Source: Prochlorococcus sp. AG-363-B04 (GTDB lineage: Bacteria; Cyanobacteriota; Cyanobacteriia; PCC-6307; Cyanobiaceae). From it: DNA of 64,000 nt. The translations under genes were made by a program, and so were the position numbers. How positions within the stretch are numbered: the first letter of the stretch is position 1; each line of letters starts with the position of its first letter. The stretch covers positions 1 through 64,000 of the forward strand of contig QCFC01000008.1 of the NCBI GenBank assembly GCA_003278465.1, written 5' to 3'. The notes below the pieces were generated by a model, which worked only from the letters and a program-made list of their open reading frames with translations, searched no databases and was not told where the DNA came from. This document shows positions 1 through 64,000 of this stretch, piece after piece.

Positions 1-70
1 TCTTGAGGCGGCTAGTAAGGAATTCACTGGAGATTGGCGTTTTAATCTTGGTGTTGGCTGGAAGTTTTAG
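1..70 (+). CDS. bamA: BamA/Omp85 outer-membrane assembly protein, C-terminal end only
   Basis: Only the last 22 or so codons of this gene lie in the window, ending in TAG at 68-70. The visible peptide finishes with Gly-Val-Gly-Trp-Lys-Phe. A terminal aromatic residue on a last beta strand is the usual end of BamA/Omp85 barrels, and bamA upstream of lpxC-fabZ-lpxA-lpxB is a common order. The stop codon shares its G with the GTG start of lpxC, so the two genes are translationally linked. Identification rests on about 22 residues and on context. Confidence 0.6.
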   Translation, partial: LEAASKEFTGDWRFNLGVGWKF

Positions 71-927
71 TGTCCAATTGGCCCTGTAACTACGAGGATT
101 CATGGACCATTTCCGGAGTCGTTTCCCGGAAGGGAATTGGTCTGCATACTGGCGAGATGGCCGAAGTCCATTTGCTGCCTTCCCGAAAGGCAGGGTTACA
201 TGTTTCGTGGGTAGATGATATTTATCCTCCTGTTACTTTGTCTCCTTGTCAGGTTCGACCTAGTCAGCTTTGTACAACTTTAGAAATAGGTCAACGTCGA
301 TTGTTGACTGTGGAACATTTACTTGCAGCTATTGCAGGTTGTGGAATTAGTCATTTGGAAATTCAAGTATTAGGTAATGAAATTCCATTGCTTGATGGAT
401 CTTCACAAGATTGGGTAAATGCAATTGCGGAAATAGGCCTTACTCAAGCAGAAACTCCTCGTATTAAGCCTCCTGAAGTGACCCAAGGGTTGTTATGTAA
501 TAGAGGTGAAGGTGTTATTACTGCAACTCCTTCAGAAAGGTTTAGCTTGATTGGTGTAATTGATTTCCCGCAAAAGGCTATTGGACGTCAAATCATGAAG
601 ATTGAACTAACGCCAGATAGTTTTGTCAAAGAGATTGCTCCTGCAAGGACCTTTGGATTCCTTGATCAAGTTGAAGAATTAAGAGCGGCTGGATTGATAA
701 AAGGAGGATGCCTTGAGAATGCATTGTTATGTGATGGTGATCAATGGCTTAATCCACCACTCAGATTCTCTAATGAACCAGTTCGCCATAAGCTTTTGGA
801 CCTTATAGGCGACTTGGCGCTTGTTGGTTTCCCAAAAGCACAAGTTCTGGTCTATAGGGGATCCCATGGTCTTCATACAGACCTGGCAAATGCTCTCTTC
901 AGTATCCCTTCTGTTTCCGGACCTTGA
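70..927 (+). CDS. lpxC: UDP-3-O-acyl-N-acetylglucosamine deacetylase LpxC
   Basis: LpxC is the zinc hydrolase that commits UDP-GlcNAc derivatives to lipid A synthesis by removing the N-acetyl group in the cytoplasm. The 285-residue protein is of near-normal length. Expected zinc ligands are visible: His83 in VEHLLAA and His240/Asp244 in [10 protein letters not shown]. His266 lies in the C-terminal GSHGLHTD segment where the family has its catalytic histidine. The LLDGSSQDW and PARTFGF motifs are also present. The GTG at 70 overlaps the upstream stop and gives the expected N-terminus. It heads the lpxC-fabZ-lpxA-lpxB group. Confidence 0.95.
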
Positions 928-1385
928 CCTTGAAAGATTCTTTTTCTAATGCTGCTGTTCTAACTAGTGAGCAGATAATGGGTTTATTACCTCACAGGTA
1001 TCCATTTGCTCTCGTTGACCGAGTCGTTTTGCATGAGCCAGGCCATAGAGCTGTAGCAATTAAAAACGTAACACTCAATGAGCCTCAATTTCAGGGGCAT
1101 TTTCCGAATAGGCCTTTGATGCCAGGTGTTTTGATTGTTGAAGCGATGGCACAAGTAGGAGGGATAATTGTCACTCAAATGCCTGATTTGCCAAAGGGCT
1201 TATTTGTTTTTGCAGGAATTGATAATGTCCGTTTTAGACGTCCAGTAGTTCCTGGGGATCAGCTCAATATTAGTTGTGAGCTAGTTAGCTTGAAACGTAA
1301 ACGATTTGGAAAAGTTAAAGGGGAAGCGATGGTAGGAGATCAGTTAGTTTGTTCAGGTGAGTTGATGTTCTCTCTTGTGGATTAA
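924..1385 (+). CDS. fabZ: 3-hydroxyacyl-ACP dehydratase FabZ
   Basis: FabZ dehydrates beta-hydroxyacyl-ACP in fatty-acid elongation. It draws on the same hydroxyacyl-ACP pool that supplies lipid A, which explains its place between lpxC and lpxA. The single hotdog domain (153 aa) carries [11 protein letters not shown] near residues 24-34 and the active-site motif [10 protein letters not shown], with His59 and Glu73 as the expected catalytic pair. The start is a TTG that overlaps the lpxC stop by 4 bp (TTGA). A second in-frame TTG lies two codons later. Confidence 0.95.
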
Positions 1386-1390
1386 AGACC

Positions 1391-2236
1391 ATGAGTGAGT
1401 TACTCAATTCTTCAGTGAATATTTCAGAGGGTACAACTCAGATTCACCCTTCGGCAGTAGTTGATTCTCGTGCAGAAATCGATCAGGGTGTTGTGATTAG
1501 CCCAGGGGTAGTTATTGGACCTGAGGTGAAGATAGGTGCTCATACTTGGATAGGTCCTAATGCAGTACTTGACGGACGGACGACACTTGGTGCTGATAAT
1601 CGAGTGTTTCCTGGAGCCTGCTTAGGACTTGAGCCTCAGGACCTTAAATATCGAGGTGCACCTACTGAGGTTTTAATAGGAAATGGAAACACTATTAGAG
1701 AATTTGTGACTATTAATCGTGCAACAAATGAAGGGGAGAAAACAAAAATTGGTGATGGGAATTTAATAATGGCTTATTGTCACTTAGGACATAATTGTGA
1801 ATTAGGTAATGGAATTGTTATGTCTAATGGGATTCAAGTTGCTGGTCATGTTGTTATTGAAGACAAAGCTGTAATTGGAGGTTGTCTTGGGATTCATCAA
1901 TTTGTTCAGATTGGTCGTATGGCAATGATTGGAGGAATGACTCGTGTCGAAAGAGATGTGCCGCCTTATTGCTTGGCAGAAGGTCATCCGGGTAGATTGC
2001 GAGGCCTTAATCGCGTTGGATTAAGGCGCAGTGGGTTAGAGAATAATCATGGTGGTGAACTTCGTCAGCTACAGGATATTTGGACATTGCTTTTTAGATC
2101 TGAGCATGTTATCGAGGAGGGGATTAAGTTGGCACAAACTCAACAATTAATGCCCGCTGCTAATTATTTGTGTGAATTTGTTCAGCACTCTATTAAGAAA
2201 GGGCGAAGAGGACCGATGCCTACGGTTATTGTTTAG
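1391..2236 (+). CDS. lpxA: Acyl-ACP--UDP-N-acetylglucosamine O-acyltransferase LpxA
   Basis: LpxA transfers a 3-hydroxyacyl chain from ACP to the 3-OH of UDP-GlcNAc, the first step of lipid A synthesis. The first two thirds of the 281 residues form a left-handed beta helix of hexapeptide repeats (I/V-G-x4 pattern, starting with IHPSAVV). The LGHNCELGN segment holds the expected active-site histidine. A helical C-terminal domain follows. The ATG lies 5 bp after fabZ. The family also contains LpxD-like acyltransferases, but the C-terminal domain and the operon position favour LpxA. Confidence 0.94.
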
Positions 2237-2241
2237 ATCTT

Positions 2242-3420
2242 ATGGTGAGATTGCTAATTAGTACTGGAGAAGTATCTGGGGATTTGCAAGGAAGTTTGTT
2301 GGTTAAGGCTTTATTTAATGAGGCTAAACGTCGTTCATTAGATCTCGAAGTGATTGCATTAGGAGGCCCTCGAATGAAGGCTGCTGGAGCAAAGTTAATT
2401 GCAGATACTGCACCAATGGGGGCAATAGGTCTTTGGGAAGCAATACCTTTAGTTGTCCCTACATTGATGGTTCAATTTACTTTGAACAATTTCTTGAAGG
2501 AGTTTCCACCTGATGGAGTTGTTCTTATTGATTACATGGGACCTAATATTCGTCTTGGAAATAAGTTGAGATATTTGTTTCCAAATTTGCCAATTATTTA
2601 TTACATAGCACCTCAAGAATGGGCTTGGCGATTAGGGGATGGCGGGACAACTGATTTGATTGGTTTTACCGATAGAATTCTTGCAATTTTCAAAGCTGAA
2701 GCAAGTTTTTATTCAGAGAGAGGGGGCCAAGTTAGTTGGATTGGGCATCCTATGTTGGATACTTTGAAAGTCGTTCCTGATCGCGAGCAGGCTTTTAATC
2801 GGTTAGGACTTGATCAAAATTGCCCACTTCTTTTGCTGTTGCCAGCGTCTCGCAAGCAAGAGCTTAGATATTTAATGCCAACCCTTGCTAAAGCAGCTGC
2901 TTTACTTCAGAGAAGGAATAGCTCGATTCAGGTTTTAGTGCCAGCAGGGTTGGCAAACTTTGAAAAGCCTCTTAAGAAGTTGTTGGATTTAGAAAGAGTT
3001 AAGGGAAGAATAATTCCCGCTGATGAAGTTGATTCTCTTAAACCATATTTATTTGCTGCAGCTGACCTTGCATTAGGAAAATCGGGGACTATTAATATGG
3101 AACTAGCATTATACGGAGTTCCTCAGATTGTTGGCTATCGAGTTAGTAGGATCACAGCTTTTCTTGCAAGAAGAATTCTTCAGTTCAATGTAGATCATAT
3201 ATCTCCTGTTAATCTATTACTAAATCAACGATTAGTTCCAGAATTGGTACAAGACGAATTTACTCCTTCAGCCTTAGAAAAATTATCTATTCCATTGTTG
3301 GAAAATCCCACAATTCGCTCAAAAATGCTTTCGGGTTATGATCTTATGCGCAGTGAACTAGGAATACCTGGTGTTACTAATAGAGCTGCTAAAGAGATCC
3401 TTGATTTAATGCAGTCATGA
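2242..3420 (+). CDS. lpxB: Lipid-A-disaccharide synthase LpxB
   Basis: LpxB (glycosyltransferase family 19) joins UDP-diacylglucosamine to lipid X to form the disaccharide. The 392-residue protein begins with the typical [12 protein letters not shown] segment. It also has [10 protein letters not shown] near residues 130-140, WIGHPMLD, and the C-terminal [23 protein letters not shown] donor-binding region. All are family hallmarks. It sits 5 bp after lpxA and overlaps msrA by 4 bp. No lpxH, lpxK or Kdo-transfer gene is in the window. Confidence 0.94.
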
Positions 3421-4046
3421 ATTACCTTTCTAAGAAAATTGGTATTGCCTTAACCTTATTTTCCTTGTTAATTAACTTATGCCTTTCTTCAGTAACTATT
3501 GCTGCATCTCAAGAAGAAGCAATTCTTGCTGGAGGTTGCTTTTGGTGCCTAGAGCATGACCTAGAGGGTCTTCCTGGAGTGATTTCAGTGCAAAGTGGTT
3601 ATACAGGTGGTGAGCTGCAAAATCCCACTTACGAGAATCACAAAGGTCATCAGGAAGCAGTTTTGGTGAAATTTGACCCTGAATTAATTAGTTATGAGTC
3701 ATTGTTGAGAAGCTACTTTCGTAATGTTGATCCTTTTGATGGGAAAGGTCAGTTTTGCGATAAGGGAGATTCTTATAGACCTGTAATTTTTCCTAAAGGA
3801 GAAGATCAGCAAAGAGTTGCGATTGATAGCGTTGGCAAAGCCGCTGAAGAATTAAATAAAACAAAAAAATCTATCAAGGTTGATATAAAGCAGTTTGATC
3901 AATTTTGGCTCGCAGAGGAATACCATCAAAATTTCGCAGAGTTAAATAATCTTAAATATTCTTTTTATCGTTTTGCCTGCGGCAGAGACCAAAGATTGGA
4001 CGAGGTTTGGGGGCAGAGATCAAGAACAGACGGGCAATGGGAGTAA
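3417..4046 (+). CDS. msrA: Peptide-methionine (S)-S-oxide reductase MsrA with an N-terminal export signal
   Basis: MsrA reduces methionine-S-sulfoxide in oxidised proteins. The catalytic motif GGCFWC is present with the nucleophile at Cys41. A Tyr-rich GYTGG and a [14 protein letters not shown] segment follow, as in the family. Residues 1-30 are a lysine-containing start, a hydrophobic stretch and an Ala-rich end, which reads as a signal peptide. This copy therefore probably acts in the periplasm or thylakoid lumen. The ATG overlaps the lpxB stop (ATGA), so it is cotranscribed with the lipid A genes. The signal peptide call is by eye. Confidence 0.92.
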
Positions 4047-4174
4047 AACCGCTTCAAATATAAAGAGAATATAAATAATTTCAACTCATTATTTCTGTTG
4101 AAAATGCGGATTTCCACCTATCCCCTTTGGCGAAAAATTTAGTACCATCAATCGAAGAAATGTGGAGGGTATGT

Positions 4175-4387
4175 ATGTATCTGCTGACCGTTAAAGATGG
4201 ACTAGTGACTCGTCATATTGGTCCTTATGCTTCCCCTAAGCTTGCTTCTGATGATTTAGCAAGGGTTTTGGATTCATGTTCTAAAAGGGCTAGGTGGCAA
4301 ATTCATGCTTTAGAAAGTCCTAAAGCAATTTCTTTTTCAGATCGCTTGAACGCTAGAGGTCAAGCTTTTTCTGCTGCAGCGTCCTAA
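4175..4387 (+). CDS. Small conserved-looking protein of unknown function (70 aa)
   Basis: This 70-residue soluble protein has no motif I recognise. It is rich in Ala, Ser and Arg towards the C-terminus (FSDRLNARGQAFSAAAS). The ATG at 4175 is preceded at a good distance by GGAGGG, so I prefer it over a TTG at 4127 that would add 16 residues without a ribosome site. It lies between msrA and the convergent pepA, alone on its strand. Coding bias and the ribosome site support a real gene; its function is unknown. Confidence 0.65.
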   Translation: MYLLTVKDGLVTRHIGPYASPKLASDDLARVLDSCSKRARWQIHALESPKAISFSDRLNARGQAFSAAAS

Positions 4388-4458
4388 AAAGATTTAAATT
4401 CCTTGGGATTTTCTTTTTGAGTACCGAATAAGACTTACAAATAAATTTTTTCTTTGAA

Positions 4459-5943
4459 TTACTTGAATTGAAGAGATAATTTTAAAATCCAATTAACTAG
4501 TGTTCTAACTCCGTATCCAGTTGCTCCTGCAGGATTAAGACCTTTATCTTTTTCGGTCCATACAGTACCTGCAATATCTATATGAGCCCAAGAGATTGAT
4601 TCTTCGACAAATTCTTTGAGAAATAGTGCTGCAGTAATTGATCCTCCTGCCCTTGGACCAGTATTTTTTATATCTGCAAGTAATGATTTGAGTCCTTCTT
4701 TATAGGAATCTTGAAGTGGCATCCTCCAAATACCTTCCCCTGCATCAGCAGCAGCAGTTGTTAAATCGTCAGCAAGCTGATCATCTTCAGTCCATAGGCC
4801 TGCTATTTCTTCTCCAAGTGCTATTACGCAAGCGCCAGTAAGAGTGGCAAGATCAACGATTTTATCTGGCTTTAGTTCACATGCGTAAACCAAAGCATCT
4901 GCAAGTGTTAGCCGCCCTTCTGCATCCGTGTTATTGATTTCTATGGTTTTTCCATTAGATGCCTTGACAATGTCTCCGGGATGTACGGCTGATCCATTGA
5001 TCATGTTTTCACAAGCAGCAATGATGAAATGAATTTCGATCCCTGCTGGTTTAAGTTCAGCAATGGCCCTTGCTGTGCCAAGAACTGCTGCACTGCCTCC
5101 CATGTCAAATTTCATCATGTCAATTTGCGCTGCGCCTACTTTTAAGTTGTATCCCCCAGAATCGAAGGTGAGACCTTTCCCTATGAGTGCAAGACGTTGT
5201 TTAACTGCTCCTTTTGGTTTGTACACAAGATGAATGAATCTTGGTGCTAGGTCTGATCCTTGGCTTACAGCAAGAAATGCACCCATACCTTTCTCGGCAC
5301 ATTCAGATTTATCAAGAATTTTCACTTCAAGTGAATGATTTTCGGCTATTTTCTTAGCCTGATTGGCAAGTTCATTTGGGGTGAGGAAATTTGGGGGAGC
5401 ACCTACCAGCTCTCTTGCTAACTCGACCCCTTCACAAGTTGGGTGAACTTCTTGGAGAATTTGGTTAGTTGATTCTGGAAAATTTATAAGTTCAACGTTT
5501 TCTGGAAAAATTGAGGGTTCCGGAGTTTTGCGAAATCGAAGATCTTTGAAACGTGATAGTCGTAATGCTTCTGCAACGGCCTTAACAGCTGCATTCGAAT
5601 CAAAGCATTCCCAAGGAAAGTCAATTCCTAAAACTCCATTATTCCCAAGAGTTTCTTTCGTTACGGCTGAGGTCGCTTTCCTAAGTTCATTGAGCACAAG
5701 ATTGTTTGATTCCCCAAGCCCAATTAGTATGAGCTTTTTGAAAGGGCCATGGAATAGTTGAAAGCTTAGGATCTCTCCAGATTTTGCATTGAAAGCCTTG
5801 TTTTTGAGGCTTTCTGATAAAGATTCTCCAATACGTCTTTCTAGTTGATTTAGTTTCTGCTCTAAGGCTCCTTCTATTAGACCAATAATTAATGAAGTGC
5901 CTTCCCAACTCTGCAAGGTATCAGTAGTAGTTGAGACTTTCAT
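4459..5943 (-). CDS. pepA: Leucyl aminopeptidase (cytosol aminopeptidase, M17 family)
   Basis: PepA removes N-terminal residues, preferably Leu, from peptides. It works as a hexamer with two metal ions per subunit. The 494-residue protein has the poorly conserved N-terminal domain and then the M17 catalytic domain. GKGLTFDSGGYNLK carries metal and catalytic lysine positions, and the signature NTDAEGRL lies in the middle of the C-terminal half. Length and motifs are normal. The gene is followed by the small convergent unknown gene. Upstream, 39 bp away, is the GIY-YIG-like gene on the same strand. Some PepA proteins also bind DNA, but nothing in this sequence shows that. Confidence 0.96.
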   Translation of the reverse strand: MKVSTTTDTLQSWEGTSLIIGLIEGALEQKLNQLERRIGESLSESLKNKAFNAKSGEILSFQLFHGPFKKLILIGLGESNNLVLNELRKATSAVTKETLGNNGVLGIDFPWECFDSNAAVKAVAEALRLSRFKDLRFRKTPEPSIFPENVELINFPESTNQILQEVHPTCEGVELARELVGAPPNFLTPNELANQAKKIAENHSLEVKILDKSECAEKGMGAFLAVSQGSDLAPRFIHLVYKPKGAVKQRLALIGKGLTFDSGGYNLKVGAAQIDMMKFDMGGSAAVLGTARAIAELKPAGIEIHFIIAACENMINGSAVHPGDIVKASNGKTIEINNTDAEGRLTLADALVYACELKPDKIVDLATLTGACVIALGEEIAGLWTEDDQLADDLTTAAADAGEGIWRMPLQDSYKEGLKSLLADIKNTGPRAGGSITAALFLKEFVEESISWAHIDIAGTVWTEKDKGLNPAGATGYGVRTLVNWILKLSLQFK

Positions 5944-5982
5944 TGAGAGGATTAAAGCTTTGCGTGATGATAGCTAGGATTC

Positions 5983-6579
5983 TTAGATAATTTCATTTGT
6001 AAAAGGAGTATTCCAGCGAGTTCTTGTTTCTTTGTTAAAAGGCGGAAGCCAGCGTTGGATGAGTGCCTGTTCTAATTCCCTTCTGGCTTTTGTCTCACAG
6101 GGTACGTCTGTCCAGAACCGAATACTTAGCTGTTTATTAAGACCAACGTTTGCTAGTGCATCGGAATAAGAAGATAAATATGCTTTACAGTCGTGATTTC
6201 CTTTCCATCTTCTTTCTGCAGCTACAGTTTCTCCTATATAAAGTAATAAAGGATTTATTAGAATTTTAGGTTTATCCATTACTAGGTAAATTGCTGGCCC
6301 CTTATGAGGCATAGAGGGTAAGCGCCAAAAGCTAAGAGGGAGAGGCTTCAATTTCAGAGGATCAAATTGATTTTGTACAGCAGAGTAATTTGTATTGAAA
6401 AATGTACTTTGTTTTATTAAATCAGGTTCATTTCCAAAGAGGTTTGCCTGGAATTCATGAAGGCGAAATTGCCAGTTCAGTAATACTTTTCTACTGATTT
6501 TGAATTCTCTAGGGGGAGTTTTACCATTTTGTAAAACATTGGTATCAAATAATTGCCCTTGAGACCCTGAAGTTTTCAT
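5983..6579 (-). CDS. GIY-YIG nuclease-like protein
   Basis: The C-terminal half resembles a GIY-YIG fold. AIYLVMDKPKILINPLLLYIGE fits the paired motif with GxY replaced by IYL and YIG kept as LLYIGET. A conserved Arg follows in ERRWKGNH, and a Glu lies in RRELEQALIQRWLPPFNKE. The N-terminal 80 residues are unassigned. I chose the ATG at 6579, 7 bp after the upstream gene. An upstream start would overlap that gene by 56 bp. Its coupling to a helix-hairpin-helix protein suggests a DNA-processing or repair role. Catalytic activity is not established. Confidence 0.72.
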   Translation of the reverse strand: MKTSGSQGQLFDTNVLQNGKTPPREFKISRKVLLNWQFRLHEFQANLFGNEPDLIKQSTFFNTNYSAVQNQFDPLKLKPLPLSFWRLPSMPHKGPAIYLVMDKPKILINPLLLYIGETVAAERRWKGNHDCKAYLSSYSDALANVGLNKQLSIRFWTDVPCETKARRELEQALIQRWLPPFNKETRTRWNTPFTNEII

Positions 6580-6586
6580 GGTTTCA

Positions 6587-7201
6587 TCAAGCCGGAGGAA
6601 GTATTGGTCCTGATCGTTTTGCACCGAAGCGAACATTGCCAATTAAGTTTTCAATAGCAGATGCAGGTAGTGTTAACCTCTCTTGAAGGTCAGCCAGGTT
6701 TTTAAAGGGAAGTCTCTGACGTTCTTTGAAAAATCTATCAAGACGCTCCTTAGGCCATTTTAGAGTGGTTTTAATCATTTCAGGAGTGGCTGAATTCAAG
6801 TCAATTAATTGGATTGGCGGTAGAACAGGCTTATTTCCATACCATTGAAAGATGAGATGAGGGCTCCATTCCCTAGAGAGATTAGAAGGCAATTCTAATA
6901 ATTGAAAAAGATCATCAGGCCCACTAAGTTGAACCCCACCTCGTTGCAGTCGGATTAGTAGTTCAACCATTTCATCAGTGCAACCTGGTAATTTTTTCCA
7001 GTCGTTGGCATTGGCTCTATTGACATCTACAAAGTAGTTGACTTTGGTTTCTTGTAATTTCCTTTGAAGTCCTCTGAACTCTTTTTCAATTAATTCAAAC
7101 TTGTGTGATCTGTTTGTATGTTTTTTGATTTTAGCTGGTAGCTGACCAGTTACTTTGAGGATTTGTCGAGCTAGAGGGTCTAACCAGTGCCCCCGGACCA
7201 T
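6587..7201 (-). CDS. Tandem helix-hairpin-helix (ComEA-like) domain protein
   Basis: Two regions look like ComEA-type helix-hairpin-helix elements. The first begins VDVNRANANDWKKLPGC near residue 60. The second begins LIDLNSATPEMIKTTLKWP near residue 135. Both have the Asn/Ala-x-x-x-x-L-pattern of non-specific DNA-binding HhH modules. The N-terminal 50 residues are basic. There is no signal peptide or membrane anchor, so it is not a classical ComEA competence receptor. It is the first gene of a two-gene unit with the GIY-YIG-like protein, which suggests joint action on DNA. The ATG at 7201 gives 204 aa. Confidence 0.72.
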   Translation of the reverse strand: MVRGHWLDPLARQILKVTGQLPAKIKKHTNRSHKFELIEKEFRGLQRKLQETKVNYFVDVNRANANDWKKLPGCTDEMVELLIRLQRGGVQLSGPDDLFQLLELPSNLSREWSPHLIFQWYGNKPVLPPIQLIDLNSATPEMIKTTLKWPKERLDRFFKERQRLPFKNLADLQERLTLPASAIENLIGNVRFGAKRSGPILPPA

Positions 7202-7337
7202 ATCAAGAAAAACAGCTTAAAAAGAGATTAACGAGCTCTGAAACTTTGGGTTACTGTCGTAGTGTCAGTAAAAGAAGCAGCATGTCACACGTGATTTGTA
7301 GAAATTATCTTTTAATGGGCTTTTCATGAGGAAAGCT

Positions 7338-7604
7338 TTAATTAAATATATTGTCTGGCTTACAGCAGGCAAATATAGGCTTGTTTTTCTCGGCCTCACC
7401 AAATTTGTTGAATTCAGTGCCAATTTGATGGCAAATGACTTGGTTATTATTTAAGCGAGCCATGAATTGATCTATTGCTTTTTTTTGATGAACTTCTTTG
7501 GCTCCATACTTGATCTGACATATTTGAACATTAGCCAAGAGATTAATTGGGATCAGGAGGGAGGAAAAACCTGTTATTAGATTTGAAATTGATGAAATAT
7601 TCAT
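7338..7604 (-). CDS. Small exported protein of unknown function
   Basis: The 88-residue product starts with a hydrophobic stretch ending LLIPINLLANVQ, which looks like a signal peptide cut near residue 25. The mature part of about 63 residues has four Cys, including a CC pair near the end, so disulfides are possible outside the cytoplasm. I recognise no family. It stands alone between the HhH gene and the asparagine-synthetase-like gene, with more than 100 bp of AT-rich DNA on each side. It is a plausible gene because of the signal-like start, but support is modest. Confidence 0.5.
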   Translation of the reverse strand: MNISSISNLITGFSSLLIPINLLANVQICQIKYGAKEVHQKKAIDQFMARLNNNQVICHQIGTEFNKFGEAEKNKPIFACCKPDNIFN

Positions 7605-7712
7605 CTTATAATAAAAAAACTATGTTAATTTATTCATTAAGGATCTATATTTAATATAGTTCTAAAATAGAGTTTTGCCAACTTTTTGAGTCACATTTGC
7701 GAGCTTGATTAA

Positions 7713-9425
7713 CTAGGATCTCTTCTTGTAAGGTTCGATACCTATAGAATGCATTGCGAACCATTCTCTTAATTCAAGTATATGAAGTTCTAATTTCGAT
7801 TGCGACTCTGGCCATTTAATAAGACGCTCTAAGCTTTCGTCTATAGGAGTCTTCTCTATATTGGCATGGGCCCATAGCCCTGATGGGGATGACCAACCAG
7901 ACTTCTTTTTGTTGATTATATAATCAGGAAGTATTCCTTTGAGAGATTTTCGGGCTATATATTTATATTGGCAATCTGAAAATCTTTTTGGGTTTAGATT
8001 CTTAATTTTTATTTTACTAGATATTCCCATTACATAATAATATAATTCTTTATTTAGCAATGGGAATCTACCTTCCATTCCATAATAAGAACCGAATCTG
8101 TCATTCCTAGACATAAATTCATCACTTACGTGTGTTAACATTTCAATTGCAAGACAGTTATTAAAAAAGTCACTTCCAAATATTTGTGTTGGGAACCAGG
8201 ACTTCATATAATCAACATAGCTTGATTTGGAAATGAGATTTGTTGGTTCATCGATTAACCTAATCCTCAGGTCTTTTCTGATGCTCTTTCCCTCATAAAA
8301 ACAACTAAAGGGACAAGTTCCACGATCACCTAGATAGTTTGTGTGCACATTATATCCGCTATACATTTCATCCCCACCATCGCCAGAGTAAGTGATAATT
8401 GTTCCTTTTTCCCTCATGTATTTATTAGCTAGAAAGTAGGCCGGGTGATGCTTAAACAAGGTTGGTAATTCTAATGCTTTTACTGTCTCTCGAATATTAG
8501 TAATAAATTTATCATATTTGATTGTTAGAGTTTCATGTGAAAGATTATAGTCTTTAGCTAACCTTTCAGCATGCATTGCATCTTCATTTATCTTCTTTAG
8601 ATAGTGAGATTTACGATGTTCTAAATGGCAAGCTTCAAACTTAGTTGAGTAGGTTCTTTTCTCGCCTAAAAAATGGAGAATAGATCCACTATCTAGCCCT
8701 CCTGAAAGAAAGATTCCTCGCTGTCTGGAGGTTTCTGAAGATGTTTTAACGGCTGCCTCGAGTTTGAAGAGAAATTGTTCCCGTGACCATTCAGTTTGCT
8801 CAAAAGATTTTTTCCAGAGGGAAGAAGTTGAAGATTTATGTGTAGTAAGATTATAGTTAATAATTTCCCCTGGCACTAATTTATACACCCCTTCAAGAAT
8901 AGTTAGATAACCTGGAACATATCCAAACTGTCTGAGTAAACCAAATCCAAACTTATTAAGTCGATAGCTGTTAATATCAAGTGCGTGAGGTGATGATGAG
9001 AAAATAATATCTCCTTTAATAGCCCTGTAAAATAATGGTTTGATACCAAATCTATCACGACATAAAACAATATTTTTATTTTTATACCACGCGAATGCCC
9101 ACATCCCTTCGCATCTATCTAAAAAATCTAATCCATAATAGTAAAGTCCTTTAATTAGTAATTCCGTATCTACTGAACAATTCCATTCGTCAATTTGCTT
9201 CCAATTAAAGATCGCTCCATTAAATATAATAGCGCTCTCTTTATAAAGCATGGGCTGTTGAGACAAGTTTGGACTCCCCATGGTTGATAGCAGATTATGA
9301 CCTAATGTCACTACTCCGTTAGACCAAACATATGAGCCTTCTGGTCCTCTTCTCTTTGTATGCTTGTTCATGTTTGCAACCTTTTCCTTCTCCCCACCCC
9401 TTGTTATCCCATTAATTCCACACAT
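7713..9425 (-). CDS. Asparagine synthetase B-like glutamine amidotransferase
   Basis: The 570-residue protein has both modules of glutamine-hydrolysing asparagine synthetases. The N-terminal class II amidotransferase has nucleophile Cys2 in MCGINGI, RRGPEGS, FNGAIFNW and DTELLIKGL. The C-terminal synthetase has the PP-loop SGGLDSGS near residue 240, YSGDGGDEMYSGY and EGRFPLLNKEL. Such proteins make asparagine or amidate sugars and peptides in surface-polysaccharide or secondary pathways; the substrate here cannot be told. The gene is visibly AT-richer and more Asn/Lys/Ile-rich than its neighbours. It is an orphan, followed across its start by about 700 bp of non-coding DNA. This suggests acquisition or relaxed selection. 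Confidence 0.85.
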   Translation of the reverse strand: MCGINGITRGGEKEKVANMNKHTKRRGPEGSYVWSNGVVTLGHNLLSTMGSPNLSQQPMLYKESAIIFNGAIFNWKQIDEWNCSVDTELLIKGLYYYGLDFLDRCEGMWAFAWYKNKNIVLCRDRFGIKPLFYRAIKGDIIFSSSPHALDINSYRLNKFGFGLLRQFGYVPGYLTILEGVYKLVPGEIINYNLTTHKSSTSSLWKKSFEQTEWSREQFLFKLEAAVKTSSETSRQRGIFLSGGLDSGSILHFLGEKRTYSTKFEACHLEHRKSHYLKKINEDAMHAERLAKDYNLSHETLTIKYDKFITNIRETVKALELPTLFKHHPAYFLANKYMREKGTIITYSGDGGDEMYSGYNVHTNYLGDRGTCPFSCFYEGKSIRKDLRIRLIDEPTNLISKSSYVDYMKSWFPTQIFGSDFFNNCLAIEMLTHVSDEFMSRNDRFGSYYGMEGRFPLLNKELYYYVMGISSKIKIKNLNPKRFSDCQYKYIARKSLKGILPDYIINKKKSGWSSPSGLWAHANIEKTPIDESLERLIKWPESQSKLELHILELREWFAMHSIGIEPYKKRS

Positions 9426-10127
9426 TATTGAATTTATTTATCTTGCTAGATTCTAGCAAGGTCGCAAATGCTAAGGGTAAGTCTAGGCATAAATTCAATG
9501 TGTTAATACCTTTATAGTGTCAGACTTATTATCTCCTTGGATTAAAAGGAGAGTAATTAGTACTTTATCTCTTAAAGTACTAATTACTCTCCTATAGGGA
9601 GGAGGCCAAGACTATCCTATTAAATGAAGCAATTTTTTTTTGGAGTTCTGCCTTCTAAGGATATTTTTAAATCTTAGGTATAGGCAAGATGATTGTATAA
9701 ATAAACTAAGTAAGTGATATTTTGGTTTGTAATGAATGAAGTGAATTAAGCTTGATGAAGCTTTAGGAAAGTCGCAAAATATACGAAAAGGATTTTGTAA
9801 TATGTTTATGTAATTAACTTATAGATTAGCAAGTTCGATCAATGTACTTTTCCTCTTGCAAGAACGCTTCTTATTATCTCTCTTTTTAAGAGTACATTAT
9901 TTTGAGAGCGAAAGAACTGGAGTACGAAGGCATTCATTGCGGTTATCCCCCTCTACGAAATCTCATGTTTTTGCCAGAATAAAAGGAATTATGTTTTAAC
10001 TTTGCTGTTTAACACCAGTGACAAAGTTGCTGACACCCTCGATAGTTGTAATGTTGCAGCTATTTCCCTAAGCTGCTTATTGCTTGGATGTATTGCAAAC
10101 ACTAGATTTTGGAGTATAGGAGGTTAG
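9426..10127. other. 702-bp stretch without a recognisable gene
   Basis: Both strands are rich in stop codons and I see no open frame with a ribosome site of useful length. The left part is very AT-rich and contains the 21-bp inverted repeat described separately. The right part, roughly 9890-10080, is less AT-rich and could hold the promoter and leader of the DUF1825 gene or a small RNA. That gene has AGGAGG just before its ATG. Gaps this long are rare in this compact window. No tRNA fold was found here. Confidence 0.6.
9547..9593. repeat. 21-bp perfect inverted repeat with 5-nt loop
   Basis: Left arm 9547-9567 (starting AGGAGAGTAATTAGTAC) is the exact reverse complement of 9573-9593, with loop TCTCT. 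The transcript of either strand would form a long hairpin. No clear T tract follows on either side, so it is not a textbook intrinsic terminator. It lies about 120 bp upstream of the asparagine-synthetase-like start, on the side away from that gene's 3' end. A terminator for readthrough, a processed RNA hairpin or an element remnant are all possible. Confidence 0.8.
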
Positions 10128-10451
10128 ATGGCTTTTTTTGAGTCGGAGATTGTTCAGGAGGAAGCCAAAAGGCTTTTTACTGATTACCAACAGCTAATGC
10201 AGTTGGGATCTGATTATGGGAAGTTTGATCGTGAGGGAAAAAAAATGTTTATAGGGACTATGGAAGCTCTTATGGAGAGATATAGGGTCTTTATGAAACG
10301 ATTTGAGTTGTCAGAAGATTTTCAAGCCAAGATGACAGTGGAACAGTTGAGAACGCAGCTTGGCCAATTTGGTATGACACCTGAGCAAATGTTTGACCAA
10401 ATGACCAAAACTTTGGAAAGGATGAAAGGAGAACTTGATCAATCTGAATGA
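10128..10451 (+). CDS. DUF1825 family protein (cyanobacterial, unknown function)
   Basis: This 107-residue acidic, helical soluble protein matches what I recall of DUF1825, a family restricted to oxygenic phototrophs. The start MAFFESEIVQEEAKRLF and the FGMTPEQMFDQMTKTLERM segment are the most recognisable parts. AGGAGG stands 5-6 bp before the ATG, so the start is well supported. It is probably mainly alpha-helical, with many Met and Gln. No catalytic motif is visible. It lies 53 bp before tyrS on the same strand and may be cotranscribed with it. Confidence 0.8.
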   Translation: MAFFESEIVQEEAKRLFTDYQQLMQLGSDYGKFDREGKKMFIGTMEALMERYRVFMKRFELSEDFQAKMTVEQLRTQLGQFGMTPEQMFDQMTKTLERMKGELDQSE

Positions 10452-10504
10452 TGAGCTTTCAGATACCTCCCCTCTAGTATCAATTTATCAAGGTGTTTTT
10501 TTAG

Positions 10505-11749
10505 ATGTCAGAGTCGCCTATCTCATTGCCTGAATGGTTGGAGAGAGGAATGGCTGATTTGTTCCCAAGTGGGGATGGTGAAGATCCTGATAATGATTTA
10601 GCTTTAAGATTGGAAATTTCATCTAAGCAAAAGTCTCCTCTTCGTATAAAGCTTGGAATCGACCCAACTGGTAGTGAAATACATTTAGGCCATAGCATTT
10701 TATTTAGGAGACTTAGAGCTTTTCAGGATGCTGGTCATACTGCCGTTTTGATTATTGGAGATTTCACGGCTCGCATAGGAGATCCAACTGGAAAGAGCTC
10801 AACTAGAGTTCAGCTCACAGAAGAAGAAGTTAAGTTAAATGCTAAGACTTATCTTCACCAGTTAGGTAAAGGGCAGCCTCAGGAAAAAGCTATTTTGGAT
10901 TTCGCAACACCTGGTCGGCTAGAGATTAGGCGTAATAGCGAATGGCTTGCTGGGTTGGGTCTTAATGAGGTGATTGATTTATTGTCAACTTCAACAGTTG
11001 GGCAGATGCTCGCAAAGGAAGATTTTTCGAAACGTTATAGCTCGGGAGTTCCAATTTCTATCCATGAGTTTTTATATCCTTTGATGCAAGGTTATGACTC
11101 TGTGATGGTTCAGTCAGACATAGAGCTAGGAGGTACTGATCAGAAGTTCAATGTCGCGATGGGTCGTGATTTGCAGCGGTACTTTAATCAGAGGCCACAG
11201 TTTGGATTGTTACTCCCCATTTTGGTTGGTCTTGATGGGGTTCAGAAGATGAGCAAAAGTCTTGAGAACACCGTGGGATTATATGAAGATCCTCTTTCCA
11301 TGTATTCGAAATTAGAGAAGGTTTCTGATGAGGCTGTTAATAGTTATCTAACTTTGCTTACCGAGGTAGATCTGAATGAGGCGCCTCCCAATCCTCGTGA
11401 GAGACAAAAGCTTATGGCTTTTGAGGTTACAGCAAGTCGCCATGGTTACGATGCTGCAAATGAGGCGCAGCGTAATGCTGAAAAATTAGTTGCTGGAAAG
11501 ACTGTTCTGGCGTCAGATGTTCCAGAAATATCGATGACTGAGGTGAAGTTTCCTGCCAAAGCTTTTTATTTATTGAAAGCTATTGGATTAAGTTCGAGCA
11601 GCAGTGAAGCTCGAAGACAGATTCAAGGTGGTGCTTTCCGTTTGGATGGCAAAAAGATTACTGAACCAAATATGGAATTTCTTTCGGCTTTAGAGCTGAC
11701 TGGAAAGATTGTTCAATTAGGGAAAAAGACTTTCAGACGTCTTATTTAA
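10505..11749 (+). CDS. tyrS: Tyrosyl-tRNA synthetase
   Basis: TyrRS charges tRNA-Tyr. The class I signature appears as [13 protein letters not shown] near residues 52-64 (HIGH motif as HLGH) and as KMSKS in [15 protein letters not shown]. Residues in [22 protein letters not shown] are the tyrosine/adenylate pocket. The C-terminal 60-70 residues form an S4 RNA-binding domain. At 414 aa it belongs to the TyrRS subgroup seen in cyanobacteria and many Gram-negatives. Its TAA stop shares a base with the pyrF ATG. Confidence 0.96.
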
Positions 11750-12504
11750 TGGACTCAAGAATTAGAAGCAATTTTTCTCTTTCTGGCGTTCGACCTTCAG
11801 AAAGAATTATTCTTGCGTTGGATGGAATGGATAGAAAAGAAGCCTTGGCTTTGACCTCTCAGCTGCCTAATTTGAGATGGGTAAAGGTTGGCTCTGAACT
11901 TTTTGTTAATTCTGGTCCAGAGATTCTCGTTGATTTGCGTAAACAGGGGTTAAAAATTTTTCTTGATTTAAAATTTCATGATATCCCTGCCACCATGGCA
12001 GGTGCTTGTAGAAAGGCTGCAAATCTTGGTGTGGAATTGATTTCAGTGCATGCATGTGCAGGCGTGAAAGCTTTAAAAGAAGCTAGTCATGCAGCACGAG
12101 ATAGTGCAGCTAAAGCAGGTTTTCCTGCTCCTAAGTTGATTGCGGTAACAGTGTTAACAAGTTGGAATTCGAAGAGGTTTTCTGAAGAACTTGAAATAAA
12201 GCAATCTTTGAAAGAGAGAGTGGAGTTGTTTGCAGGATTAGCTTTTAAAGCTGGTTTAGGTGGTTGTGTTTGTTCGCCTTTGGAATTAGCTGATTTGCGG
12301 AAACAATATCCCGAACCATTTGAATTGGTTACCCCTGGAATAAGGCCTAAAGGTAGTAAACTTGTTGATCAGTCGCGAGTAATGAGACCTTCAGATGCCC
12401 TCAAGGCAGGGGCATCTCGATTGGTGATTGGACGCCCAATAACAACTTCTATTAATCCAATAGATGCTTTTAATAATTGTTGCTTAGAACTTGAGATGAT
12501 TTAA
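11749..12504 (+). CDS. pyrF: Orotidine 5'-phosphate decarboxylase
   Basis: PyrF makes UMP from OMP, the last step of pyrimidine synthesis. The TIM-barrel motif [16 protein letters not shown] near residues 70-86 has the Asp-x-Lys-x-x-Asp catalytic array. VTPGIRPKG and [10 protein letters not shown] are the phosphate-binding loops. At 251 aa it is of standard length. The ATG overlaps the tyrS stop by one base, which suggests coupled translation. Its 3' end overlaps the convergent plsY by 4 bp. Confidence 0.95.
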
Positions 12505-13121
12505 CGAGAATGTCCGATTTTTGGCTCGGTTCCATTAAGTACTCTTTTCCAGTTACTTCTATGTCGCCATAAAACAATGAACATGGCAATAATGGAAATT
12601 ATTAGGTATGCCGGCCTCAAATTACTATTAGAAAAACTAATTAACATCATTAAAGGGAGACTAATAGCCGCAGTGATACTTGATAGAGAGACTATTTTGC
12701 TTACACTTAGAACAATTAAAAAGATACCAAGACAAGCCAGCCCAACTGACCAGGAAATACCTAGGAAGATTCCTAGTCCTGTTGCAACAGCTTTACCACC
12801 TTTCCAGTTGAGCCAGATTGGCCAGATGTGCCCAATGATGGCCGCTAGACCTGTCGCGACTTGCCAGTTGTCTTCAAGAAGAAGGCTTTTTGCTATTAAA
12901 ACTGGAAGAGTACCCTTGCCTACATCTAAAAGAAATACGCATAGAGCAGGACCTTTCCCTACGTTTCGAAGAACATTTGTAGCACCAGTTGAGCCAGATC
13001 CTATTTCCCTTAAGTCTATTTGAGTAATCCATTTCCCGGCCAGATAGCCATTGGGAATTGACCCAAGAAGATAGCCAATCGCAATTGCTATTAATGCTGT
13101 AGAAAGATGATTAATTAACAT
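12501..13121 (-). CDS. plsY: Glycerol-3-phosphate acyltransferase PlsY
   Basis: PlsY acylates glycerol-3-phosphate from acyl-phosphate at the inner membrane, starting phospholipid synthesis. The protein (206 aa) has about five membrane segments. Family motifs are [27 protein letters not shown] and [20 protein letters not shown], covering the expected phosphate- and glycerol-binding loops. The start ATG shares a base with the stop of the upstream DUF3086 gene. The reading frame is complete and normal in length. Confidence 0.95.
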
Positions 13122-14176
13122 TAGAGATACTCGTCCTCATCAAAGATTTCATCTGGCCCAGCCGAGAATGCTAGCCATAAAGGAAACTGAAGAACTGGAA
13201 TATCAACGTTCCTCTCTGCAGCATCTATCAAAATTAAAGGAACTTCCCCACGCGCTTCAAGTCGATCAGCTCTCTCGACTACAGCATTTCCACGTTCAAA
13301 CAGAACGATTCCACTGCTTGGACCAAAGTCTTCTCTGGATAGACCTAGAGCATCTTGAAGACCTCTTCGCCATTCACCAAGTCGCTCTGGCTGCCCTGCT
13401 AAAACAAGTGCTTGGAAGCGATCTCCATAAAGTTCCCCAAGGATCGCAATTAATGCAGCAGAAATGAGAATATTACGTGTTCTATTCCCCCTACTTGGTT
13501 GGGCACCCCTTCCACCTTGATTAAAAAACCAATCTTCTAAAAGATCAGTATCTTTTTGATCGAGACTTCTTCGGAGTTTCCATGGGTCAGCATAGAAATC
13601 AGGTTGTTCTAGAAATTGTTCTAAGCATTCACAAATCAATTCTTCATCAGGCTTGAAAGTTTCAGATACGGCAATTTTGCTCCTTGCTTCGATTTCTGTA
13701 TTTGCTTTTTTCTTTTCATCAAGAGGAGAAGGTTGTACAACCATTGGTTGAACAACAAGATCTAAGTTTTCTACGGATAGTGCTAATCCTTGAAGCGCAC
13801 TTGTTAAATAGTCTTGGAAGCCTTTTACACGCCTTGCAATTGCATCTGATTGGCCAGCGAAAGAGGTTTTGAGTTCTTCCTCAAGAGCCTTTTTACGAAT
13901 TGAGAGTTCAGTTATTTCTTTTTCAAGCTGATCTCTTTTGAATTGTAAATCTGATAATGCAAGCTTTAAGACAGGGTTAAGATCATTGTTTTTTAGAGAT
14001 GTTTCTGTTTGATCAATTTGTTTTTTAGGGTCTTCTTCTATGCTTTGAGGAAGTGCTTCTGGATGTGGAGCTTCAGAAGATTTATTAATTGAATCAATCA
14101 GTTTTTCTGATGATTTATCTAAGAGGGGTTCTCCTGGTGATGTTGGTATTGAAATTGGCAGGTCAGCTTCTGGCAT
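13121..14176 (-). CDS. DUF3086 domain protein (cyanobacterial, unknown function)
   Basis: The 351-residue protein has a low-complexity, Ser/Glu/Pro-rich N-terminal third, then a coiled coil around residues 75-115 (FKRDQLEKEITELSIRKKAL). A C-terminal domain of about 170 residues follows, with NRTRNILISAALIAILGELYG and LFERGNAVVERADRLE. The latter is the DUF3086 region as I know it from cyanobacteria. There is no signal peptide or membrane segment. It is followed by plsY with a one-base overlap and preceded 34 bp upstream by DUF3119. The order links it to membrane lipid genes, but that role is inference. Confidence 0.8.
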   Translation of the reverse strand: MPEADLPISIPTSPGEPLLDKSSEKLIDSINKSSEAPHPEALPQSIEEDPKKQIDQTETSLKNNDLNPVLKLALSDLQFKRDQLEKEITELSIRKKALEEELKTSFAGQSDAIARRVKGFQDYLTSALQGLALSVENLDLVVQPMVVQPSPLDEKKKANTEIEARSKIAVSETFKPDEELICECLEQFLEQPDFYADPWKLRRSLDQKDTDLLEDWFFNQGGRGAQPSRGNRTRNILISAALIAILGELYGDRFQALVLAGQPERLGEWRRGLQDALGLSREDFGPSSGIVLFERGNAVVERADRLEARGEVPLILIDAAERNVDIPVLQFPLWLAFSAGPDEIFDEDEYL

Positions 14177-14210
14177 GAACCAAAAAGATAGTTGGTTTGG
14201 TTTTAAATAC

Positions 14211-14630
14211 TTAAGATTGTTTCCCAGGTTTTTCTAAAGAACCCACTCTTCCTTTTAATTCAATCTCAAGCCTGTGAGGATCAAAAAGAATTGGTAAAAG
14301 ATGTGGGCTTTTAACTTCTCGAAAGTAAAGAATCCCAGGTAGTTTCGGAAGTAGCAATCTCCAAGCTAGCCAATCTTTGAATGGAAAGCGACGCAATTCC
14401 TTTCCAAATTGCCATACCACTAAATCTTCTGGTGTTAATTCCAGCCGTAATGCAAATGTCTGAATAAGCAGCAAAATACTGAGCAGACCTATCAGTACTG
14501 ATGGCCAAGGGTGCAATGGAAGAGGTAACAAAGTAAGTCCAAAGATTAGTATTATTAATGGCAAGCGGGGATTGGGATCAAGTGTGATGCTTGTCTTGGG
14601 ATTAGAGGTTGGTGAGGTTGTTTTTGCCAT
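14211..14630 (-). CDS. DUF3119 domain membrane protein
   Basis: This 139-residue protein has a polar N-terminus of about 22 residues and then two close hydrophobic stretches (LPLIILIFGLTLLPLPL and WPSVLIGLLSILLLI). A cytoplasmic-looking domain with basic and acidic residues follows. This layout fits the cyanobacterial DUF3119 family. I use the ATG at 14630, which shares one base with the stop of the permease gene, rather than a start 129 bp upstream inside that gene. It lies between the MlaE-type permease and DUF3086, so a shared envelope role is likely but unproven. Confidence 0.75.
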   Translation of the reverse strand: MAKTTSPTSNPKTSITLDPNPRLPLIILIFGLTLLPLPLHPWPSVLIGLLSILLLIQTFALRLELTPEDLVVWQFGKELRRFPFKDWLAWRLLLPKLPGILYFREVKSPHLLPILFDPHRLEIELKGRVGSLEKPGKQS

Positions 14631-15376
14631 TAGCCGAAAAGAATTTGGGTTAGTAAGACATCCATTAAAGAAACAGTAACTAATGTCATGACTACTGCAC
14701 CTGTTGTACTTGTCCCTACTTCCTTGGGCCCCCCTCTGGTAGTAAGGCCCCATCCACATGAAATGACGGAAATCTGAAGCCCAAAAACCAATGATTTAAT
14801 GAGCATGAAAGGCAGGTCATCCGTACTTAACCATGTTCTGACTGAGGTCCAGAAAACATCTGGAGGTATTTGGTAAAGATATGTACTACTGAATTGGCCA
14901 CTCCATAAAGCAACAATAAAAAACAGAAGACATTGAACAGGTGCCATTACAACCATTGCGATCATTCTTGGAACCACTAAGTACTCCACTGGATCTGTTC
15001 GCAACATTGTTATTGCATCAATTTGTTCAGTAACCTTCATGGTCCCAAGCTGGGCGGCATAAGCCGTTGCGACTTTCCCAGTGAGGAGCGTTGCAGAAAG
15101 AAGCGGTGCTATTTCTCTAGCCATTCCTAATGCAAGGATTCCGCCGACTGTTGAACCTGCTCCTTGCCTACTTAACTCAGCAGCAACTTGAATGTTAAAA
15201 ACTGTTCCAGCCGCTATGCCTGTTATTAGAACAATTAAAAAACTACTAGGGCCAGCCTCCATTAATTGGTCGAATAAATCTGTGGGATTTATCCGACCTT
15301 TTGCTGTAGACGCTATTGCTTGACCTCCAATTATAAGACTAGCTCCTAATCTTTTTACCCATCGAGGTGTATTCAT
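14630..15376 (-). CDS. MlaE/Ycf63-type ABC transporter permease
   Basis: The 248-residue membrane protein belongs to the MlaE (YrbE, plastid Ycf63) permease family. Signs are GIAAGTVFNIQVAAELSRQG near residues 55-74 and LGMAREIAPLLSATLLTGKVA. A C-terminal SCGWGLTTRGGPKEVGTSTT segment is also present. These permeases move phospholipids or other lipids with an MCE-domain partner and an ATPase (TGD in plastids). Neither partner is in the window. The start overlaps the upstream MFS gene by 4 bp (ATGA), so the two are coupled. Confidence 0.92.
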   Translation of the reverse strand: MNTPRWVKRLGASLIIGGQAIASTAKGRINPTDLFDQLMEAGPSSFLIVLITGIAAGTVFNIQVAAELSRQGAGSTVGGILALGMAREIAPLLSATLLTGKVATAYAAQLGTMKVTEQIDAITMLRTDPVEYLVVPRMIAMVVMAPVQCLLFFIVALWSGQFSSTYLYQIPPDVFWTSVRTWLSTDDLPFMLIKSLVFGLQISVISCGWGLTTRGGPKEVGTSTTGAVVMTLVTVSLMDVLLTQILFG

Positions 15377-16797
15377 GTGTTTGCTCCTAGATTAGTTTTC
15401 GGAGTATCAGGCCATGAGCGAATTATTAAAAGACCTATTAATACAAGTAGAGATGGAATTAATCCCATGCATAACCTAATGCTTAATAATGCACTTTCTG
15501 GTTGCTTTATGAAAGTCATTGCCCCAGTACAATTAGTAGGAGATAAATAGCCTGAGATTGTCAGAAGTACCCCTAGTACCTGAACACTAATTCCAATACC
15601 AACTTTTTGAATAAGTACCATCCAAGCGGTGTATACACCTGCAGGCTTTTCAGGGTCAGAATCTACAGCATCAGGAAGTAGTGACCAGGGTATTAGATAA
15701 GCGGTGGAGGCGCCAAAACCTACAATTAGTATTAATCCGATAAGCATAGTAAATTTAAGACCATTGTGATTAGGTGTTAAATTCGCATCTAAAATTGTTG
15801 GAGTGAGTGGTTGGAGGTATATTGCTAAAATACAACCACTAATCCATAATGAAGAACCCCATTTTAGAGCCCTGATTCTTCCTTTTTTATTAGAAAAGAA
15901 ACTCCAGAACTGTAAGCCTAATAAGGCACTGACTTGAAATAAAACAAGCATCCATGTGGATTGCTCCGTGGGTACATTCATTACTTGCACAAGATAAATT
16001 AGTGCAACAGTTTGCATTAATTGCAATCCACACCAAAGTGCTAGATAAAGTGAAAGGACCTGCTTGAAACGTTGATTATTGAGTATTCGCGAGAATTGCT
16101 TTCTAAATGATTCTTTCTTGGAAGTTGGTTTTTGTGCTTTTTTGGCAAAGGGTGCAAGTCCCCAGCTGCAAGCAAGAGTTGCAATTGTGGCAATTGTTCC
16201 TGTAATGCGTCCCATTGCAATGAAGCCATTTGCCCCATCCCTGGTTAGGAGAGAGGCGACTATTAATCCACTTAGACTTGCAATGATTGATCCTGTAAAG
16301 CGAGCTGCATTTAGTCGAGTGCGAGTCGATGTGTTTTTTGTTAATTCAGTTGAAAGTGCGGCATAGGGCAAGTTCACGCTTGTGTAGGCGGTCATAAGTA
16401 GTACCGCCATGAAAATGTAGTAGGTGGTTTTTTGCGTGATCCCACCAGGTGGAACCCACCACATTGCTGCTAGGGAGATCCCTAGTGGTAAAGATGCACA
16501 TACCATCCAAGGTAAACGTGGCCCCCATCTGGTCTGAGTGTGATCGCTTAACCAACCGATGAGAGGATCATTTATGGCATCCCATAATTTGATAACCATC
16601 AGTAATGACCCTGCAATGAAGGCAGGTAGGCCGGCAGTACAAGTGAAAAATGCAAAAAGATAGAAACCAAGTTGTGATGCAGCTAGTCCAGTTCCTGCAT
16701 CTCCTAAGCCATAGGAGACCATCAACCTGCGTCGAGATGCAATTAAATTCAGTTTGTTTATGGTCAATCCTTTAATAAGGGGTCGGCGTACCGCCAT
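15373..16797 (-). CDS. GPH/MFS-type sugar:cation symporter-like transporter
   Basis: The 474-residue protein has about twelve membrane segments. Its early signature KLWDAINDPLIGWLSDHTQT (near residues 68-87), followed by RWGPRLPWM, is typical of the glycoside-pentoside-hexuronide family (MelB-like, MFS_2). A second half-signature, NKKGRIRALKWGSSLW, appears near residue 300. The substrate cannot be told from sequence. It begins a minus-strand run with the MlaE-type permease, DUF3119, DUF3086 and plsY. Its position in a lipid-related run may mean the cargo is lipid-linked rather than free sugar. Confidence 0.87.
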   Translation of the reverse strand: MAVRRPLIKGLTINKLNLIASRRRLMVSYGLGDAGTGLAASQLGFYLFAFFTCTAGLPAFIAGSLLMVIKLWDAINDPLIGWLSDHTQTRWGPRLPWMVCASLPLGISLAAMWWVPPGGITQKTTYYIFMAVLLMTAYTSVNLPYAALSTELTKNTSTRTRLNAARFTGSIIASLSGLIVASLLTRDGANGFIAMGRITGTIATIATLACSWGLAPFAKKAQKPTSKKESFRKQFSRILNNQRFKQVLSLYLALWCGLQLMQTVALIYLVQVMNVPTEQSTWMLVLFQVSALLGLQFWSFFSNKKGRIRALKWGSSLWISGCILAIYLQPLTPTILDANLTPNHNGLKFTMLIGLILIVGFGASTAYLIPWSLLPDAVDSDPEKPAGVYTAWMVLIQKVGIGISVQVLGVLLTISGYLSPTNCTGAMTFIKQPESALLSIRLCMGLIPSLLVLIGLLIIRSWPDTPKTNLGANT

Positions 16798-16854
16798 AAT
16801 GCATAAGTGTTGATAAGGATGCTCTAATCAAGAGTGTCTAAAGCTCAACCTAAT

Positions 16855-16925
<71 letters not shown>

Positions 16926-16933
16926 TAATTTGA

Positions 16934-18997
16934 CTAAACAATAATTTTGTTGATGTATTCCTGAGCAAGCATTACTACCATGCTTTTGCTCTCAACCTCT
17001 ATTTCTTCTTTTTCCCATTGAGTACTTGGAATGTTCATATCCTTCGGCTTTGCATCTTTTGTGTTGAGGATGCAGTGAAGAGGAGAAGCAAACTCTGGGA
17101 GCTCAAAGATCATCTTTTTGGTATACGCGTTGAGACCCATCCACATCACAGCACCTTTTGTTTCTTTGTTTATGCTGTAGCTGATTGTGTGAGACCAGCT
17201 CCCCCAATCTGGCTTGCATTTTTTGATTCCATGCCATTGAAGCCATAATCCTTCTTCTGTTCTTTTGTGTTCTTGGTGGGGGAAGTAAGGACTAAATATT
17301 TCAGGGAAGTTCTGTCTAATTGTTAATAAGTTTTTTACGAAATCGAGCATATTTATATCAACATTTTTCTCTCCCCAGAGCATCCAACCTAGTGGATTAT
17401 CTTGGCACCATGTATTATTGTTTCCCCCTTGACTTCTACTTACCTCGTCTCCCATTAGTAGCATTGGGATGCCAGGAGAAAGTAATAATGTCGCGAGTAG
17501 GTTTCTTTGCTGCTTTTTCCTGGTAGTGATTAAGTTAATGTCATTTGTTGGGCCTTCTATTCCATGATTCCAACTGTTGTTGTGATTATCTCCATCACGG
17601 TTATTTTCTCCATTCGCGAGATTGTGTTTGGTATTAAAACTGACTAGATCATTAAGAGTAAAACCATCATGGGATGTTATAAAGTTGATGCTTTTTGTAA
17701 TTGGATTATTATCTTCCTCATACAAATCAGAACCGCCTGACAGGTGTTCTTTTAAAGCCCAAGTTGTATTTTTATCTCCTTTCCAGAATCTGCGAATGTT
17801 ATCTCGGAAATGACCATTCCATGTGCTGATTCTTTTCGCAGGGAAATCTCTTAAGCGGTAAAGCCCTCCGCAATCCCAGGGCTCACTTATAAGCTTTAGA
17901 TCACTTAGTAATGGATCAGCATCAATTGCCTCAAATAAAGGTGGTTTATCTAGTGGCTCTAAATTCTCTCCTCTACTAAGAGCAATACCTAGATCAAACC
18001 TAAAGCCATCTACTCCTAATTCAATTGCCCAACAACGCATAGATTCAAGTATTAATTGAGATACAAGCGGTCGATTTGCGGCAATACTGTTTCCACATCC
18101 ACTGACGTCTAAATAGTTATTTTCATTGTCTTTATGGTAATAGGTATTATCATCGAAACCACGCCAGCTTATCGTCGGACCATTTTTTCCTCCTTCCGTT
18201 GTATGATTATAAACAACATCGATTATTACCTCGATTCCATTGTCGTGGCATTTTGCAACAAGTTTTCTGAACTGTTTCCTGGCTTCTAGAGGGTCTTTCC
18301 CGGCTATATAATTGTGATGAGGTGTAAACCAGTTTATGGGGCTATATCCCCAGTAGTTTACTCTTCCAATCGGTGCATCATTAGGGTCAAAAGCAAATAC
18401 TGGTAGAAGTTCTATAGCCGTTACATTAAGACTTTTTAGGTATTCTATCTTGTTAATTAGTCCTAAGAAAGTACCCTTATGATTAGGCCACACCTCAGAA
18501 TTAGAATGTTTAGTAAATCCTCCCACATGCAGTTCATAAATTACACTTTGACTTGATAAATGTCTTGGACGAGGATGAGAAATAAAGTCAAAGCTTTCTC
18601 GCTCAGTCACTATTCCTCTTAGGCATTTCCCCGGATCAGATATGGCTCCTTTCTTACTGTCTCTCTCATAGGTATCCCATCCCGATATTGCTCTTGCGCA
18701 TGGATCTAATAATATTTTTGAGTCTGTAGTGAGAGTTTCATTTGCGTTATAGGCGGTGAAAACTCTATATGCATAACAGCACCCTTCTTTTAATCCTTCT
18801 ATCTCTATATGCCAATAGTCTCCAGATCGATTTTTTTTATTTAACTCATATGTTTTATGGATATTGCTTTCTTTAATGCCTTCAAATATTAAAAGGTGGA
18901 CTTTCTCGGCATTGGGAGCAGCAACTGAGAAATTTACTCCTCTTGGAGTAATTGAGCTTCCAAGAGGCCATGGTTTGCCTAGAAAAATTTTACTCAC
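16934..18997 (-). CDS. glgX: Glycogen debranching enzyme (GlgX/isoamylase family, GH13)
   Basis: The enzyme hydrolyses alpha-1,6 branch points of glycogen. An N-terminal CBM48-like domain (residues about 5-110, PLGSSITPRGVNFSVAAPNA) precedes a GH13 barrel. Catalytic positions are the Asp nucleophile in DGFRFDLGIAL, the acid/base Glu in LISEPWDCGG and the transition-state Asp in FITSHDGFTLNDLVSF. VIDVVYNHTTEG is conserved region I. At 687 aa it is of usual length. The gene starts only 20 bp from the divergent metallo-beta-lactamase-fold gene. GlgX and TreX-type isoamylases are hard to separate by eye. Confidence 0.93.
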   Translation of the reverse strand: MSKIFLGKPWPLGSSITPRGVNFSVAAPNAEKVHLLIFEGIKESNIHKTYELNKKNRSGDYWHIEIEGLKEGCCYAYRVFTAYNANETLTTDSKILLDPCARAISGWDTYERDSKKGAISDPGKCLRGIVTERESFDFISHPRPRHLSSQSVIYELHVGGFTKHSNSEVWPNHKGTFLGLINKIEYLKSLNVTAIELLPVFAFDPNDAPIGRVNYWGYSPINWFTPHHNYIAGKDPLEARKQFRKLVAKCHDNGIEVIIDVVYNHTTEGGKNGPTISWRGFDDNTYYHKDNENNYLDVSGCGNSIAANRPLVSQLILESMRCWAIELGVDGFRFDLGIALSRGENLEPLDKPPLFEAIDADPLLSDLKLISEPWDCGGLYRLRDFPAKRISTWNGHFRDNIRRFWKGDKNTTWALKEHLSGGSDLYEEDNNPITKSINFITSHDGFTLNDLVSFNTKHNLANGENNRDGDNHNNSWNHGIEGPTNDINLITTRKKQQRNLLATLLLSPGIPMLLMGDEVSRSQGGNNNTWCQDNPLGWMLWGEKNVDINMLDFVKNLLTIRQNFPEIFSPYFPHQEHKRTEEGLWLQWHGIKKCKPDWGSWSHTISYSINKETKGAVMWMGLNAYTKKMIFELPEFASPLHCILNTKDAKPKDMNIPSTQWEKEEIEVESKSMVVMLAQEYINKIIV

Positions 18998-19017
18998 AGT
19001 ACTTTTTGCTTTATGAA

Positions 19018-19716
19018 ATGAAGGATTGCTTGCAAACTAATTGTTTGACTTTCTATCAAAATGACATAACTCCTATTCCTCCCACAAAGTTGAGCCATTC
19101 CCCCGAAAAGGTTACTGATGCTCTTTGGGTATTTCCTCCTAATCTTAATTCTGATGGCTCTACAGCTTGGCTTTTGCGATGTGAGAAGGAATTGTTGCTT
19201 ATAGATTGTCCACCTTTGACTAAAGAGACCTTTGATTTCTTGCAAATGTTTTCTGATGCCTTGGTCGCTCGGGTTGTTTTAACCAGCAGAGAGGGGCATG
19301 GCAATATCAAGGCGTTGCAGGAAGTCCTTGGTTGGCCAGTTTTAGTTCAGGAGCAAGAAGCCTATTTGCTGCCTTCTGTCTCTCCCCTTGAATCGTTTTC
19401 AGAGGAGTTTTTAACCCCAGATGGTGTTCGTTTGTTGTGGACTCCTGGGCCTACTCCAGGGAGTTGTGTTCTGCATGCTCCTAGTCCATGGAATGTTCTG
19501 TTCTGCGGACGTTTGCTTTCTCCAGTAGCCATTGATCATTTCGCACCTTTGGTCAATCAAAGGACATTTCATAGGATTTGGTATCAAAAAAGCTTAAAGA
19601 AATTACGTCATTGGCTCCCCCCAGATGCCATGCCATCACTGGCATCTGGGGGGAGCCTGGGCCCTCTACGTGAGCAGAAAATTGCCCCATTTGAAAGCTG
19701 GCGTGAGAGAGTGTGA
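19018..19716 (+). CDS. Metallo-beta-lactamase-fold protein with degenerate metal site
   Basis: The 232-residue protein has the outline of an MBL hydrolase: LLLIDCPPLTKETFDFL, a strand ending VVLTSREGHGN, then WTPGPTPGSCVLHAP and NVLFCGRLLSP. The HxHxDH metal motif expected after the VVLT strand is replaced by TSREGHGN, so only one His remains there. The later His positions are also mostly lost. I infer a non-canonical or non-metal function. I chose the ATG at 19018; an ATG-less start at 18952 would run into glgX. The 3' end of the gene contains an 18-bp perfect stem. Confidence 0.7.
   Translation: MKDCLQTNCLTFYQNDITPIPPTKLSHSPEKVTDALWVFPPNLNSDGSTAWLLRCEKELLLIDCPPLTKETFDFLQMFSDALVARVVLTSREGHGNIKALQEVLGWPVLVQEQEAYLLPSVSPLESFSEEFLTPDGVRLLWTPGPTPGSCVLHAPSPWNVLFCGRLLSPVAIDHFAPLVNQRTFHRIWYQKSLKKLRHWLPPDAMPSLASGGSLGPLREQKIAPFESWRERV
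19613..19657. repeat. 18-bp perfect stem-loop inside a coding region
   Basis: The arm 19613-19630 (GGCTCCCCCCAGATGCCA) is the exact reverse complement of 19640-19657, with a 9-nt loop. It lies in the last quarter of the MBL-fold gene, 60 bp before its stop, and is far more GC-rich than the surroundings. No T tract follows. It would form a very stable hairpin in the mRNA and encodes the Pro-Pro-Asp-Ala...Ala-Ser-Gly-Gly segment. Confidence 0.8.
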
Positions 19717-19880
19717 CGATTACTTAAGTGGAGCAACATTCGTATAAAGCGTTGCGCCACGGGGTCTTTCGGTTGCCGATAGGGGATTTGCTCCATACGA
19801 TTAGCGCGCTTACTTTTATTTAGTGGCGCAGTCCTTTGTGATTTCGTCGCTGAACGGTCTCCTCCACAACCACTTTCCTA

Positions 19881-20156
19881 ATGAACAAAGCTGATCTGGT
19901 TAATCTGGTAGCTGCTCGTACTGAGCTGACTAAGACAGATGTCTCTCTGGTGGTTGATGCCGCCATAGATACCATCATTGATTCGGTGGTGGAGGGCAAG
20001 AAAGTCTCCATCCTTGGTTTCGGCTCTTTCGAGCCCCGTGATCGCTCAGCTCGTCAAGGATTGAATCCAAAGACAGGTGAGAAAATCAAGATCCCTGCAA
20101 AGAGAGTTCCTGCATTTACTGCAGGAAAGATGTTTAAAGATCGAGTACAAGGCTGA
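19881..20156 (+). CDS. hup: DNA-binding protein HU
   Basis: HU is the small dimeric nucleoid protein that bends DNA without strict sequence preference. The 91-residue product has the helical dimerisation part, then the signature GFGSFEPRDRSARQGLNPKT near residues 46-65. The arm sequence GEKIKIPAKRVPAFTAGKMFKD completes the fold. No Shine-Dalgarno sequence is visible before the ATG (upstream bases are CCACTTTCCTA), so initiation may rely on a leader structure. A strong intrinsic terminator follows, so it is probably monocistronic. Confidence 0.95.
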   Translation: MNKADLVNLVAARTELTKTDVSLVVDAAIDTIIDSVVEGKKVSILGFGSFEPRDRSARQGLNPKTGEKIKIPAKRVPAFTAGKMFKDRVQG

Positions 20157-20194
20157 ATTACTACATCAGTAGTAATCCCTGGGTATCTTTTTTG

Positions 20195-20230
20195 AGGGGC
20201 CTGTACTGTTAGGCCCCTTTTTTTTCTTTT
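20195..20230 (+). terminator. Intrinsic terminator after hup, abutting gluQ
   Basis: An 8-bp stem AGGGGCCT/AGGCCCCT (20195-20202 with 20211-20218) encloses an 8-nt loop and is followed by eight T, a C and four T. This is a textbook intrinsic terminator. It ends one base before the gluQ ATG at 20232. Confidence 0.9.
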
Positions 20231-20231
20231 G

Positions 20232-21149
20232 ATGGATTTAGCTCCATTTTTTTCTTCTAAACTTTCTAAGCACCTTGAGGAGGGATATTTTCTTGCGAAC
20301 CAGTGTTATCGAGGGAGGTTCGCTCCATCACCTTCAGGTTCTTTGCACTTAGGGAATTTAAGAACAGCTTTGTTGTCTTGGCTTAAGGCTCGTTTGTCAA
20401 ATGGTAATTGGCTATTGCGGATTGATGATTTAGATAGCCATAGATCTCGGAATGAATTTGTTCAAAGTATTCAAAATGATCTTTTGTGGCTTGGGCTTAA
20501 ATGGGATGAACCAGTGATTTTTCAGAGTCGCAGGAGAAGGTTATACAGCTCAGTACTTTCTTCCTTAAGGTTGTCGGGTAATTTGTACCCATGTCGTTGC
20601 AGTAGGAAAATCCGTTTAGGAGCTTCTTTTCCTGGTCAGAGAAGATTTGTCTATCCAGGAACATGCAGAAATCTTTCTCTTGGTTGGGGTTGGGAAGGAG
20701 GTAAATTGCCTAGTTTGCGACTTAGAGTAAATGAACAATTTATAAATTCGGTTGGAGATATTGTTTTAAGACGTGCTGATGGATTCATTGCATATCATCT
20801 TGCAACTGTTGTTGATGAGTTAACCCTTGGGATAAATGAGGTTATTCGTGGAAATGATCTTTTGCTAGCTTTGCCAGCTCAAGAAGTCCTAATGAAGACT
20901 ATATCCAAAAAAGAAGTAACTTATCGCCATGCTCCACTTCTTTGCGATAAAGAAGGAAGAAAACTCTCCAAGAGAGATGGATCATATGGATTGGAGTATC
21001 TAAAATCTCAAGGTATGAATTCTTTTAAAGTAATTGGCTGGCTAGCAGCAAGCTTAGGACTTGTTGAAGATGGTTCTGAGCTTTCTGCGCTTGACCTTTT
21101 GGCTGATTTGAAAAATAAAAATGGAGATATTGATTCAATAATGATTTAG
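20232..21149 (+). CDS. gluQ: Glutamyl-Q tRNA(Asp) synthetase
   Basis: GluQ is a shortened GluRS paralogue that attaches glutamate to queuosine at the wobble position of tRNA-Asp. It lacks the anticodon-binding domain, which explains the 305-residue length. The class I motif is GRFAPSPSGSLHLGN near residues 28-42, followed by LLRIDDLDSHRS. Cys residues in YPCRCSRKIR fit the zinc site. The second motif is GRKLSKRDGS. The start is odd: the ATG lies immediately after the T tract of the hup terminator, with no ribosome site. A TTG at 20229 is the only close alternative and later starts would cut the active site. Confidence 0.9.
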   Translation: MDLAPFFSSKLSKHLEEGYFLANQCYRGRFAPSPSGSLHLGNLRTALLSWLKARLSNGNWLLRIDDLDSHRSRNEFVQSIQNDLLWLGLKWDEPVIFQSRRRRLYSSVLSSLRLSGNLYPCRCSRKIRLGASFPGQRRFVYPGTCRNLSLGWGWEGGKLPSLRLRVNEQFINSVGDIVLRRADGFIAYHLATVVDELTLGINEVIRGNDLLLALPAQEVLMKTISKKEVTYRHAPLLCDKEGRKLSKRDGSYGLEYLKSQGMNSFKVIGWLAASLGLVEDGSELSALDLLADLKNKNGDIDSIMI

Positions 21150-21224
21150 CTAGATAATTACTTTTTATTTATCTAATTACTTGGGGGAATATTGAATCAG
21201 GAGATTATTTTGCCTTAAACTTTC

Positions 21225-21282
21225 AGCCCAAAGGAACTAATTCCACCATAGAATTCTATGGTGGAATTAGTTCCTTTGGGCT
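21225..21282. terminator. 58-bp perfect palindrome, probable bidirectional terminator
   Basis: The sequence from AGCCCAAAGGAACTAATTCC to its exact reverse complement is a gapless palindrome centred on GAATTC at 21251-21256. It is followed on the plus strand by TTTCTTTTT and on the minus strand by a shorter T-containing run (TGAAAGTTT). It lies between the convergent gluQ and the small membrane gene at 21301. It fits a bidirectional intrinsic terminator of unusual length. Confidence 0.85.
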
Positions 21283-21300
21283 TTTCTTTTTACAGATAGC

Positions 21301-21492
21301 CTAATTAGTGGCGTAATAAAAGAATGCTGCAGCTGCACCAACTACAAACATTGGGACGCCTACAAGTAGATGAGCAGCAGAAAAACCTATGCCTTTACTG
21401 CGCAGGATGAAATACCCCACGCCGGCGGCACCTGCGGCTAGAGGAATTGCAGTGTGCAGAAGGGAGGCAACAGCGTGGTAGTCGAAGTACAT
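21301..21492 (-). CDS. Small two-helix membrane protein of unknown function
   Basis: The 63-residue product is very hydrophobic, with two membrane segments (about residues 8-28 and 38-59) separated by the loop LRSKGIGFSAAH. I recognise no family. The ATG at 21492 is preceded closely by AAGG. A GTG at 21516 would add eight residues. Glycine and alanine spacing suggests tight helix packing. The gene points at the 58-bp palindrome, which would terminate it. The upstream gap of 235 bp probably holds promoters for this gene and for the divergent one at 21752. Confidence 0.6.
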   Translation of the reverse strand: MYFDYHAVASLLHTAIPLAAGAAGVGYFILRSKGIGFSAAHLLVGVPMFVVGAAAAFFYYATN

Positions 21493-21751
21493 CCTTAGTG
21501 TTTTCTTTATCTCCACACAGAGTATCTCAGCAAATCGCTTCTATAGGGACTATTAGTAGCTATTTGAATGATCTTGCTTAAAGTTGAGCAATCCATACTC
21601 TTGTCCCACGTATTGCCACAAGATCCCTGCAATTACTTGGGTTTCACGGAAATCTGACAACGATTCGATAGCGATTAGGCTTGTTTCTTCTGTAACTCAA
21701 TTTCACTTCTCCCTTGTAAGAACCTCATTCCAATAGAGGAGGATTTTTCTT

Positions 21752-22090
21752 TTGACAAAAAAAAGGCATATGCGATTGGGTTTATGGGGCTTGTTTCTTG
21801 TATACCTATTGCCGTCACTGAGAACGATCTATGCCCAAGAGCAAAAGCTTCTAGAGCTTAATAAAGTTGTTCTTGAATGCTTAAGTACTACTAAACCTCA
21901 GCCTTGTGAGGATGCTTTGCTTAGAGCTGACTCCCTTCAGCGGATCGCTGGAAATCATTCCAAATATTCTTGTCAGACTTTTACTCTTGGCTTGGCATCA
22001 GACTTGATTCTGATCCGGCAAAAAGCTAAAAATAGAAAACAAGTGTTGTCTACCCTTAGAGACGTGAATCAATTTTGCTTGGGATTGTGA
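21752..22090 (+). CDS. Exported protein of unknown function with paired cysteines
   Basis: The 112-residue product begins with a basic KKRHMR stretch and a hydrophobic core (LGLWGLFLVYLLPSL), then an AQEQ junction typical of signal peptidase cleavage. The mature part is helical with Cys at about positions 43, 52, 73 and 108, which could form two disulfides. The TTG start at 21752 is supported by AGGAGG nine bases upstream. An ATG six codons later has no such site. The repeat-like LECLSTTKPQPCEDALLRA part resembles small cyanobacterial unknown proteins, but I assign no function. Confidence 0.65.
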   Translation: MTKKRHMRLGLWGLFLVYLLPSLRTIYAQEQKLLELNKVVLECLSTTKPQPCEDALLRADSLQRIAGNHSKYSCQTFTLGLASDLILIRQKAKNRKQVLSTLRDVNQFCLGL

Positions 22091-22177
22091 TGAAATCTTT
22101 CTCTAGGGGTAATATCACCTTTCAATTACTACCCTTGCTTTTAGCACTATGCTGTTATTCGGGAGCAAGTGATTTCT

Positions 22178-22465
22178 ATGGATGAATTAAAAGATTCCAA
22201 TCAAAAAGGTCTAGGATCTAGCTTGGGGAATAAAAAAAATAGGGCAAAGCTAAGTTCTTCACAGAAGAGAAAATCCAAATCCAATAGTTCCACACAAGAT
22301 GAATATTCCATAGCTGGCTTAAAGTACAAAACGCCTGGTAGAAGGCAGAGAATTATCGTTGGATCAATTGTGATAGGATTAAATTTAATATTAGTTATAA
22401 TGGCTTTATTGTATTTTAATAACCCATTATTTCATGACTTTATTTATCATATAGGAAGGAATTAA
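22178..22465 (+). CDS. Single-pass membrane protein with Lys/Ser-rich N-terminus, unknown function
   Basis: The 95-residue product has about 60 polar residues rich in Lys, Ser, Asn and Gln. One hydrophobic segment follows (IIVGSIVIGLNLILVIMALL, about residues 64-83) and then a short tail. It is probably a tail-anchored or N-in membrane protein with a flexible cytoplasmic part. I use the ATG at 22178; a GTG three codons earlier is possible. It follows the exported unknown gene by 87 bp on the same strand. No family is recognised, so this is a weakly supported gene. Confidence 0.5.
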   Translation: MDELKDSNQKGLGSSLGNKKNRAKLSSSQKRKSKSNSSTQDEYSIAGLKYKTPGRRQRIIVGSIVIGLNLILVIMALLYFNNPLFHDFIYHIGRN

Positions 22466-22617
22466 AGTATTAATTTTTATTCTATACCTTGATAATTGCT
22501 TAATGAATCTTGATTGTTTTTTTGTCTCTTTGAATAGTCTTAAGGTTTTATGGCAAGCATATAGGTTTTCAGCGAGCGATAAGCGCTTTGATTCCTGGGT
22601 TAACAGCCCATTATTTA

Positions 22618-22691
22618 CGCCCCCTGATGGATTCGAACCATCGACCGACTGCTTAGAAGGCAGTTGCTCTATCCAGCTGAGCTAAGGGAGC
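22618..22691 (-). tRNA. trnR-TCT: tRNA-Arg (anticodon TCT)
   Basis: On the minus strand the acceptor GCTCCCT pairs with AGGGGGC (one G-T pair). The D arm is GCTCAGCTGGATAGAGC. The anticodon stem-loop is ACTGC-CTTCTAA-GCAGT with anticodon TCT. The T arm is GATGG-TTCGAAT-CCATC. The discriminator is G and CCA is not encoded. It reads AGA codons, which are common in this AT-rich window. Confidence 0.96.
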
Positions 22692-22757
22692 TTGACTCTT
22701 GTGACAATAGCTGGATGGAGTCCGTTTATTGTTAGAGCTGCTTAATTGCATTGGATT

Positions 22758-23585
22758 GTGGCAAGGCGTCTAAGCGAAGATCAAAAAAAATCGCTCGTGC
22801 AAAGTTTCCGGTCTGGGGAAACTGCTGCGACTTTGGCTCGCTCTTTCGATTGCAGTCCAAATACAGTAACCAGAATTGTAAGGGCTTTTTTATCGGAAGA
22901 AGAATATGCAGCATTGAAAACTACTAGATCAAGAAAATTGTTCCAGTCGGAATCGAGGGATGTTGAGATTTCATCAGAAGCAAACAAGGAAACTTTTCAA
23001 GTTGCTTTTGGCCAGTCAGAAGTTGGTAATGAACTACCTTTGTTGAGTGTTCCTAATGGAGGAGGAGAAAAAGCAGACTCTCAAGGTTTAGAGCGCCTCA
23101 TAGAATTTGCTCCGATAGCACTTGATGATGCGGATGATTTTGGTGAAGCCCTTGTTCAGCATCCTTTAGAACAGTCAGATCCTTTAGTGGGCAGCGAGAG
23201 TGACCTGCCAGTTGAGACTTTTCAAGAATTGGTTCCTTTAACCGAAGAGCTTGTGTTTGGGGAGCGGCCTGAAATTCATTGTGAGCCACTTTCTGAAGGA
23301 ACTTTGCCAGGAAGTGTTTATATGCTTGTTGATAAGTCAGTAGAGTTGGATTCAAGACCTTTAAAAGATTTCCCTGAATTAGGGTTTCTTGGAGAAAGTG
23401 AAAAGGAATTACAGGCTCTTTATTTGTTTTCAAGCCCTAGAGCTGCAAAACGTCAATGTGGAAGAAGTCAGAGGGTAATAAAAGTTCCTGATACTAAAGT
23501 TTTTGAACTTTCGGCTTCTTATTTGATTGCCCGTGGTATTACTCGTTTAGTTATTGAAGGGAATTTGATTGCTCTGGATAGCTAG
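22758..23585 (+). CDS. Helix-turn-helix protein with long acidic linker
   Basis: The N-terminal 60 residues form a transposase/resolvase-like helix-turn-helix: RRLSEDQKKSLVQSFRSGET followed by AATLARSFDCSPNTVTRIVR. A Glu/Asp/Leu/Pro-rich region of about 150 residues follows, then a basic AAKRQCGRSQR and a small C-terminal domain ending ITRLVIEGNLIALDS. It looks like a DNA-binding protein with a disordered arm, as in a conserved picocyanobacterial family, rather than a transposase, because no catalytic domain is present. I use the GTG at 22758, so the protein starts MARRLSED. A TTG four codons earlier is possible. Its target is unknown. Confidence 0.7.
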   Translation: MARRLSEDQKKSLVQSFRSGETAATLARSFDCSPNTVTRIVRAFLSEEEYAALKTTRSRKLFQSESRDVEISSEANKETFQVAFGQSEVGNELPLLSVPNGGGEKADSQGLERLIEFAPIALDDADDFGEALVQHPLEQSDPLVGSESDLPVETFQELVPLTEELVFGERPEIHCEPLSEGTLPGSVYMLVDKSVELDSRPLKDFPELGFLGESEKELQALYLFSSPRAAKRQCGRSQRVIKVPDTKVFELSASYLIARGITRLVIEGNLIALDS

Positions 23586-23606
23586 TTTCCTGAGGAAGAT
23601 TATTTT

Positions 23607-23834
23607 TTAATTTTTATCTTTAGGTATTAAGAAGGCTGCCATACTACCTCCACTGATAAAGCCAAGTACTATTGAAATACCTACAAGAAATCCATTTGGA
23701 AGAGCAGCTGTTGTAGTGACCCCAAGCTTTAACTTTTGTCGATCATTTAAATTCTGAGAGCCAAGACAAAGCACTACTAATAGTAATAAGGCCGTTCCAA
23801 AACTAGTTATTAATATCCTCATTCTCAATAGCAT
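23607..23834 (-). CDS. Small two-helix membrane protein, LapA/DUF1049-like
   Basis: The 75-residue protein has a hydrophobic N-terminal segment (about 6-24), then GSQNLNDRQKLKLG, a Leu-Pro turn, a second hydrophobic segment and a KDKN end. The order helix, Q-N, short strand, L-P, helix resembles LapA/DUF1049 proteins. I put this forward as a resemblance only. The gene lies 22 bp from the 3' end of the HTH gene (convergent) and 43 bp downstream of... the rsmI block boundary is on its other side, with rsmI transcribed away on the same strand. An ATG at 23822 is an alternative start. Confidence 0.5.
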   Translation of the reverse strand: MLLRMRILITSFGTALLLLVVLCLGSQNLNDRQKLKLGVTTTAALPNGFLVGISIVLGFISGGSMAAFLIPKDKN

Positions 23835-23876
23835 AGAATTAAAACCTATAAGTCTAAAAATATGTATTTAAGATTA

Positions 23877-24749
23877 TCATATAGATATATTCTTTTCTGG
23901 TTGATGAAGAAGTGAGTAAAGTTCTCTCCTTGACTTTCCTGTTGCCTTAGAAAGGCTTTTTGCTGCTTCGCTTGCACTTGAACCATTGGTTATCAGAGCC
24001 TTTAACTTGTCGAGCAAATAGTCATCATGATATTCATTGATATTTCTTTCTGGGGCACCTCCAAGAACTATAGTGAATTCCCCTTTAGGTTGATTGGCCT
24101 CAAAATATTTAAGAGCTGTTCCAATGCTTGTTGGACCTATATGTTGTTCATGAAGTTTGGTAAGTTCTTTGGCGATATGTATGGGCCGATCTTCTCCACA
24201 AAGTTCTAGAAGTTCTTCCAATAATTTTGTTAATCGATGAGGCGCCTCAAATATTACCGTGGTTCTTTCTTCCTTTGAAATTTTTAAAAGTTGTTTATTT
24301 CTTTGTTTGTTTTTGGTGGATAAGAATCCTTCGAAACAGTATCTATTGCATGGTAGTCCGCTACTGACTAACGCTGTTGTTGCGGCACATGGACCTGGAA
24401 TGCAAATAACTTCATGTCCTTCCAAACGAACTGCTTTAACAAGATCCTCACCTGGGTCGCTAATCCCAGGGAGGCCTGCATCACTTATGAGAGCAATGCT
24501 TTTGCCATCCATTAGTAGTTTAAGAAGATGTGATGTTCGCTGATGAATATTGTGTTGGTGGAAACTTATTAGATGCCCTTCTGCGCCTAATGCTTTGAGC
24601 ATTTTTCCGCTATGGCGTGTGTCTTCACATGCAATGACAGGCACTTTCTCTAACACTGCTTTTGCACGAGGCGAAAGATCTCTTAAATTTCCTATAGGCG
24701 TTCCTACTAAATAGAGAACCCCTGGACTTGGTTCGATTCTTTGACTCAA
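23877..24749 (-). CDS. rsmI: 16S rRNA (cytidine(1402)-2'-O)-methyltransferase
   Basis: RsmI methylates the 2'-OH of C1402 in 16S rRNA, in the decoding centre. The tetrapyrrole-methylase fold is shown by LYLVGTPIGNLRDLSPRA at residues 13-30, CEDTRHSGKML, the SAM loop LISDAGLPGISDPG and PCAATTALVSSGLP. At 290 aa it is of normal length. The start lies 26 bp from the divergent cysQ ATG, so the promoters overlap. Confidence 0.95.
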   Translation of the reverse strand: MSQRIEPSPGVLYLVGTPIGNLRDLSPRAKAVLEKVPVIACEDTRHSGKMLKALGAEGHLISFHQHNIHQRTSHLLKLLMDGKSIALISDAGLPGISDPGEDLVKAVRLEGHEVICIPGPCAATTALVSSGLPCNRYCFEGFLSTKNKQRNKQLLKISKEERTTVIFEAPHRLTKLLEELLELCGEDRPIHIAKELTKLHEQHIGPTSIGTALKYFEANQPKGEFTIVLGGAPERNINEYHDDYLLDKLKALITNGSSASEAAKSLSKATGKSRRELYSLLHQPEKNISI

Positions 24750-24775
24750 AATGATTTCATCTTTTTTTGTTCATC

Positions 24776-25690
24776 ATGCAGAGTAACTTTCTCTTACCTC
24801 AAGGTGTTGAATTAGAGAGTTTGTTGGAGATATTGAGACCTTTATGCTGGGGCGCTGCAGATATTCTTTTAGCGTATTCAAAGGGGGAGCAACCCCCTTA
24901 TGGATTCAAAAAATCCTTGGCAGTTGAAGATGGCAAGGACGGCCCCGTTACTGCTGCAGATTTAGCAGTTAATAAATGGCTCTTAGATGGATTGACGAAT
25001 CAATTTCCTAGAATTTCTTGGAATTTATTAAGTGAAGAGACAGCAAAAGATCATTTCGATGAAGGTAGACCTGTTGATGCTGAGTGGTTGTGGATACTTG
25101 ATCCATTAGATGGCACTAAGGATTTTTTACAGGGTACTAGTGAATATGCAGTGCATTTAGCATTAGTTCATAGGCGTAGGACAATCTTCGGGATAGTTTT
25201 GTTGCCTGAATTAGATGAATTGTGGATTGGTATAAATGGATTTGGGGCTTGGTGTGAGGATCGCCAACAGCACAGGACCCAAGTTAACTTTAGTCAACGA
25301 AGGCGTCTTCCCGATCTGATAGTTGTCTCAAGTAGAAACCATAGAGATGAAAGACTTGAGCAGTTGTTGTCTCAAATGGGAATAGGTTCTTCTAGGTCTA
25401 TTGGTAGTGTCGGTTGCAAAGTGGCTTCAATATTGAGAGGAGAGACTGATCTTTACCTTTCTCTTTCTGGAAGGAGTGCACCTAAAGATTGGGATATGGC
25501 AGCTCCTGAAGCTGTTCTGTTAGCTGCAGGTGGTGAATTTACTCATGCTGATGGAAGATCTCTTACTTTTAATACTGGCGATGTTCGTCAGTCAGGATGC
25601 CTGATAGCAAGTCATGGATTTAATCATGACTTGTTATGTCTTAAGGCAAAAGAAATATTGGAAATTATTGACCCAGAATACTCTGTTTAA
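24776..25690 (+). CDS. cysQ: 3'(2'),5'-bisphosphate nucleotidase CysQ-like (inositol monophosphatase superfamily)
   Basis: CysQ hydrolyses 3'-phosphoadenosine 5'-phosphate, a by-product of sulfate assimilation. The metal-binding motif WILDPLDGTKDF near residues 107-118 and the C-terminal DWDMAAPEAVLLAAGG are the two superfamily signatures. The N-terminal part carries a Glu (LLSEE) that completes the metal site. At 304 aa it is longer than plain inositol monophosphatases, which supports the CysQ assignment, though substrate use in this superfamily is broad. The ATG at 24776 is used; a TTG three codons earlier is less likely. Confidence 0.85.
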   Translation: MQSNFLLPQGVELESLLEILRPLCWGAADILLAYSKGEQPPYGFKKSLAVEDGKDGPVTAADLAVNKWLLDGLTNQFPRISWNLLSEETAKDHFDEGRPVDAEWLWILDPLDGTKDFLQGTSEYAVHLALVHRRRTIFGIVLLPELDELWIGINGFGAWCEDRQQHRTQVNFSQRRRLPDLIVVSSRNHRDERLEQLLSQMGIGSSRSIGSVGCKVASILRGETDLYLSLSGRSAPKDWDMAAPEAVLLAAGGEFTHADGRSLTFNTGDVRQSGCLIASHGFNHDLLCLKAKEILEIIDPEYSV

Positions 25691-25695
25691 TGAGG

Positions 25696-27861
25696 TTAGT
25701 TTAGTGGTGCTACGGGAGTTGGTGAATGGTCAATGTGAGCCATGTCTCCATTTTGAGGAACTCCTCGTAGGGTCAAGTTAATACGTCCACGGTTATCAAT
25801 TTCTCTTACGCGTACAGTTACTTCATCTCCTACTTTTACGACATCTTCTACTTTTTCTACTCGGGCTTCTGAAAGTTGGGAAATATGAATCATGCCTTCT
25901 TTGCCTGGAAGAATTTCCACAAATGCTCCAATAGGAATGATTCTGGTAATTGAACCTGTAAATACTTCACCTTCATTAACTTTTCTAGTAAGCCCTTCAA
26001 TTATTCTTTGAGCTTCCTCTGCTGCTGCACCATCATGTGAGGCAATGGTTACTATCCCACCATCTTCAATATCAATCTTTGTATTAGTTCTTTCTGTGAT
26101 TCCTTTAATAGTTCTACCACCTGGTCCTATTACAGTACCAATTAATTCTGGATCAATCCTAAAGCTCAGTAGGCGAGGGGCATGAGGGGAAAGTGTATCT
26201 CTAGGGGCATCAATTGCCTCTAACATTTTTTCAAGAATATGAATTCTTGCAGGACGGGCCTGATTAACAGCTTCGGCAATGGTGGAAACTGGAAGACCAG
26301 TGATTTTCATGTCCATTTGAAGGGCTGTTATCCCTTTTTCTGTGCCAGCAACTTTAAAGTCCATATCACCCAGGAAATCTTCAATCCCTTGAATATCAGT
26401 AAGAATTCTCACTTCTTTCCCTTCTTTAATTAATCCCATTGCTGCCCCACTAACTGGAGCTTTTAGAGGAACTCCTGCATCCATAAGAGCTAGTGTGCTG
26501 CCACATACAGAACCCATTGATGTAGAGCCATTTGAACTAAGTATTTCACTTACAACTCTTAAAACATAAGGGAAGGTATCTTTGGCAGGTAGTACAGGTG
26601 AGATTGCTCTTTCTGCAAGAGCTCCATGACCAATTTCTCTTCGCCCTGGAGAACGCATAGGGCGTGTTTCTCCAACAGAAAAGGGAGGGAAGTTGTAGTG
26701 ATGTAGGTAAGTTTTTTCGGTATTAGGATTTAAGTCATCCATCTCTTGGGCATCACTTGGGGTCCCCAAGGTGGCAGTTGAGAGAACTTGTGTTAATCCT
26801 CTTTGGAAAAGTCCTGATCCGTGAACGCGATTTGGGAGTACGCCAGCTGCGGCATCAATCGTTCGAACTTCATCGAGCTTTCTACCATCTACTCGTTTCC
26901 CTTCCTTAAGTATTTGTTCGCGCATTAATTTTTTTGTTAATGCTTTAAAACTGTTGCCAAGTATTTTGTTACTAGCTGAAACTGCTTTTCGGACAGTGTT
27001 ATCCTCCTTTAAAGCCTCTATTGCCTCTGCAGCATTAGCTTTAATTGAATCTAGCTTTTCATCACGTTCAGATTTTGTTTGTTTAAATTCTTTTAGGACT
27101 TCACCAATTGATTTACTAAAAGTCTTTTCTAAATAAGCAGGTACAGTTGAGTCTTCTGTAGGCTCTTCAGGTTTTATTTGTTTTATATCAAGTTCTTTAA
27201 GCGTTTCTTGTTGAGCTTTAATTAGTTCGCAGACTGCTTCATATCCAAAATCAATTGCTTCAATAACATCTTGCTCGGACAATTGATTTGCTCCCGCTTC
27301 TACCATTACTACTCCGTCTGGAGTTCCCGCTACTACTAAATCGAGATCACCTCTTTCAATTTCTCGATAACTTGGATTTAATACAAAGTCATCACCTAGC
27401 AGTCCGACCCTGACAGCTGCCATTGGCCCTTGGAAAGGGATTTCTGCTAATAGGGTGGCCATTGATGCGCCTGTTACAGCAAGAACATCTGCTGGAACTC
27501 TTTCGTCTAGCGAGAGACAAGTGGCAACTACTTGAATATCGTCTCTCATCCAATTAGGGAAAAGAGGTCGCATGGGGCGATCTATTAGACGGGCTGTCAA
27601 AGTCGCCCTCTCGGGAGGACGACTTTCACGTCGCATGAAGCTTCCAGGGATTCGACCTGCGGCATAAAGCCTCTCTTCGTAATCACATATGAGAGGCAGG
27701 AAGTCGATTCCTTCTCGACCTCCAGATTGCGTAGCTGTTACAAGGACTGATGTGTCCCCGCATTCAATCAAGACTGATCCTCCGGCCTGAGGCGCATATC
27801 GCCCAGTAGTCAGTCGTATCTCCCGACCATCAAAGGAGATCGACTTTGTCTGACCTTGCAC
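25696..27861 (-). CDS. pnp: Polyribonucleotide nucleotidyltransferase (PNPase)
   Basis: PNPase is the trimeric 3'-5' phosphorolytic exoribonuclease of RNA turnover. Cyanobacteria also use it to add heteropolymeric tails. The 721-residue protein has two RNase PH-like cores (the first with [21 protein letters not shown], cut here to 20 residues at most, the second with [15 protein letters not shown]), joined by a helical linker. A KH domain ([19 protein letters not shown]) and a C-terminal S1 domain follow near residues 560-700. All parts are intact. It ends 6 bp from the convergent cysQ. Confidence 0.97.
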
Positions 27862-28046
27862 GTGTTCTTATGTCTCTTTGTCTTTCTATATTCTTGCACT
27901 TAGTCGCCCCCTATTGACCAGATGATTGTGTTTGGTTTCGCATTATTGGTTTCAATATGAACAAGCACTTGCCAGGAAAATCAACTACTGGTCTGGTTTT
28001 TGGGCTAATTAGAAGGTTCTGAAAGAACTATGAAAATAGTTTCGAG

Positions 28047-28349
28047 TTACCAACTTGACTTAACAACTCCAGGAAGCTCGCCTTTATGAGCACGTTCCCT
28101 AAGTTGGTTTCTGCATAGGCCGAAATCGCGGTAAACCCCTCTGGGTTTCCCGGTGGCCCAGCATCTGTTTCTCATTCGATTGGGAGCGCTGTTACGAGGT
28201 AGGGCCTGAATCCTTCGGTGTATTTCAAGCCTTTCCATGGGGTCTTTGGCTGAATTGAATGCAGCCATCAGAGCTGAACGCTTTGCAGCAAAACGCTTTA
28301 CAAGCTTTTTGCGCTTAACATCGCGCGCGATCATTGACTTTTTCGCCAT
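28047..28349 (-). CDS. rpsN: 30S ribosomal protein S14
   Basis: This 100-residue basic protein carries the S14 signature: [20 protein letters not shown] followed by [16 protein letters not shown]. It is the longer zinc-independent type, since the paired CxxC motifs of short S14 proteins are absent. S14 binds the head of the 30S subunit. The gene stands outside the large ribosomal-protein operons, between rseP and pnp, as usual in cyanobacteria. About 185 bp separate it from pnp and about 127 bp from rseP, so it may have its own promoter. Confidence 0.97.
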
Positions 28350-28476
28350 CAGGCAGTGTTAACTATGTACTCAATAACAAATGATGATACCTCTCGATGA
28401 GATGAATTGCTTGCCTGGCTCAAGAGGTTACGTAAGATTTGGAATTATTTATAATCTTGCAATTGAAAAATAGGCT

Positions 28477-29559
28477 TTAGCTTTTTAATAGTTGTTGAAC
28501 CAAGGATAGTTGAGTTGTATCTCTAATAATGAGTACAAGACTTAGACCAACTAAAAGAACAAAGCCTGATTGCATAAAAAAGAGCTGAAATTTTTCTGGA
28601 ACTGGTTTACCTCTTATCCATTCAATTAAAAGCAGTACTAACTGACCACCATCAAGAAGAGGTAGGGGGAGTGAATTTAAAACTGCAAGATTTATGGAAA
28701 TAAGAGCAGCAAAGAGAATTAGGCCAGAACCACCTTGTTCCGTAAGTTGCGCTCCTACTTCAACAATTTTTACGGGGCCACCTAGTTGTCCAGCAGTCGT
28801 GCCGAAGTTAGTGATAAGTCCTTGATAGCCATTTAAGGTTCGATTTAAGAGATCAAAAAATTGCTCATTAGCATGATTCAAAACTTCTATAGGACCAGTT
28901 GCTGGACGGACGCTCCCTGATATGTTTGCTTGTAGTTGGGCTCCTATTTTCCCAGATCCTTTTGAAATATTTGGTATTAAGATTAATTCTTTAATTTCTC
29001 CTTTGTGTATTTCTTTTACTTTGAGAGTTTTGGAAGGTGACTCTTTGATTAATTGAACAAAACTTTCAACTGCTTTTTGCCCTCTTCCAAGCTCTACATT
29101 GTTTATACTTAAAATTCGATCACCTTGAACTAGGCCAGCTTTATCAGCTGCTTCATTAGTTTGAACAGCCATTATTAATACTCCTTGCTCAGGTTGATTT
29201 GGTAAGCCGATAATTGCTCCTTGTCCAATTAGAACAAGCCATGCAAGTAAGAAATTAGCTAATACTCCAGCAGAAATAACAAAAAGTCTTTGATGTATTG
29301 GACGATTCCTTAGTAAATCTGGATCATCTTTAGGTATCTCACTTTCTTTATCGTCATCTGGGAAGGAAACAAACCCTCCTAATGGAAGGGCCCTTAGGGC
29401 ATATGTAACTCCTTTGAGTTCACGTTTAAAAATTGCAGGGCCAAATCCAATGGAAAATCCATTGACACGGATATTTTGAGATGTGGCAGCCAGAAAATGG
29501 CCTGCTTCATGAATAACAATTAGAAGTCCAAGAACTGCTAATGAGGCTAAAACGTTCAT
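28477..29559 (-). CDS. rseP: Site-2 membrane zinc metalloprotease RseP
   Basis: RseP-type proteases cut membrane-bound regulators within the membrane. The active-site HExxH is at residues 17-21 (VIHEAGHFLA), followed by GPAIFKRELKGVTYALR-like sequence. One PDZ domain lies near residues 125-200 (GDRILSINNVEL). The second zinc motif is NSLPLPLLDGGQL near residues 292-304. Four membrane segments are likely. At 360 aa it is the single-PDZ form common in Gram-positives and cyanobacteria. No anti-sigma substrate gene is nearby. Confidence 0.95.
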   Translation of the reverse strand: MNVLASLAVLGLLIVIHEAGHFLAATSQNIRVNGFSIGFGPAIFKRELKGVTYALRALPLGGFVSFPDDDKESEIPKDDPDLLRNRPIHQRLFVISAGVLANFLLAWLVLIGQGAIIGLPNQPEQGVLIMAVQTNEAADKAGLVQGDRILSINNVELGRGQKAVESFVQLIKESPSKTLKVKEIHKGEIKELILIPNISKGSGKIGAQLQANISGSVRPATGPIEVLNHANEQFFDLLNRTLNGYQGLITNFGTTAGQLGGPVKIVEVGAQLTEQGGSGLILFAALISINLAVLNSLPLPLLDGGQLVLLLIEWIRGKPVPEKFQLFFMQSGFVLLVGLSLVLIIRDTTQLSLVQQLLKS

Positions 29560-29578
29560 AGGACTTTAGTTGAATTGA

Positions 29579-30856
29579 TCATTTCGATTTGAGTTGACTA
29601 TCTCCAAAGTAAGGAACAAGTGCTTTTGGGAGAGTGACAGTCCCATCTGATTGTTGTCCGTTTTCAAGTAAAGCAGCCATAGTTCTCCCTACTGCTAGTC
29701 CACTTCCATTTAGGGTGTGGACAAGTTTGGTGTTTTTGCCTTCTTTTGTCCTGATACCAGAACGTCTCGCTTGGAAATCTCCGCAAATACTGCAACTTGA
29801 AATTTCTCTAAAGGTCTTTGCACCAGGCAGCCATACTTCAAGATCAAATGTCCTAGAGGCCGAAAAACCTAAATCCCCGGTACAAATTTCCACAACACGG
29901 TAAGGGAGCTCCAATGCTTGAAGAACAGCTTCCGCATCAGCAGTTATAGCAGTGTGTGCAGCCTCTGAATCGTTAGGGTTGGTAAACCAATAAAGCTCGA
30001 CTTTGTTGAATTGATGAAGTCTAATTAACCCCCTTGTATCTCTTCCATAGCTGCCTGCTTCTCTACGGAAACATGGTGAATAGGCAACGTAGCGAATTGG
30101 AAGTTGTTCAGCAGGAATTATTTCATTGCGATGAAGAGAAGTGATGGGAACTTCAGCAGTAGGAGTTAGCCAGAGATCATCTTCTGCACATCGAAAACTT
30201 TCTTCTGCAAATTTTGGTAGTTGCCCTGAACTTGTAAGACTTGCTGTATTTATAAGTACAGGAGGTAAAACTTCTTTGTAACCTTTTGCTGTATGTAGAT
30301 CAAGCATAAAGTTGATCAAAGCTCGCTCTAAACGAGCTCCTTGGTTGAGGAGTGTAATAAAACGACTTTGAGCAATTTGAGTAGACTTCTCTGACTCAAA
30401 GAGTTCTAGCTCCTCTGCAATTTCCCAATGCTCTTTAAGAGAGAGGTCATCCCTAGGAGATCCCCATCTACGTATCTCCTGGTTATCATCTTCGTTCTTT
30501 CCAAAGGGACATTCTTTGGAGGGTAAATTAGGTAGATTTAGTAATTCTTCTCGAAGCTTTGTTGAAAGTTTCTTCTCTTCTTCTTCCAATAATGCAACCT
30601 TTTGTTTGATCTGGGTACCTTGTTTGCGCAGCTCTATTAGTTGTGATGATTGAGGATTGATCCCAACCTTAATTTGATTCCCAACTTCTTTCCCAATTTG
30701 ATTGCTCTCTGCTTTGAGTCTATTGAGTTCTTCTTCAAGGTTGCGTTGTTTTTGAGAGCTCAGTTGAAGGTTCTTCAGGTCTAAGGAAATTCCCCTGCGT
30801 TCTAATTCACGGGCGATTAGATCAGGATTTTCACGAACCAAGCGCTGGTCGAGCAC
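29579..30856 (-). CDS. serS: Seryl-tRNA synthetase
   Basis: SerRS charges serine tRNAs. A long N-terminal coiled coil (residues about 30-105) binds the tRNA extra arm. The class II core shows TPTAEVPITSLHRNEII, motif 2 in FRREAGSYGRDTRGLIR with HQFNKVELY, and motif 3 in LNGSGLAVGRTMAALLEN near residues 380-397. At 425 aa the length is standard. It sits between ycf46 and rseP, 19 bp before the latter, in the conserved minus-strand block. Confidence 0.97.
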   Translation of the reverse strand: MLDQRLVRENPDLIARELERRGISLDLKNLQLSSQKQRNLEEELNRLKAESNQIGKEVGNQIKVGINPQSSQLIELRKQGTQIKQKVALLEEEEKKLSTKLREELLNLPNLPSKECPFGKNEDDNQEIRRWGSPRDDLSLKEHWEIAEELELFESEKSTQIAQSRFITLLNQGARLERALINFMLDLHTAKGYKEVLPPVLINTASLTSSGQLPKFAEESFRCAEDDLWLTPTAEVPITSLHRNEIIPAEQLPIRYVAYSPCFRREAGSYGRDTRGLIRLHQFNKVELYWFTNPNDSEAAHTAITADAEAVLQALELPYRVVEICTGDLGFSASRTFDLEVWLPGAKTFREISSCSICGDFQARRSGIRTKEGKNTKLVHTLNGSGLAVGRTMAALLENGQQSDGTVTLPKALVPYFGDSQLKSK

Positions 30857-30951
30857 GAAGTTTTTTTCATCGTCGCCGGCAGCTTAACTAATTAATGTCA
30901 CCAAGATCATTCTTGCTTGGAAGTCTGTACTTTCAATTTGTGAAAACTTTC

Positions 30952-32448
30952 CTATTCGGGATCTATTAGTTGGTTCAGGTTCGCTGATGCTGGCCTTGCT
31001 CTGCCACTGGAAGCCCACTCTTTTAGAGAACTTAGTTGTTCTTTGGCTGTTCTAGAGAGAGGGATTAATTGAGTAGCTGCAAGTATTAGATCTGTTTCTT
31101 GTAATTCTCTTCTCTCTGCGAAGGCTAGATGCATTGCTTCAATAACTGTTTGCTCAAGTTCGGCGCCTGAAAATCCCCGAGTTCTATCTACTACTGTCGA
31201 TAAAGGGAGTTTGAGATTAGGTCTCCTTTGTTGTATATGTAATTCCATAATGCTTAATCTTTCTAAGGTGCTAGGAAGATCAAGCATGAATATTTCGTCA
31301 AAGCGACCTTTGCGGAGAAGTTCTCCTGGAAGCTTTTCCACTCCATTTGCTGTTGCGACTACGAAAACTGCTGAGGTTTTTTCTGCCATCCAAGTCAGGA
31401 CATTTGCAAGAACTCTTTGGCTGGTACCTCCGTCACTCCGAGAATCCCCACCAAATCCTTTGTCAATTTCATCTATCCATAGAACACAAGGGGCCATGGC
31501 TTCTGCTCTTTGAATCGTTTCTCGGGTTCGGGCCTCACTTGCTCCAACAAGACCTGCAAAAAGTCGCCCTACATCTAGTCGAAGTAATGGCATTGACCAA
31601 CTATGGGCGATTACTTTTGCGGTTAGTGATTTTCCCGTTCCTTGTGGACCGACAAGTAATACGCCCCTAGGTAAAGGCAATCCAAAGGCACGTGCTTCAT
31701 TAGAGAATGCCTGATGACGTTGATCTAGCCAGCTTTTCAGAGCGTCTAGGCCTCCAATATCAGCTGGTGTTGAATTGGTGACGCAATATTCAAGAACCTC
31801 GCTACGAGCAATCGTTTGTCTTTTCTCTTCTAGGACCTCTGATAGGTCTTCCAGGCCCATTTGTCCTCTTTTTGCTAGTGCTCTTGCTGCTACTTGCCTT
31901 ACTCGGGCTTCGCTAAGTCCACTACAGGCATGAGAAAGTTCTTCAAGTATCTCTTGCTCAAGAGGTGATCCACTTGTAATAGCAATGTTGCTTAGTAAGG
32001 CTCTTATTTCCGATTCTTGGGGTAACGGCAAATCAAGGATTGTCAGTGCATCATCAAGGTCATTTGGAGGAGTCCATGGACCTGTGCATAGGACTACTGT
32101 ATGAGGTTGATGCCGAAGTTGAACAGAAAGGTTCTTTAGCATTCTTGATATGCCTGGGTCTTCGCAGAAACGATGAAAATCTTTAACTAGGAGAATTGTT
32201 GGATTTGTGTCATCAAGCTTTTGAAGCCATTGCAAAACTGCCATTGGTTGTCGAGCTCCAAGGCCTTCTGAGTTGAGAATTCCTTTCAATCCATCTATGT
32301 AATCCCAAGTCGCAAGCCTGCGCGGATGAAGTCTTCGTGAAGTCTCTTCTAGTAATACTTGTACCCTTTCTTCTTCTCCACTACGAATCCAAATAAGAGG
32401 AGTCCTTGCTCTAATTAAGAGATCTAGATGTGATGACCAGTTGTTCAT
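30952..32448 (-). CDS. ycf46: Ycf46-type AAA+ ATPase
   Basis: This 498-residue protein matches cyanobacterial and plastid Ycf46. A non-catalytic N-terminal ATPase-like part (residues about 1-220) precedes an active AAA+ module. That module has Walker A GPQGTGKS, Walker B VLWIDEIDKGF and a second region of homology ending LLRKGRFDEIF. Ycf46 has been linked to regulation of photosynthesis and carbon uptake in cyanobacteria, but its substrate is uncertain. I use the ATG at 32448, 2 bp after the DUF177 gene, rather than 32478, which would overlap that gene. Confidence 0.9.
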   Translation of the reverse strand: MNNWSSHLDLLIRARTPLIWIRSGEEERVQVLLEETSRRLHPRRLATWDYIDGLKGILNSEGLGARQPMAVLQWLQKLDDTNPTILLVKDFHRFCEDPGISRMLKNLSVQLRHQPHTVVLCTGPWTPPNDLDDALTILDLPLPQESEIRALLSNIAITSGSPLEQEILEELSHACSGLSEARVRQVAARALAKRGQMGLEDLSEVLEEKRQTIARSEVLEYCVTNSTPADIGGLDALKSWLDQRHQAFSNEARAFGLPLPRGVLLVGPQGTGKSLTAKVIAHSWSMPLLRLDVGRLFAGLVGASEARTRETIQRAEAMAPCVLWIDEIDKGFGGDSRSDGGTSQRVLANVLTWMAEKTSAVFVVATANGVEKLPGELLRKGRFDEIFMLDLPSTLERLSIMELHIQQRRPNLKLPLSTVVDRTRGFSGAELEQTVIEAMHLAFAERRELQETDLILAATQLIPLSRTAKEQLSSLKEWASSGRARPASANLNQLIDPE

Positions 32449-32450
32449 GA

Positions 32451-32984
32451 CTAATGGAAATTTTTTAAGGCAATCCAACGAGAATCAATTTGTTGTTGCT
32501 CGCCAGAATCATTTTGTCCATGAGAAATCTTTTCTGGTGAGTTGATTTGGGGCGAACCAGGACAATGATCTCCGCAGATATTTAATAGAGGCATTCTTAA
32601 ATTAAGTTGTTCGAAAAGCCAATGAGCTGGATCAAAATTTTCATTTGGATCTATAAAATCGACAATAGATGCTAATTGTGATGAAGATACTTCTAGTTTT
32701 AGATCTTCTAAATTTAAGTCTTCTTTCCCAATCCATATCATTTCATCTGTTTCAAATTCAAGCTTATAATTGAAACTTGTTAAGCATTTGTCACATGATA
32801 AATTTACAGCTGTATTTGCCTTGCCTTTTAATTGAAGTAGGTTTCCCTTTGAATCTGCCTTGATTATTCCACTGATTGGTGTAAATGTTGCAAAGTTTTT
32901 AAGATAACCTTCTATTAACCAGATTTTTGGAGATGTTAATTTGGATATTTCTTTTACTGGTATAGGTTGTAGGCCATTTATCAT
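32451..32984 (-). CDS. DUF177/YceD family protein
   Basis: The YceD family (plant homologues act in 23S rRNA maturation) is shown by an N-terminal beta-rich part with [20 protein letters not shown] near residues 52-71. The CxxC there pairs with Cys in the C-terminal CGDHCPG. The four Cys are a likely zinc site. At 177 aa it is of normal length. In many bacteria YceD precedes rpmF; here it lies between yidC (4-bp overlap) and ycf46, a cyanobacterial arrangement. A ribosome-assembly role is inferred from homologues. Confidence 0.85.
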
Positions 32985-34123
32985 TTGCTACTTTTGGGTT
33001 CGAATGGCAGCCTTCCTGAACTTTCTATTGATGATGTAGCAAGCTTAGGGTCTGACTGATTAGCTAGTTGATCATTAAGAATTGCTTGAAGGTTGTCAGG
33101 AAGTGCTTCTCTGCTCAGAAGAAATGTTTGTAGTGCTTGGAAGATATTTGCAATAACCATATAAAGTAAAACTCCTGCTGGGAGTGGGAAGAAGAGAAAC
33201 ATCCCAGTAATCATTATTGGGGTAATTTTATTTGCTGTAGATTGCTGAGGGTTTACAGGCATCCCTTTCCCAGAAAGGAATTGAGATAGTAAAAGTGTTA
33301 CCCCAAATGTTCCAACTAAGATAGCAATATCCCAATTGATCGATCCATCAACATAAAACCCAACTTGACCTAAAGCTTTAATAAAAAGGAAACCACTTTT
33401 AGCTGCTAATCCTGGAATTTTTCCCTCAACAGTTGCATCTCCTTGAGATATAGCAGTTACAATTCCATCTGAAGAAATTGAAACAAGCCCCTCTCCTTTG
33501 GTAACTTTCCATTTCGGAGTGAAGTTCTTACCATCCTCATAGTGAGAAAGTAATTCATTAAAACTTTCACCATTAGTTGTTTGCAACTTGATCTGAGTAC
33601 TGTCACCTACGCCTATCTTTGTTCCTCCTGGTAAAGAAGCTATTACAGGGATATGGTCAGTTTCAGTTACAAAAATGGAATGCCTTGGACTGCTGAATGG
33701 CTTTGGTTCGACTGTGGCAACTTGTTCAGCAGGTAAAACTTTTAGATTTACCAAATATGGGACGTCTGCGAAAGGTGATCCTCTAAGGGTTGCGAAAAGA
33801 GCAAATAATATTGGCATTTGAACCAATAAGGGTAGGCAGCCTGCTAGAGGGCTCCCAAACTCCTTCATCAGGTTCCCTAGCTCTTCTTGCTGCTTTTGAG
33901 GGTTGTTTGCGTAGCGGGATTTGATTTCAGCCTGACGCTTTTGCATGACTGGCTGTGCGATACGCATCCGACGAGCGCTTCGAATTGAGCCAGCACTTAA
34001 CGGAAAAAGAGCAAGGCGGATGACGATAGTTAATGCAACTATCGCTAATCCGTAACTGGGGACCAATCCATAGAAGAAGTCCAGGATTGGGATAAGTAGC
34101 TTGTCTGAGATGTATCCAATCAC
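32981..34123 (-). CDS. yidC: Membrane protein insertase YidC/Oxa1 with Ig-like insert
   Basis: YidC inserts membrane proteins, alone or with SecYEG, and in cyanobacteria also serves thylakoid proteins. The core has the hydrophilic-groove Arg36 in VIRLALFPL, the coiled cytoplasmic loop ([20 protein letters not shown]), and later membrane helices at about 262-283 and 301-334. Between helices, residues about 125-258 form an extracytoplasmic insert that includes a BIG2-like Ig domain ([20 protein letters not shown]). The insert is after the second core helix pair, not in the E. coli P1 position. At 380 aa the rest is normal. It overlaps DUF177 by 4 bp. Confidence 0.93.
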
Positions 34124-34207
34124 GATTCTTTTCTTTTGAGGGTGTGGGCTGTCATGCCAGTTTGCAACAAGATCGGTGAGTTTAGTTCCATTTCTTGTGA
34201 AATAGAT

Positions 34208-34615
34208 TTAGGAGACAAAGCCTTTTAGGCCTTGGTCGACAGGGGATTTACCTGGGTTGTTCATTCGTTTAAGTATGTAATTTTCCGCTTCTCGGAAGTT
34301 TGGTACAGATCGCATTTCCAGCCTCGAGCTGTCTTTTAGAACAAGCACCATATCTCCCCAGGACCCTAATCCTCTAGGAATCGAGCGTAATTCTTTGATT
34401 TGGCTATATACGACTTGAGTTTTATCTCTGCCTAGCCAGCCTCCAGAGACGGAAACTCTTTTATTTGTTATTTTGAATCTTAGCCATATAGCTCTAACAA
34501 TTGCTCCAACCATAAAAGGTAGGCCTATTATGCTAAGGCCAGCTAAGAGATTGATGATTAGATCACCCTTTGATGGACCTCCTTCATAAAAGACCTCTTC
34601 GGCTTTATTAATCAT
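34208..34615 (-). CDS. PH-domain (YdbS/bPH_2-like) membrane protein
   Basis: The 135-residue protein has a hydrophobic pair of segments near residues 18-45 and then a bacterial PH-like domain: FKITNKRVSVSGGWLGRDKT, followed by VVYSQIKELRSIPRGLGSWG. The pattern I-T-N-x-R-V...Y-x-x-I fits bPH_2. These proteins are membrane-linked and of unknown function. In cyanobacteria one is regularly found between rnpA and yidC, as here. Its start overlaps the rnpA stop by 4 bp, so it is cotranscribed with rpmH and rnpA. Confidence 0.82.
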   Translation of the reverse strand: MINKAEEVFYEGGPSKGDLIINLLAGLSIIGLPFMVGAIVRAIWLRFKITNKRVSVSGGWLGRDKTQVVYSQIKELRSIPRGLGSWGDMVLVLKDSSRLEMRSVPNFREAENYILKRMNNPGKSPVDQGLKGFVS

Positions 34616-34998
34616 GATACCAGGCCTGAATTAATTAGTAATTGATCGCATTCTTTCAGTAAATAAGTATTGTCTTTATTAGAAGAATTAGGTTTTAAGC
34701 TGATTAGTGCCCATGAATCAGAGTTAATAGATCGGTTCTCAAGTCTGCCCCTTAGATGATGATGTAAAGCGCGACGAATCTTATTACGAATAACTGCCTT
34801 TTTATTTACCTTACTGCTTATTGCAACAGCACACCTGCAAGATTGAGATTCTAATTTCTTGAGAGTTGATTTCAAGAATTTTGGCTTGGCTTTTGCCACT
34901 ATTAAAAGCATAGAAGATCCATGAAAACGACGTCCTGATCTATGAAGATGATCAAAGCACTTGACTCCCTTTAAGCGCATTGATATGGGCAAAACCAT
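34612..34998 (-). CDS. rnpA: Ribonuclease P protein component
   Basis: RnpA assists the RNase P RNA in cutting the 5' leader of tRNA precursors. The 128-residue basic protein starts MVLPISMRLKG in line with the family, has the Phe in CFDHLHRSGRRF, and carries the RNR signature in KKAVIRNKIRRALHHHLR near residues 67-84. The start aligns better at 34998 than at an internal ATG six codons later. It follows rpmH, the classic order. The RNA partner rnpB is not in the window. Confidence 0.95.
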   Translation of the reverse strand: MVLPISMRLKGVKCFDHLHRSGRRFHGSSMLLIVAKAKPKFLKSTLKKLESQSCRCAVAISSKVNKKAVIRNKIRRALHHHLRGRLENRSINSDSWALISLKPNSSNKDNTYLLKECDQLLINSGLVS

Positions 34999-35075
34999 CG
35001 CTTATACGTTTTTTAGTGGTAGGAATGTTAGAAAGATAAATTTACATGTTTGAAGATGATATGGGAAGTCCCTCC

Positions 35076-35213
35076 TCAAACGGCAAGACGGCTTCTGCCT
35101 CTTTTCCTTCTAGAGCGGATGACTCTACGTCCGGTATGCGTTCTCATGCGTACTCGAAAACCTGAAACACGCTTCCTTTTGCGACTTGTTCCTCCGAGAG
35201 TTCTTTTTGTCAT
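35076..35213 (-). CDS. rpmH: 50S ribosomal protein L34
   Basis: On the minus strand ATG at 35213 opens a 45-codon frame ending in TGA at 35076. It reads [20 protein letters not shown] and ends [11 protein letters not shown]. The Arg/Lys-rich sequence with [16 protein letters not shown] is the universal L34 pattern. It is too short for many gene finders. It heads rpmH-rnpA-PH protein-yidC. In many bacteria this block marks the replication origin region, but no DnaA boxes cluster here and cyanobacterial origins are elsewhere. Confidence 0.97.
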
Positions 35214-35258
35214 TTTGAGATTACTTCAGTCTTTTAAGTAGGTAGTTAATTTATCAGT

Positions 35259-35840
35259 TCAGTCGATGTCGAAATTCCAGCTACCTAGATAGCCAGACAT
35301 TGGCAAATCTCCTGGTGCTTGCCCAAGAGCATTGAATTGGTACATCCCAGTTTGAAATGGGTTGAAGATTTTCATTACAACGGCATAACTTCCATCTACT
35401 GGAATTGGTTTATCAGGAAAGATTTCAATAGCAGTTTGGTCCTTGTTAATTTCGAAAACAGCAGCAATTTTTTCTTTACATCTAGTGCGAGATAGCATGC
35501 CTCCTTCGGTTACTTCACAAAGGCTTAGTTTTTTAGGGTTGATTTTGGCGTCAAAATAGTCTGGGACTGTAATTGTTAGCTTGATAATTGCAGTTTTTCG
35601 ATCTTTAGGTTTTAAAACCATGTAGTAAGTGGCCCTATCCCTTTTAGTTGATGAGCTTTGCGTGTAGTAAAGCTTTTTATAGTTTTTTGAACCATCCCAT
35701 CTAAACTCAAGCAAACCGGGGCCAGCGTTGGTTTTAGTAGGCAAAAACCCTTCAAAAAGTAGACTGGAGCTAATGACTCCGATTGTTAGCCCAAGATAAA
35801 TGGTTGATTTATACCAAAACTTAGAGAGGTTTAAGGACAT
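35259..35840 (-). CDS. DUF2808 exported protein
   Basis: The 193-residue product starts with a signal-peptide-like segment (IYLGLTIGVISSSLLFEGFL) and a cut near KTNAG at about residue 38. The mature part, beginning GPGLLEFRWDG, is a beta-rich domain with ITVPDYFDAKINPKKLSLC, as in the cyanobacterial DUF2808 family. Two Cys (CEVTEGG... and TRCKE) may form a disulfide. Its role is unknown. It lies upstream of rpmH on the same strand, but 45 bp of gap and a different job suggest it is separate. Confidence 0.8.
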   Translation of the reverse strand: MSLNLSKFWYKSTIYLGLTIGVISSSLLFEGFLPTKTNAGPGLLEFRWDGSKNYKKLYYTQSSSTKRDRATYYMVLKPKDRKTAIIKLTITVPDYFDAKINPKKLSLCEVTEGGMLSRTRCKEKIAAVFEINKDQTAIEIFPDKPIPVDGSYAVVMKIFNPFQTGMYQFNALGQAPGDLPMSGYLGSWNFDID

Positions 35841-35939
35841 GGCAGGAAAAATCTTTTTTAAGACGGTAGAAATTACAAATTAAGGAAATTAGATCAAGTT
35901 TCCTTAGGGATGAGATAAATACATAATTAATGTTTTATT

Positions 35940-36335
35940 TTATTTTAATGGAGATCTATCAGGTCTAAGGATACTGGCTTCTTTTAGATAAGGATGTTGT
36001 AGGACATTCTCTTTAGGCAGCCACGCATGAGCAAGCATCCTGATACAGCGTTTTAGGTCACCATTAACTGACATTTGTTGGCAATCCAAAAGTGCCACCT
36101 CTTCCCAGCCAGGTTGTCGTCTTGCAATTGATGCGGGGAAGCATGCATTGAGATCTGAGGTTACTGAGAATGTTATGGAAACAATTCTTTTAGGAACTAG
36201 CTCATTCCTGATTAGTAATTCCTTCACAAGCTCGGTTACAGCTGATTCAATTGCTTGTACAGAGTTGCTTTGACTAGTAGTAGCCCCTCTTAGACCTCGC
36301 AATCGAAAGGTTTGATTATCGTTGGGCTTCCTCAT
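35940..36335 (-). CDS. aroH: Chorismate mutase AroH type, with Gln at the Glu78 position
   Basis: AroH-type chorismate mutase converts chorismate to prephenate for Phe and Tyr. The trimeric family is shown by RLRGLRGATTSQSNS (Arg7 and neighbours of the B. subtilis enzyme), SVTSDLNACFPASIARRQPG, and NGDLKRCIRM with the Arg90 equivalent. In the segment LDCQQMSVNGDL the active-site Glu78 of B. subtilis aligns with Gln, and the Cys75 position aligns with Asp. At 131 aa length is normal. It overlaps sppA by 4 bp (sppA upstream, both on the minus strand), so the two are coupled. Confidence 0.88.
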   Translation of the reverse strand: MRKPNDNQTFRLRGLRGATTSQSNSVQAIESAVTELVKELLIRNELVPKRIVSITFSVTSDLNACFPASIARRQPGWEEVALLDCQQMSVNGDLKRCIRMLAHAWLPKENVLQHPYLKEASILRPDRSPLK

Positions 36336-37144
36336 GGCCGGAATAGCCAGAGGAGATTGCCATTGTTGGTAATCTCCAAACTAATGAAATCTTCAATATC
36401 AGAGAGAATCTTTCCACCAGGAATGATCCCAGCAAATTTTTTCTTTGGATTGCCAACTGTAATTAGTCTGGTTGTTGATTCATCAAGACCTGCAAGCTCA
36501 GCTGCAATTTTTCTTGCATCTTCCTCATCACCTAATTCATCAACAAGGCCAAATTCCTTAGCTTGTGCTCCGCTGAAAACTCTTCCATCAGCAAAGACTT
36601 TCACTGATTCTTTCGTTAGTTTTCGGCCTTCTGAAACTGCATCAACGAATTGTGAGTAGCTGCTGTCAATAAGAGATTGGAGAAGTTCTCGCTCTTCTGG
36701 TGATAGTGCTCGATCAGGTGAAAGGATGTCTTTATAAGCTCCGCTTTTTACGGTCTCAAAGCGAATACCTAGCCTTTCAAGCAATTTTGATAGGTTGTTG
36801 CCTCGCAAAATCACACCTATTGATCCAGTGATGGTACCTGGATTGGCAACGATTTTGTCTGCGGCTACACCGACGTACACCCCCCCTGAGGCTGAGATGT
36901 TTCCAAAGCTTGCCACCACCTGGCAGCCCTTTTCCCTAAGTCTTAGCAAGGCAGAGTGAATCTCTTGGCTATCGCCAACTGTTCCACCAGGACTGTCTAT
37001 TCGAAGAAGGAGTGCGGGAAATTCTCTTTCTTCAATTTGACGAAGGGCTTTGAGGACTCTCTTTCGAGTAGCCCCATTTATTGCACCTTCGATTTTGATG
37101 CGTGCCATTCTCTTGCGAGCTTTACGACGCCAGGGCCAGAGCAT
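36332..37144 (-). CDS. sppA: Signal peptide peptidase SppA, short form
   Basis: SppA degrades cleaved signal peptides. Short (single-domain) forms are about 270-340 aa. The S49 fold shows RIDSPGGTVGDSQEIH, the catalytic Ser86 in GNISASGGVYVG, and the catalytic Lys region in TVKSGAYKDILSPDR near residues 131-145. LGDEEDARKIAAELAG closes the domain. There is no N-terminal membrane anchor; the start is the basic MLWPWRRKARKRMARIKI. It may therefore be cytosolic or peripherally bound. It is divergent from the EamA transporter, 53 bp apart. Confidence 0.92.
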   Translation of the reverse strand: MLWPWRRKARKRMARIKIEGAINGATRKRVLKALRQIEEREFPALLLRIDSPGGTVGDSQEIHSALLRLREKGCQVVASFGNISASGGVYVGVAADKIVANPGTITGSIGVILRGNNLSKLLERLGIRFETVKSGAYKDILSPDRALSPEERELLQSLIDSSYSQFVDAVSEGRKLTKESVKVFADGRVFSGAQAKEFGLVDELGDEEDARKIAAELAGLDESTTRLITVGNPKKKFAGIIPGGKILSDIEDFISLEITNNGNLLWLFRP

Positions 37145-37197
37145 TTGAATGCTGCGTATTGCATCGGATCTTAAAAAGGAGTCAGCTTTTTGCCTTT

Positions 37198-38157
37198 ATG
37201 TTTTCAATTCGGGACTGGTTGCTGATGGTTCTCCCCTTTGCTTTGTGGGGGACTGCTATGACCGCAATGGCACCTTTGGTAAACTCTGGAGGCCCTGTCC
37301 TGGTGGGCTTTTTGAGGCTTTTGCCTGCAGGGGTGGTACTACTTTTTTCAGTACCGTTGTTAGGACGAAGCTTGGCTATTGATTCTTCTGATTGGGGATG
37401 GTTCTTAATCTTTACGATTGTAGATGCAAGTATTTTTCAGTCTTTATTGGCGAGAGGATTGGTTGAGACTGGGGCAGGATTGGGTTCAGTGCTAATTGAT
37501 TCTCAACCTTTATTGGTAGCTCTCTTGGCACGTGCTCTTTTTGGAGATGCGATTAATCCGATTGGTTGGTTTGGACTTGTTCTTGGCTTGGTTGGAATTA
37601 TTTGTATAGGAGCCCCTCCAGAACTTTTGAGGCATTGGTGGCTGCTAGGTACACCTGTGAGCGAAGCAAGTCTTTGGTCGCATGGAGAGGGGTGGATGCT
37701 TGCAGCGTCCGTATCAATGGCTCTAGGGACTGTCCTGAGTCGGTTTGCTTGCCGTTCTAGTGACCCTGTGGCTGTTACTGGTTGGCACATGGTTTTAGGA
37801 AGTGCCCCTCTCTTGGTTTGGCACCTAAGCGATGGAAATTGGTCTGTTTTTCCGGCTTGGTCATCTTTGGATTGGGGCCTCATGGCCTTTTCAAGCCTTT
37901 TTGGAAGTGCACTTGCTTATGGATTGTTCTTTTGGTTCGCTAATAGAGTTGAACTTACAAGTTTCAGTACCCTTGCTTTCCTAACACCAGTTTTTGCTCT
38001 TGCTACTGGTGGCCTTTGGTTGGATGAGAGGCTTTTGCCTTTGCAGTGGCTGGGAGTGGTTTTGATTTTGATTTCGGTTTTCCTTGTTAGCCAACGACGT
38101 CGTTTGTGGGAACCATCAATTGTTGATGCAGATCAAATATCTGGGGAAATGAATTGA
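37198..38157 (+). CDS. EamA/DMT-family transporter
   Basis: The 319-residue protein has about ten membrane segments in two EamA repeats. The first contains FALWGTAMTAMAPLVNSGGP and LIDSQPLLVALLARALFGDA; the second contains FSSLFGSALAYGLFFWFANR and LTPVFALATGGLWLDERL. The substrate is unknown. I use the ATG at 37198, where the first helix (DWLLMVLPFALWG) begins, instead of a start 96 bp upstream that would overlap sppA. Its stop overlaps the ATG of the next gene (TGATG), so it is cotranslated with the glycosyltransferase. Confidence 0.88.
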   Translation: MFSIRDWLLMVLPFALWGTAMTAMAPLVNSGGPVLVGFLRLLPAGVVLLFSVPLLGRSLAIDSSDWGWFLIFTIVDASIFQSLLARGLVETGAGLGSVLIDSQPLLVALLARALFGDAINPIGWFGLVLGLVGIICIGAPPELLRHWWLLGTPVSEASLWSHGEGWMLAASVSMALGTVLSRFACRSSDPVAVTGWHMVLGSAPLLVWHLSDGNWSVFPAWSSLDWGLMAFSSLFGSALAYGLFFWFANRVELTSFSTLAFLTPVFALATGGLWLDERLLPLQWLGVVLILISVFLVSQRRRLWEPSIVDADQISGEMN

Positions 38158-39248
38158 TGAGTAGTTCATCTTTGAAGTTGGTATTAGTTAGTACACCAAT
38201 TGGTCACCTTGGCAGTGGTCGAGGAGGTGGTGTTGAACTTACGATTTGTTCCCTCTTGAAGGGCCTTATTAGCTTGGGACATGACTTAACACTTGTAACT
38301 CCAGCTGGCTCATTACTACCTAATGAGTGTTCAGAGATTCAGATTAAAGAGTTCTCTGGTTTGGATCAGCCAAGTTGGCAACATTGTGATCCAAATTGTT
38401 CAGCTTCTATTCCTTTTCAAGGCGTTCTTCCAAAGCTTTGGGAAGAGGCCCTTGAAATAGGTTCGCATGCTGATGCGGTTCTTAATTTTAGTTATGACTG
38501 GCTTCCACTTTGGTTAACACCAAGGGTTGATAGCCGATTGTTTCATCTAATAAGTATGGGTAATGTATCTTCAATTATGAAATCTGTGATAACAGATATT
38601 GCAGATTTTGATCAAAACCGATTGGCTTTTCATACTTATCGCCAGGCAGCTGATTTCTCTCTTGTTGGTAAGCCAGTGGTAGTTGGAAATGGATTTGATC
38701 TTGATGAATATGAATTTCAGGAAAGTTCTAATGGACCTCTTGGCTGGGCTGGGCGTATTTCTCGTGAAAAAGGATTGGAGGATGCCGTATCTGTAGCAGC
38801 AGCTTTAGAAACCAGGCTTTTGGTTTGGGGATTTATGGAAGACATCGAATATGCAAAAGAGATAGAGGAATCTGTTCCATTAGGGACAATTGAATGGAGA
38901 GGGTTCTTGCCAACCTCTGATTTCCAAAAGCAACTTGGAATTTGCTCTGCGTTAATAAATACACCTAAATGGAATGAGGCTTATGGGAATGTTGTTGTTG
39001 AAGCTATGGCTTGTGGAGTTCCTGTTGTTGCCTATGACAGAGGAGGACCTGGTGAAATTATAAATTCTGGTATTACTGGATTACTAGTTCCGCCAGATGA
39101 TGTTAAAGCTTTAACTTTGGCTGCTTCAAGAGTAAAAGAATTAAATCGAAGAAGTTGTCGACGATGGGTAGAACAATTTGCATCAAAAGAAATTTTTGCA
39201 AGTCGCGTTGATTCCTGGATTAAATCAGTGTTAGATCCGAAGATGTAG
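38157..39248 (+). CDS. Family 4 glycosyltransferase
   Basis: The 363-residue protein has a GT-B fold. Near the N-terminus it has VSTPIGHLGSGRGGGVELTI and in the C-terminal half GRISREKGLEDAVSVA, then NEAYGNVVVEAMACGVPVVA and DRGGPGEII. The E-x7-E motif (EAYGNVVVE) is typical of GT4 retaining transferases. There are no membrane segments. Donor and acceptor are unknown. With the following GT39-type gene it may act in cell-surface glycan synthesis. The ATG at 38157 overlaps the EamA stop. Confidence 0.88.
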   Translation: MSSSSLKLVLVSTPIGHLGSGRGGGVELTICSLLKGLISLGHDLTLVTPAGSLLPNECSEIQIKEFSGLDQPSWQHCDPNCSASIPFQGVLPKLWEEALEIGSHADAVLNFSYDWLPLWLTPRVDSRLFHLISMGNVSSIMKSVITDIADFDQNRLAFHTYRQAADFSLVGKPVVVGNGFDLDEYEFQESSNGPLGWAGRISREKGLEDAVSVAAALETRLLVWGFMEDIEYAKEIEESVPLGTIEWRGFLPTSDFQKQLGICSALINTPKWNEAYGNVVVEAMACGVPVVAYDRGGPGEIINSGITGLLVPPDDVKALTLAASRVKELNRRSCRRWVEQFASKEIFASRVDSWIKSVLDPKM

Positions 39249-39266
39249 GTATTAATTAGTGAATTG

Positions 39267-41099
39267 ATGTCCCCTCCTTTTAAGGAAAATTTTTCCTCAA
39301 CAGATCGAAGAAAAGGTCTGTTATTCATATTGTCTCTTGGTATTGCGATTTTTCTTTTACACCTTGGATCAACTGGTTTGGTTGATGAGACTCCTCCCTT
39401 GTTTGCCGCGGCGGGACGGGCAATGAGTGATACGGGAGATTGGTTGACTCCAAGGGTTAATGGTCTTCCTAGATATGACAAGCCTCCGTTGATTTATTGG
39501 TTGATGGCATTGGGATATTCGATCCCAGGTTTGGAGGTAATTGATCCATTAGGTACGTGGGCAGCTCGACTTCCTTCGGCATTGTCTTCGCTTTTGATGA
39601 TGCTTTTTTTGGGAGATACTGTTATGCGCTGGCCACAATTTTGTGACGACTCTCCTCGGCGTACAGGGGTTTTAGTGGCACTTGCTTTTGCACTTTCTCC
39701 ATTAGTACTTGTTTGGAGTCGGACTGCTGTAAGTGATGCTTTGCTATGCAGCACTTTAGGAATGAGTCTCCTTTCTCATTGGCGAAGGTATGTGGATCCG
39801 TTTTCCCAATCTTGGTGGTCAGGGTGGATTTTTTTAGGGTTGGCAATACTTACTAAGGGACCGGTAGCCTTAATCCTTAGTTTTTTAGTAATATGTTCTT
39901 TTACATTCTTTGAAAGAAATTTTACAATATTTGTTAGGAGGATTTGTGTATTACCTGGCCTGTTGATTACTTTGTTAATAAGTTGTCCTTGGTATTTGGT
40001 TGAATTAATTGTAGAAGGTAAGCCTTTTATTAGGAGTTTTTTTGGGTATCATAATTTCCAACGTTTTATCTCAGTAGTGAATAGTCACTCTGAGCCTTGG
40101 TGGTATTTTTTCTTGGTAATGGTAATTGGTTCATTGCCATTTACCCCTTTCTTGCTATTGGGTTTGTATAGGTCTTGTTGTCGTTTTTTTGCAAAAACAA
40201 AGCGAGTATTAAGGCCTGAAGAAACTTTGATGAGTTTCTCTGCTTGTTGGCTGTTATCTATTCTTGTTCTTTTTACCTCCGCAGTTACTAAATTACCTAG
40301 TTATTGGTTGCCAGCCACTCCTGCTGCTGCGATATTGATAGGGTTGACTGTTTCAGTTTTGGACCAGAGGTCAAAAGGATTATTTTGGTCATGGATTTGT
40401 GTATTGGGATTAAGTCTTTTTTTATCAATAACTATTTGGTTATTTTCTTATAAAGGATTAGAAATTTATGATCCTGAGATGCCAAGCTTCGGGAAGGATT
40501 TGTTGCAGAGTGGCCTTTTGAACCGGGCTGCTATTTGTGTAAGCCTTTCTGTTGTCTTCGGTATATATTTTCTTCGAAGAAGCTCATCAATCCGACTTCT
40601 TTTTATGCAATTTCCTTTAGTTGCTTTCCATCTTGTGGCTTTGCTACCAATATTTAACTTGGGGGATAAATTAAGGCAATTGCCTTTGCGTAAAGCTTCA
40701 CAATTGATGCTTTCGTCTCAAAGGCCAAGAGAGCAACTAGCAATGGTAGGAGTACTTAAACCATCAATTCATTTTTATACTAATCAAATTATAGTTTTCG
40801 AAGGTCGTTCTGAAAGTTCTTTGGTTAATTTAGATGATCGTTTGCGAAATGAAAACCGAAAGGGATGGTTAGGAAGGCCAATTAGTGGGCCATCAGGTTC
40901 TCAGACAGTATTATTGATTATTGATGAAGGCACAACTAAGCGATTGAATTGGAAAGATGTTCCTAGAGAAGTTTTGGGTGGTTTTGGGATTTATAAAGTT
41001 TGGAGAATTGACAGGACAATACTTTCTCAGAGAGCAAGCCAGATCAAGGCAAGTGGTGTCGAGGTGGATTGGAATAATCCACGCCCAGAAAGATTTTGA
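39267..41099 (+). CDS. ArnT/PMT-like membrane glycosyltransferase (GT39/GT83 superfamily)
   Basis: The 610-residue protein has about eleven membrane segments and the ArnT-like start: GSTGLVDETPPLFAAAGRAM with the Asp-Glu pair at the end of the first helix, then PRYDKPPLIYWLMALGYSIP. A hydrophilic C-terminal domain of about 120 residues follows. Such enzymes use a polyprenyl-phosphate sugar as donor and act on lipid A or proteins on the outer face. The acceptor is unknown; the lpx genes in this window make lipid A one option. The ATG at 39267 follows the preceding gene by 18 bp. Confidence 0.87.
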   Translation: MSPPFKENFSSTDRRKGLLFILSLGIAIFLLHLGSTGLVDETPPLFAAAGRAMSDTGDWLTPRVNGLPRYDKPPLIYWLMALGYSIPGLEVIDPLGTWAARLPSALSSLLMMLFLGDTVMRWPQFCDDSPRRTGVLVALAFALSPLVLVWSRTAVSDALLCSTLGMSLLSHWRRYVDPFSQSWWSGWIFLGLAILTKGPVALILSFLVICSFTFFERNFTIFVRRICVLPGLLITLLISCPWYLVELIVEGKPFIRSFFGYHNFQRFISVVNSHSEPWWYFFLVMVIGSLPFTPFLLLGLYRSCCRFFAKTKRVLRPEETLMSFSACWLLSILVLFTSAVTKLPSYWLPATPAAAILIGLTVSVLDQRSKGLFWSWICVLGLSLFLSITIWLFSYKGLEIYDPEMPSFGKDLLQSGLLNRAAICVSLSVVFGIYFLRRSSSIRLLFMQFPLVAFHLVALLPIFNLGDKLRQLPLRKASQLMLSSQRPREQLAMVGVLKPSIHFYTNQIIVFEGRSESSLVNLDDRLRNENRKGWLGRPISGPSGSQTVLLIIDEGTTKRLNWKDVPREVLGGFGIYKVWRIDRTILSQRASQIKASGVEVDWNNPRPERF

Positions 41100-41210
41100 A
41101 GGCCTCTTTAATCAACAGAGATGAGTTTTACATGGATAGCTATATTTCATGTTGGATCTCAATCTGATTATACGATTGAGTAGATTTTTGAGATTTAGTT
41201 ATCTATTTCT

Positions 41211-41723
41211 TTAAAGACGAACTCTTTTGCAAAAACCACATTCTCCCCACAGAATTATCTCTCCGGCGGGAGAAGGTCTAGAGCAATTAGGACAGTCTTT
41301 TACTCCATGAACATCAACACGACTTGGATGCTTTGACCAAATAATAGATTCATTTTCTGCGGGTTTTGATTTTTTTGGATGGTGTTGTTGGACTCTTATG
41401 TCTTTAATTTGATGTCCGTTTGCTCGCAGTGAATGAAGTATTTCAGGCCGGCTGTAGAGAAGTGCCTGTCTCCATTGAGGGTGACTTGCTCCAATGGTTA
41501 GGACCCCTCGTTGAAAAGATATTGGCCAGCAGTGCTCTCCTAGTTGTGAGCCAATGATTTGCGGCCAGTCTTGCCATAAGGTTGCAATGCTTTTATCTTT
41601 TTCCCAGTTACCTTGAAGATCTTCTAAGCAGTTGGAGAGCTTGGAAAAAACTCTTATAGGTTGATCTCTCTGCTCTTTTAGTTGATCGAGCTTCTGGTTA
41701 AGTTGTTTTGAAGTTAAGGTCAT
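41211..41723 (-). CDS. DUF721 (DciA-like) protein with C-terminal zinc ribbon
   Basis: DUF721 proteins include DciA, the replicative helicase loader of bacteria without DnaC. The core region of about residues 45-105 shows WQDWPQIIGSQLGEHCWPIS, GVLTIGASHPQWRQALLYSR and EILHSLRANG, which fit the KH-like DciA domain. An N-terminal coiled part is present. The C-terminal tail carries CPNC and CGFC pairs, a probable zinc ribbon that is not part of the minimal domain. Helicase loading is inferred from the family. The gene is convergent with the GT39 gene. Confidence 0.82.
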   Translation of the reverse strand: MTLTSKQLNQKLDQLKEQRDQPIRVFSKLSNCLEDLQGNWEKDKSIATLWQDWPQIIGSQLGEHCWPISFQRGVLTIGASHPQWRQALLYSRPEILHSLRANGHQIKDIRVQQHHPKKSKPAENESIIWSKHPSRVDVHGVKDCPNCSRPSPAGEIILWGECGFCKRVRL

Positions 41724-41790
41724 TTAATTATCTTAGGTGGAGAATTATGGGAATTTCGCTAACCTCCGATAGGGCTGATTCGTTGTAGCG

Positions 41791-42594
41791 ATGGGATTTT
41801 TTGATCGTTTGAGTCGATTACTCCGTGCAAATCTCAATGACCTTGTCAGCAAAGCTGAGGATCCAGTGAAGATTCTTGATCAGTCAGTAGCTGATATGCA
41901 GACTGATTTAGTTAAGTTACGGCAGGCTGTTGCGATGGCTATTGCAAGTCAAAAGAGACTTGCTAGTCAGGCAAAACAGGCTGAGGGACAGATTGGAACA
42001 TGGTATGAGCGAGCAGAATTAGCTCTTAAGAAAGGTGAAGAAGACTTAGCTAAGGAAGCTCTTCTTCGTCGGAAAAGTTTTCAAGATTCCTCTAGTGCCC
42101 TAGTGACACAGTTAAAGGCGCAGGAAGGTCAAGTTGATGTTCTTAAAAGAAGTCTTGTTGCTCTTGAAGGGAAAATCGCTGAGGCAAAGACGAAAAAAGA
42201 CATGCTTAAAGCTCGTGCCCAGGCAGCACAAGCACAACAACAGTTGCAGAGCGCAGTTGGAAGTATGGGGACAAATTCTGCCATGGCTGCTTTTGAAAGA
42301 ATGGAAGATAAGGTTCAGGCTCTTGAAGCAACTAGTCAGGCTGCTGCTGAGCTTGCAGGGGCAGATTTAGAGAGTCAGTTTGCTGCTTTAGAAGGAGGTG
42401 ATGATATAGATGATGAATTGAATGAGTTGCGTACGCAGCTTGAGGGTGCAGTAGAGGTTGTTGCGCTCCCTTCTACAGAAATGCAAAGCTCTAATGATAA
42501 AAAAGTCTCTTCAGACAAGTCAATTGAGTCAGTAAAAGTTCAAGAGGTTGATGCTGACTTGGAGAAATTGAAAAGAGCTATTGACAAGCTTTAA
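41791..42594 (+). CDS. pspA: PspA/IM30 (Vipp1) family membrane-remodelling protein
   Basis: PspA/Vipp1 proteins are ESCRT-III-like helical proteins that bind and reshape membranes; Vipp1 is needed for thylakoids. The 267 residues are almost all helical: MGFFDRLSRLLRANLNDLVS (amphipathic helix 0), then long coiled coils to about residue 190, and an acidic tail ending LEKLKRAIDKL. The tail of about 50 residues beyond the PspA core favours Vipp1, but it is not clear enough to exclude PspA. The ATG at 41791 stands 67 bp from the divergent DUF721 start. Confidence 0.92.
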   Translation: MGFFDRLSRLLRANLNDLVSKAEDPVKILDQSVADMQTDLVKLRQAVAMAIASQKRLASQAKQAEGQIGTWYERAELALKKGEEDLAKEALLRRKSFQDSSSALVTQLKAQEGQVDVLKRSLVALEGKIAEAKTKKDMLKARAQAAQAQQQLQSAVGSMGTNSAMAAFERMEDKVQALEATSQAAAELAGADLESQFAALEGGDDIDDELNELRTQLEGAVEVVALPSTEMQSSNDKKVSSDKSIESVKVQEVDADLEKLKRAIDKL

Positions 42595-42704
42595 TCTAAT
42601 ATAATTTTAATTTGATTCCTAGCGATTACGTTTTTGCGTTAAATCTTTGGAATTTAAATCTTTTATAGAGTTCAAAAAAATAGATCCAAGATTCAGTTTT
42701 GTTT

Positions 42705-43901
42705 ATGACTCCTTCTAAGCGTTTGTCAAATTTGGGAGTAGGAGTTTTTGGCCGAAACGATAGACGAAAGCAGGATTATCTCTTTAGGAGGTCAATTGCC
42801 AATCTCAATCCATTGATTGATCTGTCTCTTGGTTCTACGGATCTACCCCCACCTCCAGTTGCTTTGTCTGCGATTGAACGTGCTTTGTTTTCTTCTGAAA
42901 GCTCTGCTTATTGCCTTCATGGGGCGACAAGATCTTTTCGAGAAGCAGTTGTTGGCTGGTGTCAAAGGAGATTTGGAGTCAAGGTTGATCCTGATCGAGA
43001 AGTGTTGCTTCTTATAGGTTCACAAGAAGGTACTGCTCACTTCCCATTAACTGTTTTAGATTCTGGAGATTATGGATTAATTATGGATCCCTCTTACCCT
43101 TCTCATAGGGCAGGGATGATTCTTGCAGATGCAAAAATTGAACATTTGGTTTTAAAACCTGGCTTTGGCTGGAGGCCAGATTTCAATAGTTTGACTGATG
43201 CACAATGGGATCAACTTAAGTTGATGATAATGGGGTTTCCACATAATCCAACTGCACAGGTTGGTGAACAAAGTTGGCTTGATGAGGCAATGTTTAGAGG
43301 AGTGAATCATAAGGTTGTAGTAGTGCATGACAATCCATATGTAGATCTTGCTTTAGAAGGAGAAGCTCCAACATTATTGAGAACAAATGGCTGGAGAGAA
43401 TGGGGGATTGAGTTTTTTTCGTTCTCTAAGGCTTGGTGCTTGGGAGGTTTTAGGTTGGCATTTGCTGTTGGGGCAGAGCCACTGATTTCTGCATTAAGAG
43501 AGGTTAAAGGAGCAATTGATTTCAATCAGTCTTTAGCTTTACAGCAAGGTGCAATTGCAGCGCTTAATCATGCTTATGAATGGCCAATTAAGAGCCTTAA
43601 TATTTATAGAGAGAGAAGGGATAGAAGTTTAAGAGCATTGGAACTTTTTGGATGGCATGCACCTATTCCAACAATGGCTCTTTATCTTTGGCTTCCTATT
43701 CCAGCTTGGGCAAGAGAGCAAAATATTGATGATGAGATGCTGTCAGCTGATTTGTTAGAGAAAACTGGAGTTGCTCTTACTCCAGGTTCTGGTTTTGGAT
43801 CAGGTGGATCTGGTTGGTTACGTCTAGCTCTAGTTCATCCTGTAGAGATATTAGAGGATGCAATTGGCCGAATACGTTCTTGGTGGAATGCGTCTCACTA
43901 A
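42705..43901 (+). CDS. Class I/II PLP-dependent aminotransferase
   Basis: The 398-residue protein is a fold-type I aminotransferase. The PLP lysine is in FFSFSKAWCLGGFRLAFAVG near residue 243. Other parts are DLSLGSTDLPPPPVALSAI, YCLHGATRSFREAV, FPHNPTAQVGE (the conserved Asn-Pro-Thr) and GSGWLRLALVHP with the carboxylate-binding Arg. It is in the group that includes LL-diaminopimelate, succinyl-diaminopimelate (DapC) and MalY-like enzymes. The exact amino donor cannot be read. The ATG at 42705 is used. It overlaps birA by about 14 bp. Confidence 0.87.
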   Translation: MTPSKRLSNLGVGVFGRNDRRKQDYLFRRSIANLNPLIDLSLGSTDLPPPPVALSAIERALFSSESSAYCLHGATRSFREAVVGWCQRRFGVKVDPDREVLLLIGSQEGTAHFPLTVLDSGDYGLIMDPSYPSHRAGMILADAKIEHLVLKPGFGWRPDFNSLTDAQWDQLKLMIMGFPHNPTAQVGEQSWLDEAMFRGVNHKVVVVHDNPYVDLALEGEAPTLLRTNGWREWGIEFFSFSKAWCLGGFRLAFAVGAEPLISALREVKGAIDFNQSLALQQGAIAALNHAYEWPIKSLNIYRERRDRSLRALELFGWHAPIPTMALYLWLPIPAWAREQNIDDEMLSADLLEKTGVALTPGSGFGSGGSGWLRLALVHPVEILEDAIGRIRSWWNASH

Positions 43902-44649
43902 TTCTTATAAAGGGGCTGGGGAGGTTTTGCACAAATGGCGAACAGAGGCAAGTGGATTGCAGCCTTGGGAGTTGCGATGGCAACCAGTCTGCTCCAGCAC
44001 AGAAGTGTGTCTTTCTAAATGGCTTAGTCAAGACCCATGGAATGAATCTTCAGCTCGTGCTTTTTTGGCGGCCAAGCAGAGGTTTGCTTTTGGCCAGCAT
44101 GGAAGATCATGGCATTCCCCTAAAGGAGGTGTTTGGATTAGTGCCGCAATCCCTTGGAGTGGAGATCAAGAATCTTCAGGATTATTGGGTTTGACAGTGG
44201 CAGTTGCTTTGGCAGAACGACTTGAATTAAAGGGGGTGCAAGTCAGTATTAAGTGGCCCAATGATCTTTTTGTAAGTGGACGAAAGTTGGCAGGCTTTTT
44301 GCCGAGATTGATTCACCGTGGAAATAAATTGCGCTTAGCTCGCATTGGACTTGGATTGAATGTATGCAATAGAGTCCCTCAAGAAGGGATTGCTTTATTA
44401 GAGCTACTTCTTCCTGGGCAGACTCGCCCAGTTGATTGGACTGTAGAAGTCCTTTGGGCATTGAATAGAGCTATATCACTATCAAATGATCCGGAGTGGG
44501 TTTGTGCGGAAACACAAAGAAGGCTATGGAAGACTGAGTTGAGGGATTCCAAGACGGATGATTTGTGGAAGATTGTTGGAATAACTAAAGATGGGGCTCT
44601 TAATCTTCAGAATGGATCAAAAGAGCAAATTTTGAGAAGATGGAATTGA
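43888..44649 (+). CDS. birA: Biotin--[acetyl-CoA-carboxylase] ligase, no DNA-binding domain
   Basis: BirA attaches biotin to the carrier protein of acetyl-CoA carboxylase. The catalytic region has FGQHGRSWHSPKGGVWISAA with the biotinyl-AMP loop, VSIKWPNDLFVSGRKLAGFL and GLGLNVCNRVP. The typical N-terminal helix-turn-helix of class II BirA is absent, so it does not repress bio genes. At 253 aa it is a class I ligase. I use ATG 43888, which overlaps the aminotransferase by 14 bp; an in-frame ATG at 43858 would overlap by 44 bp. Confidence 0.92.
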   Translation: MRLTNSYKGAGEVLHKWRTEASGLQPWELRWQPVCSSTEVCLSKWLSQDPWNESSARAFLAAKQRFAFGQHGRSWHSPKGGVWISAAIPWSGDQESSGLLGLTVAVALAERLELKGVQVSIKWPNDLFVSGRKLAGFLPRLIHRGNKLRLARIGLGLNVCNRVPQEGIALLELLLPGQTRPVDWTVEVLWALNRAISLSNDPEWVCAETQRRLWKTELRDSKTDDLWKIVGITKDGALNLQNGSKEQILRRWN

Positions 44650-44654
44650 TTTTT

Positions 44655-45380
44655 TTATTTAGTTGATTGTGGTTTTCCTTTGATATCAATGATTTTCCCA
44701 TCCTTAAATCGGACAATTTGTTTCGCTCTAATTGCCACATCATCTTCATGTGTCACAAGGACAATAGTTATGCCTTGATGATGAAGATTGTCAAATAGAT
44801 TAAGGACATCTTCTGTTGTTCTTGAGTCTAATGCTCCTGTGGGTTCGTCTGCAAGAAGCAAGGCAGGTTGATTGATAATTGCCCGAGCAATGGCTACTCG
44901 CTGTTGTTGCCCTCCAGACAGTTGATTTGGTCTATTAACCATTCTTTCTTTAAGTCCAACTTTTTCTAATGCATGCTCAGCTCGTTCTTGGCGGTCTGAA
45001 GAAGATATTCCTGCATAAATCATTGGAAGCATTACATTTTCTATTGCTGTTGCTTGCGGAAGAAGGTGAAATTGTTGAAAGACAAATCCTAGTTCTTGAT
45101 TTCGTAGGTCAGCGAGGGAATCGTCATCCAGATCTTCAACTGCCAAACCATTTAATTGATAACTTCCAGTAGTAGGACGATCAAGGCATCCAAGAATATT
45201 CATGGCAGTACTTTTGCCGGAGCCACTTGCTCCCATTACAGCCAGATAATCCCCTTTGTTAACTATTAGATTTAACTTATCAAGTGCCTTTACTTTGGCC
45301 TCCCCTTGACCGTAAAGCTTGCTGACATTGATGAGTGAAGCAACCTCCTTGGTTGCTTTTTCTTTTATTGAATTATCCAA
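44655..45380 (-). CDS. LolD/MacB-type ABC transporter ATP-binding protein
   Basis: The 241-residue ATPase has Walker A GASGSGKS (residues about 51-58), the Q loop in [10 protein letters not shown], the signature [14 protein letters not shown] and Walker [12 protein letters not shown]. The FQQFHLLP-type Q-loop and overall layout fit the LolD/MacB/DevA group (ABC-3 lipoprotein or export systems). No permease or adaptor partner is in the window. It overlaps the downstream end of ndhB by 8 bp but probably serves a different task. Its 3' end converges on birA with a 5-bp gap. Confidence 0.88.
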
Positions 45381-46950
45381 GAGGAGCGGGAGTTTGTTGG
45401 TTTATTGCAATTGCTTCTTGTAGCAGTGGTGTCTCTGACACAGCATTATTAGCCCATTGAAAGAGTGGATTCGATAGCACTCCACCTATTGCAGTAATTG
45501 CTACACAAGTAACTAGGGCCACTCTAAGAGGTCTTAATCCCGAACTACCCCACTGAATCGAAGGATATGCTTTGACTATTTCAGAAGCCTCTTGAGGTTC
45601 TTTGACTACCATCATTTTTATTACTGAAATGTAGTAATATATTGAAATTACTGAGGTAACAAGACCTACGATTACAAGTAAATATTGTTGATCTGCCCAG
45701 CCTGCAAAGAAAAGATATATCTTTCCAAAGAAGCCAATCATAGGAGGTATCCCGCCCAGTGATAACAGGCAAAGACTTAGACCTAGAGTTATTAGAGGGT
45801 CTTTTTGATAAAGCCCTGCATAGTCAGATATTTTGTCACTTCCAGTTCGTATGGAAAATAAAATTATGCATGCGAATGCACCTAGATTCATGAAAAGATA
45901 GGCTGCTAAATATAGAACCATTGCAGCGAAGCCATCTTCTGTTCCACAAACTAGACCTATCATTATGAAACCAGCTTGGCCAATTGAGCTATAGGCCAAC
46001 ATCCTTTTCATTGATGTTTGAGCTAGTGCGACGACATTGCCCAAAGACATGCTTAAAACTGCCAAAACAGTAAAGAGAAGCTTCCATTGCTGATCGAAAG
46101 CTCCGAAACAACCAACTAGCAATCTCAGAGCGAGAGCAAAGCCTGCTGCTTTAGATCCAACTGAGAGAAATGCGACTACAGGGGTTGGAGACCCTTCGTA
46201 AACATCTGGAGTCCATTGATGAAAGGGGACTGCCGCAATCTTGAACGCAACTGTGGATAGTACAAAAACAAGAGCTAACGCTGAGATTGGTGAAGGGCTA
46301 GAAATTAATGCAATTCCTATTTGTTCAAGGTTTGTGCTGCCACTGATCCCATAAAGAAGTGATGCTCCATAAAGGAATACGGCTGCAGCGGCTGAACCAA
46401 CTAGAAGATATTTCAGAGCGGCTTCCGAGCTTCTGGCATCTTGTTTCATGTAGCCGGAGAGGAGATAACTTGCTACAGAAAGTGTTTCTAGAGAAACGAA
46501 AACACTTACAAGATCTGTTGATCCGCATAGCAGCATTGCGCCAAGCGTGGCGGCAAGCAGGATCGCAGCATATTCACCAGTGGGACTTCCGCTTTGCTTG
46601 GCATAGCGCCAGCTGATTAGTAATGAAATCAGAGTGGAAAGAGCTATTACAATCCGAAAAGAAATCGAAAGATTGTCAGATAGGAAGGCTCCTAGGAAAG
46701 CTGGCTCAATTGGGCCATTCCATTGAATTGCAAGTGTTAAGAGGGCTGATCCAAGACCTAAATAAGAAATAATTGGGACCCATTTTGCTGCAGCACGCTC
46801 TCCTGCCAGGTCAACAATTAATGTCCCTAGCATTGCTAGTAATACAAAGCCTTCTGGGGCGATTGAGCCAGCATTAAGTGAAAGATTAAGCAGCTCTTCA
46901 GGAGCTGTAATGCTTTGGGTGAGGAGAAGTAATGCACCCATTTCTGGCAT
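45373..46950 (-). CDS. ndhB: NAD(P)H-quinone oxidoreductase subunit 2 (NdhB)
   Basis: NdhB is a proton-pumping antiporter-like membrane subunit of the cyanobacterial NDH-1 complex, used in respiration and cyclic electron flow. The 525-residue protein has about 14 membrane segments. [40 protein letters not shown] (with the conserved His-x-Trp-x-Pro-Asp) and [20 protein letters not shown] are diagnostic. The start is ATG at 46950 after a start region without signal peptide. About 110 bp separates it from the divergent topA. Confidence 0.96.
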
Positions 46951-47060
46951 AGCGAATTCTGATCAAACCAGCTTTGAAGACTGTAACTGCCACACTAGTC
47001 AGATAGTTGTTTTTAAACTTGAATCTATGCAGGAAGAGGGTCAGTGCGATAGAGAGGGAG

Positions 47061-49793
47061 ATGGTTACATACTCGCCTGTGGCGAAAACATTAGTCATCG
47101 TCGAGAGCCCAACTAAAGCGCGAACTATTCGTGGGTTCTTGCCTAAGGCCTTCCAAGTGGAGGCTTCAATGGGTCATGTCAGGGATCTCCCAAATAGTGC
47201 TAGTGAGATTCCTGCCGCAAAGAAAGGTCAGAAGTGGGCCAACCTTGGGGTAAATACCACGGCTGATTTTGAACCTCTTTATGTTGTCCCTAAGGACAAG
47301 AAGAAAATAGTTAAGTCTTTAAAAGAAGCTTTAAAAGAGGCTGACCAGTTACTTCTGGCCACTGATGAAGACAGAGAAGGAGAAAGTATTAGTTGGCATT
47401 TGTTGCAATTGCTTGCTCCAAAAATTCCTGTAAAAAGGATGGTTTTTCATGAAATCACGAAAGAAGCTATAGCTAAGGCACTTGAAAAGACTAGAGACCT
47501 TGATATGGAGTTGGTCCATGCGCAAGAGACCAGACGGATACTCGATCGATTAGTTGGATATACATTGTCTCCTCTTTTATGGAAGAAAGTTGCATGGGGA
47601 CTTTCTGCTGGGAGAGTTCAATCGGTTGCAGTTCGTTTACTAGTTCAGAGAGAAAGGGCTCGTAGGGCTTTCCGAAAAGGAACGTATTGGGATCTCAAGG
47701 CCACGCTTGATCTAAGTGGTAATAGCTTTACTGCCAAGCTGATTAATTTTCTTGGCCAGAAAATTGCTAATGGAAATGATTTTGATGAGAGTACTGGTCA
47801 AATAAAAGAAGGCTCAAAAGTCCGACTTTTGAGTGAACAAGAGGCGTTAAGTCTTGCCGAGAAAGTTCGCTCGGCCCCATGGGTTGTTGAATCTGTTGAA
47901 GAGAAGCCAACAGTCAGGAAACCTGTCTCTCCTTTTACGACAAGCACGCTTCAGCAGGAGGCGAATCGAAAGCTCAGGCTTTCAGCTAGGGAAACTATGC
48001 GATGTGCTCAAGGTCTTTATGAGCGAGGTTTTATTACCTATATGAGAACCGATTCGGTTCATTTATCTGATCAAGCTATCCGTGCGGCTCGAAGTTGTGT
48101 TGAGTCTCGATATGGATCAGAATACCTGAGCAAAACTGTAAGGCAATTTACCAATAAATCTCGAAATGCTCAGGAAGCACATGAGGCTATTAGACCTGCC
48201 GGAGAGAGTTTTCGTACCCCTATTGAAACTGCTTTAGAAGGTCGTGATTTAGCTCTTTATGAGCTTGTTTGGAAACGCACAGTGGCAAGTCAGATGGCTG
48301 AAGCAAAATTGACCATGCTTTCTATTGACTTGTCCGTTTCAGATGCAGTTTTTCGTGCGACTGGAAAAAGAATAGATTTTCCTGGATTTTTCCGTGCTTA
48401 TGTTGAAGGGAGTGATGATCCAGAACTTGCGCTAGAAGGCCAGGAGGTTTTGTTGCCAGAACTTAAGAAAGGTGATAATCCTAGGCAGAAAGAGGTAGAG
48501 GCACTAGGACATCAGACTCAACCTCCTGCTCGATATAGCGAGGCTTCTCTTGTAAAAATTCTTGAGAAAGAAGGGATTGGACGACCATCTACTTACGCAA
48601 GCATTATTGGCACGATTAGTGATCGAGGCTATGCGTCACTTCAGAATAATTCTCTAATTCCTAGTTTTACTGCTTTTGCTGTGACAGCTCTCCTTGAAGA
48701 GAATTTTCCAGATCTGGTTGACACAAGCTTCACTGCCAGAATGGAATCAACACTTGATGAAATTTCTACTGGAAAAGTTAAATGGCTCCCCTATTTGGAA
48801 AAATTTTATAAGGGAAATGATGGATTAGAAAATCAGGTTCAGCAAAGAGAAGGTGATATTGATCCTGGTTCTTCTAGGACGATTGATTTGGAAGGCCTAC
48901 CTTGCGTAGTTCGTATAGGTAGGTTTGGTGCTTATCTGGAATCGAGCCGCAAAGGTGATGATGGAGAAGAAGAGCTGATAAAGGCGACACTTCCAAATGA
49001 AATAACTCCTGCGGATCTTGACGAAGAAAAAGCAGAGTTACTAATCAAGCAGAAGGCAGAAGGTCCAGAGTCCTTGGGTGAAGATCCTGAAACGGGGGAG
49101 CAGATATATCTTTTGTTTGGACAGTATGGCCCTTATGTCCAAAGAGGTCAGGTTAGTGAAGAAGTACCAAAACCTAAGAGAGCTTCTTTGCCAAAAGGAG
49201 TCAAGCCTGAAGAAGTTAGTCTTGAGGATGCTTTAGGCCTGCTTCGGCTTCCTCGGTTGTTAGGAGATCACCCTGAAGGAGGCCGCATCCAGGCTGGCCT
49301 GGGTCGTTTTGGTCCTTATGTTGTTTGGGACAAAGGAAAAGGTGATAAGGATTATCGATCTTTAAAAGGAGAAGATGACGTGTTGTTAGTGGGGATTACT
49401 AGAGCGCTGGAATTATTAGCTATGCCGAAGAGAGGACGCGGTGGGCGAACAGCTTTGAAGGAGTTGGGTGTTCCAGATGGTAGTGATCAAATGATTCATG
49501 TTTACGATGGTCCTTATGGTCTTTATGTCAAACAAGGTAAGGTCAATGCATCTTTGCCTGAAGGTAAGAGTGCAGAAGAAATCACATTGGCTGAAGCAGT
49601 TGAACTTTTAAAGGCAAAAGAAGGAGCTAAGAAAAAGAAAAAGACTACTCGTGCTAAGTCTTCTACCAAAAAGAAGACAAAAAGTAGTTCCAAGAAGTTA
49701 ACTGATCCTTCTGTCCGTAAAACACCTGCAACAACAAAGACGGGTCGTTTGCGTGCTAGTGCAGTAAGGATTATTAAGCCTGGGGAAAATTGA
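47061..49793 (+). CDS. topA: DNA topoisomerase I (TopA)
   Basis: TopA relaxes negative supercoils via a type IA mechanism. The Toprim domain has KTLVIVESPTKARTIRGFLP and the DxDxE motif in LATDEDREGESISWHL. The catalytic Tyr lies in ERGFITYMRTDSVHLS near residue 325. After the core come C-terminal repeats with FGQYGPYVQRG and LGRFGPYVVW and a basic tail of alternating Lys/Ser/Thr, as in marine cyanobacteria. The classical zinc-finger repeats are replaced. At 910 aa it is full-length. I use the ATG at 47061; GTG at 47079 (VAKTLVIVE) is a real alternative. Confidence 0.96.
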   Translation: MVTYSPVAKTLVIVESPTKARTIRGFLPKAFQVEASMGHVRDLPNSASEIPAAKKGQKWANLGVNTTADFEPLYVVPKDKKKIVKSLKEALKEADQLLLATDEDREGESISWHLLQLLAPKIPVKRMVFHEITKEAIAKALEKTRDLDMELVHAQETRRILDRLVGYTLSPLLWKKVAWGLSAGRVQSVAVRLLVQRERARRAFRKGTYWDLKATLDLSGNSFTAKLINFLGQKIANGNDFDESTGQIKEGSKVRLLSEQEALSLAEKVRSAPWVVESVEEKPTVRKPVSPFTTSTLQQEANRKLRLSARETMRCAQGLYERGFITYMRTDSVHLSDQAIRAARSCVESRYGSEYLSKTVRQFTNKSRNAQEAHEAIRPAGESFRTPIETALEGRDLALYELVWKRTVASQMAEAKLTMLSIDLSVSDAVFRATGKRIDFPGFFRAYVEGSDDPELALEGQEVLLPELKKGDNPRQKEVEALGHQTQPPARYSEASLVKILEKEGIGRPSTYASIIGTISDRGYASLQNNSLIPSFTAFAVTALLEENFPDLVDTSFTARMESTLDEISTGKVKWLPYLEKFYKGNDGLENQVQQREGDIDPGSSRTIDLEGLPCVVRIGRFGAYLESSRKGDDGEEELIKATLPNEITPADLDEEKAELLIKQKAEGPESLGEDPETGEQIYLLFGQYGPYVQRGQVSEEVPKPKRASLPKGVKPEEVSLEDALGLLRLPRLLGDHPEGGRIQAGLGRFGPYVVWDKGKGDKDYRSLKGEDDVLLVGITRALELLAMPKRGRGGRTALKELGVPDGSDQMIHVYDGPYGLYVKQGKVNASLPEGKSAEEITLAEAVELLKAKEGAKKKKKTTRAKSSTKKKTKSSSKKLTDPSVRKTPATTKTGRLRASAVRIIKPGEN

Positions 49794-49798
49794 TTCCC

Positions 49799-50281
49799 AT
49801 GATGGAATCTCGGAAATGTAGATTTTTCAGTTATTTAGGTTGCAAGTCTATTTGCATTCCTATTCTTTTTATATCATTGCAATCCTGTGCGAAATCTGAG
49901 TTTGGGCAACAACTTGCCAATAGTTTCAATGAACCCTCTGAACAGGTTTTGTCAAGATCTAAACTCTCTTCTGATGAATTACCTGCTAAGAAATCGGAAT
50001 TGGAAACAGTTTCTAACAAGAAAAGAAAACAGAGTATTTCGAAGAATGATTCAATTGAGTTGAACTCTAGAGAAGAGAAAATCAGTAGAAAAATTCTTCT
50101 TAACCCTCAGCCTTACAGAATCATAATAAAAGTCACTAAGGCAGACCCTTCTGCGCCGGCAGAGGTTGTTACAAATGCTTTAAGAAGAGCTGGTGTTCGT
50201 TTTGAAGTGGAGATGATTGAGAGAGTTAATGATACAGATTCTTATAAGAATTCCTCTAGAGAAAGAAGAGGAAGATCTTGA
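49799..50281 (+). CDS. Putative lipoprotein of unknown function
   Basis: The 160-residue product starts with a short basic region and a hydrophobic segment that ends FISLQSCAKS, a lipobox-like site with Cys at about position 30. The mature part is rich in Ser, Lys, Glu and Asn (disordered) until a C-terminal region of about 50 residues with PYRIIIKVTKADPSAPAEVV and a predicted alpha/beta character. No family is recognised. A TTG at 49790 that overlaps the topA stop is an alternative start. It overlaps the next gene by one base, so it is part of a topA-downstream operon. Confidence 0.6.
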   Translation: MMESRKCRFFSYLGCKSICIPILFISLQSCAKSEFGQQLANSFNEPSEQVLSRSKLSSDELPAKKSELETVSNKKRKQSISKNDSIELNSREEKISRKILLNPQPYRIIIKVTKADPSAPAEVVTNALRRAGVRFEVEMIERVNDTDSYKNSSRERRGRS

Positions 50282-50964
50282 TGCGTTTTGTGAAATCACA
50301 TTTACGATCAAGGGATCAGCCTTTAGCTCCTATGAGTAGACGAAGGGCTGTGACAATGATGGAGACTTCATACCTGGCATCCTCCACAGCTCTTATATGG
50401 ATAGCTTTGTATTACTTACCAGTGGGGGGGGCTTTTTTTCGATTGGCCTTACCATTGCCATTAATTCTGCTGCATTTGCGACGAGGGTCTTCAGCTGGTT
50501 TTGAAGGTCTGCTTCTGTCATTGTTGCTTTTAGTAGCCTTGATGGGGCCTGTGAGGGGGCCTTTGGTTTTATTTCCTTATGGATTGCTTTCTCTTTGGTT
50601 GGGTTGGAGTTGGCAGCGTTTGTTGAGTTGGTGGATTAGTTGGCCTGTCGGAATTTTTGTTGGTTCTGTTGGTTTTCTTGTGAGAGTTTCTGTCTTGTCT
50701 TTGTTAGTAGGTGAAAATCTTTGGGTAATAATTACTCGTGCTGGTTCTACGTTTCTTGATCGATTAGTTGATTTGCTGAACTTACCTTTTTCACCTGACT
50801 TAACACAAGTGCAGTTACTAGCATTAGCGCTTGTGATTGTGCAAGAGGCAATATATGTAATGGCCCTGCATGCTTTGGCTTTTTGGATTTTCCCTAGATT
50901 AAAAGCAGCTATACCTGAACCTCCAAATTTATTGCATAGTCTTGTGGTTTTTGATCCTCTTTGA
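50281..50964 (+). CDS. DUF2232 multipass membrane protein
   Basis: The 227-residue protein has six or so membrane segments and matches the DUF2232 (YybS-like) membrane family as found in cyanobacteria. The visible hallmarks are the early MSRRRAVTMMETSYLASSTA region and conserved small-residue helices. Function is unknown. It overlaps the preceding gene by one base (TGATG) and the next by 23 bp. The gene carries a run of eight G at 50424-50431, within the codons for VGGA. The frame stays open across it. Confidence 0.75.
   Translation: MRFVKSHLRSRDQPLAPMSRRRAVTMMETSYLASSTALIWIALYYLPVGGAFFRLALPLPLILLHLRRGSSAGFEGLLLSLLLLVALMGPVRGPLVLFPYGLLSLWLGWSWQRLLSWWISWPVGIFVGSVGFLVRVSVLSLLVGENLWVIITRAGSTFLDRLVDLLNLPFSPDLTQVQLLALALVIVQEAIYVMALHALAFWIFPRLKAAIPEPPNLLHSLVVFDPL
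50424..50431 (+). repeat. G8 homopolymer tract inside the DUF2232 gene
   Basis: Eight consecutive G bases, followed by C and then seven T, occur in the first third of the gene. Long G runs are rare in AT-rich genomes. The frame is intact here, and a one-base change would truncate the protein. It is the second longest G run I saw in the window after G10 at 62889. Confidence 0.9.
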
Positions 50965-52159
50965 GTTGAAGAATATTGCTTCACAATCAAAATTACCCCC
51001 TGGTTGTATTGCCTTTGGAAGGGGTGCCTCTCGATCTTTTGTAAAGCAATGGCTTTCTTTTTGGAGCAATGTTAAAAATGACTTTTCTTTTGTATTGATA
51101 CTTGCAGGGTCTCGTACTGCAGAGTTAGAAGGTATTTCAGCAGCCGGTGCAACATCAGCCTCACGAAAATTCACTGCAGTTGCTGATGCCGAGTTACTTC
51201 TTAATGGGCCGGGTAGTCATAGGAAGTTTGCATTGCCTCCTCTTGATGGTGGGGTTTCTCCTGCCTTGATCAGTTATGTTTCCTCGAGGTTTATTGGAGT
51301 TGATCCCATTGTGGTGTCAGTGGGATTGCCTTGCTTGCCAGAGTTTCCTCATTTACGCCTTGAACCTCTTGTTCATGGGCCAGCTAATTGTGTTAGCACT
51401 GGGAAGGCCATGGATCAAGAGCGTGTGCGATCTCTTTGGGATCGAGGTTTTTCTATTGGGCGAAAACTTAGTCGGCCATTAGTGCTTGCAGAATGTGTTC
51501 CTGGAGGAACAACGACAGCGCAGGCAGTTTTAACAGGGCTTGGTTTATCAGTTTCTGATTTGATTAGTGGAAGTTCTGTAGAACCTCCTAGAGACTTGAA
51601 AACGATCGTGGTCGGTCGCGGACTTAAGTCCGCTAACTTTCAGGGTCGAATTTCCCCTTATCAGTTACTTGCGGCAATTGGTGATCCGTTTCAGCCAGTA
51701 GCAGTTGGATTATTGCTGGGGGCAAGACAATCTGGTCAACAAGTTGTAATGGCTGGTGGTAGCCAAATGGTGGCCGTTTTGGCTATGGCACTTTGGGATT
51801 TAAATGCTGAACAAAGAAGAGATTTAGTTAGTCGAGTGGTTGTTGGTACTACAGCTTGGCTTGCAACAGAGAATAGTTCTTCTTTGAAGAAAGTAGGTAA
51901 CCTTGAACTTCTTTTAGATCGGGTTGGAGAATATTTTGGAGTCAACCTGCTTGGCTTATCTACAGGACTTAGATTTCATACAAGTACTCATAAGGAGTTA
52001 AGAGATTATGAGCGTGGCTATGTCAAAGAGGGTGTTGGAGCAGGTGCTTTAGCACTATTAGCACAGGTAAATGGTATCTCTTGCAATCAGTTAGTAGATG
52101 CCTGTGATTCGGCGATTGAAAAATTAGAAGGAACTTTTAGTGAAAAATCTATTGATTGA
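50942..52159 (+). CDS. CobT-like phosphoribosyltransferase family protein (TIGR00303 type)
   Basis: The 405-residue protein resembles the nicotinate-nucleotide:dimethylbenzimidazole phosphoribosyltransferase relatives found in archaea and cyanobacteria. Typical parts are LAGSRTAELEGISAAGATSA, the ECVPGGTTTAQAVLTGLG segment, and QVVMAGGSQMVAVLAMALWD. These enzymes activate the lower ligand of cobamides. Cyanobacteria use pseudocobalamin, so the true base may be adenine. The GTG at 50942 overlaps DUF2232 by 23 bp; a TTG at 50966 would avoid it. No other cobalamin gene is near. Confidence 0.78.
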   Translation: MWFLILFELKNIASQSKLPPGCIAFGRGASRSFVKQWLSFWSNVKNDFSFVLILAGSRTAELEGISAAGATSASRKFTAVADAELLLNGPGSHRKFALPPLDGGVSPALISYVSSRFIGVDPIVVSVGLPCLPEFPHLRLEPLVHGPANCVSTGKAMDQERVRSLWDRGFSIGRKLSRPLVLAECVPGGTTTAQAVLTGLGLSVSDLISGSSVEPPRDLKTIVVGRGLKSANFQGRISPYQLLAAIGDPFQPVAVGLLLGARQSGQQVVMAGGSQMVAVLAMALWDLNAEQRRDLVSRVVVGTTAWLATENSSSLKKVGNLELLLDRVGEYFGVNLLGLSTGLRFHTSTHKELRDYERGYVKEGVGAGALALLAQVNGISCNQLVDACDSAIEKLEGTFSEKSID

Positions 52160-52173
52160 TTAGGATTTGAATT

Positions 52174-53178
52174 ATGCCTAAGAATTTTCTTACGAGAAGA
52201 GAGCTTTTAAACTTAGCTTTGTTTGCTGGAATAAGTGGTTTGGTTGGGTGTAGTTCTGTAAGTCAATCTCCAACCTTAAGCTCAACTTCAGAGACATTGC
52301 CTAAGCAATGGCTTAAACAGCTCCCATCTCCTTGGAAATATCAAGCAATTAAATCTTCTTCACTGGTGAATCCTTTCCCTAGCATTTTACGTGAAGGGAA
52401 TGATCTTGTTGCTTTAAGTGATGGTTGGCTTAGTTCTTTACCTTTAGGGCTTCTTAGGCCAATAGATTTTCTGAAGAATAGAAAGTATCTGGATGATCAG
52501 ACTCAAACATTTTTGTCAGGACTTGGTAATGATCTTGCACTAAGAGTTTTTCCGGTTTTTGTAAGCCCTTGGGTATTGTTATTTCGTAAGGGTGAACATT
52601 GGCTAGAAGATGCATCTGAAAGTTGGTCGGTCTTATTAGACCCATCCTTGAAGAAACAATTAGTGCTTCCTAGAAGCCCTCGATTGGTGATGTCTATCTC
52701 TGACCGAATAGGGAGTAAAGAAGATCTGAAAAGACTGAGATCGAATGCTCTTACTTATGATGATCGCAATGCTCTGAATTGGGTTGTTAATGGTGAAGCA
52801 CGTGTGGCAGTGTTACCGTTAAACCGTTGTTTATCAACTCTAAGTAGAGATCCTCGATTGAGTATTGCTTTACCTAAGAGTGGGGCTCCATTACATTGGA
52901 CTTGCCTGGTTCACTCGGCTACTTCAAGGGAGGCTTTCCCTGAAAATTGGATTATGAAGGCTTGGGATGAGAATATTCTAGGTAAACTACTTGCTAATGG
53001 TTGGCTGCCTACTTTGCGCCAATCAGAATTTGTAAGCTCTCAACGATTTGTTCCTGAGATATATCATCCTTTAGTTTTCGTTCCCAAGTCAACTTGGTCA
53101 CTTTGTTGGTCTTTACCACTGCTTACTTTTGAGCAAAGGAATGAGATGGAGTACCAGTGGAACGCATCAGCCCCATAA
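52174..53178 (+). CDS. Tat-type lipoprotein, periplasmic solute-binding-like
   Basis: The N-terminus LTRRELLNLALFAGISGLVGC has paired Arg and a lipobox ending at Cys26, which reads as a Tat lipoprotein signal. The 334-residue protein otherwise has an alpha/beta layout like type II solute-binding proteins (PotD-like): ILREGNDLVALSDGWLSSLP, then VNGEARVAVLPLNRCLSTL and a C-terminal SQRFVPEIYHPL. No ABC permease or ATPase gene lies beside it. The ligand is unknown. Its 3' end overlaps the convergent aldo/keto reductase by 12 bp. Confidence 0.65.
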   Translation: MPKNFLTRRELLNLALFAGISGLVGCSSVSQSPTLSSTSETLPKQWLKQLPSPWKYQAIKSSSLVNPFPSILREGNDLVALSDGWLSSLPLGLLRPIDFLKNRKYLDDQTQTFLSGLGNDLALRVFPVFVSPWVLLFRKGEHWLEDASESWSVLLDPSLKKQLVLPRSPRLVMSISDRIGSKEDLKRLRSNALTYDDRNALNWVVNGEARVAVLPLNRCLSTLSRDPRLSIALPKSGAPLHWTCLVHSATSREAFPENWIMKAWDENILGKLLANGWLPTLRQSEFVSSQRFVPEIYHPLVFVPKSTWSLCWSLPLLTFEQRNEMEYQWNASAP

Positions 53179-54303
53179 TCGTCTCTGAGGAGCTGCTGCC
53201 AAACGTTTATGAGTATCTTTAAGTAAATAAGGAATATTTAGATTATATGGACAGCGTGGAATGCAATCATTGCAATTTTCACAGGCGCTTGCATTTACTT
53301 GTTCCCACCAGTGACCTGCCTTCCCAATAAGGTTGTACCTTTCTTTCGCAAACGTGGAGAGACTGTGCCCGATATCAAGATTTCTTAATCTTAAAATCCC
53401 GCTAATTGGTACTTCATTGGGACAAGGCAGACATTTTTGACATTGATTACAAAGAGTTCCTTCAAGCCTTTCTGCACGGTTATCTTGAAGATTTTTAATA
53501 GCTTGTTCTTCATTCTTTTTCAAAGGCCAATTTGCATTTATTAGTTTTTTAGCAAGCTTCAAGTCTTCAGGTTTTGATGCCCCTACCGTAAGAGTACTAA
53601 TACCATTCGCTATTAGGTAGCGGTAGGCAAGTTCCAATGGCTCTATTGGTAGACAATCTTGGATTAAAGTAGGGCTAGGGTTGTGTAAATGTCCACCTTT
53701 GTCTGCTGGTGAGATTGCCATGACTCCCATGTCAGAAGCTAAAGCTAAATTTGCTAGTGGTATCCTCAGTGGATCAAGAAGGTGCAGATGCAAGCTGCAG
53801 AAATCAAAGAAATTGCAAGTAATTGCTTCTTTAATTAGTTTTATAGATCCATGACTGCTAAAGCCAACTTGATTAATTAAATTTTCTTCTTTTGCCCATC
53901 TTATTAGTTCAAACCCTTCTCCCTGGAGAATCCATTCAAGATGCTTCGGTAAATTAATTCCATGAATTGCAAGGTTGTCTAGCTTCTTAATCCCTAGACG
54001 GTTTAAGAGACCTTTAAGTTGATTTTTACCTTCTAAGATGTCAATACAAGGGAGAATTTTGCTGGTAATAATCCAATCATTTATTGGTTGCATTCCTTCT
54101 TCTTTAAGACGTTTAATAGCTTCTCCAAGGAATGTTTCTGCAGGGCCATAAGCGGGTGATGTCTCTATGTGATTGATACCTATTAAAAGAGCCATTTTCA
54201 ATATATTAAACATCTGCTCTGATGAATTAATAGCTCTCATTGTCCCCAATGTAAATAAACTTACTTTTGACTTTTTTCCAAAAGGACGGCGAATTTTTTT
54301 CAT
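53167..54303 (-). CDS. Aldo/keto reductase with C-terminal 4Fe-4S clusters
   Basis: The 378-residue protein has an aldo/keto reductase barrel: IGINHIETSPAYGPAETFLG with the Tyr of the catalytic tetrad, DWIITSKI with the Lys, and NLAIHGINLPK with the His. The C-terminal part adds two cysteine clusters, CNQCQKCLPCP and CENCNDCIPRCPY, as in ferredoxin-like 4Fe-4S sites. This domain union is known for cyanobacterial and bacterial reductases with unknown substrates. It suggests electron transfer from a redox partner. It overlaps the BFN gene by 4 bp. Confidence 0.87.
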   Translation of the reverse strand: MKKIRRPFGKKSKVSLFTLGTMRAINSSEQMFNILKMALLIGINHIETSPAYGPAETFLGEAIKRLKEEGMQPINDWIITSKILPCIDILEGKNQLKGLLNRLGIKKLDNLAIHGINLPKHLEWILQGEGFELIRWAKEENLINQVGFSSHGSIKLIKEAITCNFFDFCSLHLHLLDPLRIPLANLALASDMGVMAISPADKGGHLHNPSPTLIQDCLPIEPLELAYRYLIANGISTLTVGASKPEDLKLAKKLINANWPLKKNEEQAIKNLQDNRAERLEGTLCNQCQKCLPCPNEVPISGILRLRNLDIGHSLSTFAKERYNLIGKAGHWWEQVNASACENCNDCIPRCPYNLNIPYLLKDTHKRLAAAPQRRLWG

Positions 54304-54881
54304 TGTTGAGGACCGTTTTTTTCATCCGTTAATCCGGGATCTTGATTAGGCTTATGTATTTGATTTTTTAAATGTTTTACTAGTGCTGCTGGGCTTACAT
54401 TTTCAATAAAACGGTGAAATTCGACTTTGTCTTCTTCATCTGCTTCTGCATCGACGGGGATTGAGGCTTCTGCAACAACTTTCTCTAGCATCCAGATGCT
54501 ACATTTTGTACGCACTGCAAGTGCTATTGCATCACTTGGGCGTGCATCTATTTCGAGAATAGAAATCTCTTTTCCTTCTGAAGATTCTTTGACTTCCCTC
54601 TTGATGTTGATTTTTAGTATTGCTTTGAAAGTATCTTTTTCAATAGAGTGAATAATAATCTTTTCCAAGTCAAGTCTACCTGCCTTCATAAGGGTGATCA
54701 TTAAGTCATGACATGAAGGTTGAATCGGAAGATTGCTTTGAATGCCAGAGAGAATATTGTGAGCTTGTGCATGGTCTACCCATATCGGAACTTGTCTTCT
54801 TCCGGCAGGGTCTCTTAGTAAGACTATGGGGTTACGGTTGGACATGTCGATAGCTAGTCCAGCGACACTCATCTCGACCAT
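54300..54881 (-). CDS. DUF151 bifunctional nuclease family (BFN) protein
   Basis: The 193-residue protein has the DUF151 domain: LAIDMSNRNPIVLLRDPAGR, VPIWVDHAQAHNILSGI and EIDARPSDAIALAVRTKCSI (near residues 110-130). Plant members are called bifunctional nucleases, and bacterial members have been studied for DNase and RNase activity. Function in cyanobacteria is not settled. An acidic loop and a polar tail follow. It is divergent from ribE, 58 bp apart. Confidence 0.88.
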   Translation of the reverse strand: MVEMSVAGLAIDMSNRNPIVLLRDPAGRRQVPIWVDHAQAHNILSGIQSNLPIQPSCHDLMITLMKAGRLDLEKIIIHSIEKDTFKAILKINIKREVKESSEGKEISILEIDARPSDAIALAVRTKCSIWMLEKVVAEASIPVDAEADEEDKVEFHRFIENVSPAALVKHLKNQIHKPNQDPGLTDEKNGPQQ

Positions 54882-54939
54882 GCTTTTACTGCTCTCTTAA
54901 TTTGATTATGGCTATAAGCGTTGATTTAGGGAGAGAATC

Positions 54940-55602
54940 ATGTTCACAGGTTTAATACAGGCAGTTGGGAGTGTGAAGCGACATTCCTCTCAATTAGTAG
55001 TTAGAGGTTGCGATCCTTTCTCTCCATTGAGCCTGGGAGACAGTATTGCTGTAGATGGAGTTTGCTTAACGGTGGAAAAGGTTCTTTCAGACGGATTCCT
55101 TGCAGATGTAAGTGAAGAGACTCTCAGCCGAACAACACTTGGAAGCAAGGCTGATAGGGGAGGAATAGTAAATCTTGAGCCTGCTCTTCGTTTCTCTGAC
55201 AGGCTAGGCGGACACTTGGTTAGTGGACATGTTGATGGCCTTGGGGAAATTGCATCTATTCAGCAATTACCTCAGTCTTGGAGTTTGGAAGTCCTTTGGA
55301 AGGATCAAGTTTTTGGTCGTTATATATGTGAAAAAGCAAGCATTTGTCTTAATGGAATCAGTCTTACAGTTGCTGGTTGTACTGAGATAGGCGATAGATT
55401 TTGGATTTCAGTAATACCTCACACTTGGAGGAACACATCTCTCTATGATTTGCAAACTAGAGATCTGGTAAATCTTGAAGCTGATTTGTTTATGAAATAT
55501 ACTGAAAGTTTGTTGTTGGGAAAATCTTCTTCGTTGAAAAAATCTCCTAACATTTCCGATGAGTTAACTAAAGAATGGTTAGCCAGCAATGGATGGGAGT
55601 GA
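54940..55602 (+). CDS. ribE: Riboflavin synthase alpha chain
   Basis: This enzyme dismutates two lumazine molecules to riboflavin. The tandem lumazine-binding repeats are clear: MFTGLIQAVGSV with SIAVDGVCLTVEKV, then RLGGHLVSGHVDGLGEI with SICLNGISLTVAG. At 220 aa length is standard. No other rib gene is in the window, and no FMN riboswitch leader is apparent upstream. A 12-bp inverted repeat follows 36 bp after the stop. Some databases call this gene ribC. Confidence 0.95.
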   Translation: MFTGLIQAVGSVKRHSSQLVVRGCDPFSPLSLGDSIAVDGVCLTVEKVLSDGFLADVSEETLSRTTLGSKADRGGIVNLEPALRFSDRLGGHLVSGHVDGLGEIASIQQLPQSWSLEVLWKDQVFGRYICEKASICLNGISLTVAGCTEIGDRFWISVIPHTWRNTSLYDLQTRDLVNLEADLFMKYTESLLLGKSSSLKKSPNISDELTKEWLASNGWE

Positions 55603-55637
55603 AATTTAACTATAAATTATCTAGCTAATACTTACTT

Positions 55638-55664
55638 TTATTAGTTGTGCAACACAACTAATAA
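55638..55664. terminator. 12-bp perfect hairpin between convergent ribE and the cyAbrB gene
   Basis: TTATTAGTTGTG (55638-55649) pairs exactly with CACAACTAATAA (55653-55664), with a 3-nt CAA loop. The flanks have only short T runs, so it is weaker than a classical intrinsic terminator. Its place between convergent genes fits a bidirectional transcript end. Confidence 0.6.
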
Positions 55665-55777
55665 CCCATGGGTTATTTCTTTTGAGATCCAGAAATAAGT
55701 TTCAGATCAAGCAAGTCAAGGAAAACCTGAACCTGATTGAGTTTTTGCAAACTTCAGTGACCTATTCCCCTTTGGCT

Positions 55778-56134
55778 TTAAGTATTTTTCTTCTCGAGTG
55801 GATGTAGCCAAATAGCCTTTGAATCTCGACGAATTTCAATTCGGAACTCTTGACCTGGTTCTAGACCAAGCCTTCGGGTATATGCATGACCAATAAGCAG
55901 ATTTCCGTTCCCATGAACTTTGGTACGGAATTCGGCCTGGCGCCCTCGAGTAGCTCGGCCTGTTCGCCCTGATGAGCGAAGTTTATAGCCTTTGGCTTCT
56001 ACAAGAGCCCTGTAGAAGCTTTTGCGCAACACACGGCCACTAGGACCGACATATCCGCAGCCTCTAGCAATTTCATCCTCGGGACGATTGCTGAGTGACC
56101 TTGCTTTGTCAAGTAGTTCTTTTCCGACCAGCAT
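55778..56134 (-). CDS. cyAbrB transcriptional regulator
   Basis: The 118-residue protein matches the cyanobacterial AbrB (cyAbrB) family. An N-terminal helical part (MLVGKELLDKARSLSNRPED) is followed by a basic segment (GRTGRATRGRQAEF). A SpoVT/AbrB swapped-hairpin domain lies at the C-terminus, starting KVHGNGNLLIGHAYTRRLGL. cyAbrB proteins are abundant nucleoid-associated regulators of carbon and nitrogen genes. It lies 94 bp downstream of ctaE on the same strand, which may couple it to the oxidase operon, or it may have its own promoter in the gap. Confidence 0.85.
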   Translation of the reverse strand: MLVGKELLDKARSLSNRPEDEIARGCGYVGPSGRVLRKSFYRALVEAKGYKLRSSGRTGRATRGRQAEFRTKVHGNGNLLIGHAYTRRLGLEPGQEFRIEIRRDSKAIWLHPLEKKNT

Positions 56135-56228
56135 TTCGCCAGCTTTAATTGTTCTAATTCTGCCTGGGTATTTGAAGTTGGCAAGGGATTGTTTAAACCT
56201 TTGCCTAAGAAAATGAATTTTTTGTGGA

Positions 56229-56834
56229 TTAGAGCAGATAGAGGATGATGAAAAGAATCACCCAAATGCCGTCAACGAAATGCCAATAGAGCTCAGTTGC
56301 CTCAAGCGGAAAGAGGTTCTGACTGGTAATTCTCCCTCCAGGAGAGCGGGCTTGCCACCAAACAATCAAGATCATAAGAGTCCCTAACGTGACATGTAGT
56401 CCATGGAAGCCAGTAAGGGCATAAAAGGTACTTGCATATAAATTGTCAGTTAGCCCAAATGGGAGAGTGAAATACTCAAACATTTGGCTAGCGAGGAATG
56501 CTAAGCCAAGGATTGCAGTTGTGATTAACCAATTTTGACAAGATTTTGATTCGTTTCGTCGAAGTGCTTGACCTGCTCTGTGGAAGGTTGCACTGCTGAC
56601 CAGTAGTAAAACAGTGTTAAGAGTTGGTAGCGGTAATTCCAACTCATATAAAGCATCACTAGGCAGAGGATTTACTGCCTTAAAGGTGAGATAGGCAGCA
56701 AAGAAACCTGCAAATGTCATCCCATCAGCAACTAGAAATGCTAGAAGTCCAAACAAACGATGATCTTGATGATCTTCTGCTTCCGAGCTGATTTCCTCAT
56801 CTATTTTTTTGTCATTTGGTGCAATAGTTGTCAT
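56229..56834 (-). CDS. ctaE: Cytochrome c oxidase subunit III
   Basis: Subunit III stabilises the aa3 oxidase in the membrane. The 201-residue protein has about five membrane segments, with HRLFGLLAFLVADGMTFAGF, ALTGFHGLHVTLGTLMILI (conserved His) and ELYWHFVDGIWVILF (near the end) as family marks. It overlaps ctaD by 4 bp. With ctaC and ctaD it forms a complete ctaC-D-E set. In cyanobacteria the enzyme is the respiratory oxidase of thylakoid or plasma membrane. Confidence 0.95.
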   Translation of the reverse strand: MTTIAPNDKKIDEEISSEAEDHQDHRLFGLLAFLVADGMTFAGFFAAYLTFKAVNPLPSDALYELELPLPTLNTVLLLVSSATFHRAGQALRRNESKSCQNWLITTAILGLAFLASQMFEYFTLPFGLTDNLYASTFYALTGFHGLHVTLGTLMILIVWWQARSPGGRITSQNLFPLEATELYWHFVDGIWVILFIILYLL

Positions 56835-58498
56835 TGATTTGGGGAGGTAGATTCATTACTCTCATTTAGATCTAGATTTTGATTTTTTTTATTAACTCCA
56901 TATGCGTATGGTTCCTTTACTAGTGGTGCTGGACCAATCCAGTTCTCGACTGGAGGCGGCGAGCTTGTTAACCATTCTGGAGTGAGTCCATTCCATGGAT
57001 TATCACCAGCAATTTGCCCGTTGAATAGACTTCTTATAGCATTCCAGAGAAAAGGTAAAGTACTTACTGCCATTAACAAAGCCCCTGCACTACTTAATTG
57101 ATTGACAAAAGCAAATTGAGGATCATATTCGGCAACTCTTCTAGGCATACCGTTGAGTCCTAGCCAGTGCTGCGGAGCAAAACAAAGATTGAAGCCAATA
57201 AAAGTTAATAGGAAGTGAATTCGGCCAAGATTTTCATTCATTAGGCGCCCAGTAAATTTTGGATACCAATGATAAATTGCAGAAAAGATAACGAAAACTG
57301 ATCCCCCATAGACAATGTAATGAAAATGGGCGACTACGAAGTAGGTATCGTGAACATGGATATCAAATGGTACTTGAGCTAGTGCTACTCCAGTAATTCC
57401 ACCTAAGACAAAGTTGACTATGAATCCACAAGAGAATAGGACAGCACTATTAAGAGAGATTTTTCCACCCCATAGAGTGGCCACCCAATTGAAGAATTTA
57501 ATACCAGTTGGTACTGCAATGAATGAGGTGGCAATAGTGAAGAATAGACGCATCCATGGAGGTGTGCCACTGGTAAACATGTGATGTGCCCATACGACAA
57601 GTCCTAGAACAACGATTGCCATGATGGAATAGACCATTGTTGAATATCCAAACAAAGGCTTCCGGCAGTGAATGGGCAGAATTTCGCTTACCAGACCAAA
57701 AGCAGGCAAAACCATAATGTATACAGCTGGATGCGAATAGAACCAAAACAAATGTTGGTAGACAATTACGTTTCCACCTAGCGCTGGATTGAAGAATCCT
57801 GTGTTAGCAATAATGTCAAAACTTAAAAGGATGAGCGTTCCAGCTAGTACTGGAGTTGATAGGACGACAAGGATGCTGGTTCCAAGCATTGCCCAGCAAT
57901 ACATAGGCAATTGCATAAGCTTTAGCCCTGGTCGACGCAACTTAAGGATTGTCGCGATGAAATTGATCCCACCAAATATTGAGCTTCCCCCTAGCAGTAG
58001 CACGCTTAGTATCCAGATTATTTGGCCTGCAGCAGGCGTGGTAATACTTAGTGGTGGGTAAGCAGTCCAGCCGGATTCAGCTGCACCTGTTATGAAGTAA
58101 CTACTTATAAGCATTAATCCGGCTGGGGGAATTAGCCAGAAGGCAACAGCATTTAATCTTGGGAAAGCCATATCTCTAGCGCCAACGTAGAAAGGAATTA
58201 GATAATTCCCGAAAGCCCCATTAACCACTGGCACTATCCAGAGGAAAATCATCACAGTGCCATGAAGAGTTAGGACTTGGTTATAAACCTCTCTCGGCAT
58301 GAAGTCTGAGATGGGACTTGTTAGTTCTATTCTGATCGCACTAGCGAGAGCCCCTCCTATTAAGTAAAAAATAAATCCACAAATTAAATATTGAAGTCCA
58401 ATTACTTTGTGATCCAAGCTAAAACTTAAATAGCGCAACCACCCTGAAGGTTGAAGTTTGTATGATTGCTTTTCTAGAGAAAGGTTTGAAAAGCTCAT
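56831..58498 (-). CDS. ctaD: Cytochrome c oxidase subunit I
   Basis: Subunit I carries heme a, heme a3 and CuB. The 555-residue protein has twelve membrane segments. Visible heme/copper ligands are the His in VLTLHGTVMIFLW, the crosslinked His-Pro-x-x-Tyr site in FWFYSHPAVYIMVLP, the His pair in VVWAHHMFTSG, and HDTYFVVAHFHYIV with the last His pair. The proton-path residues fit heme-copper type A. It overlaps ctaC by 4 bp and ctaE by 4 bp. Its C-terminal tail is Asn/Ser-rich. Confidence 0.97.
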   Translation of the reverse strand: MSFSNLSLEKQSYKLQPSGWLRYLSFSLDHKVIGLQYLICGFIFYLIGGALASAIRIELTSPISDFMPREVYNQVLTLHGTVMIFLWIVPVVNGAFGNYLIPFYVGARDMAFPRLNAVAFWLIPPAGLMLISSYFITGAAESGWTAYPPLSITTPAAGQIIWILSVLLLGGSSIFGGINFIATILKLRRPGLKLMQLPMYCWAMLGTSILVVLSTPVLAGTLILLSFDIIANTGFFNPALGGNVIVYQHLFWFYSHPAVYIMVLPAFGLVSEILPIHCRKPLFGYSTMVYSIMAIVVLGLVVWAHHMFTSGTPPWMRLFFTIATSFIAVPTGIKFFNWVATLWGGKISLNSAVLFSCGFIVNFVLGGITGVALAQVPFDIHVHDTYFVVAHFHYIVYGGSVFVIFSAIYHWYPKFTGRLMNENLGRIHFLLTFIGFNLCFAPQHWLGLNGMPRRVAEYDPQFAFVNQLSSAGALLMAVSTLPFLWNAIRSLFNGQIAGDNPWNGLTPEWLTSSPPPVENWIGPAPLVKEPYAYGVNKKNQNLDLNESNESTSPNQ

Positions 58499-59322
58499 GT
58501 TTTTAAAGTCTCATCTTTTGCATTTTTGTTGAACCAGGTTTGATATTCATTTGGATCTTCTACAACTACTGTTGATCTCATTCCTCCATGGTAGGGGCCG
58601 CAAAGTTCTGCGCAAATGACTGGATATCGGCCAGGTTTAGTTGGTGTGAAGTTGAGAATGGTTGGCTGTCCAGGAATGACATCCTGTTTCAGACGAAATT
58701 CGGGTACCCAGAATGCATGAATAACATCGTTTGATTCCATTCGCATGCTTACAGGTCTACCTACAGGGACATGTAGTTCACCAGAAATAATGTCTCCTTC
58801 TGGATAATGAAATAGGAATGCAAACTGCATGGCTGTGACCTCTATAGGTAAAGAAGCTATTGAACTTTCATAGCCAGTTTTTTCTGAAGCATTTCCTATT
58901 CCACCCCAAATTTTTGATTCTGTTGTTGCCGAATTATGTGTATGCATATCTCCATGAGCTAGAGGCGTCATGCCACCCATCCGGTCATAAATGTCGTAGC
59001 TATAAATTCCTATAAATAACACAACAACTGCGGGTACCGCTGTCCAAAATATTTCAAGAGGTAGGTTGCCTTCTAGTGCAATTCCATCACTTAGTTGGCC
59101 TGGCTTTCGACGGAATCTAATAAGGCTATAGATGACAAGTCCAAGAATCCCAATGAATAAGATTGTTCCAATACTAAAAAGTACACGAAATAGCTCGTCA
59201 TAAACTGGCGCATTGGCACTAGCTTCAATGGGGAGAAGATTAACGTTCTGTCCGATCCATAACCCTCCCATGATTAGGGCTATGACTAACAAAATAGTTA
59301 AAAGAGCCGACTTTATCGGCAC
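58495..59322 (-). CDS. ctaC: Cytochrome c oxidase subunit II
   Basis: Subunit II holds the CuA centre that accepts electrons from a c-type cytochrome. The N-terminus has a signal-anchor and two membrane segments (about residues 7-25 and 45-68). The cupredoxin domain follows with HAFWVPEFRLKQDVIPG and the CuA motif CAELCGPYHGGM. A stretch rich in Gly, Thr and His at about 120-150 is a loop insertion. At 275 aa length is normal. Upstream is the 268-bp divergent region shared with ctaA. Confidence 0.96.
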   Translation of the reverse strand: MPIKSALLTILLVIALIMGGLWIGQNVNLLPIEASANAPVYDELFRVLFSIGTILFIGILGLVIYSLIRFRRKPGQLSDGIALEGNLPLEIFWTAVPAVVVLFIGIYSYDIYDRMGGMTPLAHGDMHTHNSATTESKIWGGIGNASEKTGYESSIASLPIEVTAMQFAFLFHYPEGDIISGELHVPVGRPVSMRMESNDVIHAFWVPEFRLKQDVIPGQPTILNFTPTKPGRYPVICAELCGPYHGGMRSTVVVEDPNEYQTWFNKNAKDETLKT

Positions 59323-59590
59323 AGGATTGCTCCATGGATATTTATTAGGCTATGTAGAAGAAGACTTGCTTTCAATATGCTGTGATTATTAAGCTGGTGG
59401 GAAGATTGTTCTTGAGTCAATCATTGCAAGGCATTTGGCCAGGTTAATTTTTTCTGCGTGAGAGTTCTGTCAGGGATAGATGATTTATCTCAAGGAGATG
59501 ATGTTGTACTCGTCCATACAACGTGACGCGTTTCTAATGACCGCTACCTTCTTTAGATAACACTTTTGAGTTATTGAGACTCACAACTCT

Positions 59591-60517
59591 TTGACTTCCC
59601 CTCCCTTAGAACCACTTCGTTGGCGCCTGGCTCAATTGTCTGCACACATTGTTGTGGCTTTAATTGCCTTGGTTGTTATTGGTGGTGCAACTCGAGTTAT
59701 GGAAGCAGGTCTTGCTTGCCCAGACTGGCCTCTTTGTTATGGGTCTTTATTCCCTGGCAAGCAAATGAATGTTCGAGTTTTTCTTGAATGGTTTCACAGG
59801 TTGGATGCATTTTTGGTTTCCCTAGCATTGGCCATTCAATTAATTTTAGTTTTGCTTTGGAGATCTAAATTGCCTCGATGGCTTCCTTTTGGATGTTCTT
59901 TTTTTGCATTGCTTACGGTTCTGCAGGGTGGATTGGGAGCATTGACTGTAATAGATCTCTTGCCGTCAGGAATTGTTACTGCTCATTTGGCAATAGCGCT
60001 AACCCTTGTTGCAGGTATGAGTGGTTTAACCCAGTCTTTACTTTCTTTGGAAAGTAAATCGGCGCCAATTTGGTGGAGATTCTTGGGGGCTGGTTCTTTA
60101 ATTGCGGTGTTAATTCAGTGTTTGTTTGGTGGGCGTATGGCCTCAACTTGGGCGACAAGGCAATGCTTGGATCAGCTGCGAAGTTGTGAATGGTTGGACT
60201 TGCATCGGATGACAGCTGTATTAGTCACATTTTGTGTACTGTCCTTTGTTGCTGTCTCTCTCTTCGCAGGTGGCTGGCCTCGCCGTCAATGGCCATATCT
60301 TGTGTCTTTGTTAGGCCTGGTAATTATTCAGATAATTCTTGGATTGGTTGCTTTGAATCTTGACTTGACTCAACCTGTCTTAACTGTTGCCCATCAGTTG
60401 GTAGCAGCTTTACTTATTGCATTGCTTTCAGCTCTGATTTTCCGAAGACCAGAAGCTGAGAATTTAGAAATCTCTTTAAGGGATAAATCCTCTACTTTGG
60501 AGCCTTGTCATGGTTAG
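59591..60517 (+). CDS. ctaA: Heme A synthase CtaA
   Basis: CtaA oxidises heme O to heme A for the oxidase. The 308-residue protein has eight membrane segments with the paired-His pattern: [19 protein letters not shown] and [17 protein letters not shown], then [22 protein letters not shown] and [14 protein letters not shown]. Start assignment is TTG at 59591 since no ATG or GTG lies near the predicted first helix. It overlaps ctaB by 8 bp. It is divergent from ctaC with 268 bp between; that region must hold promoters for both. Confidence 0.93.
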
Positions 60518-61511
60518 TTCAACACCTGAGATATTCAATAGCCCACTTACTAGGGAGCAAATTGTTCCTTCTCGCAAAGCACTTAAGCTTCCACCTTGGT
60601 TGGAGGTAGCAAAGCCTAGGTTGATTCCTTTGTTGCTTGCTACAACTGTTGGCGGGATGGCCCTTTCTGAAGGTTGGCCTTTAGCTTCTCCTCGATTGGT
60701 TTGTACTCTTGTTGGGGGTGCTCTTGCTTCTGCCGCAGCCGGAGTTCTTAATTGCCTTTGGGAGCAAGATCTCGATGGTCGAATGAAGCGTACAAGTGGT
60801 AGAGCTTTACCCTCTGGTCGTTTATCAGCGAATAATGCTTTTTTTGTTGCGATCTCATGCACACTTTTGGCCGGAATACTTTTAGTGAGTGGAGTTAATT
60901 GCCTTGCTGCAGGACTTTCTTTGTTTGGTCTTTGCAGCTATGTGCTGCTCTATACGGTTTTGTTGAAACCTCGCACTTCTCAGAATATTGTCATTGGTGG
61001 AGTGGCAGGTGCTATTCCGCCTTTGGTTGGGGCATCAGCAGCAACGGGACATATTGGGCTAGGTGGATGGTGGCTATTTGCTCTTGTGATGGTATGGACT
61101 CCTGCTCATTTCTGGGCGTTAGCTCTTTTATTAAAGGATGACTATCAGTCGGTAGGTATTCCTATGCTTCCTGTAGTAAAAGGGCCAATTTATACTGTAA
61201 ATTCTATTTCTCGCTATGGATGGGCAACAGTTGCGCTTAGTGGTTTTGGAATCCTAGCTCTTCCCGAAGGTGGTTTGTTATATGGCTTACTTCTTCTTCC
61301 TTTTAATGCCCGTTTAGTACAAATGATGAGAAGATTAAAATTAGAGCCTCAAAACCTTTCCTTTGCAAAAGGCCTCTTTCGATGGTCAATTTTTTATATG
61401 TTTGGGATTTGTCTTTTGCTAGTAATTAGTCGCATGCCTATAGCAGCTGAGTTTGACCATCAAGGTTTCCTCTTGATTCAGCAGATGGCTATCGGATTCC
61501 AATTCAGCTAA
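60510..61511 (+). CDS. ctaB: Protoheme IX farnesyltransferase (heme O synthase) CtaB
   Basis: CtaB adds the farnesyl chain to protoheme in the first step to heme A. The UbiA-type membrane enzyme (333 aa, about nine segments) has the first Asp-rich motif in [20 protein letters not shown] and the second in the loop [20 protein letters not shown]. Another mark is [14 protein letters not shown]. It follows ctaA with an 8-bp overlap. The two genes are a functional pair for the aa3 oxidase encoded divergently. Confidence 0.95.
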
Positions 61512-61596
61512 ATAAGATTAATTTAATGGTTCTTGCCTTTTGTAATAGAGCAGTTCAGGCTTCGAGTCATTTCATGATTATCAAGGAGGGGGTTTG

Positions 61597-62610
61597 ATGC
61601 AGGCAATTCAACTTCATGAACTAAAGAAGACTTATGGAACTGTTGAGGCTTTAAAAGGCTTGACTTTAAATGTTCCACATAGTTGCTTGTATGGTTTGCT
61701 TGGACCCAATGGTGCAGGAAAGACAACTACTCTAAGGATAATTACCACTCTTTTGGCTCCTGATTCTGGAGACGTTAAAGTTGGAGGTTTTGATGCATTA
61801 ACCCAGTCACGCTCTGTTAGACGAGCCTTGGGTTATGTCGCTCAGGAAGTCGCAATAGATAAAATCCTTACAGGAAGAGAATTGTTGGAGCTTCAAGGTG
61901 ATCTCTATCATCTTCGCTCTTCTGTGAGAGATGGACGCATTGAAGGCTTTATCGATCGACTCCAAATGTCTTCTTGGATTGACCGTCGTTCAGGCACATA
62001 TTCTGGTGGCATGAGAAGACGACTGGATTTAGCGGCAGGATTACTTCATATGCCAAAAATACTTGTATTAGATGAACCTACAGTTGGATTAGATATAGAG
62101 AGTCGATCAGTTATTTGGGAACTTCTTAGGGAATTAAAGTCTCAAGGAACAACCGTTCTCCTTAGTAGTCATTATCTAGAAGAGGTTGAAGCATTGGCTG
62201 ATCGAATGGCAATTATTGATAATGGACAGGTGATAGCTGAAGGATCACCTCAGGAACTGAAGCATGATCTTGGTGGAGATCGTGTGATCCTTAGAGTTAG
62301 GGAATTTAGTAATCAAGTTGAAGCTGAAAAAGTTCGCAAATTATTGACTGGTTTAGATGGTATTCACAATGTTATTGTTAATAGAGCACAAGGATTTTCC
62401 TTGAACTTAATAGTAGATAGTGATAATAGACTATCTGATTTGAGAAGAGAATTAGAGAAGGCCAATTTTAATATTTTTTCGATAGCTCAAAGTCGCCCAA
62501 GCCTAGATGATGTTTATCTCCAGGCAACTGGGCGTACACTTATGGATGCTGAATTAGAGGTTTCGAGCAAAAGAGATAAAAAACTTGAAATGAAGAAATC
62601 CATGAGATAA
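61597..62610 (+). CDS. ABC transporter ATP-binding protein (CcmA/DrrA type)
   Basis: The 337-residue ATPase has Walker A GPNGAGKTTT, the signature YSGGMRRRLDLAAGLLH and Walker B ILVLDEPTVGLDIESRS. A C-terminal extension of about 110 residues is typical of DrrA-like exporters. The cargo is unknown. AAGGAGG sits 8-9 bp before the ATG at 61597, giving strong start support over a TTG one codon earlier. It is followed by the interrupted ABC-2 permease, its likely partner. Marine cyanobacteria commonly have this pair next to ctaA-ctaB. Confidence 0.9.
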   Translation: MQAIQLHELKKTYGTVEALKGLTLNVPHSCLYGLLGPNGAGKTTTLRIITTLLAPDSGDVKVGGFDALTQSRSVRRALGYVAQEVAIDKILTGRELLELQGDLYHLRSSVRDGRIEGFIDRLQMSSWIDRRSGTYSGGMRRRLDLAAGLLHMPKILVLDEPTVGLDIESRSVIWELLRELKSQGTTVLLSSHYLEEVEALADRMAIIDNGQVIAEGSPQELKHDLGGDRVILRVREFSNQVEAEKVRKLLTGLDGIHNVIVNRAQGFSLNLIVDSDNRLSDLRRELEKANFNIFSIAQSRPSLDDVYLQATGRTLMDAELEVSSKRDKKLEMKKSMR

Positions 62611-62678
62611 GAATATTGTCTATTTGATTTTTCTTCTCATTATTCCAAGATGACTTCTTTTCTTTCCTCATTCTCTTT

Positions 62679-63534
62679 ATGAATACTTCATTTGTAACTG
62701 ATTCTAATGATGTTTCTGGTCAAGGTAAATTGGCTGATTTCTTTCAGGAGACTTTTGCTCTTACACGAAGATTATTTATTCAGCTTGTAAGGAGGCCGTC
62801 AACTCTTGTCGCAGGAATACTACAACCATTGATTTGGTTGATTTTGTTTGGAGCTTTGTTCTCTAAGGCCCCAGAAGGACTTTTACCAGGGGGGGGGGAG
62901 CTATGGGAGGTTCCTTGGGGCCGGAGTGATTGTTTTTACTGCGTTTAGTGGTGCTCTTAATGCAGGTTTACCAGTCATGTTTGACCGTGAATTTGGTTTC
63001 CTTAACCGTCTTCTTGTAGCCCCTCTTTGCAGTCGCAATTCGATAGTTTTTGCCTCTGTGATTTATATCACTGCTTTGAGCTTTTTGCAGAGTCTTGCAA
63101 TTATGGGGACTGCATCATTCCTTGGTTATGGATGGCCAGGTGGCGGAGGTCTTTTACTTGTACTAATAACATTGATCTTATTAGTATTTTCAGTCACTGC
63201 ATTGAGCTTGGCTTTGGCTTTTGCCTTGCCAGGCCATATTGAATTGATCGCAGTAATTTTTGTAATTAACTTACCTCTACTCTTTGCAAGCACCGCATTA
63301 GCACCAATGTCTTTTATGCCACCTTGGCTGGGTTGGCTAGCGGCGCTTAATCCTCTTACTTTTGCAATAGAGCCCATTCGAGCTGCTTATTGTGGCCCTG
63401 TTGCCCTTGACATGCCTTTGTTTCATGCACCATATGGGGATGTAAGTGGATTTGGTTGTTTAAGTGTTTTGGTAGTTCTCACGATTGGATTATCTCTTTT
63501 GATTCGTCCACTCCTAAACCGCAAACTTTCCTAA
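62679..63534 (+). pseudogene. ABC-2 type transporter permease, frame broken at a G10 tract
   Basis: Frame one starts at ATG 62679 and ends at 62948 after about 89 residues. A second frame, offset by one base, covers 63534 back to before 62890. Joined at the G run they give a full ABC-2 permease: an early KAPEGLLPGGG, then SYGRFLGAGVIVFTAFSGAL, MFDREFGFLNRLLVAP and LNPLTFAIEPIRAAYCGPVA, with about six membrane segments. Removing one G from 62889-62898 restores a single frame of about 284 residues. A sequencing error, a recent mutation, a phase-variable tract or ribosomal slippage are all possible. The rest shows no decay. Confidence 0.82.
62889..62898 (+). repeat. G10 homopolymer tract at the permease frame break
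   Basis: Ten consecutive G bases follow TTTTACCA and precede AGCTATGG. Nine would keep the downstream frame in register with Ser-Tyr-Gly-Arg-Phe-Leu. It is the longest G run seen in the window. Confidence 0.92.
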
Positions 63535-63538
63535 TACC

Positions 63539-64000
63539 GTGATTGAAATTTCTATTCCCGATTGCTGTTCATCTTTCCGTAAGGTTGAACTTCAGAAACA
63601 CATGTTGAAGGCATTAAATCAAGGTGAGGGGAAATTGTTAGACGTTCTACGTACACAATGGGTTCATAGATATGGGCTCAATACACTTCCTAATTTGGAA
63701 GTTCTGAGTTTAGAAAAATCAAGAGATTCCTCTTCGGAGGATTTTCACAGTTTAACTCAAGTAGTAAGTCCAGATATGGAGAAACATATAGAAGAATCAA
63801 AAATTTCTCTAGACAGTGAATTAGTTGTTTTAGGTGATCCTTCTGGAAGTCTTGATCCTGGTAAAAAGCAGTTTCTGAATGATAAAAATACTATATATCA
63901 GGGAAATATTGATCTTTCTGATGACCAAAAAATTCAAAACCCTTTAGAAGAATCTTCTGTTCCACCACCACCAAGAACTTTTCATCGATTACGTAGATGG
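63539..64000 (+). CDS. Unknown protein, 3' end outside the window
   Basis: A GTG at 63539, five bases after the permease stop, opens a frame that stays open for all 154 codons to the edge of the window. It reads VIEISIPDCCSSFRKVELQK from the start, with a possible small helical module to about residue 60. The rest is polar, rich in Ser, Glu, Asp and Leu, with PPPP near the edge, probably a disordered linker. I recognise no family. The close spacing suggests it belongs to the ABC transporter operon. The GTG start is the only candidate near the stop; ATG at about 63602 is an alternative. Confidence 0.65.
   Translation, partial: MIEISIPDCCSSFRKVELQKHMLKALNQGEGKLLDVLRTQWVHRYGLNTLPNLEVLSLEKSRDSSSEDFHSLTQVVSPDMEKHIEESKISLDSELVVLGDPSGSLDPGKKQFLNDKNTIYQGNIDLSDDQKIQNPLEESSVPPPPRTFHRLRRW

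Follow-up and report, generated by a model that had tools for sequence, protein, structure and literature searches.

The segment from 5983 to 7201 of the window, i.e. of the whole stretch of 64,000 nucleotides that was analysed, is filled by two genes on the minus strand according to the list of open reading frames and the translations of the window. One of them (6587..7201, minus strand) encodes a tandem helix-hairpin-helix (HhH), ComEA-like protein of 204 aa, the other (5983..6579, minus strand) a GIY-YIG protein of 198 aa. They are separated by a gap of 7 bp (6580-6586), as stated in a preliminary description of this DNA. For the GIY-YIG protein, the ATG at 6579 was taken as the best start, where the start region and a QxxLF motif align in relatives. 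The TTG at 6642, the mechanical start of the open reading frame, has no support from the alignment and was rejected.

The source genome assembly has a size of 1.5 Mb and is 78% complete. Five confirmed matches were obtained in the named genome collection, all of them in Prochlorococcus single-cell genomes and with 50-56% identity. For the comparisons described below, 201 genomes of the picocyanobacterial family of the source genome (referred to as the family) were sampled, 130 of which are near-complete (completeness of 90% or more, contamination of 5% or less). An aminopeptidase gene, presumably pepA, is located on the same strand 39 bp downstream of the GIY-YIG gene (4459..5943, minus strand) and is mentioned as a neighbour only, with no functional claim. 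At nearly all family loci (45 of 46), and at none of the 17 loci outside the family, a pepA-like gene lies in this orientation 31-103 bp downstream of the GIY-YIG gene. Between the HhH gene and a gene that we take to be asparagine-synthase-like, an open reading frame of 88 aa is present on the minus strand (7338-7604), the N-terminus of which appears hydrophobic by eye.

Identity of the GIY-YIG domain

The GIY-YIG catalytic domain comprises aa 97-182 (6034..6291, minus strand). PF01541 matches aa 97-176 with 22.8 bits as compared to a gathering score of 22.6 bits (E 1.2e-4), which is a narrow pass, and is the sole Pfam match on the 198-aa protein at E <= 1; the C-terminal half of UvrC-type proteins is absent. 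Within a set of 23 aligned sequences including the query, 18 match PF01541 at E <= 0.1 (best E 5.8e-6). A profile-profile comparison with the GIY-YIG domain of UvrC-type proteins resulted in an E value of 7.5e-6 and a probability of 84% over 80 columns, which bears out the GIY-YIG-like domain of the preliminary description. NCBIfam gave no match for the protein, and searching the PDB sequences with the GIY profile returned nothing meaningful (best E 0.64). As the AlphaFold2 models are poor (pLDDT 42 and 62), the fold assignment rests on sequence profiles.

In GIY-YIG domains, conserved Tyr, Arg, Glu and Asn residues have catalytic roles. All 61 aligned rows agree in the columns of Tyr98, Tyr114, Arg124, Glu170 and Asn182, which line up with the Tyr, Tyr, Arg, Glu and Asn that are conserved in the UvrC-type domain. 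His129, Cys131, Trp177 and Trp189 are likewise invariant. These rows were chosen by score and length, with the query present twice, and provide an unselected test of the catalytic columns. In the same alignment the second box reads YIG or YVG and the first one (A/C)(I/L/V)Y. The preliminary description had considered both boxes altered and the activity possibly different from that of repair enzymes such as UvrC. The first view does not hold in the alignment, and a different activity is not supported because the catalytic columns are intact. Judged by these conserved positions, the protein is probably an active nuclease. That it might instead be a catalytically dead scaffold, as could be argued from the weak Pfam score and from the additional invariant His, Cys and Trp residues, to which no role is assigned, is very unlikely given the invariance of the five UvrC-aligned catalytic positions in all 61 rows.

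From its sequence features the protein is best placed as a member of the GIY-YIG superfamily distinct from UvrC, Cho, Slx1 and MSH1. With UvrC and Cho it shares the superfamily and the aligned Tyr, Tyr, Arg, Glu and Asn residues. However, it lacks the C-terminal half of UvrC and possesses a clamp-type tail as well as the invariant His and Cys residues. A UvrC paralogue or a split UvrC was considered and rejected, since a protein of the size of UvrC is encoded elsewhere: each of the 12 genomes tested has, in addition to the 198-aa protein, one of 630-706 aa, which we take to be UvrC and which gives the stronger GIY-YIG match of the two.

Repeated clamp-type peptides in the N-terminal tail

The first ~70 residues of the GIY-YIG protein are variable apart from short conserved islands. 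This tail harbours three QxxLF-type motifs: motif 1, a predicted sliding-clamp-binding peptide (QGQLF, aa 7-11, 6547..6561, minus strand), motif 2, which is confined to the family (QANLF, aa 44-48, 6436..6450, minus strand), and motif 3, which is common to the family and to outside relatives (QSTFF, aa 57-61, 6397..6411, minus strand). Their conservation was counted in 80 sequences including that of the window, which had been picked by a pattern requiring Y.GE, RW and HDC, only positions outside this pattern being independent. With four divergent rows counted as family, the set consists of 60 family and 20 outside sequences, as in the tree.

In motif 1, Q7 and L10 are present in 80 of 80 and F11 in 73 of 80 sequences, and all 80 have an in-frame start ahead of the motif. 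Its second residue is mostly G in the family (46 of 60 rows) and mostly L outside it (16 of 20 rows), where the motif reads QLSLF (7/20), QLNLF (3), QLKLF (2), QLDLF (1) or otherwise. Q44 of motif 2 is invariant in all 80 sequences, and L47 and F48 occur at frequencies of 0.79 and 0.95 in 56 family rows; the motif is absent from the four most divergent family rows and from the outside rows. For motif 3, Q57 was counted in 75, L60 in 66 and F61 in 63 of the 80 sequences. The tails contain 2.59 QxxLF-like peptides on average, as compared to 0.29 in shuffled tails, and at least two such peptides are present in 72 of 80 tails versus 3.05% of the shuffles. Of the 68 ATG-started frames of at least 90 aa in the window, none except the GIY-YIG frame contains two QxxL(F/L) peptides within the N-terminal 75 residues.

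The published clamp-binding consensus is QL(S/D)LF (PMC9690074, available in part), and a QL(S/D)LF-like peptide, the sequence criterion for a client of the sliding clamp, is found in the tail. The clamp motif reading is well supported by these comparisons, and the protein is predicted to be a client of the clamp (DnaN), which we regard as probable. The nuclease tail with repeated clamp-type motifs is new here; the preliminary description had missed both the motifs (aa 7-11, 44-48 and 57-61) and the loss of MutL described below. Among the open-licence papers listed, none was found to connect a GIY-YIG protein of cyanobacteria to the clamp or to MutS, as judged from titles and the first parts of the abstracts.

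The four divergent rows of the 80-sequence set read QFELF in the first motif, as do L073 and L074. The latter belong to a small-genome clade (L073-L076; genomes G116, G017, G066 and G094) with a very long nuclease branch of 1.48.

Retention of the nuclease and of MutS in genomes lacking MutL

The nuclease is encoded in 188 of the 201 family genomes, including 130 of the 130 near-complete ones. MutS domain I was detected in 180 family genomes and 129 of the 130 near-complete ones. No MutL match (TIGR00585) above the cut-off was found in any of the 201 family genomes; 28 of them gave weak matches of at most 28.2 bits, presumably to other ATPases. Likewise, in a sample of the phylum, MutL_C matched none of the 13 family genomes and, among the matches listed, 75 of the 76 other Cyanobacteriia, four unlisted genomes without MutL being assigned to other classes by list order. 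According to the available text of PMC5101192, several P. marinus strains lack mutL, and none of the cyanobacteria in that study has mutH.

Outside the family, a strong nuclease match is present in 29 of the 76 Cyanobacteriia, with three of the genes short or split (G254, G264 and G359); 15 further genomes with weak matches (E 9e-8 to 9e-4) were left uncounted. In 26 of the outside genomes sampled, MutL is accompanied by a full-length nuclease gene, and 46 of the 76 encode MutL but gave no strong match to the nuclease. Genome G280 encodes the nuclease and MutL with MutS not detected, and G251 encodes MutS but neither MutL nor the nuclease. In the nuclease tree, a branch with 100/100 support separates the 60 family sequences from the others. 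No gene link between the nuclease and mutS was seen. The loss of MutL in the family is one evolutionary event, and the association between the nuclease and the absence of MutL thus rests on a single lineage.

Homologues were also found on 33 plasmid records, mostly of Nostoc. Six of these stretches were read (L226-L231, Nostoc and Tolypothrix plasmids) and share no constant neighbour. On NZ_CP046707, a second gene annotated as GIY-YIG is located near the nuclease homologue. The coexistence with MutL outside the family and the plasmid copies imply that the original role of the nuclease may have been a different one.

Clamp-type peptides of MutS

MutS is a known clamp client (PMC8744996, available in part). 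In the family its N-terminal tail is long and carries a clamp-type peptide near its start (L216-L224, L186-L215). All nine full-length family MutS proteins contain QGSLF, QGNLF or QKNLF near the start and are intact by motif (GDFFE, TGPNASGKS). In the N-tails of the best-scoring 30 of 180 family MutS proteins, 17 contain QxxLF, 12 only QQL(S/A)(L/F) and one only EQLAL. As two genomes are common to both sets, QxxLF is found in 24 of 37 family genomes overall, and in 21 of these as QG(S/N)LF. All 39 sequences have an in-frame start ahead of the peptide; in several family MutS proteins an upstream ATG precedes the motif by seven or eight residues, much like in the nuclease. The distance from the FxE mismatch motif back to the preceding stop is 90-165 residues in the family versus 39-117 outside.

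In the best 30 of 78 MutS N-tails from outside the family (four of them being from other classes of the phylum), QxxLF was found in none, and nine hold looser matches, e.g. QALLL. A clamp-type C-terminal peptide is present in 10 of 15 full-length outside MutS proteins (QLDIF in six of them) and is lacking in the nine full-length family proteins. Judging from these sequences, the clamp motif of MutS has moved from the C-terminus to the N-terminus in the family. A gain of the motif by family MutS was rejected in view of the C-terminal peptide of the outside proteins. The second residue of the QxxLF motifs shifts from mostly L to mostly G in the family, in MutS and nuclease alike. We regard these parallel changes as a built-in positive control when the nuclease tail is interpreted as clamp-binding.

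The HhH protein and its pairing with the nuclease

The window HhH protein itself stays below the Pfam gathering score (21 vs 27 bits), but HHH_3 matches 10 of 11 aligned HhH sequences including the query (best E 4.5e-16), and the HhH profile matches ComEA (8dss) with E 3.4e-4. The tandem ComEA-like architecture of the preliminary description was therefore correct. The first HhH unit comprises aa about 59-118 (6848..7027, minus strand), profile positions 55-120 aligning with ComEA 8dss; the second comprises aa 131-191 (6629..6811, minus strand), with an HHH_3 match below the gathering score. A Foldseek search with the AlphaFold2 model, which is weak, found nothing at E <= 0.001 (ComEA 8dss at E 2.1). 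The HhH units are shared with ComEA; unlike ComEA, the window protein has no evident export signal, as no hydrophobic N-terminal stretch was seen in its translation by eye, and no competence gene was noticed among the neighbours of the pair.

In the family, the HhH protein was found in 130 of 201 genomes and in 98 of the 130 near-complete ones by a survey with a single protein query, which a divergent HhH protein could escape. The remaining 32 near-complete genomes keep the nuclease without an HhH match, and the absence was confirmed by profile in the seven of them that were tested. Gene positions were compared for 120 of the 130 HhH-positive and 150 of the 188 nuclease-positive genomes among the matches listed (G008, G062, G090, G113, G132, G148, G163, G175, G187 and G198 being left out). 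The two genes are adjacent in 104 of 104 compared family genomes with both, with gaps of 5-384 bp. The other 16 HhH-positive genomes have no nuclease row among the matches listed, and 46 of the 150 nuclease rows have no HhH match. Outside the family, most genomes gave a strong HhH match, both those that encode the nuclease (27 of 29) and those that do not (15 of 20; 61 genomes were profiled in all), and by coordinate comparison the two genes are close in only one of 28 genomes with both (G236, 0.7 kb apart).

The preliminary description had suggested that the two proteins act together. This fits the tight linkage in those family genomes that have both, but not the family genomes without HhH or the separation outside. 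As the HhH protein is often absent in the family and rarely near the nuclease elsewhere, the pair is a family-level arrangement and not a general two-component enzyme, which leaves the nuclease as the conserved core. The HhH protein would be secondary, perhaps an optional DNA-binding helper. An obligate two-part structure-specific nuclease, comparable to a split UvrC or the SLX1-SLX4 pair, could account for the strict adjacency in the 104 genomes and for the proximity in G236. Such an enzyme is nevertheless distinctly unlikely, with the nuclease kept alone in 32 near-complete genomes, with HhH proteins common outside the family irrespective of the nuclease and rarely nearby, and with the better GIY-YIG match of the separate protein taken as UvrC. 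It was dropped as the main explanation after the HhH absences and the separation outside the family had been found.

A possible role in mismatch repair

From the domain with its catalytic residues, the conservation of the motifs and the distribution of the genes, which can be read directly from the sequences, we infer clamp binding, nuclease activity, cooperation with MutS, strand choice and a contribution of the HhH protein as elements of the following scheme. The nuclease would be tethered to the sliding clamp DnaN through two or three QxxLF peptides of its tail. MutS, carrying the same kind of clamp peptide, would find a mispair on newly replicated DNA, and the clamp-held nuclease would nick the nascent strand near the clamp, the orientation of which would give the strand choice. 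Helicase, exonuclease, polymerase and ligase would then finish the repair, and the neighbouring HhH protein could serve as an optional DNA-binding helper. With MutS on the same clamp and MutL missing, a mismatch-repair nickase is the simplest single proposal for the nuclease. We thus tentatively favour the view that the GIY-YIG nuclease, tethered to the clamp, takes part in replication-coupled repair and most likely stands in for MutL by making the nick for MutS, although our confidence stays below even. DNA repair, also named in the preliminary description, appears to have been the right theme.

The part of this proposal that concerns mismatches is possible rather than probable and has counter-examples. 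A clamp motif indicates coupling to replication and does not specify mismatches, 13 of the 30 family MutS N-tails have only QL(S/A)L-type peptides, i.e. a weaker clamp match, and G251 and G280 do not fit a pattern of MutL replacement. HL Prochlorococcus also lacks recJ and xseAB (PMC2921402, available in part), so that a complete pathway is not evident. In 2010 the same source left the function of MutS in HL Prochlorococcus mismatch repair undecided, because MutL and MutH are missing. In favour of the proposal, knocking out mutS in S. elongatus PCC 7942 led to an about 10-fold higher mutation rate, whereas mutL, which was knocked out as well, is missing from the five strains for which an increase is reported; the available text gives no mutL value (PMC9985602). 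This contrast bears on the nuclease only if PCC 7942 carries its gene.

It is also conceivable, if doubtful, that the clamp-tethered nuclease acts independently of MutS in other replication-coupled repair, e.g. of lesions, crosslinks, flaps or stalled forks. Clamp motifs are generic, genomes outside the family have the gene alongside MutL, G280 has the nuclease without a detected MutS, and plasmid copies exist, all of which would agree with such a function. It leaves unexplained, however, why the gene is retained in all 130 near-complete genomes without MutL and is patchy elsewhere, with three copies short or split; this contrast weighs little because it stems from a single lineage. It is unlikely that the protein derives from a mobile or plasmid-maintenance nuclease and, having been domesticated in the family, now has a role other than repair. 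The 33 plasmid records, the patchy occurrence with short or split copies outside the family and a weak match of 2 of 23 relatives to a PHROG homing endonuclease family (matches in a few relatives, best E 0.007) would suit this origin, and clamp binding is also known from transposases (PMC4549789, available in part). Against it stand the lack of a constant neighbour in the six plasmid stretches read and the constant position next to pepA, which follows the gene at 45 of the 46 family loci. Moreover, PADLOC returned no family for the GIY-YIG and HhH proteins at E <= 1, none of 18 viral-contig stretches that fitted the pattern was confirmed, and the phage records contained no match. With these results, the weak PHROG matches and no constant neighbour on the six plasmids, a defence role, which had been raised in the preliminary description, was rejected.

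If the favoured role as a nickase for MutS holds, MutL-free repair by MutS and the GIY-YIG nuclease would explain a normal mutation rate without MutL. The six surface-ocean bacteria that serve as comparison possess MutS and MutL. The mutation rate of Prochlorococcus HLII, 3.50e-10, is close to theirs (PMC10837832, available in part). The conserved clamp-tagged nuclease makes the question of MutS in Prochlorococcus directly testable, and this in very abundant photosynthetic cells.

Relation to known repair systems

EndoMS/NucS has a fold different from that of GIY-YIG proteins. It is a non-canonical mismatch repair endonuclease aided by the sliding clamp (PMC8228993, available in part) and in this respect resembles the nuclease proposed here, but MutS is absent from that system and kept in the picocyanobacterial family. 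Plant MSH1, a fusion of MutS to a GIY-YIG domain, likewise combines a mismatch sensor with a GIY-YIG nuclease and is proposed to act by an atypical mechanism (PMC12292046, available in part), whereas MutS and GIY-YIG are separate polypeptides in the family. The same source connects the loss of mutL in green plants and glaucophytes, perhaps, with the gain of nuclease or accessory domains on MutS. MutS-fused GIY-YIG domains fall into the Slx1 group, which lacks the C-terminal Asn and is characterized by a RING finger or a MutS fusion (PMC1564403, available in part); in contrast, Asn182 is invariant and the window protein carries no fusion. MutL-free repair by MutS and a stand-alone GIY-YIG nickase, both docked to the clamp via an N-terminal QGxLF peptide and convergent with plant MSH1, is a more specific version of the proposal and rather unlikely as a whole. 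If true, it would add a MutL-independent form of mismatch repair beside EndoMS/NucS and plant MSH1.

A clamp-associated incision after recognition by MutS, as proposed here, is also the principle of the bacterial MutL endonuclease in repair without MutH. MutL, however, combines a GHKL ATPase with its own nuclease domain, to which the GIY-YIG domain is unrelated, and it is above the cut-off in none of the 201 family genomes. In cyanobacteria outside the family, the best-scoring 30 of 48 MutL proteins were inspected by eye. The strict D(Q/M)HA form was found in 0 of 30, and together with a low domain score this had raised the suspicion that cyanobacterial MutL is devoid of the endonuclease motif. 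The suspicion was dismissed, since all 30 contain CPHGRP as well as the endonuclease motif in the form EQH(I/V)(A/V)(H/Q)ER. Among the matches listed, the MutL_C match covers about 120 residues with about 52-73 bits in photosynthetic cyanobacteria, and mostly 133-140 residues with 100-129 bits in other classes of the phylum.
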